Positions 1 to 24,039 of a stretch of DNA of 24,039 nucleotides are shown in pieces. Position numbers and translations under genes: made by a program. A model generated the notes under the pieces. It searched no databases. It saw only the letters and a list, made by a program, of their open reading frames with translations, and was not told where the DNA came from. Numbering within the stretch: position 1 is the first letter of the stretch; the number at the start of each line of letters is the position of its first letter. Source of the DNA: a virus; IMG/VR virus record IMGVR_UViG_3300006854_000048, positions 1-24,039 of that record; one strand, written 5' to 3'.

Positions 1-22
1 CCGACGAATATCTGTCTAACGA

Positions 23-1534
23 GTGAGATTTGAGGCTGGTGTGAGCCGAACTCCTCGGATTGCGAACCTCAACAGCCTGAAACGGCTGGAAGACACGTCG
101 GAAGGGCCGTGGCGGCGTTGGCGGACGAGGAGCAGGTCGGCGAGGGCGATCCGGTTCATCGAGTCGTACTGCCCGCCGCCGAAGGGGTTCGGTGCGGGCG
201 AGAACCTGCGGCTGGCCGGGTTCCAGAAGGAGCGGCTCGAGGAATGGCTCGAGGACGGGGTCAATTCGGCGGCCATGTCGGTGGCCCGGGGTAACGGGAA
301 GTCGACCTTCCTGGCCGCCGTCGGGTTGTGGGCGCTGTTCGACGCCGACGCCGCCGGTGGGGCCCCGCAGGTCCCCGTGGTCGCTACCACGCTCATGCAG
401 GCGGTCAGGAGCGTCTACGGGGTGGCCCTGGCGATGATCACGGCCAGCGAGCCGCTCAGGGGCCGGTCGATTGTGTACCAGTCGATCGGGAACCAGAAGG
501 TGGTGGTGCCGACGACGGGCGGCGAGATGTTCGCGGTGTCGAACGACGTGGACGGCCTGCAGGGCCTGGACCCTTCGCTGGCGATCTGCGACGAGATCGG
601 GTTCATGCCGATCGAGTCGTGGGACGCGCTGCTCCTCGCCAGCGGGAAGCGGCCCCGGTCGTTGGTGGTGGGGATCGGCACGCCCGGGTTCGACAAGGAC
701 AACGCGTTGTGGCATTTGCGGGAACGGGTCCGGTCCGGGGTGGTGTTGCCCGGGTTCCGGTTCACGGAGTACGCCGCCGACGATGGTTGCGACATCACCG
801 ACGAAGAGCAGTGGGCGAAGGCGAACCCGGCTTTGAGCGCGGGTTATCAGAACATCGACGCCTTCCGCACCGCGGTGGTGCTTTCCCCATCCGGCCATTT
901 CCGGATCTTCAGGTTGGGTCAGTGGGTCGACGGCACGGAATGCTGGTTGGGGGTGGACGGCGGCCGCGAATGGGACGTGCTCGCTTCCGCCCGGGAGCTG
1001 TCCGTCGGTGAGCCTGCCTGGTTGGGTGTCGACGTCGGTCTGAAACGGGACTCGACCGCGGTGGCGGTGGCGCAGCAGCACGCCGACGGGCGCTGGCACG
1101 TGAAGGTCAGGCTGTGGATCCCGACGGCCGACGAAGCCGTGGACGTCACCGACGTGATGCAACACATCCGGGAGCTGGCCGCCCTGGTCGACGTGCAGGG
1201 CGTGTCGTACGACCCCCGGTTCTTCGACGTGCCGGCCAAGATGCTCGAGGACGAGGGTCTACCGCTGATTGAGGTGCCCCAGTCGGTGGAACGGATGACG
1301 CCGGCTGTGGGTTCGACGTTCGAGCTGATCAAACGGGGCGGTCTCACCCACGACGGCGATCAGGGGGTCACCACCCAGGTGTTGAACGCGGTGGCGCGCT
1401 ACAACGACCGTGGGTTCACGCTGGCGAAGGGGAAGTCGCGGGGTCGGATTGACGCGGCGGTCGCGATGTGCCTGGCGTTGGATTTGGCGTTGCGTCAGGA
1501 ACGGCCGGTCGGGGATCAGGTGTTTTTCGGATGA
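23..1534 (+). CDS. terL: phage terminase large subunit
   Basis: This is the DNA-packaging motor: an ATPase that drives DNA into the prohead, plus a nuclease that cuts the concatemer. The 503 residues fit the family. A Walker A-like motif (SVARGNGKST, residues 86-95) and a Walker B motif (AICDE, 187-191) mark the ATPase. The C-terminal RNase H-like nuclease shows candidate acidic residues D337 (GVDVG), D397 (SYDPRFF) and D477 (GRIDAA). An alternative GTG at 41 (18 bases later) has a better-placed purine tract (TGAGG at 31-35), so the true start may be 41. The stop overlaps the next ATG (ATGA at 1531). No small terminase gene is visible; it would lie left of the window. Portal does not follow directly as it usually does: about 2.9 kb of accessory genes lie between. 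Confidence 0.95.
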   Translation: MRFEAGVSRTPRIANLNSLKRLEDTSEGPWRRWRTRSRSARAIRFIESYCPPPKGFGAGENLRLAGFQKERLEEWLEDGVNSAAMSVARGNGKSTFLAAVGLWALFDADAAGGAPQVPVVATTLMQAVRSVYGVALAMITASEPLRGRSIVYQSIGNQKVVVPTTGGEMFAVSNDVDGLQGLDPSLAICDEIGFMPIESWDALLLASGKRPRSLVVGIGTPGFDKDNALWHLRERVRSGVVLPGFRFTEYAADDGCDITDEEQWAKANPALSAGYQNIDAFRTAVVLSPSGHFRIFRLGQWVDGTECWLGVDGGREWDVLASARELSVGEPAWLGVDVGLKRDSTAVAVAQQHADGRWHVKVRLWIPTADEAVDVTDVMQHIRELAALVDVQGVSYDPRFFDVPAKMLEDEGLPLIEVPQSVERMTPAVGSTFELIKRGGLTHDGDQGVTTQVLNAVARYNDRGFTLAKGKSRGRIDAAVAMCLALDLALRQERPVGDQVFFG

Positions 1535-1752
1535 CCGAACCCGCACAGTCCGCCGATACTGCTCGGGGGAAGGGCGGGATTATGCGCCGCGGTTTAGTCG
1601 CACCTGACGTCCTCGGGATAGCGGTCGAGGCCTACGGCCACTTACCGCCGAAGGGCCTGACAACCGTTGCTGGGCCTAGAGAACAGTATAAAATACCGAC
1701 CATAGTATTGTTACATCCGGTATACACCGAGTTAACTCGGACCATAGTATGA
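1531..1752 (+). CDS. small AT-rich hypothetical protein (73 aa)
   Basis: I do not recognise the product. The case for a gene is positional: its ATG overlaps the terminase stop (ATGA at 1531-1534) and its TGA overlaps the next ATG (ATGA at 1749-1752), the linkage used throughout this genome. The C-terminal third is rich in Ile, Val, Leu, Tyr and Thr. Codon use differs sharply from the neighbours: TTA four times, ATA four times and one AGA, all rare elsewhere here. The last 70 bases also hold a 14-bp palindrome and an 11-bp direct repeat, so this may instead be a regulatory spacer with a chance ORF, or both. Recently acquired DNA would fit the composition. Confidence 0.45.
   Translation: MTEPAQSADTARGKGGIMRRGLVAPDVLGIAVEAYGHLPPKGLTTVAGPREQYKIPTIVLLHPVYTELTRTIV
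1667..1694 (+). promoter_or_regulatory. possible promoter in AT-rich segment after the terminase gene
   Basis: TTGCTG (1667-1672) and TAAAAT (1689-1694) are 16 bases apart. The -10 matches the sigma-70 consensus at five of six positions, the -35 at only three. The sequence is unusually AT-rich for this genome. It would start transcription near 1701, upstream of the methyltransferase block. It is read from the sequence only. Confidence 0.3.
1698..1750. repeat. 14-bp palindrome between two 11-bp direct repeats (candidate operator)
   Basis: CCGAGTTAACTCGG at 1727-1740 is a perfect 14-bp palindrome. GACCATAGTAT occurs at 1698-1708 and again at 1740-1750, 42 bases apart (about four helical turns); the second copy runs into the ATG at 1749. 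Such dyads in an AT-rich gap suggest a protein-binding site controlling the accessory genes downstream. Confidence 0.5.
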
Positions 1753-2093
1753 CCAGCGCTCAGCGGGTCAGGGTCATCGGTGGTCCCTGGAAGGAACGCA
1801 TCGGCTGTCTCGGGCACATCGTTGAGCCGACGCCCGAATGGCAGCAGGTCTACCCCTTCGTCGGACTCCAGGCCCACAAGGCCATCATCGTTCTGGACGA
1901 CGATCCGCTGTCCTGTCGCAACCTCGGATGCGAGCACGAGTCCGGCTCGGCCATGTGCACCGAGAAATGGGACCCCCGCTGGAGTTGCGTCATCAACCGC
2001 CGGGACTTGGAACGTCTGGAGACCCCGCACATAACGCCGCCCGAAGACGGCGAAACCCTGCATCAGTACGACGGTTGTCAGGAGGGGTCATGA
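1749..2093 (+). CDS. hypothetical protein with KOW-like N terminus
   Basis: A 114-residue protein of unknown function. Residues 6-24 (RVRVIGGPWKERIGCLGHI) resemble a KOW/SH3-like beta-barrel motif of nucleic-acid-binding proteins. The middle holds several Cys and His residues (CRNLGCEHE, then further Cys) that could bind a metal. The start overlaps the preceding ORF by ATGA and there is no Shine-Dalgarno match, so translation would be coupled or leaderless. It ends overlapping the next ATG, which has a strong AGGAGG. First clear member of the accessory block after the terminase gene. The KOW suggestion is weak. Confidence 0.7.
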   Translation: MTSAQRVRVIGGPWKERIGCLGHIVEPTPEWQQVYPFVGLQAHKAIIVLDDDPLSCRNLGCEHESGSAMCTEKWDPRWSCVINRRDLERLETPHITPPEDGETLHQYDGCQEGS

Positions 2094-2344
2094 GCGGCCC
2101 GAAGGGTGAGCTTCCTGGCTCCCCGCCCAAGAAGGCGCAGGCTGTTCCGCCCACCCCGCCGCCCGACCCGCACGTTCCCGCTGGCGGACCGTGGACCCGA
2201 CATGGCCATGCCGTCCCAGGCGTCACCGTGGCCGGTTCTGGCCGCCCGCCAGTCGCTCGATGCGGTGGTCCTGGCCTCTGCGCTCCGTGTGCCCTCGACG
2301 CCCAGCGATTGCTACGTATCGACGGTACTGGAACCAGCAAATGA
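2090..2344 (+). CDS. small Pro-rich Cys-containing phage protein
   Basis: An 84-residue protein. The N-terminal half is rich in Pro, Gly and Lys; the C-terminal half has a Cys cluster (ARCGGPGLCAPCALDA) that looks like a small zinc-binding motif. Similar HGH.VPGVT...CGGPGLC proteins are, from memory, common unannotated ORFs in actinophages. The start is well supported: ATG at 2090 follows AGGAGG (2080-2085) and overlaps the previous stop. The stop overlaps the next ATG at 2341. No enzymatic function can be assigned. Confidence 0.7.
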   Translation: MSGPKGELPGSPPKKAQAVPPTPPPDPHVPAGGPWTRHGHAVPGVTVAGSGRPPVARCGGPGLCAPCALDAQRLLRIDGTGTSK

Positions 2345-2502
2345 GGTGGTTGAAAAGAAAGAAAGCGCCTGTGCGGACTACCAGAAAGCTCGAATACGGT
2401 GATCACAATCGACCATGTACATGTCACGGCCCTGGTGACGACTGGTACGAAATCACTGGCGAGAAGCGTTCCGGGGTGCAGATGATCGACGGGTCAACGT
2501 GA
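2341..2502 (+). CDS. small hypothetical protein (53 aa)
   Basis: A 53-residue protein with a very basic N terminus (MRWLKRKKAPVR) and a central CTCHGPGDDWYE segment with two Cys and a His. It overlaps its neighbours by ATGA (2341) and GTGA (2499). The last codons (MIDGST) are encoded by the first copy of the start-associated motif, which serves as the leader of the methyltransferase gene. The function is unknown; a small nucleic-acid-binding protein is possible from the charge alone. Confidence 0.65.
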   Translation: MRWLKRKKAPVRTTRKLEYGDHNRPCTCHGPGDDWYEITGEKRSGVQMIDGST

Positions 2503-3149
2503 CGCCGTACTACGACGACGGACAGTCGACGATCTACCACGGCCACTGCCGCGAGATCCTGCCCGGGCTGGAGGGCGTGACGGCCATCGTCAGCGATCCA
2601 CCGTACGGGATGGCCTGGGACGGCAAAATCACCCGCGGCCCAAACGGCACCGGCTCGAAACTCCCCACGAGACACTGGGACGTTCCAGTCGTCGGCGACG
2701 ACGAGCCGTTCGACCCGACGTTCCTGCTCACCTTCCCCGAAGTCCTCCTGTGGGGCATGAACCATTACCCACAACACCTAGAGCGCGGGACGCTCCTCGT
2801 TTGGATCAAGCGTTACGACGACGGGTTCGGCAGCTTCCTCAGTGACGCCGAGGTGGCGTGGTTCAGTCGTGGTCATGGGGTCTACTGCCGCCGAGACACG
2901 TCCCTGCAGGGCGAGAGTCGTATGCGATATCACCCGACGCAAAAGCCGGTGCCGCTCATGGAGTGGTGCATCGGGTTTCTTAAGTCGCCAGGCGTAATTG
3001 TGGATCCGTTCGCTGGTTCTGGTTCCACGCTGGTGGCGGCGAAGAACCTCGGGCGGCGAGCTATAGGGATAGAGGTCGAGGAGCGCTACTGCGAGGTCGC
3101 CGTTAAGCGGCTCGCCCAAGAAGTCCTCGACTTCGGAGGGGCCGCATGA
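2499..3149 (+). CDS. site-specific DNA methyltransferase, beta class (N6-adenine likely)
   Basis: A 216-residue SAM-dependent DNA methyltransferase. The catalytic motif IV (DPPY, residues 33-36) comes before the SAM-binding motif I (DPFAGSGST, 169-177), which is followed by GIEVEERY (190-197); this order defines the beta class. HPTQKP (145-150) is the usual motif before the SAM site. DPPY favours N6-adenine over N4-cytosine methylation. No restriction endonuclease lies beside it, so it is an orphan enzyme, probably protecting phage DNA against host restriction or marking it. It starts at a GTG overlapping the preceding stop. The length is at the short end of the family, so its target-recognition region is small. 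The recognition sequence cannot be read from the protein. Confidence 0.92.
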   Translation: MTPYYDDGQSTIYHGHCREILPGLEGVTAIVSDPPYGMAWDGKITRGPNGTGSKLPTRHWDVPVVGDDEPFDPTFLLTFPEVLLWGMNHYPQHLERGTLLVWIKRYDDGFGSFLSDAEVAWFSRGHGVYCRRDTSLQGESRMRYHPTQKPVPLMEWCIGFLKSPGVIVDPFAGSGSTLVAAKNLGRRAIGIEVEERYCEVAVKRLAQEVLDFGGAA

Positions 3150-3292
3150 TCCGCATGACCGAGCCGATGCCATGCCCCCGGTGCCGACGCCCGGTGGTCC
3201 CGGGTGAGGAGCGTTGGTACGACGAGGACGGCCAGCCCCACGTCTGTGAACCAGCACAGCACGACGGCTGTGGGAGCGACGAACCGTCGTGA
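3146..3292 (+). CDS. small zinc-ribbon-like protein (48 aa)
   Basis: A 48-residue ORF between two methyltransferase genes, joined to both by ATGA (3146) and GTGA (3289). It has CPRC near the N terminus and two further Cys with His residues (HVCEPAQHDGC), the layout of a small zinc ribbon. Such peptides may act in DNA binding or as partner subunits; nothing here shows which. The tight overlaps on both sides make it likely to be translated. Confidence 0.65.
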   Translation: MIRMTEPMPCPRCRRPVVPGEERWYDEDGQPHVCEPAQHDGCGSDEPS

Positions 3293-3825
3293 CCTGGGAA
3301 GGGCTGACGCCCCCGTACGCCACCATCGTGGCCGACCCGCCGTGGTCGTACAACCGAAGCAAGGGCATCCAGGGCGCCATCGACGACCAGTATTCGACGC
3401 TCACCGGCTACGAGGTCGCCGCCCTCCAGGTGGAGGCACTCGCCGCCAAGGACGCCCACCTGTACCTGTGGGCCACCACGCCGAAGCTCTGGGACCGACC
3501 GCACCCCGCCGAGATTGCGGAGGCGTGGGGCTTCACGTTCAAGACGATGATCACCTGGGTCAAGGGAGAGAAGTCCGGCCTCGGCTGGTACTACCGAGTC
3601 GACACCGAACACTGCCTGTTCTGCACCCGAGGCAAGGCGCCTATCCCACCCGAGCTGCGCCAGTCCAACGTCCTCTGGTCACCCCGAGGCGCCCACTCGG
3701 CCAAGCCGGCGGCCTTCTACGACATCGTTGAGTCGGTCAGTTCAGGGCCGTACCTAGAGCTGTTCTGCCGGGCGCCCGTCATGGGCTGGGACTCTTGGGG
3801 GAAGGGCTACGAGGTGGCCTCATGA
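3289..3825 (+). CDS. MT-A70 family adenine N6-methyltransferase
   Basis: A 178-residue SAM-dependent methyltransferase of the MT-A70 family. The catalytic DPPW is at residues 16-19, followed by the family's usual segments: YLWATTPK, a conserved WGFTFKTMITWVK region, and a C-terminal YLELFCRAPVMGWDSWG. Phage members methylate adenine in DNA. With the upstream DPPY enzyme this phage carries two unrelated methyltransferases within 1.3 kb, pointing to modification of its own DNA against restriction. It starts at a GTG overlapping the previous stop and is near full length for phage members. RNA methylation is the alternative, judged less likely. Confidence 0.9.
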   Translation: MTWEGLTPPYATIVADPPWSYNRSKGIQGAIDDQYSTLTGYEVAALQVEALAAKDAHLYLWATTPKLWDRPHPAEIAEAWGFTFKTMITWVKGEKSGLGWYYRVDTEHCLFCTRGKAPIPPELRQSNVLWSPRGAHSAKPAAFYDIVESVSSGPYLELFCRAPVMGWDSWGKGYEVAS

Positions 3826-3896
3826 GGTGCAACGTAACCCCGCCCGGCGACGGCCGAAAAGTGCAACATATCGACGGGAGGGACGGCAATGGCTAA
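3822..3896 (+). CDS. possible 24-aa leader peptide
   Basis: A 24-codon ORF that begins with an ATGA overlap on the MT-A70 stop and ends 8 bases inside the next gene. It fills the only gap in an otherwise overlapping chain and could couple translation, but it is too short to judge on composition. Its 3' part contains the second copy of the start-associated motif. Confidence 0.25.
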   Translation: MRCNVTPPGDGRKVQHIDGRDGNG

Positions 3897-4089
3897 CCCG
3901 GTGACGAGGACGGTCACGGTCCCGTTTGCTGGCGACCTTGAGCCACTGAAGCGTCAGCTTGCCGTCCTGCGGACCCTCTGTTCGCAGATCGGGTTCGCTA
4001 TCGACACGGCCCTCCTGGCGCTGGACGAGCCCGACTCCTGGCCTGACGCCGACGTGCAACAGTTCGACGGGTCAGACGATGGACGTTGA
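3889..4089 (+). CDS. small hypothetical protein (66 aa)
   Basis: A 66-residue protein with no recognised family. The N-terminal half looks helical (LEPLKRQLAVLRTLCSQIGFAIDTALLAL) and the tail is acidic. ATG at 3889 has a good Shine-Dalgarno (GGGAGG, 3876-3881) and follows the second motif copy. The C-terminal QFDGS is encoded by the third motif copy and recurs at the end of the next protein, although the two proteins are otherwise unrelated, so the DNA motif and not the peptide is what is conserved. Confidence 0.65.
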   Translation: MANPVTRTVTVPFAGDLEPLKRQLAVLRTLCSQIGFAIDTALLALDEPDSWPDADVQQFDGSDDGR

Positions 4090-4282
4090 TCTCCCGATCA
4101 TCCGCCCCACGGTGGTCTACCGCTGCCGTAACTGCAAGAAGCTGGCCTACGGTCACGCCATCCTCCCGGCTGACGACAACCCTCCGTCGATCGACTGTGC
4201 CTGTTGGAAAGGGCCACGTTGGGAGCGAGGCGTCTGGTTCCCCGAACCCGAACAGTTCGACGGATCAGGGTGCGGTGACTGA
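4079..4282 (+). CDS. small zinc-ribbon-like protein (67 aa)
   Basis: A 67-residue protein with a CRNCKK knuckle at about residues 16-21 and a CAC pair near 40, consistent with a small zinc-binding fold. It overlaps the preceding gene by 11 bases. The C-terminal EQFDGSG is encoded by the fourth motif copy. The function is unknown; as part of the methyltransferase block it may be an accessory DNA-binding factor. Confidence 0.65.
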   Translation: MDVDLPIIRPTVVYRCRNCKKLAYGHAILPADDNPPSIDCACWKGPRWERGVWFPEPEQFDGSGCGD

Positions 4283-4424
4283 CCGCCGCGAATACGAACG
4301 GCGCCGACTGGCGACGTTCCGCCGCCAACACCGCGGCCAGGAGCCGCCGCAACACGGCAAGAACGGCTACCAGAACTACGGCTGCCGCTGTGCAATCTGT
4401 ACAGAGGCGGTCCGCAGCCGCTAG
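4275..4424 (+). CDS. small actinophage-type protein with GCRCxxC motif
   Basis: A 49-residue basic protein starting at GTG 4275, overlapping the previous stop by 8 bases. Its C-terminal region reads HGKNGYQNYGCRCAICTEA. Short ORFs with HG..GY.NYGCRC..C are, from memory, very frequent in actinophages; they look like a minimal zinc-binding, DNA-binding peptide, and their role is not established. It is the last gene of the accessory block before the 54-base gap that precedes the head genes. Confidence 0.7.
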   Translation: MTDRREYERRRLATFRRQHRGQEPPQHGKNGYQNYGCRCAICTEAVRSR

Positions 4425-4440
4425 CTGTTTGTACGCATTC

Positions 4441-4458
4441 CGCTTGCTACTGCAAGCG
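4441..4458. repeat. perfect hairpin (7-bp stem, 4-base loop)
   Basis: CGCTTGC, loop TACT, GCAAGCG. It lies in the gap between the accessory block and the head genes. No T-run follows on either strand, so it may be a factor-assisted terminator, an operator, or an RNA structure guarding the next start. Confidence 0.5.
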
Positions 4459-4470
4459 CATCGGTGTAAT
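4444..4470 (+). promoter_or_regulatory. possible promoter for the head gene operon
   Basis: TTGCTA (4444-4449) and TGTAAT (4465-4470) are 15 bases apart, directly before the GTG at 4479. The -10 matches at five of six positions; the spacing is short. The -35 overlaps the hairpin at 4441-4458, which could let a regulator block it. Confidence 0.3.
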
Positions 4471-4478
4471 TCAGGGGT

Positions 4479-4658
4479 GTGGCCGACGCCCTCGAACTGA
4501 TCGGCGCGGTACTTATCGTCGTCGGTATCGCCCTCTGGGCGTGGCCGCTGGCCCTGATCGTCACCGGCCTGTTCCTCGTCGCCGCCTCCTGGTCCCTCGC
4601 CCCGCGGCCCGGACGCGATGGGAAGGCTGCTCCGGTGGCGGCGAGGACAGGCCGGTGA
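4479..4658 (+). CDS. small two-helix membrane protein
   Basis: A 59-residue protein with two hydrophobic segments (about residues 7-24 and 26-41) and a basic Pro/Ala-rich C-terminal tail. A small membrane protein in this place, just before the portal, is common in actinophages; its role is unknown. The start is GTG 4479 behind AGGGG, with a spacing too short for an ideal site. The TGA stop overlaps the portal GTG (GTGA at 4655-4658), which supports this frame and also fixes the portal start. Confidence 0.7.
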   Translation: MADALELIGAVLIVVGIALWAWPLALIVTGLFLVAASWSLAPRPGRDGKAAPVAARTGR

Positions 4659-5890
4659 CAATCCTGGCCCGCCTCCGCGAGGCCCGCTCCCTCGAGAACC
4701 CGCAATATCCGCTCACCAGCCAGGCGCTCATCGACATGTTCACCCGGCCGATGTCGTCCGGGGTCGCCGTCGACGAAATGTCGGCCATGACGGTCCCCGC
4801 CGTCTACCGGGCCGTGAGCCTGATCGCCGGCACCGCCGCCGGTCTCCCACTCAAGATCTACCGCGATCAGGGCGGGCAGCGGACCGAGATACGGACCCCG
4901 CTCCTCGAGGCGCCCTACCCGTTCGTGACCCCGTTCGAGTTCTGGGAGCTGGCCTACACGGACATGCTGCTGTGGGGCAATACCTACCAGTACAAGGTGT
5001 TCAACCAGCTGGGCGACACGGTCGTCAAACTGTTGCGAATCCCGCCGTGGCAGATCCAGCCGATCCCCAACACGACCCAGAGCCCCCTCCACCCGGGTCC
5101 CAAACTGTTCCGGGTCGCCGGCAGCGACCAGCAGTTCGGTCTCGGTGAGGTCATGCACATCTCGGCGCTCGGCCACACCGGGCTGCGAGGCCTGTCGCGG
5201 GTCGGACTGGGTGCTGAGGGGATCGGGGTGGCCCTGGCCGCCGAACGGACCGCAGCGAAAATGTTCGGCGAGGGTCTCCTGTTCACCGGGATCCTGTCGT
5301 CGGAGCAGGACCTGACCCAGGACGCCGCCGAGACGCTCGGGGCCCGGTTCCGGAAGATGATCGGGTCGCGGGGGCCGGGAGCGAAAATCCCGGTGTTGGG
5401 TCGGGGCACGAAATTCGAGCGGGTCTCGATGGATGCCACCGAAGGCCAGTTCCTCGAATCCCGCCAGTTCCAGGTCCTCGAGGTGGCCCGCCTGTTCGGG
5501 GTGGACCCGGCGCTGTTGATGGACCCGACCGCCGTCATGAACTACGGCGAACCCCAGAAACAGAACTTCCTCGATTTCACGATGGAGACGTGGCTGCGCC
5601 GCGTCGAACAGGCCGTGTCGTTGCATCTGACACCGAGGGGCCAGTTCGCTGAGTACACCCGCTCGGCGTTCCTGCGGGCCGACACCCAGACCCGCTATGA
5701 GACGTACGCCAGGGCGGCCCAGTTCGGTCTGCTGACCCGCAACGAGATCCGGGCCCTCGAGAACCTCCCGCCGATCGACGGGCTCGACGAGCCGCTGACA
5801 CCGGTCAATCTCGGTGGCGCCGCCAACGAACAGCCTGTGGCCGGGCAGACACCGGCCACGGACGGTCAGGGGGTTCCAGTTGGAACTTGA
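4655..5890 (+). CDS. phage portal protein, HK97 type
   Basis: 411 residues. It forms the dodecameric ring at the capsid vertex through which DNA enters and leaves, and it docks the terminase and connector. Typical family segments are visible: an early block with VPAVYRAVSLIAGTAAGLPLKIYR, a WGNTYQYKV region, and the conserved LFGVDPALLMDPT segment before the C-terminal helices. GTG 4655 is chosen because it overlaps the stop of the upstream membrane gene; the longer frame back to 4541 gives an unlikely Arg/Pro-rich extension. The gene overlaps the protease start by 11 bases. Confidence 0.95.
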   Translation: MTILARLREARSLENPQYPLTSQALIDMFTRPMSSGVAVDEMSAMTVPAVYRAVSLIAGTAAGLPLKIYRDQGGQRTEIRTPLLEAPYPFVTPFEFWELAYTDMLLWGNTYQYKVFNQLGDTVVKLLRIPPWQIQPIPNTTQSPLHPGPKLFRVAGSDQQFGLGEVMHISALGHTGLRGLSRVGLGAEGIGVALAAERTAAKMFGEGLLFTGILSSEQDLTQDAAETLGARFRKMIGSRGPGAKIPVLGRGTKFERVSMDATEGQFLESRQFQVLEVARLFGVDPALLMDPTAVMNYGEPQKQNFLDFTMETWLRRVEQAVSLHLTPRGQFAEYTRSAFLRADTQTRYETYARAAQFGLLTRNEIRALENLPPIDGLDEPLTPVNLGGAANEQPVAGQTPATDGQGVPVGT

Positions 5891-6470
5891 ACAGCGGTCC
5901 GCGCCGCTCGAACGGGTGGCCGTCAACAACCGCAAATTCCGGGGTCACGCCGCGGTGTACGGCCAGAAGGCGTGGATCGGCGGCGACTCGGGGTTCTGGG
6001 AGGTGATCGAACCGGGTGCGTTCGATCGGGTTCTCGCCGACGGACCCGATGTTCGGCTTCTGCTGGAACACGACCCGCGGTGGCTGCTGGGACGGACCAC
6101 TTCCGGAACGTTGCGGCTGTCGACCGATAAGAAAGGTCTGGCCGTGGAGGCGGACATGCCTGACACGTCCTACGCCCACGACACCGCCGAACTTGTCACC
6201 CGCGGCGACCTGGCCCAGATGTCGTTCGCGTTCGATGTGCCGTACCCGCCGCAAACGGAGTTCGAAGTGTGGGAACGCCAGAAGGACGGGACGGACCTGC
6301 GCCGCCTTGTCGATTTCCGGGGCCTGTGGGACGCCTCCCTGGTGTCCTACCCGGCGTATGAGGGGACCGACGTCGCGTTGCGTTCGGCGACGCGCTGGCG
6401 GGCCGATGTGGAAAAAGAAAGGCTGCTCGCCGTCAGGCGGCGGCTCGCGATCCTGAAAGGAAACAGCTAA
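5880..6470 (+). CDS. prohead maturation protease, HK97 family (U35-like)
   Basis: 196 residues. This serine protease cleaves the capsid scaffold region during head maturation. Conserved segments are GHAAVYG near residue 22, EVIEPGAFDRVL (41-52), EHDPRWLLGRT (63-73) with candidate catalytic H64, MSFAF (114-118) with candidate S115, and LWDASLVSYPAY (149-160). I chose TTG 5880 because the upstream AGGGGG fits and the resulting N terminus matches the family; the longer frame from 5814 runs inside the portal gene. GTG 5916 is a less likely alternative. It ends in TAATG, so the stop overlaps the capsid start. Confidence 0.9.
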   Translation: MELEQRSAPLERVAVNNRKFRGHAAVYGQKAWIGGDSGFWEVIEPGAFDRVLADGPDVRLLLEHDPRWLLGRTTSGTLRLSTDKKGLAVEADMPDTSYAHDTAELVTRGDLAQMSFAFDVPYPPQTEFEVWERQKDGTDLRRLVDFRGLWDASLVSYPAYEGTDVALRSATRWRADVEKERLLAVRRRLAILKGNS

Positions 6471-7699
6471 TGCCGCCCACGCTTGAAGAACTGCGCGAGC
6501 AGCGGAACGACGCCGCCACCCAAGCCGACCAGATCGCCACCCGCGACGACCCGACCAGCGACGACCTCGACCGGGCCGACGTGCTGCTCAACACGGTCGA
6601 AGATCTCGACAAGCGGATCCTTGTCCTCGAGAAGAACGACCGGGTGAAGGAACGGCTGGCCGAACCCCGCCCGGACCCGAAACTCCCACCGGCCGGCGAC
6701 CCGGACCGGGAACGGTCCGACAAGGCGTATGACAAGGCGTTCCGGTCTTGGATCCGGGGTGGCCGCGACGCCCTCGAATCCCGCCAGCTGGAGATTCTCC
6801 AGAAAGGCCATGTCGATCTGACCGCCGAACAGCGCGCCCTCGGCACCGGGGGGTCGGCCGGCGGGTACACGATCCCGGCCGGGTTCCTAGCCAAGATCAC
6901 CGAAACGATGAAGCTGTTCGGCGGGATGCGCCAGGTCGCAAACGTCATCTCGACCGACTCGGGCAACAGCCTGCCGTGGCCGACAAACAACGACACCGGC
7001 AACGTCGGTGTGATCCTGGCCGAAAACAACGCGATGGCCGAACAGGACGTCACCTTCGGACAGAAGACCCTCGGTGCGTTCATGTACTCGTCCAAGATGA
7101 TCCGGGTCAGCTACCAGCTCCTGCAGGACTCGGCGTTCGATCTCGAGTCGTTCCTGGCCCGCAAGCTGGGTGAGCGAATCGGCCGTATCCAAAACACGCA
7201 TTTCACCACCGGGGCAGGTACGACCCTCCCGTTCGGTGTCCTGACCGGCGCCACCTCCGGGGTGACGACGGCGGCGCCGACGGCGATCACCTACGGCGAA
7301 ATTGTCGACCTGATCCACTCCGTCGACCCGGCCTACCGGTCGTCGGGACAGGCCCGGTTCATGATGGCCGACTCCACTCTGGCCCTGATCCGCAAGCTGG
7401 CCGATTCGACGAACAGGCCATTGTGGCAACCCGACGTGCAGGCCGGCGTGCCGGGCACGATCCTGGGCTATCCGATCACGATCAACCAGGACATGCCGGC
7501 CGCCACCGCGACTTTGGTCCCGATCGCTTTCGGCGATTTCAACGCCGGCTATGTGATCCGCGACGTCAGCGGAATCCAGGTCCGCCGCCTCGAGGAAAGA
7601 TACGCGGAATATTTGCAGGTCGCTTTCTTCGCGTACGCCCGGGCTGACGGTGTGGCCGACGACACCGCCGCCTACCGCGTCATGACGATGCACGCCTAG
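6470..7699 (+). CDS. major capsid protein, HK97 fold
   Basis: 409 residues. It is the main shell protein. Residues 1 to about 65 are charged and coiled-coil-like, the delta domain that acts as built-in scaffold and is normally removed by the protease encoded just upstream; no separate scaffold gene is present. The mature shell domain begins near the Gly-rich segment GTGGSAGGYTIPAG (126-138). A typical C-terminal stretch (DFNAGYVIRDVSGIQVRRLEERYA) closes the domain. The start overlaps the protease stop. The cleavage site is not read with certainty but should lie between about residues 70 and 130. Confidence 0.95.
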   Translation: MPPTLEELREQRNDAATQADQIATRDDPTSDDLDRADVLLNTVEDLDKRILVLEKNDRVKERLAEPRPDPKLPPAGDPDRERSDKAYDKAFRSWIRGGRDALESRQLEILQKGHVDLTAEQRALGTGGSAGGYTIPAGFLAKITETMKLFGGMRQVANVISTDSGNSLPWPTNNDTGNVGVILAENNAMAEQDVTFGQKTLGAFMYSSKMIRVSYQLLQDSAFDLESFLARKLGERIGRIQNTHFTTGAGTTLPFGVLTGATSGVTTAAPTAITYGEIVDLIHSVDPAYRSSGQARFMMADSTLALIRKLADSTNRPLWQPDVQAGVPGTILGYPITINQDMPAATATLVPIAFGDFNAGYVIRDVSGIQVRRLEERYAEYLQVAFFAYARADGVADDTAAYRVMTMHA

Positions 7700-7716
7700 C
7701 AGGGGGTGACGAGAAC

Positions 7717-7911
7717 ATGCCCGGTAACAGCGACGAACCCGACGTCGTAGCGATGGTGTCCTACGACGCCGACGGGAACCCCGACCAGTCCGAAGGGTTC
7801 GAGGTCATCGACGACGACGCCGACGCCGAAAACGGCGACGAGACGGAGGAGAAACCGAAGCGGCGGGGCCGCCCCCGGAAGGTGGCCGTCGAGGAAGCGA
7901 CAACCCGATAG
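7717..7911 (+). CDS. small acidic protein with AT-hook-like tail
   Basis: 64 residues: a strongly acidic middle (DDDADAENGDETEE) followed by KPKRRGRPRK, which carries the GRP core of an AT-hook, a minor-groove DNA-binding motif. A short acidic or basic ORF often sits between capsid and connector genes; its role is unknown. The hook suggests contact with packaged DNA, but the motif is short and could be a simple charged tail. ATG 7717 follows AGGGGG closely; the stop abuts the next ATG. Confidence 0.75.
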   Translation: MPGNSDEPDVVAMVSYDADGNPDQSEGFEVIDDDADAENGDETEEKPKRRGRPRKVAVEEATTR

Positions 7912-8772
7912 ATGGCTGACAGCCGGATCCTCGTCGGTGCCCCCGCGACCCTCACCGTCACGTTCTACGACGGTGGGGAAACGGCGGTAGATCCGGGAAC
8001 CGTCACCGTCACGATCACCCGGGCCGACGGCACCGCGGTAGCGACCGCCGCGGCAACCAGCGGTTCGGGTGCGGCGGCCAGAACCTACGCCCTGGCCGCC
8101 CAGACCCGCCTCGACCATCTCAGTGCCGTGTGGACTGGCAGCATCGGGGGACGGTCCGTCACCACACGACACGAGGTGGTCGGCGGGTATTACGCCGACC
8201 TGGCAGAGATCCGCACCCTCGACGCCCTCGCCAACACGTCGAAGTATCCGACGGCGACGCTGGAACGGGCCCGCTGGCAGGCCGAAGACAAATTCGAGGA
8301 CGCCACCGGCGTCGCCTGGGTTCCCCGCCACGACCGGTACACCGCGGTTGGGGACAACACGACCAGCCTGCTGCTGCGCTGGCCGCGTCCCCGCAGCCTG
8401 ATCGCGGTGACGATCGACGGGACTGTCGCTTCCGATCTGACCCTGTTCCAGCTGTACGAAACGGGCCTCATCGAGCGGGACTCGGGTATGCGGTTCCCCC
8501 GTGGGGCGACGAATGTCGGCAACGTGGTCGTGGAGTACGCCCATGGTTATGACCGGCCGACGGAGGATCTGCGGTGGGCGTTCCTCCAGTACGTCCGCTA
8601 TCTGATCCTGGACACGACGTCGCGGATCCCTGATCGGGCGGCGTCGTACTCGACGGAGTTCGGCACGTTCCAGCTCGTCACCGCCGGGTTCAACCGGCCG
8701 ACCGGCCTCCCCGAGATCGACGCGGTCCTGAACGAGCACAGCCATCGCACGGCCGGCGTAGGGGCGGTTTGA
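7912..8772 (+). CDS. head-tail connector protein with N-terminal Ig-like domain
   Basis: 286 residues in two parts. Residues 1 to about 85 are beta-rich with Thr/Val repeats (ATLTVTFYDGG, VTVTITRADG), like an Ig-type domain. From about 95 onward the sequence resembles head-tail connector (adaptor) proteins: helices around LERARWQAEDKFEDATG, a WPRPRSLIAVTIDG strand segment and VVVEYAHGYDRPTEDLRWAFLQ. It probably forms the ring below the portal. The start directly follows the previous stop (TAGATG). The Ig-like part may decorate the neck or help bind surface sugars; that is inference. Confidence 0.8.
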   Translation: MADSRILVGAPATLTVTFYDGGETAVDPGTVTVTITRADGTAVATAAATSGSGAAARTYALAAQTRLDHLSAVWTGSIGGRSVTTRHEVVGGYYADLAEIRTLDALANTSKYPTATLERARWQAEDKFEDATGVAWVPRHDRYTAVGDNTTSLLLRWPRPRSLIAVTIDGTVASDLTLFQLYETGLIERDSGMRFPRGATNVGNVVVEYAHGYDRPTEDLRWAFLQYVRYLILDTTSRIPDRAASYSTEFGTFQLVTAGFNRPTGLPEIDAVLNEHSHRTAGVGAV

Positions 8773-8773
8773 T

Positions 8774-9220
8774 GTGGCGACCCGGTCGACGGCGCCCACC
8801 TTCCGGGCCGCGCTACTCGCCGCCCTCCAGGCGCGGCCCGCGTTATCGGCCGTCCCGGTCACCTATTCGCACCCCGGCGACGCCAGAGAGAATGAAGCGA
8901 TCTACCTGGGTGAGGTTCGTGGGTCCAGTGATATCCCGACGATCAGAGCGGCCCGGAAAGCACGTCAGGAGCGTTACACCCTGGATGTCTGGATCGATGT
9001 CGACGCGGTCGGCCCGGACGCCCAGACAGCCTCTGAGCGGGCCTGGACGCTGTACGGCGAGCTGGAGGACATCCTGGCCGACGATCCGTCGGTCGGGCTT
9101 CCTGCGCCGTTCTGGGCGGTGCTGGGCGACTTCACGGAGACGCTCATGTTCGATGAGGCCAGGAGAGGTTGGGGGAGTTTGCTGCGTGCCGGTATCGATG
9201 TGGAAGCGAGGCTGACATGA
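8774..9220 (+). CDS. neck / tail terminator-like protein
   Basis: 148 residues. The pattern of a short N-terminal helix (FRAALLAALQAR), a PVTYSHPGD loop, an exposed strand with EAIYLGEV and a YTLDVWIDV strand fits the small alpha/beta neck or tail terminator proteins encoded between connector and tail tube. It would cap the tail or join it to the head. GTG 8774 is used; a different frame over the same DNA gives an Arg/Ser-rich product and was rejected. Which of the neck proteins it is cannot be settled from motifs. Confidence 0.7.
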   Translation: MATRSTAPTFRAALLAALQARPALSAVPVTYSHPGDARENEAIYLGEVRGSSDIPTIRAARKARQERYTLDVWIDVDAVGPDAQTASERAWTLYGELEDILADDPSVGLPAPFWAVLGDFTETLMFDEARRGWGSLLRAGIDVEARLT

Positions 9221-9384
9221 GATTGAAGTACACCGGCCCGCACGAGGACGGCGTTGAGATCCCGGAACTGGGGATCACCGTCGAACACGGCGAGATCATC
9301 GAGGTTGACGAGCAGACGGGGAAACGACTGTCGGCCAGTTCGGACTGGCAGATCACGTCGCGGACGAAAGGTGATGACAAATGA
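9217..9384 (+). CDS. small virion-region protein (55 aa)
   Basis: 55 residues, beta-like, with KYTGPHEDGVEIPELGITVEHGEIIEV. Short KYTGP...V.HGE proteins between neck and tail tube genes are, from memory, common in actinophages; I know of no proven role. Linked by ATGA overlaps on both sides (9217, 9381). It could be a minor neck component. Confidence 0.7.
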   Translation: MRLKYTGPHEDGVEIPELGITVEHGEIIEVDEQTGKRLSASSDWQITSRTKGDDK

Positions 9385-10334
9385 GCCCGCTCGCGACCGG
9401 CCTCGGAGGCCAGCTCGGCTTCGCAGCAGAGAGCACCTACGGCACGTTCGTGGCGCCGACCAGGTTCCTCGAGTTCACCGAAGCGTCGGTCAAGTACGAA
9501 CGGGAACGGATCGAATCGAACGGGATCCGCGCCGGCCGCCGGGTGCTGCACCGCTGGGCCCAAGGTGTGCAGCGCGCCGCGGGGGACGTCACGTTCGAGA
9601 TGGCACCGCAGGGGTTCGCCCTGTTGTGGGCCCATGTGCTGGGTGGGACCGACGTGATCACCGGCACGAACCCGTACACCCACACCATGAGCCCCGGCGA
9701 CCTGGCCGGGAAATCACTGTCGCTGCAGATCGGTAAGCCGGACCTGGGTGGGGTGGTGCGGTCGTTCACCTACCTGGGCTGCAAGGTGACCGGCGCGCAG
9801 GTGTCGGCGGCGGTCAACGAGTACGCCATGATGACCGTCAGTTTCTACGGGAACCATCTCGACACGGCGCAGATCCTGGGGACGGCGTCCTATCCGGCGG
9901 GCCTGACCCCGTTTGATTTCACGAAGGGGACGGTCACACTCGCCGGTTCCGGGTTCGACGTGAAAGAGTTCACCCTGTCGATCGATAACGGCCTGGCGGT
10001 GGACCGCCATTTTCTGCGGACCACGACCCCGGAACGATCGAAAGAACCGTTGGAGAACAGCCGTCGGTCCTACACCGGGTCGATGACCGCCGATTTTACC
10101 GACCTGACCGCGCTGAACCGGTTCATCAACGGCACCGAAGCGGCGCTGGTCCTCACGTTCAACGCGGGGGCTTCCGCCCAGACCACGATCACGATGAATG
10201 TCCGCTTCGACGGTGAGGACCCGGACATCGGCCAGGACATCCTGGAACAGCCGTTGCAGTTCAAGGCTGTGTCGTCCACGTCCGACGCGGCGGCGATCAC
10301 GGTCGTCGTGATCAACGCTGATGTTGCGTCCTGA
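9381..10334 (+). CDS. major tail tube protein
   Basis: 317 residues. Polymerises into the tail tube. The N terminus has the phage tail tube pattern LGFAAESTYGTFVAPTRFLEFT, followed by a long beta-rich body typical of this fold. Position before the tail chaperone and tape measure genes agrees. ATG 9381 overlaps the previous stop and is preceded by AAAGGTGA. It is longer than many tube proteins, and the C-terminal part (residues 240-317) could include an added surface domain. Confidence 0.85.
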   Translation: MSPLATGLGGQLGFAAESTYGTFVAPTRFLEFTEASVKYERERIESNGIRAGRRVLHRWAQGVQRAAGDVTFEMAPQGFALLWAHVLGGTDVITGTNPYTHTMSPGDLAGKSLSLQIGKPDLGGVVRSFTYLGCKVTGAQVSAAVNEYAMMTVSFYGNHLDTAQILGTASYPAGLTPFDFTKGTVTLAGSGFDVKEFTLSIDNGLAVDRHFLRTTTPERSKEPLENSRRSYTGSMTADFTDLTALNRFINGTEAALVLTFNAGASAQTTITMNVRFDGEDPDIGQDILEQPLQFKAVSSTSDAAAITVVVINADVAS

Positions 10335-10759
10335 TGGCGTCCCGCCCGGTCGACATCAAGGTTGAGAACCTCAAAGAGGTGTCGCGGATGGTCCGCGACG
10401 TGGGTGACACCGAACTCAAAAAGCAGCTGCGCCAGGCGAACAAGAACGTGTCGCAGATCGTGGTCGACGCCGCCCTACCGATGGTGCCGGTCAAGACAGG
10501 CAAGCTTCGCCAGTCCGTGAAGGCGCAGGCCACCCAGACCGCGGCGTACGGCAAAGCCGGTTCCCCGGTCAGGGTTCCGTACGCGGCGGCTATCCATTGG
10601 GGTGAGGGTTCCGGCAACGTCGGTGGCGGTTCGTCGCGCCGCAACCGGAACATTCAGGGCCGCCCATTCTTGTGGGACGCGGCTGATCAGACGATCAACC
10701 GGGCTGTCGCCGAATACGAGCAGCAGGTCCAGGATCTGATCGACAGGGTGGTGAGATGA
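10334..10759 (+). CDS. HK97 gp10-like tail completion protein
   Basis: 141 residues. VPVKTGKLRQS (51-61), YAAAIHWG (83-90) and GRPFLWDA (109-116) are the recognisable pattern of HK97 gp10-like proteins, which act at the head-tail joint. Unusually, the gene lies after the tail tube gene and before the chaperone; in many HK97-like phages it is placed before the tube. The start overlaps the tube stop (TGATG). Confidence 0.82.
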   Translation: MASRPVDIKVENLKEVSRMVRDVGDTELKKQLRQANKNVSQIVVDAALPMVPVKTGKLRQSVKAQATQTAAYGKAGSPVRVPYAAAIHWGEGSGNVGGGSSRRNRNIQGRPFLWDAADQTINRAVAEYEQQVQDLIDRVVR

Positions 10760-10760
10760 G

Positions 10761-11048
10761 ATGGCGCTAACCCAGCTTCCGGCCCCGGAACCCGACGAGG
10801 GCCCGTCGGTTGTGATCGACGCCAACACCCTCACGTTGGGGGAGTTGGAACAGATCGAGGATCTGACGGGCCGCAACGTGACCGCCGAACTGGGCCGCGG
10901 TCAACCATCGGCCCGCACCCTGACCGCGCTGGTGTATGTGTTCAAGCGGCGGTCGGACCCGGCGTTCACGATGGAACAGGCCCGCGAGTTGAACATTTCG
11001 TCGTTCCGGGTGGATGCGGCGCAGGACCCAAAAGGCGGGAACGGCTGA
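10761..11048 (+). CDS. tail assembly chaperone, short form (gpG-like)
   Basis: 95 residues. Based on position between tail genes and tape measure and on the frameshift signal, this is the short tail assembly chaperone that coats the tape measure during tail assembly. It contains helices around TLTLGELEQIEDLTGR and RTLTALVYVFKRR. Near its 3' end the zero-frame codons read C CCA AAA (11027-11033), a canonical -1 slippery heptamer. A fraction of ribosomes should slip into the -1 frame and make the longer fusion listed next. Confidence 0.85.
   Translation: MALTQLPAPEPDEGPSVVIDANTLTLGELEQIEDLTGRNVTAELGRGQPSARTLTALVYVFKRRSDPAFTMEQARELNISSFRVDAAQDPKGGNG
11027..11033 (+). other. -1 programmed frameshift slippery site (CCCAAAA)
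   Basis: The heptamer sits exactly in the X XXY YYZ register of the 10761 frame (codons CCA at 11028, AAA at 11031). Slipping back one base continues at AGG (11033) into the open -1 frame that ends at 11164. Such a slip in this gene pair is the rule in long-tailed phages. Confidence 0.82.
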
Positions 11049-11164
11049 GGACGATGGCGACCCTCTGCCTGGCGTTCGGGATCAGCCCCGCCGACTACCG
11101 GTCATTGACGATCGCTGAACACCGGGCCCTGTGCGACGCCCTGAAGAAAGCGAATAAGGGCTGA
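11033..11164 (+). CDS. tail assembly chaperone, frameshifted C-terminal extension (gpGT-like)
   Basis: This is the -1 frame extension reached through the slippery site; it adds 43 residues to the first 91 of the upstream ORF, giving a fusion of about 134 residues. It contains LCLAFGISPADYRSLTIAEHRALCDAL, which resembles the second chaperone part, the one that bridges to tail tube subunits. An ATG at 11054 would permit a separate 36-residue peptide, but there is no good Shine-Dalgarno before it, which favours frameshifting. The stop overlaps the tape measure ATG (TGATG). Confidence 0.8.
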   Translation, partial: RRERLRTMATLCLAFGISPADYRSLTIAEHRALCDALKKANKG

Positions 11165-13074
11165 TGGCGCGGGGGACCGGCACCGTCCTCGTCAAGTTTT
11201 TGGGGGACACGTCGGACCTGAAGAAAGCGGCCGGGGACGCCGAGGACCACCTTGGGAAGGTTGGGTCTGCTGTCGGGTCGATGGCGAAATCGGCGTTGAT
11301 GGTTGGTGTGCCCGCGCTGGCCGGGTTCGGTGTGGCGGCGGTCAAGGCGTTTTCCGAATCGGAGAAGGTGGCGGCCCAGACCGGCGCGGTTCTGAAATCA
11401 ACCGGGAACGCGGCTCATGTGACAGCCCAGCAGGTTGGGGGCCTGGCCGACAGCCTGTCGAAAATGAGCGGGGTGGACGACGAGGCGATCCAGTCGGGTG
11501 AGAACCTGCTGTTGACGTTCACGAACGTTCAGAACAAGGCAGGTAAAGGCAACGACATTTTCAGTCAGGCCACCCAGACGATGCTCGACATGTCGACCGC
11601 CCTCGGGCAGGACACCAGCGCGAGCGCCATCCAGCTCGGGAAGGCGTTGAACGACCCGATCAAGGGTGTGACGGCGCTGCAACGGGTGGGGGTGTCGTTC
11701 ACTGAGAAGCAGAAGGATCAGATCAAAACGCTGGTCGAGTCGGGCCACACGATGGAAGCCCAGAAGCTGATCCTGAAAGAGCTGCAAACCGAGTTTGGTG
11801 GTTCGGCGAAAGCGGCCGGGGAAACATTCGCCGGTCAGATCGGCAAACTGAAAGTGGCGTTGGGCAACTTCATGGAGGACGTGGGGTCGAAAATCGTTCC
11901 GGTGCTCATGTCGTTGGGGAAATGGTTGGGTGACAACGTCCCGAAGGCAATCGCGGTGTTGAGCCCGTATCTGGCGAAGCTGTCCGACGCGGCGAAAGAA
12001 CTCGCAGGCTGGTTCTCTGACAATGTGGTTCCGGTCCTGGAGAAACTGTGGGGGTTCATTCAGGACAACGTGCAGCCGGTCATGGCTGCCTTGGCGGTTG
12101 TGGTCGGTGTGGCCCTCGTCGGCGCGGTCGTGGCGTTGGGTGGTGCGATCGCCGGTCTGTTGTCCCCGTTTGTGTTGATCGTGGGGGCGTTGGCGTTGGT
12201 GGCCGCCGGGCTGGTGTACGCCTACAACCATTTCGAGGTGTTCCACGATGTGGTGGACGCCGTCGCCTCGTTTTTCACCGACAAGGTGGTCCCGGCGATC
12301 AAGGACGCGGTGGGGGTTCTGTCGGAACAGTTCGGCCACCTGGCCGACTGGGTGCGGGAGGTGTGGCCCGCGATCCAGGAAGCGATCGGCCATGTCCTCG
12401 ACGTCGTCAAGGGCTACATCGACTTTTGGGTTGGGGCGGTCGGGATGTTGTGGCACCAATGGGGCGACGACATTCTCCACGTCGTGCAGACCGCGTGGGA
12501 TCTGATCAAGTCGACGATCGACAACTTCCTGCAGGTGATCCGGGGGATCATCCAGACCGTCACGTCGCTGATCAACGGCGACTGGGGCAAGGCGTGGGAC
12601 GGGTTCAAACAGATCCTGGCCGGCGTGTGGGACCAGATCTTCGCCCTGATCCGCGCGTCGATCGAAACGGTCAAAAGCCTGCTGGGGGGGATCGCCTCAA
12701 CGGTCGGTGAGATCGCGGAGCACGCCTTCGACGCCCTGAAGAACGCATTCCGGGGGGCGATCAACTGGATTATCGACCGGTGGAACGGCCTCGAATTCAA
12801 AGCGCCGCATCTTCCGGGGATGCCTGATGTGACGATCGGTGGCCCCGACATTCCCCGCCTGGCGTCGGGCGGCCCGTTCAACGGGCTGGCCGTCGTCGGC
12901 GAAGCAGGCCCGGAGCTGATCGCCGGGTCGGGAACGGTCATCCCCAACAGCCAGCTCGGCGGCACCGTGATCGTCAACTTCAACGCTCCGATGGACCGGG
13001 CCGGGGTCGCCCGTGAAATCGAGGGGATCCTGACCGACTTTGTCCGTCAGGGCGGCAACCTGAGGTTCACATAG
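11164..13074 (+). CDS. tape measure protein
   Basis: 636 residues. Sets tail length and is ejected with the DNA. It has a helical N-terminal third, a hydrophobic region with probable membrane segments (about 302-352), TMP-type helical repeats around WDLIKSTIDNFLQVIRG and DWGKAWDGFKQILAGVWDQI, and a C-terminal segment with LASGGPFNGLAVVGEAGPELI, common at the end of these proteins. The general relation of about 0.15 nm per residue predicts a tail near 95 nm. No lysozyme or peptidase domain is evident, so cell-wall passage probably relies on other tail proteins. Confidence 0.93.
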   Translation: MARGTGTVLVKFLGDTSDLKKAAGDAEDHLGKVGSAVGSMAKSALMVGVPALAGFGVAAVKAFSESEKVAAQTGAVLKSTGNAAHVTAQQVGGLADSLSKMSGVDDEAIQSGENLLLTFTNVQNKAGKGNDIFSQATQTMLDMSTALGQDTSASAIQLGKALNDPIKGVTALQRVGVSFTEKQKDQIKTLVESGHTMEAQKLILKELQTEFGGSAKAAGETFAGQIGKLKVALGNFMEDVGSKIVPVLMSLGKWLGDNVPKAIAVLSPYLAKLSDAAKELAGWFSDNVVPVLEKLWGFIQDNVQPVMAALAVVVGVALVGAVVALGGAIAGLLSPFVLIVGALALVAAGLVYAYNHFEVFHDVVDAVASFFTDKVVPAIKDAVGVLSEQFGHLADWVREVWPAIQEAIGHVLDVVKGYIDFWVGAVGMLWHQWGDDILHVVQTAWDLIKSTIDNFLQVIRGIIQTVTSLINGDWGKAWDGFKQILAGVWDQIFALIRASIETVKSLLGGIASTVGEIAEHAFDALKNAFRGAINWIIDRWNGLEFKAPHLPGMPDVTIGGPDIPRLASGGPFNGLAVVGEAGPELIAGSGTVIPNSQLGGTVIVNFNAPMDRAGVAREIEGILTDFVRQGGNLRFT

Positions 13075-13075
13075 C

Positions 13076-13777
13076 ATGGCGAACGAGATCCGGGTCCGGG
13101 CGAACTTCCAGTCGGGAACAACGACGGACAACCCGCTGACGAACGTCGCCACGACGGTCAACTCGGCGGCGTTCGCGAGCCTGCCGGCGATCACAGCTAC
13201 CCAGCATCTGGCGATCGTGCTGGACCCGACAGCGGTCGCGGGAGCCCCGGAGATCGCCTACATCACGGCCCACACGGCGTCGGCGACGAGCGCGACGGTG
13301 GTCAGGGGTCAGGAAGGCACCGCGGCCCGCCAACACCTCTCCGGGACGATCTGGCGCCACGCCGCCCTCGTCTCCGATTACGACGCCGTCCTCGGGTACG
13401 CCCAGGCTGTCGCCAACCAGGCGACGATCACCACCGCGGTGGACCTGACCAGCCTCACAACGACGGTGACGGTCCCCTACGCGGGACATCGGGTCCGCAT
13501 CACCGCGGAGGTGTCGTTCCAGTCGACGGTGGCCGACGATGTGGCCCAGGTCCTCATCATGGAAGGCGCAACCCAACTGAACGTCGGGCCGGTGTTGTGC
13601 CGTCCCGCCACCACAGCGTTGAAGGTGATCGCCCACGCCATCGTTGTCCCGACCGCCGCCGCCCACACCTACAAGCTGCAAGGTCAACGTGTTTCGGGGA
13701 CCGGGACGATCACGATGACCGCGGCGGCGACATCCCCGGCGTTCATCCTGGTTGAGGATCTGGGGCCAGCGGCGTGA
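13076..13777 (+). CDS. minor tail / tail fibre-like protein
   Basis: 233 residues. The segment TVVRGQEGTAARQHLSGTIWRHA (about 80-102) is a pattern common in tail fibre and tail tip proteins of many phages. The C-terminal half is Thr/Val-rich beta sequence of jelly-roll type. Encoded directly after the tape measure, where the distal tail protein is usual, but the sequence looks more like a fibre or decoration subunit. GTGA overlap with the next gene at 13774. Confidence 0.7.
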   Translation: MANEIRVRANFQSGTTTDNPLTNVATTVNSAAFASLPAITATQHLAIVLDPTAVAGAPEIAYITAHTASATSATVVRGQEGTAARQHLSGTIWRHAALVSDYDAVLGYAQAVANQATITTAVDLTSLTTTVTVPYAGHRVRITAEVSFQSTVADDVAQVLIMEGATQLNVGPVLCRPATTALKVIAHAIVVPTAAAHTYKLQGQRVSGTGTITMTAAATSPAFILVEDLGPAA

Positions 13778-15723
13778 CCTACGGCGTGTACGCGACCGGG
13801 GTCGAGGATTACGGGTCAACCCCGGCGTGGGCCGGGTCGACCCCGGTCCCGCTGGTCGCGGTGGAAGTGGCGTTCACCACGAACCCAGGGGCGGCCCCGG
13901 TGTGGGTGAACCTGGGGGAACGCGTCAAAGGGTTCACGGTGCATCGTGGGAGGGCCGACGAACTGTCGGCGTTCAACGCCGGTCAGGCCACAATCACCCT
14001 GAACAACGAGGACCGCGCCTTCGACCCTGTGTACACCGCGTCCCCGTACTACCCGAATGTTGTGCCGATGCGTCGTATCAGGATCCGGGCCACCTACGCC
14101 GCCGCGACATACGACGTGTTCAACGGCTATGTGACGAACTGGCAGCAGCAGTATTCGCCACCGCAGGACGCCGACGCGGTGGTGGAATGCACCGACGCGT
14201 TCAAGGTGCTGGGCAACGTGCAGCTGTTGTCGTCGGTGTACGAATCGGAGGTGAGGGCGGACACCCCCACGTTCTGGTGGCGGCTCAACGAGGCGGCCGG
14301 GTCAACCTCGATTCTTGACGCCATCGGCGGTCGGGTCCTGACCCCGTTCGGGTCCCCGACCCTGGGGGCGGCGGGGCTGGTTACCCGCGACTCTGGGACG
14401 GCCCTCAGCGAAGCTGATGTGAACACCGGTTTTGCCAACCGTGGGACCTACTTCCAGGCCGGGGCACTCCCAGACTTTTCGATTGAAGCGATTGTCAAAA
14501 CGGCGACGCAGGGGGTGGCGTTCAGCCTGGCCGATGTGGACAGCGGCGTGTATATCACGATCGGCACGGAAGGCGGCGGGACCGGCAAAGCACTCCTGCG
14601 GGTCTACACCACGATCGCGGGGTCGGGGACGAGCTGGACGGCGGTGGGGACGACCACCCTGACCGACAACAATCCGCATCACATTGTGGGGACCTGGACG
14701 GCGGCCAGTGCCACCCCCCGCATCTATGTCGACGGGGTGTTGGAAACGGTCGGGGCGTCAGGGAACAACGGCACGATCGGCGCCAACCAGGAGATGGTGG
14801 TCGGCAACCTTGCCACCGGCTACATCCCGACGGGGCACACCTCCGGGATCATCGGCACAACCGACGAAGCGGCCCTGTACGTCGGGACGGCGCTGACAGC
14901 GGCCCGGATTGCGGCGCACGCGTCGGCGCGGGCCACACCATGGAATGGTGATCTGACCGGGACCAGGATCGGGAGGATCCTCGACGCTGCAGGGTGGCCC
15001 GCGGCGGACCGAAACATCGACGCAGGCACGTCCACCCTGCAATCCTCCGATGTGGGTGGGACAGCCCTGACCGCGCTCCAAGCGGTGGAACAGACAGAGT
15101 TTGGTGCGCTGTTTGTCACGGCGGGCGGCCAGGTCCGTTTCATCAGCCGTTACAGCCTCCTGACCGCGCCGTACATCACGGCGCAGGCCACGTTCGGGGA
15201 CAGCGGCACCGAACTGGAATTTGGCGATCTGACATTCGAGTATGACGACAAGCTGATTTTCAACGAGGCGCAGGTGTCCCGGTCTGGTGGCACGGTCCAG
15301 ATCGTCGCCGACGCGACCAGCCAGGCGAAATATTTGCGGCGCACGAAGGTGGTCGGCGGTCTGCTGCACCAGTCGGACAGCACGAGCCTCGACGCGGCGA
15401 ACTGGATCGTGAACCACTACAAAGACCCGCTGTTGCGGGTCACCGGATTGTTGTTGGAACCGTCGGCGGGGAACGATGCCACCCATTTCCCGCAGGTCCT
15501 GGGTCGCGAACTGATCGACCGGGTGACGATCAACCGGCGACCCCAGAACCTGGGGGCGGCCATCAGCCAGGATTCGCAGATTCAGGGGATCACCCATCAG
15601 GTCAACATGAAAACGGGGTGGGTCACCCGCTGGGATCTGTCACCGGCCGAGACGCAGGTGTACTGGATTTTGGGGACGGCCGGGTTCTCCGAGTTGGAGC
15701 AGACAACGAGGTTGGGGTTCTAG
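13774..15723 (+). CDS. minor tail protein with inserted LamG-like domain
   Basis: 649 residues. Residues 1 to about 155 and from 390 onward look like one actinophage minor tail (baseplate hub-like) protein: an NLGERVKGFTVHRGR start, FNAGQATITLNNEDRAFDP, and a C-terminal region with FGDLTFEYDDKLIFNEAQVSR. Between them lies a LamG/concanavalin-type module (about 165-385) starting at FWWRLNEAAGSTS and including FSIEAIVKT and PRIYVDGVLETVG. LamG modules bind sugars, so this part probably touches the host surface. The insertion leaves the host protein's two halves recognisable, like a domain added within a loop. Confidence 0.8.
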   Translation: MTYGVYATGVEDYGSTPAWAGSTPVPLVAVEVAFTTNPGAAPVWVNLGERVKGFTVHRGRADELSAFNAGQATITLNNEDRAFDPVYTASPYYPNVVPMRRIRIRATYAAATYDVFNGYVTNWQQQYSPPQDADAVVECTDAFKVLGNVQLLSSVYESEVRADTPTFWWRLNEAAGSTSILDAIGGRVLTPFGSPTLGAAGLVTRDSGTALSEADVNTGFANRGTYFQAGALPDFSIEAIVKTATQGVAFSLADVDSGVYITIGTEGGGTGKALLRVYTTIAGSGTSWTAVGTTTLTDNNPHHIVGTWTAASATPRIYVDGVLETVGASGNNGTIGANQEMVVGNLATGYIPTGHTSGIIGTTDEAALYVGTALTAARIAAHASARATPWNGDLTGTRIGRILDAAGWPAADRNIDAGTSTLQSSDVGGTALTALQAVEQTEFGALFVTAGGQVRFISRYSLLTAPYITAQATFGDSGTELEFGDLTFEYDDKLIFNEAQVSRSGGTVQIVADATSQAKYLRRTKVVGGLLHQSDSTSLDAANWIVNHYKDPLLRVTGLLLEPSAGNDATHFPQVLGRELIDRVTINRRPQNLGAAISQDSQIQGITHQVNMKTGWVTRWDLSPAETQVYWILGTAGFSELEQTTRLGF

Positions 15724-16254
15724 ATGGGATACACCGCGCCCACGACACGCTCGACAGGGAACCTGATCACCGCGTCGATCTGGAACACCGATCTCGTCAA
15801 CAACATTCTGTTTCTGGCGAACCCGCCTGCCTGCCGGGTGTATCACAACACCACCCAGTCGGCTACCAGCGCGGTGGCGTTGACCCTGGCGATGAACTCC
15901 GAACGTTACGACACCGACAACATGCACGATCTCGTGACGAACAACAGCCGGATCACGATGAACACGGCCGGTCTGTATCTCGTTACCGCCCACGCCGCCT
16001 TCGCCGCCAACGCCACCGGCCAGCGTGACCTGTACCTCCAGGTCAACGCCTCCACTTATATCGCCATGGCGACCACACCCAGTATCGGGGCGGGTGGTGA
16101 AACATTCCTGTCAGTGTCAAGCGTGTTCAAGTTCGCGGCGACCGACTACGTGATCGCCAGGGTGTTCCAGAACTCGGGTGGGGCCCTCAACGTCAACGGC
16201 ACGTCGCTTGCCTACGGATGCGAAATGTCGGCCACCTGGGTTGGATCCGGATGA
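15724..16254 (+). CDS. C1q-like jelly-roll tail adhesin (putative)
   Basis: 176 residues. After an N-terminal part with STGNLITASIWNTDLVNNI, common in phage fibre proteins, the sequence resembles the C1q/TNF-type trimeric jelly roll: ERYDTDNMHDLVTNNSRITMNTAGLYLVTAHAAF and a final YVIARVFQNSGG...W strand pattern. Such domains form trimeric receptor-binding tips. It is the last structural gene before lysis, starts directly after the previous stop (TAGATG) and overlaps the endolysin start. The fold is inferred from the pattern only. Confidence 0.7.
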   Translation: MGYTAPTTRSTGNLITASIWNTDLVNNILFLANPPACRVYHNTTQSATSAVALTLAMNSERYDTDNMHDLVTNNSRITMNTAGLYLVTAHAAFAANATGQRDLYLQVNASTYIAMATTPSIGAGGETFLSVSSVFKFAATDYVIARVFQNSGGALNVNGTSLAYGCEMSATWVGSG

Positions 16255-16838
16255 CGCAACGCGACATCCCGGTCCAACCCCACGAGACGCCGGTCACCGC
16301 CGCGCTGCGCACGCTGGCGGCGATCATGGGGTGGGCGGTCGTTCACACCACCGACGGCGGCCACACCGCGACCAGCTATCACTACCTGGGGCGGGCGGTG
16401 GATCTGGCGGCCCGTTCCGGGCCCGGTGTCGACACGTCGGAACTGCTGGAGATCAACGAGCAGGTGATCCAGTTCGTGCCGCTGTCGATGATCAGCGAAC
16501 TGATCTATTCGGGGCCGGGGAACATCTGTGTGAAAAACGGCCGGATCGACAGTGGTCTGAAACTGTTCGGCATCGACGTGATGGCGAGACATCACAATCA
16601 TGTGCATCTGGCCGTGGTCGATAGTTTCACCTATTCGGGAGGTTCCCCTTTGCCTGCTGACGACCCGAACCGTGCCAACGTGTCCGCGCCGATCGTCGGT
16701 ATCGCCATCACCCCAACGGGGAAGGGTTATCTGCTGGCCGGGATGGACGGTGGCGTGTTCGCGTTCGGGGACGCTGTCTACCTGGGGAGTTTGGAGTATG
16801 TGAAACCTGATGACCGGGCCTGGTTGCCGAAAGCGTGA
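16251..16838 (+). CDS. endolysin, peptidase M15-like (D-Ala-D-Ala peptidase type)
   Basis: 195 residues. It would cleave peptidoglycan peptides at lysis. Zinc ligand candidates of the M15 family are H44 and D51 in SYHYLGRAVDLAA, and H117 or H119 in HHNHVHLAV. After a linker, residues 145-183 (SAPIVGIAITPTGKGYLLAGMDGGVFAFGDA) match the GKGY.L...DGGVFAFGDA repeat seen many times in tandem in secreted actinobacterial proteins; here there is one copy, likely a wall-binding element. There is no signal peptide, so export depends on a holin. The start overlaps the previous stop (ATGA). Confidence 0.85.
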   Translation: MTQRDIPVQPHETPVTAALRTLAAIMGWAVVHTTDGGHTATSYHYLGRAVDLAARSGPGVDTSELLEINEQVIQFVPLSMISELIYSGPGNICVKNGRIDSGLKLFGIDVMARHHNHVHLAVVDSFTYSGGSPLPADDPNRANVSAPIVGIAITPTGKGYLLAGMDGGVFAFGDAVYLGSLEYVKPDDRAWLPKA

Positions 16839-17236
16839 TCGGCGCCGACACGGTCGACCCGGTATCGGCCCTCGTTGTCAACGGGGGGATCATCGGCGTG
16901 TTCTTCGCGTTGGCGCTGCTGGGTTGGATCGGCCTCAAACCGGAACTCAACCGCCGCGACGACCAGGAACAACGCCAACAGGCCCTCATCGACACGCTCC
17001 TCGCGGTGTATCACCACGAGGTGTTACCGACGCTGGCCGACTATGAGAAACGGCTGTCGCCGCTGCTGGGCCGCGTGGAACGCAAGCTCGACGAACTGGA
17101 GTGGTATTTGGGTCAGGAGGAAGGTGGCAGGAATGAGGCGGCGCGGCATCCCCGAGGACGTGGCGTTAAAGACGGCCCTGGAAGTGGCATCCGTAAAAGC
17201 CCAGGCTCAAACGATTATCCGCCGCCTGCAATCTGA
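16835..17236 (+). CDS. membrane protein with coiled-coil tail (lysis module)
   Basis: 133 residues. One transmembrane helix (about 13-33) precedes a long charged helix (about 45-95) likely to be a coiled coil. GTGA overlap with the endolysin. After about residue 98 the sequence becomes Gly/Arg/Pro-rich and disordered while another frame (from 17133) gains a protein-like pattern, so the true functional protein may end earlier or the two frames may truly overlap. Its place suggests a lysis accessory protein or holin-like factor. Confidence 0.7.
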   Translation: MIGADTVDPVSALVVNGGIIGVFFALALLGWIGLKPELNRRDDQEQRQQALIDTLLAVYHHEVLPTLADYEKRLSPLLGRVERKLDELEWYLGQEEGGRNEAARHPRGRGVKDGPGSGIRKSPGSNDYPPPAI

Positions 17237-17351
17237 CCTGGCCGCGTTGGAAGCCGAAGTTGGGCGCCTACCCGAGGAGGTAGCGGCAGATGACGAACTG
17301 GGACGGGGAGGAACGCAGGACCGGCCCGGACCCGGCGGCGCTCCAGAATGA
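17133..17351 (+). CDS. small helical protein overlapping both neighbours
   Basis: 72 residues, with a well-formed helical, coiled-coil-like pattern (VALKTALEVASVKAQAQTIIRRLQSDLAALEAEVGRL). ATG 17133 lies 12 bases after AGGAGG (17115-17120); GTG 17124 in the same frame is another possible start. It overlaps the preceding gene by 104 bases and the next by 62, far more than the 1-11 bases usual here. Either these are real long overlaps or a frameshift joins the frames. No known family. Confidence 0.5.
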   Translation: MRRRGIPEDVALKTALEVASVKAQAQTIIRRLQSDLAALEAEVGRLPEEVAADDELGRGGTQDRPGPGGAPE

Positions 17352-17814
17352 GCTGCGGGCGGTCCGCCAGGACGTGGGCCGCCTGGCGACGGCGGTGACC
17401 AGCCTCGGGTCGGACGAGAAACTCCAGGCGGCGATCGACAGTGTGGCCGAGGAACAGAAACGGCATTGGCAACGCCTGACGGCCCCGTTGTTCGCCGCCA
17501 TCCTGGTCATTGTGGTGGTGGCGGCGTTCGGGGCCCGCTGGTCCCGCGACGCCAAGGATGCCGCCTCGTCGGCTGGGCGGGTGTCGTCCTATGTGGACCA
17601 TTGTCTGGTCCACCCGTCGGAAGCGACACCGGGGGAATGTGGCAACGCGGCGGCGACCGGCCAACAATCGACGGCGGTCCTGGCGATTTTCTGTTATCTG
17701 CGGATCGCCCCGGAGGACCGCACCGACGCCAACGCCCAGGCGTGTTTCTCGAAAGCGGCGGAACAGGCGCGGGTGGCGTCGGCGTCGGTGACGACCACTA
17801 CCAGAGGGGGCTGA
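17290..17814 (+). CDS. single-pass membrane protein with Cys-containing ectodomain (lysis module)
   Basis: 174 residues. A WDGEERR start, then a helical charged region (15-60), one transmembrane helix (64-81) and an outer part with four Cys (105, 117, 135, 152) that could form two disulfides. A cytoplasmic N terminus with an exported Cys-bearing domain would fit a lysis or cell-envelope role, spanin-like in layout only. A strong GAGGAGG (17274-17280) precedes ATG 17290. I do not recognise a family. Confidence 0.75.
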   Translation: MTNWDGEERRTGPDPAALQNELRAVRQDVGRLATAVTSLGSDEKLQAAIDSVAEEQKRHWQRLTAPLFAAILVIVVVAAFGARWSRDAKDAASSAGRVSSYVDHCLVHPSEATPGECGNAAATGQQSTAVLAIFCYLRIAPEDRTDANAQACFSKAAEQARVASASVTTTTRGG

Positions 17815-17818
17815 AATC

Positions 17819-17911
17819 GTGCTGGCGGCAGACACGTTGTGGACCGGCCTGTCGGGGCTGGTTCTGTTCCTGCTGATCCTGTGGGCGGCGATCCACGTGA
17901 TCCGCAAGTGA
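17819..17911 (+). CDS. 30-aa single-helix membrane peptide
   Basis: A 30-residue peptide, almost entirely one hydrophobic helix (LWTGLSGLVLFLLILWAAIHVI). GTG 17819 follows a strong AGAGGGGG; its TGA overlaps the next GTG (17908). Small membrane peptides beside a holin can act as antiholin or helper; no such function is shown here. Confidence 0.6.
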   Translation: MLAADTLWTGLSGLVLFLLILWAAIHVIRK

Positions 17912-18081
17912 ACCCGGCCCGGATAGCGAAGTTCCTGACCGCGCTGGCCGGGGCGGCCGCCCAGCTGGTGGCGCTGGGTCTGGTCGATGGCACAACCCAG
18001 GGTGTGCTGACGGTGGCGATCAGTGTGCTGACCGCGGCGGCGGTGTTCCTGGTCCCGAATCAGCCTGCGCCTGCGGGGTAG
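17908..18081 (+). CDS. putative holin (two transmembrane helices)
   Basis: 57 residues with two hydrophobic helices (about 8-26 and 30-49) separated by a short VDGTTQG turn and a Pro-rich tail ending in AVFLVPNQPAPAG. This layout (an actinophage holin often ends its second helix in V-P-N) and its place at the end of the lysis module suggest the holin that permeabilises the membrane to release the endolysin. Starts by GTGA overlap with the preceding peptide. Last gene of the rightward late operon. Confidence 0.7.
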   Translation: MNPARIAKFLTALAGAAAQLVALGLVDGTTQGVLTVAISVLTAAAVFLVPNQPAPAG

Positions 18082-18190
18082 GTCCTGCAACAGGTTCGGC
18101 GTCCCAGTTGATTGGGCCGTGGATCGTGCGGGTGGACAGGGCGTGTATCCGGTCGAGCAGCTGGGCTGTGAGAGTGAAGCCGGGGAGCAT
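18020..18190 (-). CDS. possible small leftward ORF (56 aa)
   Basis: On the minus strand an ATG directly abuts the stop of the next upstream leftward gene (TAAATG), with a G-rich stretch before it. The first 35 residues (MLPGFTLTAQLLDRIHALSTR and on) read like a folded peptide; the last part is Pro/Gly-rich and overlaps the holin gene by 62 bases in convergent orientation. That overlap keeps confidence low. If not coding, the 109 bases between 18082 and 18190 hold nothing else I can name. Confidence 0.4.
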   Translation of the reverse strand: MLPGFTLTAQLLDRIHALSTRTIHGPINWDAEPVAGPTPQAQADSGPGTPPPRSAH

Positions 18191-18520
18191 TTACTTCACC
18201 CCCCCGTCGGCGGACTCCGCGGCGGCGTAGCTGTCGTCACACAGCCACGGTTTCACACCGCAGATCTCGGCCAGGCCCGACAAATCGCGGGGCTGACCGA
18301 AGCGGCGGATCTCGGCGGGCCCGGTTTCGACCGGGAACCCGTACCCGTCGTCGGCCACGACCACCGCGTCGGCCGCTGTCTCCCCTGCCGGTTCCTGGGG
18401 CCGTCCGTTGTGGATCGGGACCGCCGGGGACGCCTGGACCACAACCGGGACCGGCGGCGGCGACGGTGGTGTTTCGCCGCCTGCGAAGGTGGCGGCGACA
18501 AACAGCAGACCTATCATCAT
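18191..18520 (-). CDS. small possibly exported protein downstream of integrase
   Basis: 109 residues. A short hydrophobic N terminus (MMIGLLFVAATFAGG) is followed by a Pro-rich stretch, then a domain with two Cys (87 and 94, ICGVKPWLC) that could form a disulfide. The layout suggests a secreted or lipid-free anchored protein expressed from the prophage, in the place of lysogenic-conversion genes. ATG 18520 is chosen because GGAAGGG lies about 10 bases upstream; the longer frame to 18592 would cross the hairpin at 18551. No positive residue precedes the hydrophobic stretch, so export is uncertain. Confidence 0.6.
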   Translation of the reverse strand: MMIGLLFVAATFAGGETPPSPPPVPVVVQASPAVPIHNGRPQEPAGETAADAVVVADDGYGFPVETGPAEIRRFGQPRDLSGLAEICGVKPWLCDDSYAAAESADGGVK

Positions 18521-18550
18521 TGTGTCAACCCTTCCATGAGGTGTTGGCCT

Positions 18551-18579
18551 GCCCCCGGAGGTTGCAGCCTGCCGGGGGC
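18551..18579. terminator. strong GC hairpin, candidate terminator
   Basis: GCCCCCGG (18551-18558) pairs with CCGGGGGC (18572-18579), extended inside by AGG/CCT, with a TTGCAG loop. On the plus strand it is followed by CTTTCCCTTCC, a weak pyrimidine run. It lies 36 bases past the integrase stop, so it may end leftward transcripts, stop rightward late transcription, or both. Confidence 0.55.
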
Positions 18580-18614
18580 CTTTCCCTTCCATATCGGACG
18601 GTCACAGCCCCGCC

Positions 18615-19526
18615 TTAACCGGCGTCCTCGACGGCCGACAACCGCCGGGTCCCGGTGGTGACGGTATGCATCGCGTCGCGGACCTCGTCGTCGTCGGCCC
18701 GCAGGTATCTGGCCGTGGTCTGGATGGACTTGTGGCCCATGGCCCGCTGCACGACCCGGATGTTCTGCCCGTTGCGTAACATGGCCGTCGCACACGAATG
18801 GCGCAGCGCGTGGCCGGAAATCCCGTCGTGGGGGCAGGTTTTCAGACCGGCGGCGGCCATCCAGTCGGCCACCAGTTTCCCCACCCATGTGGGAGTGAGA
18901 CGCCGCCCGGTCGGGCCCCGCTCCGAACAGATCAGCGCGCCCGGTCCGGGGCCCCGTTCCACCATCCAGATCCTGACCGCCTCGACGGTCTCGTCCGACA
19001 GGTAGGCGATGCGTTCCACCCGGCCTTTTCCGTGGATCAACGCCTGACCCGAGATGAGATCGAGGTCGGCCATGTCGACGCGGGCCACCTCGGCGCGGCG
19101 CAGACCGCACTGGAACATGAGCAGGACGACGACCCGGCCGCGCCGGTCGGGCACCGCGGCCAACAGCCGGTTGACCTGCGCCACGGTGAGAGCCCGCGGG
19201 ATCGGGTCGGGTCGGCGCGGGTTGGTCAGTTCGGCCGCCACCCCGCCGATCACCAGCCCCCTGCGCCCGGCCCAGTCGAAAAACGGGCGGATGATCCCCA
19301 GGTTGGTACATCGTGTCGACGCCGCCCAGTGGCGGGCGTTGATCCAGTCGGTGACGGCGGCGACCACGACGGCGAGATCGGAGTGGGTACCGACCCCGTT
19401 GTCGTCCAGGAACCGTCCCAGGTTCGACAGGACGTGCCGGTAATAGCCTGCGGTGGTGTTCGGTTCGAGGGTTTGGCGTCGGGTCCGTAGGTAGCCGCGC
19501 GTCAAGTTCGTCCACACGTTCTGCAT
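18615..19526 (-). CDS. int: tyrosine recombinase / phage integrase
   Basis: 303 residues. Catalyses site-specific integration and excision. All catalytic residues are present: R143 (CGLRRAE), K167 (HGKG), H239 and R242 (GHALRHS), H265 (MGHKS) and Y274 (ARYLRA). The N-terminal part is the core-binding SAM-like domain. ATG 19526 is chosen because GGGGAGG stands about 9 bases before it; an upstream in-frame ATG at 19574 would add 16 residues and lacks such a site. The gene lies directly downstream of the repressor on the same strand. No attP core can be picked without the integrated boundaries. Confidence 0.95.
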   Translation of the reverse strand: MQNVWTNLTRGYLRTRRQTLEPNTTAGYYRHVLSNLGRFLDDNGVGTHSDLAVVVAAVTDWINARHWAASTRCTNLGIIRPFFDWAGRRGLVIGGVAAELTNPRRPDPIPRALTVAQVNRLLAAVPDRRGRVVVLLMFQCGLRRAEVARVDMADLDLISGQALIHGKGRVERIAYLSDETVEAVRIWMVERGPGPGALICSERGPTGRRLTPTWVGKLVADWMAAAGLKTCPHDGISGHALRHSCATAMLRNGQNIRVVQRAMGHKSIQTTARYLRADDDEVRDAMHTVTTGTRRLSAVEDAG

Positions 19527-19575
19527 GGTGGCCGCCTCCCCGGTGGGCCGCCGGGTGGGACAAGATGACGGCATC

Positions 19576-19944
19576 TTAAATGGGGCTTAACTGTGGGAAT
19601 CCCCAGGTTTTTGCGACTATCCCGTAATGCGCTGTGCCCTTAGCGTTGAGCAGCGCTACTGCATACTTCGTGCATGTTAGTAAACCACGGGCAGACTCGG
19701 GGACCGCACCCATGACGTGGGACAACTGAGGCGGACGGAGCATGTTGGCGGGGTCCAGATCGAACGCCTCGGCGATGGCGAGCAGCTCGTCGTCCTCGAA
19801 CCGGCGCCGCCCTTTGAGCTTCCGGTTGGCGGCCGGCGCCGAGATCCCCAGGATCCGGGCCAGGTCCGACTGGGTGAGGTCATGCCACGCCAGCAGGGTC
19901 CGGATGTAGCGGGCCCGTGCGACCTGCGCCTCCGAAATTGTCAT
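19576..19944 (-). CDS. XRE-type helix-turn-helix repressor
   Basis: 122 residues. The Cro/cI-type HTH spans about residues 15-63, with the motif TQSDLARILGISAPAANRKLKG (24-45). No cleavable peptidase domain follows, so it looks like a short immunity repressor, as in many actinophages. ATG 19944 is used because TATCTT (19956-19951 on the minus strand) ends six bases before it, the spacing of a leaderless transcript; no Shine-Dalgarno is present. The longer frame to 20157 would cross the divergent promoter and early gene and is rejected. Placed for repressor-integrase cotranscription. Confidence 0.85.
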   Translation of the reverse strand: MTISEAQVARARYIRTLLAWHDLTQSDLARILGISAPAANRKLKGRRRFEDDELLAIAEAFDLDPANMLRPPQLSHVMGAVPESARGLLTCTKYAVALLNAKGTAHYGIVAKTWGFPQLSPI

Positions 19945-20037
19945 AACGACAAGATACTTGGCACAAGGGTGGCGGTGGGAACCGGAAACGTACCGACATC
20001 TTGCAACAGGTAGATACGCGGTACTAAAACTACCTTG
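19945..20037. promoter_or_regulatory. divergent regulatory region between repressor and early operon
   Basis: Holds a leftward -10 (TATCTT, 19951-19956) for the repressor and a rightward pair TTGCAA (20001-20006) and TAAAAC (20025-20030), 18 bases apart, that would start near the GTG at 20038. Operator candidates: CAAG-ATA-CTTG (19950-19960) over the leftward -10; GTACCG (19990-19995) with CGGTAC (20019-20024); and AGGTAG (20008-20013) with CTACCT (20030-20035) around the rightward -10. Confidence 0.65.
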
Positions 20038-20232
20038 GTGGTAACGACCCCTAAGTACCTCCTTGTCCAGGAACGACTCAACGTCGACCTCGCCGCCCGA
20101 ATCCAGGAGTGGCGGACCCTCGGACTTTCCTACAACCGGATCGCCGAACTGCTCCAAGCCGAAACCCGGGTTCCCCTGACCGGACAGACGATCTCCGACT
20201 GGGTGCGCCGCCTCGAAAGCGCCGTTGCCTGA
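20038..20232 (+). CDS. Cro-like helix-turn-helix regulator (putative)
   Basis: 64 residues. First gene of the rightward early operon, divergent from the repressor. A helix-turn-helix is visible in LSYNRIAELLQAETRVPLTGQTISDWVRRL (residues 29 onward). This position is that of Cro or an excisionase-like control protein. GTG 20038 is preferred because the promoter at 20001-20030 places the transcript start there, giving a leaderless mRNA; TTG 20035 in the same frame is possible. Stop overlaps the next ATG (TGATG). Confidence 0.7.
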   Translation: MVTTPKYLLVQERLNVDLAARIQEWRTLGLSYNRIAELLQAETRVPLTGQTISDWVRRLESAVA

Positions 20233-20408
20233 TGGTCACCTCCGGGGTCGCCCTCGTCCTCATCTTCGGCCTCCTCCTCGCCGGGATCCTGGCGTGGACC
20301 ACGGGCGACGCCCTGGACCGGCGCCGCCGGGCCCGCTGGAACGCCGAATGCCGCGAGTTCGGCTGCCACGAACCCCCCTACGACTGGGAACAGGAGGGAT
20401 CGGCGTGA
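20232..20408 (+). CDS. small membrane protein (58 aa)
   Basis: 58 residues with one transmembrane helix (about 4-23) and a basic then Cys-containing cytoplasmic tail (ECREFGCHEPPYDWEQEG). The second gene of the early operon. Early phage membrane peptides can act in superinfection exclusion, but nothing here proves it. Tied to its neighbours by TGATG (20230) and GTGA (20405). Confidence 0.65.
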   Translation: MVTSGVALVLIFGLLLAGILAWTTGDALDRRRRARWNAECREFGCHEPPYDWEQEGSA

Positions 20409-20629
20409 CCGACACCCACGACGAGTGCCACCACTGTTCCCACTACAAGTGGGTCAACGGCCAGCTGTTCGACACCGCCATCGCCCTCGAGGTCGCCGAG
20501 GAGGAGCTCCACCGGATCCGGCCCCGCCTCGGCCAGGCCGCCGACGCCCTCACGTGGTGCCTGGCCCACATCGACCCGAAACAGGTGCCCGGCTGGGTCC
20601 GCTCTGCCTTTGAAGAGGTGTCGGTGTGA
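20405..20629 (+). CDS. small hypothetical protein with CxxC knuckle (74 aa)
   Basis: 74 residues with ECHHCSHYK near the N terminus, a possible half zinc finger, and a long helical stretch (FDTAIALEVAEEELHRIRPRLGQAADAL). GTGA overlaps at both ends. No family recognised; the helix could mediate dimerisation. Confidence 0.65.
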   Translation: MTDTHDECHHCSHYKWVNGQLFDTAIALEVAEEELHRIRPRLGQAADALTWCLAHIDPKQVPGWVRSAFEEVSV

Positions 20630-20808
20630 CCGACAGCCTCGACGTGTACACGGCCGAACTCAACCGGTTCTCCGGCGAGTTGTGCGCCCGGGTCGCCGAC
20701 CTCGAAGACGACGACCTGACCGGCGAGATCCTCAGCCGGGTCCGGGAAACCATCGCCGCGATGCTGCTCATCGAATACGAATGCGAATGCAGGTTGGGCC
20801 GTGGATGA
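20626..20808 (+). CDS. small acidic helical protein (60 aa)
   Basis: 60 residues, acidic and helical (VADLEDDDLTGEILSRVRETIAAMLLIEYECECRLG), no recognised family. GTG start overlaps the previous stop, in keeping with operon style. Acidic early proteins sometimes mimic DNA or bind host factors; this is not shown here. Confidence 0.6.
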   Translation: MTDSLDVYTAELNRFSGELCARVADLEDDDLTGEILSRVRETIAAMLLIEYECECRLGRG

Positions 20809-20956
20809 GCGGGTCGAACGGGCCTCCTGTCCGATCTGCGGCCGGCCGACGCATCGGTGGGTGAAGGTCCGCACCTTCAAAGCGCCCCGTGATCCTGAGG
20901 TGGCCGCCACGTTGTGGCTCCACGACGACGACAACACCCTGCGCTGCGATGAGTGA
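20801..20956 (+). CDS. small zinc-ribbon-like protein (51 aa)
   Basis: 51 residues with SCPICGRPTHRW near the N terminus (CxxC plus His) and a single Cys near the C terminus (LRCDE). GTG 20801 gives this frame; an ATGA at 20805 opens another frame that gives only a 19-residue Gly/Arg peptide and was rejected. It overlaps the next gene by 8 bases. Function unknown. Confidence 0.6.
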   Translation: MDERVERASCPICGRPTHRWVKVRTFKAPRDPEVAATLWLHDDDNTLRCDE

Positions 20957-21692
20957 CCCGACCGCCGCCGATCTCCTGGCGAAACTCCACGTCGAGACCC
21001 GCATCCCCGACCCGCGACTGGTCCAGCAGATCGACAAGGGAAAGTTCGTCGCCGACGCGGTCGGGCACGCCGACATCACCGACATTCTCCTCACCCACGA
21101 CCCGCTGTGGACGTGGGAGCCGCTGGCCTACGACGAGTCGGGCCTGCCGAAGATCACGGTGGACAAGTCGGGGCGGCTGGCGATGTGGGCGTGGCTGACC
21201 GTCCACGGCCACCGCCGCCTCGAGGTCGGCACGTGCATGGCGACGTCACCGGACCCGCTCAAGGAGCTGGTGGGGGATTTCCTGCGCCGGGGGGCGATGC
21301 GGTTCGGGCTCGCGTTGGCGTTGTGGAGCAAATCTGACTGGGAAGCGGGCGGTGAGAGTTCCCGGCCTGGGGAGCGGTCCTCCGGACGGAAACCTTGGGG
21401 AAGTGCCTCCGGGGAAAACGGCCCTCAGGCCGGGAACGTCCATCCGTTGCCAAAGCCTACCGACGCCGGTATCGCCAGACACCCCGCCTCGGGGCCCGTC
21501 CTGCCCACCGATCAGGCGATCGCCGCCAGGGCGGTCGAGCTGGGCCTGACCGACGACGAACGCCAGGACATCATCCGGGCCGTCACCGACGGGCGCACCA
21601 CGTCGGGGAAGGACCTGCGGGGCAAAGAACCGGGGCTCGTGTTCGCGGCGATGGCCGCCAAAGCCAAGGCCAAGGCGCCGGCCCGTGGATAG
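20949..21692 (+). CDS. putative single-strand annealing protein (Rad52/ERF-like)
   Basis: 247 residues. The N-terminal 130 residues carry the pattern GHADITDILLTHDPLWTWEPLA, then a loop, then LAMWAWLTVHGHRRLEVGT and DPLKELVGDFLRRGAMRFGLALALWSKSD. From memory this layout is that of the Rad52/ERF-like proteins in actinophage replication modules, which anneal single strands during recombination. A disordered Gly/Ser/Pro linker follows and a basic C-terminal tail (KAKAKAPARG). Start is ATG 20949, nested in the previous gene's end. The family assignment is moderate, since I cannot compare structures. Confidence 0.6.
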   Translation: MSDPTAADLLAKLHVETRIPDPRLVQQIDKGKFVADAVGHADITDILLTHDPLWTWEPLAYDESGLPKITVDKSGRLAMWAWLTVHGHRRLEVGTCMATSPDPLKELVGDFLRRGAMRFGLALALWSKSDWEAGGESSRPGERSSGRKPWGSASGENGPQAGNVHPLPKPTDAGIARHPASGPVLPTDQAIAARAVELGLTDDERQDIIRAVTDGRTTSGKDLRGKEPGLVFAAMAAKAKAKAPARG

Positions 21693-21858
21693 GCGTCCCG
21701 GCTACGCCTTCGTCTTGTGCACCGCCTGCGGGCAGGACCTGCCCAACGGTGGGGCCCACATCGTGATGAGCCCGGTCAACCCGGATCTTCACCAGCTGTA
21801 CTGCCCGGGTTGCTGCCCGTGTCAGGCCACCAGACCGTCTGCGGCGGCAGATGGCTAG
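21685..21858 (+). CDS. small Cys-rich zinc-ribbon-like protein (57 aa)
   Basis: 57 residues with CTACG at the N terminus and YCPGCCPC in the second half, the spacing of a zinc ribbon. GTG 21685 overlaps the preceding stop by 8 bases. It probably binds metal and nucleic acid; no family is recognised. Confidence 0.6.
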   Translation: MDRRPGYAFVLCTACGQDLPNGGAHIVMSPVNPDLHQLYCPGCCPCQATRPSAAADG

Positions 21859-22063
21859 AGATCCCCGGCTCCCCGGTTTCGACAGGGCTACTGGCTCTCC
21901 TTGCGCCAGTCGTGGGGCCCGAGGAGATCGAGGAGCCGGGCAGAAATGGCGCTGCAAGAAATGCGGATTAATTACCGACTATTGGGCACGGGCGGAACGA
22001 CACGCGGACGAGCTGGGGCATCCCCGAATTGAGGTCGTGTTTTCAAAGGGGGAGGTTGCATGA
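21851..22063 (+). CDS. small zinc-finger-like protein (70 aa)
   Basis: 70 residues. The C-terminal half reads WRCKKCGLITDYWARAERHADELGH, with two Cys and two His in the order of a C2H2-like finger. The N-terminal half is Arg/Gly-rich and may be unstructured. It overlaps the previous gene by 8 bases and the next by ATGA. Likely DNA or RNA binding, by motif only. Confidence 0.6.
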   Translation: MARDPRLPGFDRATGSPCASRGARGDRGAGQKWRCKKCGLITDYWARAERHADELGHPRIEVVFSKGEVA

Positions 22064-22347
22064 CCCGGAAGCGATGGAAAGACCCGGACAAGCGAATGCG
22101 GCGGGCGGTCGACATGAGGCGGCAAGGCTGGTCGCTGCGACGTATCGGAGCGGAACTGGCCGTTAGCGAAGGAACGATTCGTAACGACTTAGCCCGTTGG
22201 GTGCATCAGCAGGAAAACCAAGGACCGGCCCGACCATCTCTCAGTTTGGTTCGGTCTGCGCAATCGCTGCGTAACGGCGGTGCGCAATCAACCGCTGATT
22301 ACGCAGGCGAAATACGCACCGATTACGCAACAGGCGAGGGGGCGTAA
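22060..22347 (+). CDS. helix-turn-helix DNA-binding protein
   Basis: 95 residues. The N-terminal half is basic with a clear helix-turn-helix (DMRRQGWSLRRIGAELAVSEGTIRNDLARWV, about 17-47), like sigma-region-4 or resolvase-type motifs. The C-terminal third is low complexity (SAQSLRNGGAQSTADYAGEIRTDYA) because its DNA is the six-copy repeat array at 22257-22329. A DNA-binding gene carrying an array in its own 3' end resembles lambda O, which holds its origin; this protein may bind it. A strong GGGGGAGG precedes ATG 22060. Confidence 0.75.
   Translation: MTRKRWKDPDKRMRRAVDMRRQGWSLRRIGAELAVSEGTIRNDLARWVHQQENQGPARPSLSLVRSAQSLRNGGAQSTADYAGEIRTDYATGEGA
22257..22329. repeat. symmetric six-copy 9-bp repeat array (candidate replication origin or operator)
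   Basis: Three 9-mers read TGCGCAATC (22257), TGCGTAACG (22268) and TGCGCAATC (22281); three in the other orientation read GATTACGCA (22297), AAATACGCA (22310) and GATTACGCA (22321). The gaps are 2, 4, 7, 4 and 2 bases, an exact mirror image about 22293. The shared core is TTRCGCA or close variants. It lies inside the 3' end of the HTH gene. Confidence 0.8.
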
Positions 22348-22797
22348 GTGAGGATTCCGCGGGCGATCATGGTTGAGATCGAGCGGGTGGGCCGGCTGAT
22401 CTTCGAGGGCGAGATGACCTGGGAGGAAGCGCTCGATGCCTTGGAGCCCTTCCTCTACAAAGAGGAGTATCGGCTGCTGACGTCGGACGTCCTGCGGAGG
22501 TTCCTCAGGAAAGAGATCAAGGCGTGGCTGGCATCCCAGGTGCGCACTGCGGCAGACGACGAGGAAACCGGCCAGCAGCCGCTGTGGGCCCCGGACCTGC
22601 CGCCGTACATCGAGATCGCGGTGGCGACCCGCAAGCATCAGAACGCCATGACGATCAAGGACTGGGAAGCCGCCTACAACCAGGCGCAGGTAAAGGCAGA
22701 CAACGCCATTGGGTACCGCGAGCGGATCGGTCAGGCATTGGAGCGGGCCAAGAGGGAGCTTCACGGAGATCAGACCTGCGGTGAGGCCACGGGGTGA
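22348..22797 (+). CDS. hypothetical early phage protein (149 aa)
   Basis: 149 residues, mostly helical. The N-terminal third (VEIERVGRLIFEGEMTWEEALDALEPFL) and RRFLRKEIKAWLASQVR resemble an unnamed protein often found beside replication genes in actinophages; I know no function. No catalytic motif stands out. It starts at GTG 22348, directly after the TAA of the HTH gene, with GAGGGGG upstream, and overlaps the replication gene by GTGA. Confidence 0.65.
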   Translation: MRIPRAIMVEIERVGRLIFEGEMTWEEALDALEPFLYKEEYRLLTSDVLRRFLRKEIKAWLASQVRTAADDEETGQQPLWAPDLPPYIEIAVATRKHQNAMTIKDWEAAYNQAQVKADNAIGYRERIGQALERAKRELHGDQTCGEATG

Positions 22798-23273
22798 TCA
22801 TCCGAGTTAAACACGAGAAGAACTACACCGTCATCAGCGACCATTCACTGCGTGACGACCGGCTGTCGTTCCGGGCAACCGGCGTCCTCGCCTACCTCCT
22901 CAGCCTCCCCGACGGCACTGAGTTATCGGGGGTGCGGCTGGTCGCCGCGAAGGCCGAAGGCCGCGACGCGGTGTACACCGCGCTGAAGGAACTCCAGGAC
23001 GCCGGCTACCTCCTGAGAACCAAACGGCAGGACGAAACTGGGCACTGGTACACGTCCTGCACCGTCCGCGAGCTTCCTGGAAATCCCCCACCGATTACGG
23101 GTTTCCAGAAATCGGTTACCCGACAATCGGTTAACCAGGAACTAAAAGCTTTTAGTACCTCTAGTGAGTACCAAGAAGGAAACGCTCCGCTGGAAATCAC
23201 ACCGGCCCCCATGCCAGCCGAGTTGCGGGCCCGTCTCCCCAAGCACGACCAGGACGACGAGCAGACCGCATGA
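22794..23273 (+). CDS. winged-helix replication protein (replisome organiser-like)
   Basis: 159 residues. The N-terminal 95 residues are a winged helix: RDDRLSFRATGVLAYLLSLPDG (20-41), EGRDAVYTALKELQDAGYLLR (55-75), then a beta wing (RQDETGHWYTSCTVREL). This is the pattern of phage helix-turn-helix proteins that open or organise replication origins. A Ser/Asn/Gln linker (about 98-130) follows, encoded by AT-rich, repeat-bearing DNA, then a Pro-rich acidic tail. Start by GTGA overlap with the previous gene. As the partner helicase loader or helicase is not visible, it must recruit one from beyond the window or the host. Confidence 0.78.
   Translation: MIIRVKHEKNYTVISDHSLRDDRLSFRATGVLAYLLSLPDGTELSGVRLVAAKAEGRDAVYTALKELQDAGYLLRTKRQDETGHWYTSCTVRELPGNPPPITGFQKSVTRQSVNQELKAFSTSSEYQEGNAPLEITPAPMPAELRARLPKHDQDDEQTA
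23091..23156. repeat. AT-rich repeats and 16-bp palindrome inside the replication gene
   Basis: CCGATTAC (23091), AATCGGTTA at 23110-23118 and 23125-23133 (15 bases apart), then the perfect palindrome ACTAAAAGCTTTTAGT at 23141-23156. TTTTAGTACC at 23150-23159 is the reverse complement of GGTACTAAAA in the early promoter (20020-20029). This is one of the lowest-GC stretches in the window, as expected for an unwinding element or operator. Confidence 0.6.
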
Positions 23274-23569
23274 CCCGCCCTCACCGCCGCTGTCTCGGCC
23301 TCCCCGGGATCCGTTGCGACGAACTGACCCGCAACCCTGGCGGCCGTTGCCGCCGATGCGAACAAGCCTTCCAGCGGATCCGCAACCAGAAACGCACCCA
23401 GTACGCCGGCGGCTGGAAACGCCTCAGCCAGAAAGCCCGTGAAGAAGAACCCTGGTGCCACCGGCCCGGCTGCCCCAACCCACACACCAGCGACCTCACC
23501 TTCGACCACGAAACCGGCACCGTCGAATGCCGCCCGTGCAACAGCTCCCACCGAAGGAACCGGGCATGA
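23270..23569 (+). CDS. HNH endonuclease-like protein
   Basis: 99 residues. Two Cys pairs (C63/C68 and C87/C90) frame a degenerate HNH site: TFDHETG (DH at 79-80), CRPCNSSH (N91, H94). The N terminus holds further Cys (CDEL, CRRC) and basic residues. HNH proteins of this size often cooperate with the terminase at the cos cleavage, or act as nicking enzymes; here it sits in the early module. The HNH call is good, the role is open. Start by ATGA overlap. Confidence 0.78.
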   Translation: MTRPHRRCLGLPGIRCDELTRNPGGRCRRCEQAFQRIRNQKRTQYAGGWKRLSQKAREEEPWCHRPGCPNPHTSDLTFDHETGTVECRPCNSSHRRNRA

Positions 23570-23637
23570 ACCAGACCATCCTGTTCGCCATCGGCATCTT
23601 CGTGGGCTACGTCCTCTGCAGGCTAGGTGTCGGATGA
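23566..23637 (+). CDS. 23-aa membrane peptide
   Basis: A 23-residue peptide, nearly all one hydrophobic helix (ILFAIGIFVGYVLCRLGVG). Linked to both neighbours by ATGA overlaps (23566, 23634), which is the main support. Function unknown; it could couple translation. Confidence 0.5.
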   Translation: MNQTILFAIGIFVGYVLCRLGVG

Positions 23638-23741
23638 TGCCTCAGTGCATCGTCCTGGGCCGCCTGATTAGCGGCGCCCTCGAAGGGCTGTGGATCGGGT
23701 TCCGGGAACGGCACGACGACCGATCAGGGTGCGAACTATGA
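23634..23741 (+). CDS. 35-aa small protein
   Basis: 35 residues with a short amphipathic stretch (VLGRLISGALEGLWIGFRER). ATGA overlaps at both ends support it. Its last codons are encoded by a sequence shared with the start-associated motif copy before the 4275 gene. No function recognised. Confidence 0.5.
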   Translation: MMPQCIVLGRLISGALEGLWIGFRERHDDRSGCEL

Positions 23742-23995
23742 CCCTGCCCCCTTGGCCCAAGATCATCAAACTGGACGACGTCATCGACGCCCTCGAACAG
23801 CTCGCCACCCAAGTCGACCGCAACTACGGGCTCATCACCGGCGCCCTCGCAGACAGAGACGCCACCATCGCCCACCTCCAACACGACCTGGACGAACACA
23901 AGCAGGGCGCCGCCGGCCGCCAGGCTGAGATCGACGCCCTCAAAGCCGAACTCGAACGGCAAGCCTGGTACGCACGCACAGGACGCCGGCCATGA
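23738..23995 (+). CDS. small coiled-coil protein (85 aa)
   Basis: 85 residues, almost wholly helical with heptad spacing (DDVIDALEQLATQVDRNYGLITGALADRDATIAHLQHDL and on), so probably a coiled-coil oligomer. ATG 23738 overlaps the preceding stop. No family recognised. Confidence 0.6.
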   Translation: MTLPPWPKIIKLDDVIDALEQLATQVDRNYGLITGALADRDATIAHLQHDLDEHKQGAAGRQAEIDALKAELERQAWYARTGRRP

Positions 23996-24039
23996 GGGTA
24001 GCCCCGTCCCTCCCCCACCCTTCGTGGCGCGCCGTCCAC
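23992..24039 (+). CDS. partial ORF cut by the window end
   Basis: ATG 23992 overlaps the preceding TGA (ATGA) and stays open for 16 codons to the window end. The sequence so far is too short to classify; the overlap style suggests the next gene of the same operon. Confidence 0.4.
   Translation, partial: MRVAPSLPHPSWRAVH

Follow-up and report, generated by a model that had tools for sequence, protein, structure and literature searches.

A mirrored six-site array in an HTH gene, and a separate candidate origin, in the early region of a probable temperate phage

Repeated sites within phage replication genes have a familiar precedent in the lambda O gene, which contains iteron-like repeats together with an AT-rich stretch. 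Published work on TP901-1 is said to have found its repeats to be required for replication. Inverted arrays, both of operators and of iterons, are as such already known. RepE of the F plasmid binds the origin iterons and also inverted repeats that precede the gene encoding it (PMC13028717), and SPP1 gp38 binds oriL, which lies within gene 38, as well as the distant oriR (PMC6316719).

The window analyzed here is the whole of the IMG/VR virus record IMGVR_UViG_3300006854_000048 (24,039 bases, GC 0.65). The left end of the record carries the large terminase gene, followed by head and tail genes and then by a minus-strand integrase and repressor. The early region after the repressor encodes, in this order, a single-strand annealing protein (20889-21692), an HTH protein (22060-22347, plus strand), a protein with no function assigned (ORF2, 22348-22797, plus strand), the replication initiator Rep (22794-23273, plus strand) and an HNH protein (23270-23569); the end of ORF2 overlaps the start of rep. 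The record comes from a small phage that is probably temperate and probably has a high-GC host. An earlier note on this DNA had placed a repeat array in the HTH gene, two genes ahead of a replication gene, and this setting is as described.

The rep gene of the window shares both anatomy and place with lambda O and the TP901-1 Rep family, having repeats behind the HTH and an AT-rich stretch at about +300. This anatomy resides in rep and not in the HTH gene, and the array beginning at 22257 is an additional, inverted cluster. The F plasmid likewise combines origin repeats (the oriS iterons) with an inverted cluster of similar core, the RepE operator, ahead of the initiator gene (PMC13028717); unlike that operator, the array has six putative sites, arranged as two mirrored triads, and lies in an HTH gene of its own. 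SPP1 has one initiator and two repeat clusters, one of them in the initiator's own gene, and the window would be alike in this respect if Rep binds both of its clusters. However, oriL and oriR are both direct repeats with AT-rich regions (PMC6316719), whereas the array is inverted and has no such region.

Six mirrored sites in the HTH gene

The six-site array is genuine. Six near-identical 9-mers occupy 73 bases (22257..22329) in the order + + + - - -. The forward copies are TGCGCAATC at 22257-22265, TGCGTAACG at 22268-22276 and TGCGCAATC at 22281-22289; the inverted copies, on the minus strand, are GATTACGCA at 22297-22305, AAATACGCA at 22310-22318 and GATTACGCA at 22321-22329. The gaps (GC, GCGG, AACCGCT, GGCG and CC) measure 2, 4, 7, 4 and 2 bases, and the earlier note had both these and the coordinates exactly right. 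The core that it proposed, TTRCGCA, is exact in five of the six copies, but copy 5 (AAATACGCA), the most deviant, has ATACGCA instead.

The same note had judged that the copies and their mirrored spacing together would not easily arise by chance, and this judgment stands. The array agrees with its consensus at 48 of 54 bases, making it the top six-copy 9-mer cluster of the record (73-base clusters were scored throughout), and a score of 48 was reached in 1 of 2800 codon-shuffled genomes, in which codons were permuted in arbitrary frames within 600-base blocks. Synonymous recoding of the HTH gene, with the protein kept, yielded five exact copies in 0 of 20000 trials, for a motif chosen post hoc. 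A looser test that accepted any motif (7-mers, one mismatch) was much weaker: 2 of about 400 recodings, and likewise 3 of 400 record windows, contained six copies, and the claim for the array therefore depends on the stricter 48/54 score. Mirrored gaps account for 0.6-2.1% of all placements of the 19 gap bases, and 2 of the 64 orders of orientation are +++--- or ---+++. The gap bases are themselves not mirrored (GC/GG, GCGG/CGCC), and thus the symmetry is limited to the 9-mers.

The copies start in frames 2, 1, 2, 0, 1 and 0, and because all three reading frames are occupied, a peptide repeat is excluded as the cause and the array is constrained as DNA. An RNA stem (attenuator or terminator) was also rejected. 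A transcript hairpin at 22264-22309 folds well (z -4.1), but equally good folding was obtained with 733 of 2000 gap-shuffled versions of the array, so that the hairpin simply reflects the presence of inverted copies. The unmirrored flanks of the 9-mers, together with RNA folding no better than in the controls, favor protein sites over an RNA stem, and the array looks like a real cluster of (putative) protein-binding sites. Inverted, symmetric sites of this kind are typical of an operator, and several repeats of one short motif are equally a property of origins. The GC content of the array is 0.56, as low as in 4% of windows, and no AT-rich unwinding region comparable with the one in rep (see below), such as an origin should have, was found beside it.

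The HTH gene is preceded by a ribosome site (GGGGGAGG) and encodes 95 aa, with a homeodomain-like tri-helix at residues 9-53. The array lies within the 3' part of the gene, where it encodes a tail predicted with low confidence (from residue 66); 18 bp separate its end from the start of ORF2, whose ribosome site follows directly. Searches of viral_contigs, phages, genome_contigs and 24 records related to terminases found no relatives of the HTH gene, and plasmid matches were weak (about 30% identity). A fold search with the model of the HTH protein returned generic HTH folds and nothing significant, and a search for DNA relatives of the array found none.

A candidate origin within rep

Rep is an HTH_36-type phage replication initiator, homologous to TP901-1 Rep, and matches PHROGs 4707, 1456, 428, 270 and 186, which make up a large phage initiator family (162 phage records). 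Directly behind the Rep HTH are iteron-like repeats on the plus strand (ACCGATTACGGG, ATCGGTTACCCG and ATCGGTTAACCA; 23090..23137), with starts 21 and 15 nt apart. These overlap the AT-richest 90 bases of the whole record (23093..23182, GC 0.42 versus 0.65), a candidate unwinding region at +299 of rep that contains a palindrome (23137-23160). In an automatic repeat search, those of the window's rep gene did not come out as the top family.

In the TP901-1 rep gene, repeats in 15-nt steps occur at +353, and in Aleemily, phiC2, PDS1 and Lb, repeats in 15- or 16-nt steps occur at about +300 to +385. An AT dip, defined as a stretch of 90 nt, at +280 to +440 of rep, within the lowest 5% of the locus, is present in 12 of 16 Rep homologues, TP901-1 included; in Elener, Aleemily, Ranunculus, Kozie and Tank it ranks at or close to the bottom of the locus, and among the 16 a clear dip was not seen in REQ2, Whack, Ponzi and BruhMoment. 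The gene at 22794-23273 is of the TP901-1 type in its homology and in the repeats and AT-rich stretch behind its HTH. Since rep has its own repeats and the lowest-GC stretch, at the place typical of the family, it fills the origin role better than the array does. Judged from these sequence features, the replication origin is most likely within rep, about 800 bases downstream of the array.

Another Rep gene with internal repeats was noticed at the locus L002:5314-5424, where three repeats in 30-nt steps directly follow the Rep match. In the Arthrobacter phage BruhMoment, four palindromic repeats like TGTTCCCTNNAGGGAACA (L327:4901-5012), with an adjoining AT-rich stretch, lie upstream of a primase/helicase gene. 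This array is outside rep, which there has no usual AT dip, and it is a candidate for a moved origin.

Arrays in other phages

Among the matches listed in a survey of viral contigs, to which the following findings apply, TGCGYAA arrays often fall within genes for DNA-binding proteins that have an HTH. Mirrored matches numbered 69 for TGCGYAA versus 21 for a control motif matched in composition, and tandem matches at least 120 versus 70; arrays of the control motif sit in Rep, primase and helicase genes. The scan of 49 proteins (48 hand-picked ORFs containing or abutting an array, plus the window's own HTH protein) gave matches to small-terminase PHROGs for 17 and to primase and Rep families for fewer, and in the terminases the array-coded stretch comes directly after the HTH. 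A phmmer search with three HTH queries, for HTH relatives beside TGCGYAA arrays, gave weak scores, which are informative for close relatives only. The surveys with the two motifs argue that an array inside the gene whose product presumably binds it is a widespread layout in phages and not a novelty. Binding of the 22060 protein to its own gene, as the earlier note inferred, would fit this layout.

The exact spacing of one triad recurs in viral_contigs at three unrelated loci (L124-L126), and the mirrored second triad is absent at all three. In these contigs and in L059, TGCGCAA arrays coincide with the stop codon of a primase gene or follow it immediately; the primase in L059, L124 and L125 ends in an HTH-like segment. 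In L005, L009, L012, L043, L071 and others, TGCGCAA arrays directly follow the N-terminal HTH in small-terminase genes and are candidate packaging sites (one control motif was compared).

Proposed control of rep and candidate binders

We tentatively prefer an explanation to which we give a little less than even confidence: the array would provide six putative sites for a sequence-specific protein of the replication module, and would be an operator or accessory control site heading the ORF2-rep pair, not an origin. The array is probably an ordinary, operator-like control site. Its position favors the 22060 HTH protein as the binder. This protein would bind the array within the gene that encodes it, with the two triads facing each other and co-operating; the bound array would limit transcription into ORF2 and rep and so exert negative control over the supply of Rep, and Rep-initiated replication would then begin at 23090-23182. 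No promoter-like sequence was found near the array when scored by the sigma-70 consensus, which may not be that of the host, and this counts against the preferred explanation. Integrase arm sites were set aside as a candidate, since 2.7 kb separate the array from the integrase gene.

The chief alternative to the HTH protein as binder is Rep. It could bind both clusters, using the rep-gene repeats to open the origin and the inverted array upstream of its operon either to regulate its own expression or as an additional site of replication. The sequence similarity between the array and the rep-gene repeats favors Rep over the HTH protein and counts against the preferred explanation: the motif GRTTAMSSR fits the rep-gene repeats and two array copies, with six of its eight occurrences in the record falling within the two clusters; the 11-mer CACCGATTACG is common to both; the column-permutation p for the array consensus GATTACGCA versus the rep-gene repeats is 0.006 (post hoc); and the chance of GATTACG in a random 45-nt stretch is about 0.005. 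RepE of F (PMC13028717) and SPP1 gp38 (PMC6316719) are precedents for one initiator with two kinds of cluster. However, the likeness extends to 19 of 27 bases and is thus partial, it was spotted post hoc, and the homologous phages that were checked showed no further tight cluster of the rep-gene motif beyond rep itself. We consider binding of both clusters by Rep somewhat unlikely. It is more doubtful that the whole replicon is run like an iteron plasmid, with Rep opening the origin via the repeats in rep and being throttled at the mirrored upstream operator, where the HTH protein would be its partner or competitor.

The earlier note had called the array a candidate origin or operator, and the second term is the one that we retain as possible and preferred. 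An origin at the array, opened by the HTH protein, could draw on the frequency of iteron-like arrays in replication genes and on BruhMoment, where the palindromic array outside rep, beside an AT-rich stretch, suggests that origins may move; but with no comparable AT-rich stretch at the array, and with a complete origin-like anatomy in rep at the place typical of the family, it seems very unlikely. We regard as most improbable a packaging role, in which the HTH protein would be an unrecognized small terminase that recognizes the array. The array is like SPP1 pac (PMC6316719) and the TGCGYAA arrays of terminase genes in lying in the gene of an HTH protein, past the HTH-coding part, and in the survey small terminases frequently had an array immediately after the HTH; no small terminase was recognized among the part of the ORFs scanned, and TerS is not necessarily adjacent to TerL (PMC9611059). 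Yet the window's HTH cannot be aligned with these terminases and has no profile match to terminase HTHs, leaving it short of the similarity expected of a small terminase; 95 aa leave little space for an oligomerization domain; and the cohesive ends of the record are seemingly elsewhere, its left end resembling a cohesive end common to relatives and the array lying 1.7 kb from the right end. Finally, the array could be a functionless cluster that arose by chance or as a by-product of codon use, or else some other host or phage protein could bind there. The post hoc choice of motif and the unremarkable outcome of the any-motif test speak for this, the genome-wide figure of 1 in 2800, in which the mirrored spacing is not yet counted, speaks against it, and on balance we think it unlikely.

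The comparison tells apart two easily confused clusters: a likely origin in rep, with the AT dip at about +300 seen in the Rep family, and, close by, an inverted array whose role is more likely one of regulation. Should Rep bind both, the phage would offer a small and testable example of a temperate phage with autoregulation in the style of iteron plasmids.

The left end of the record (window 1-30) is probably a cohesive end common to relatives, as far as its sequence indicates. It is similar to the starts of the related contigs L189, L190, L194 and L205 (CCGAC..CGCACGG..AACG), which likewise begin just ahead of the large terminase, and the same sequence is internal in L196. Shortly downstream of the large terminase in the window are two DNA methyltransferase genes (2499-3146 and 3289-3822).
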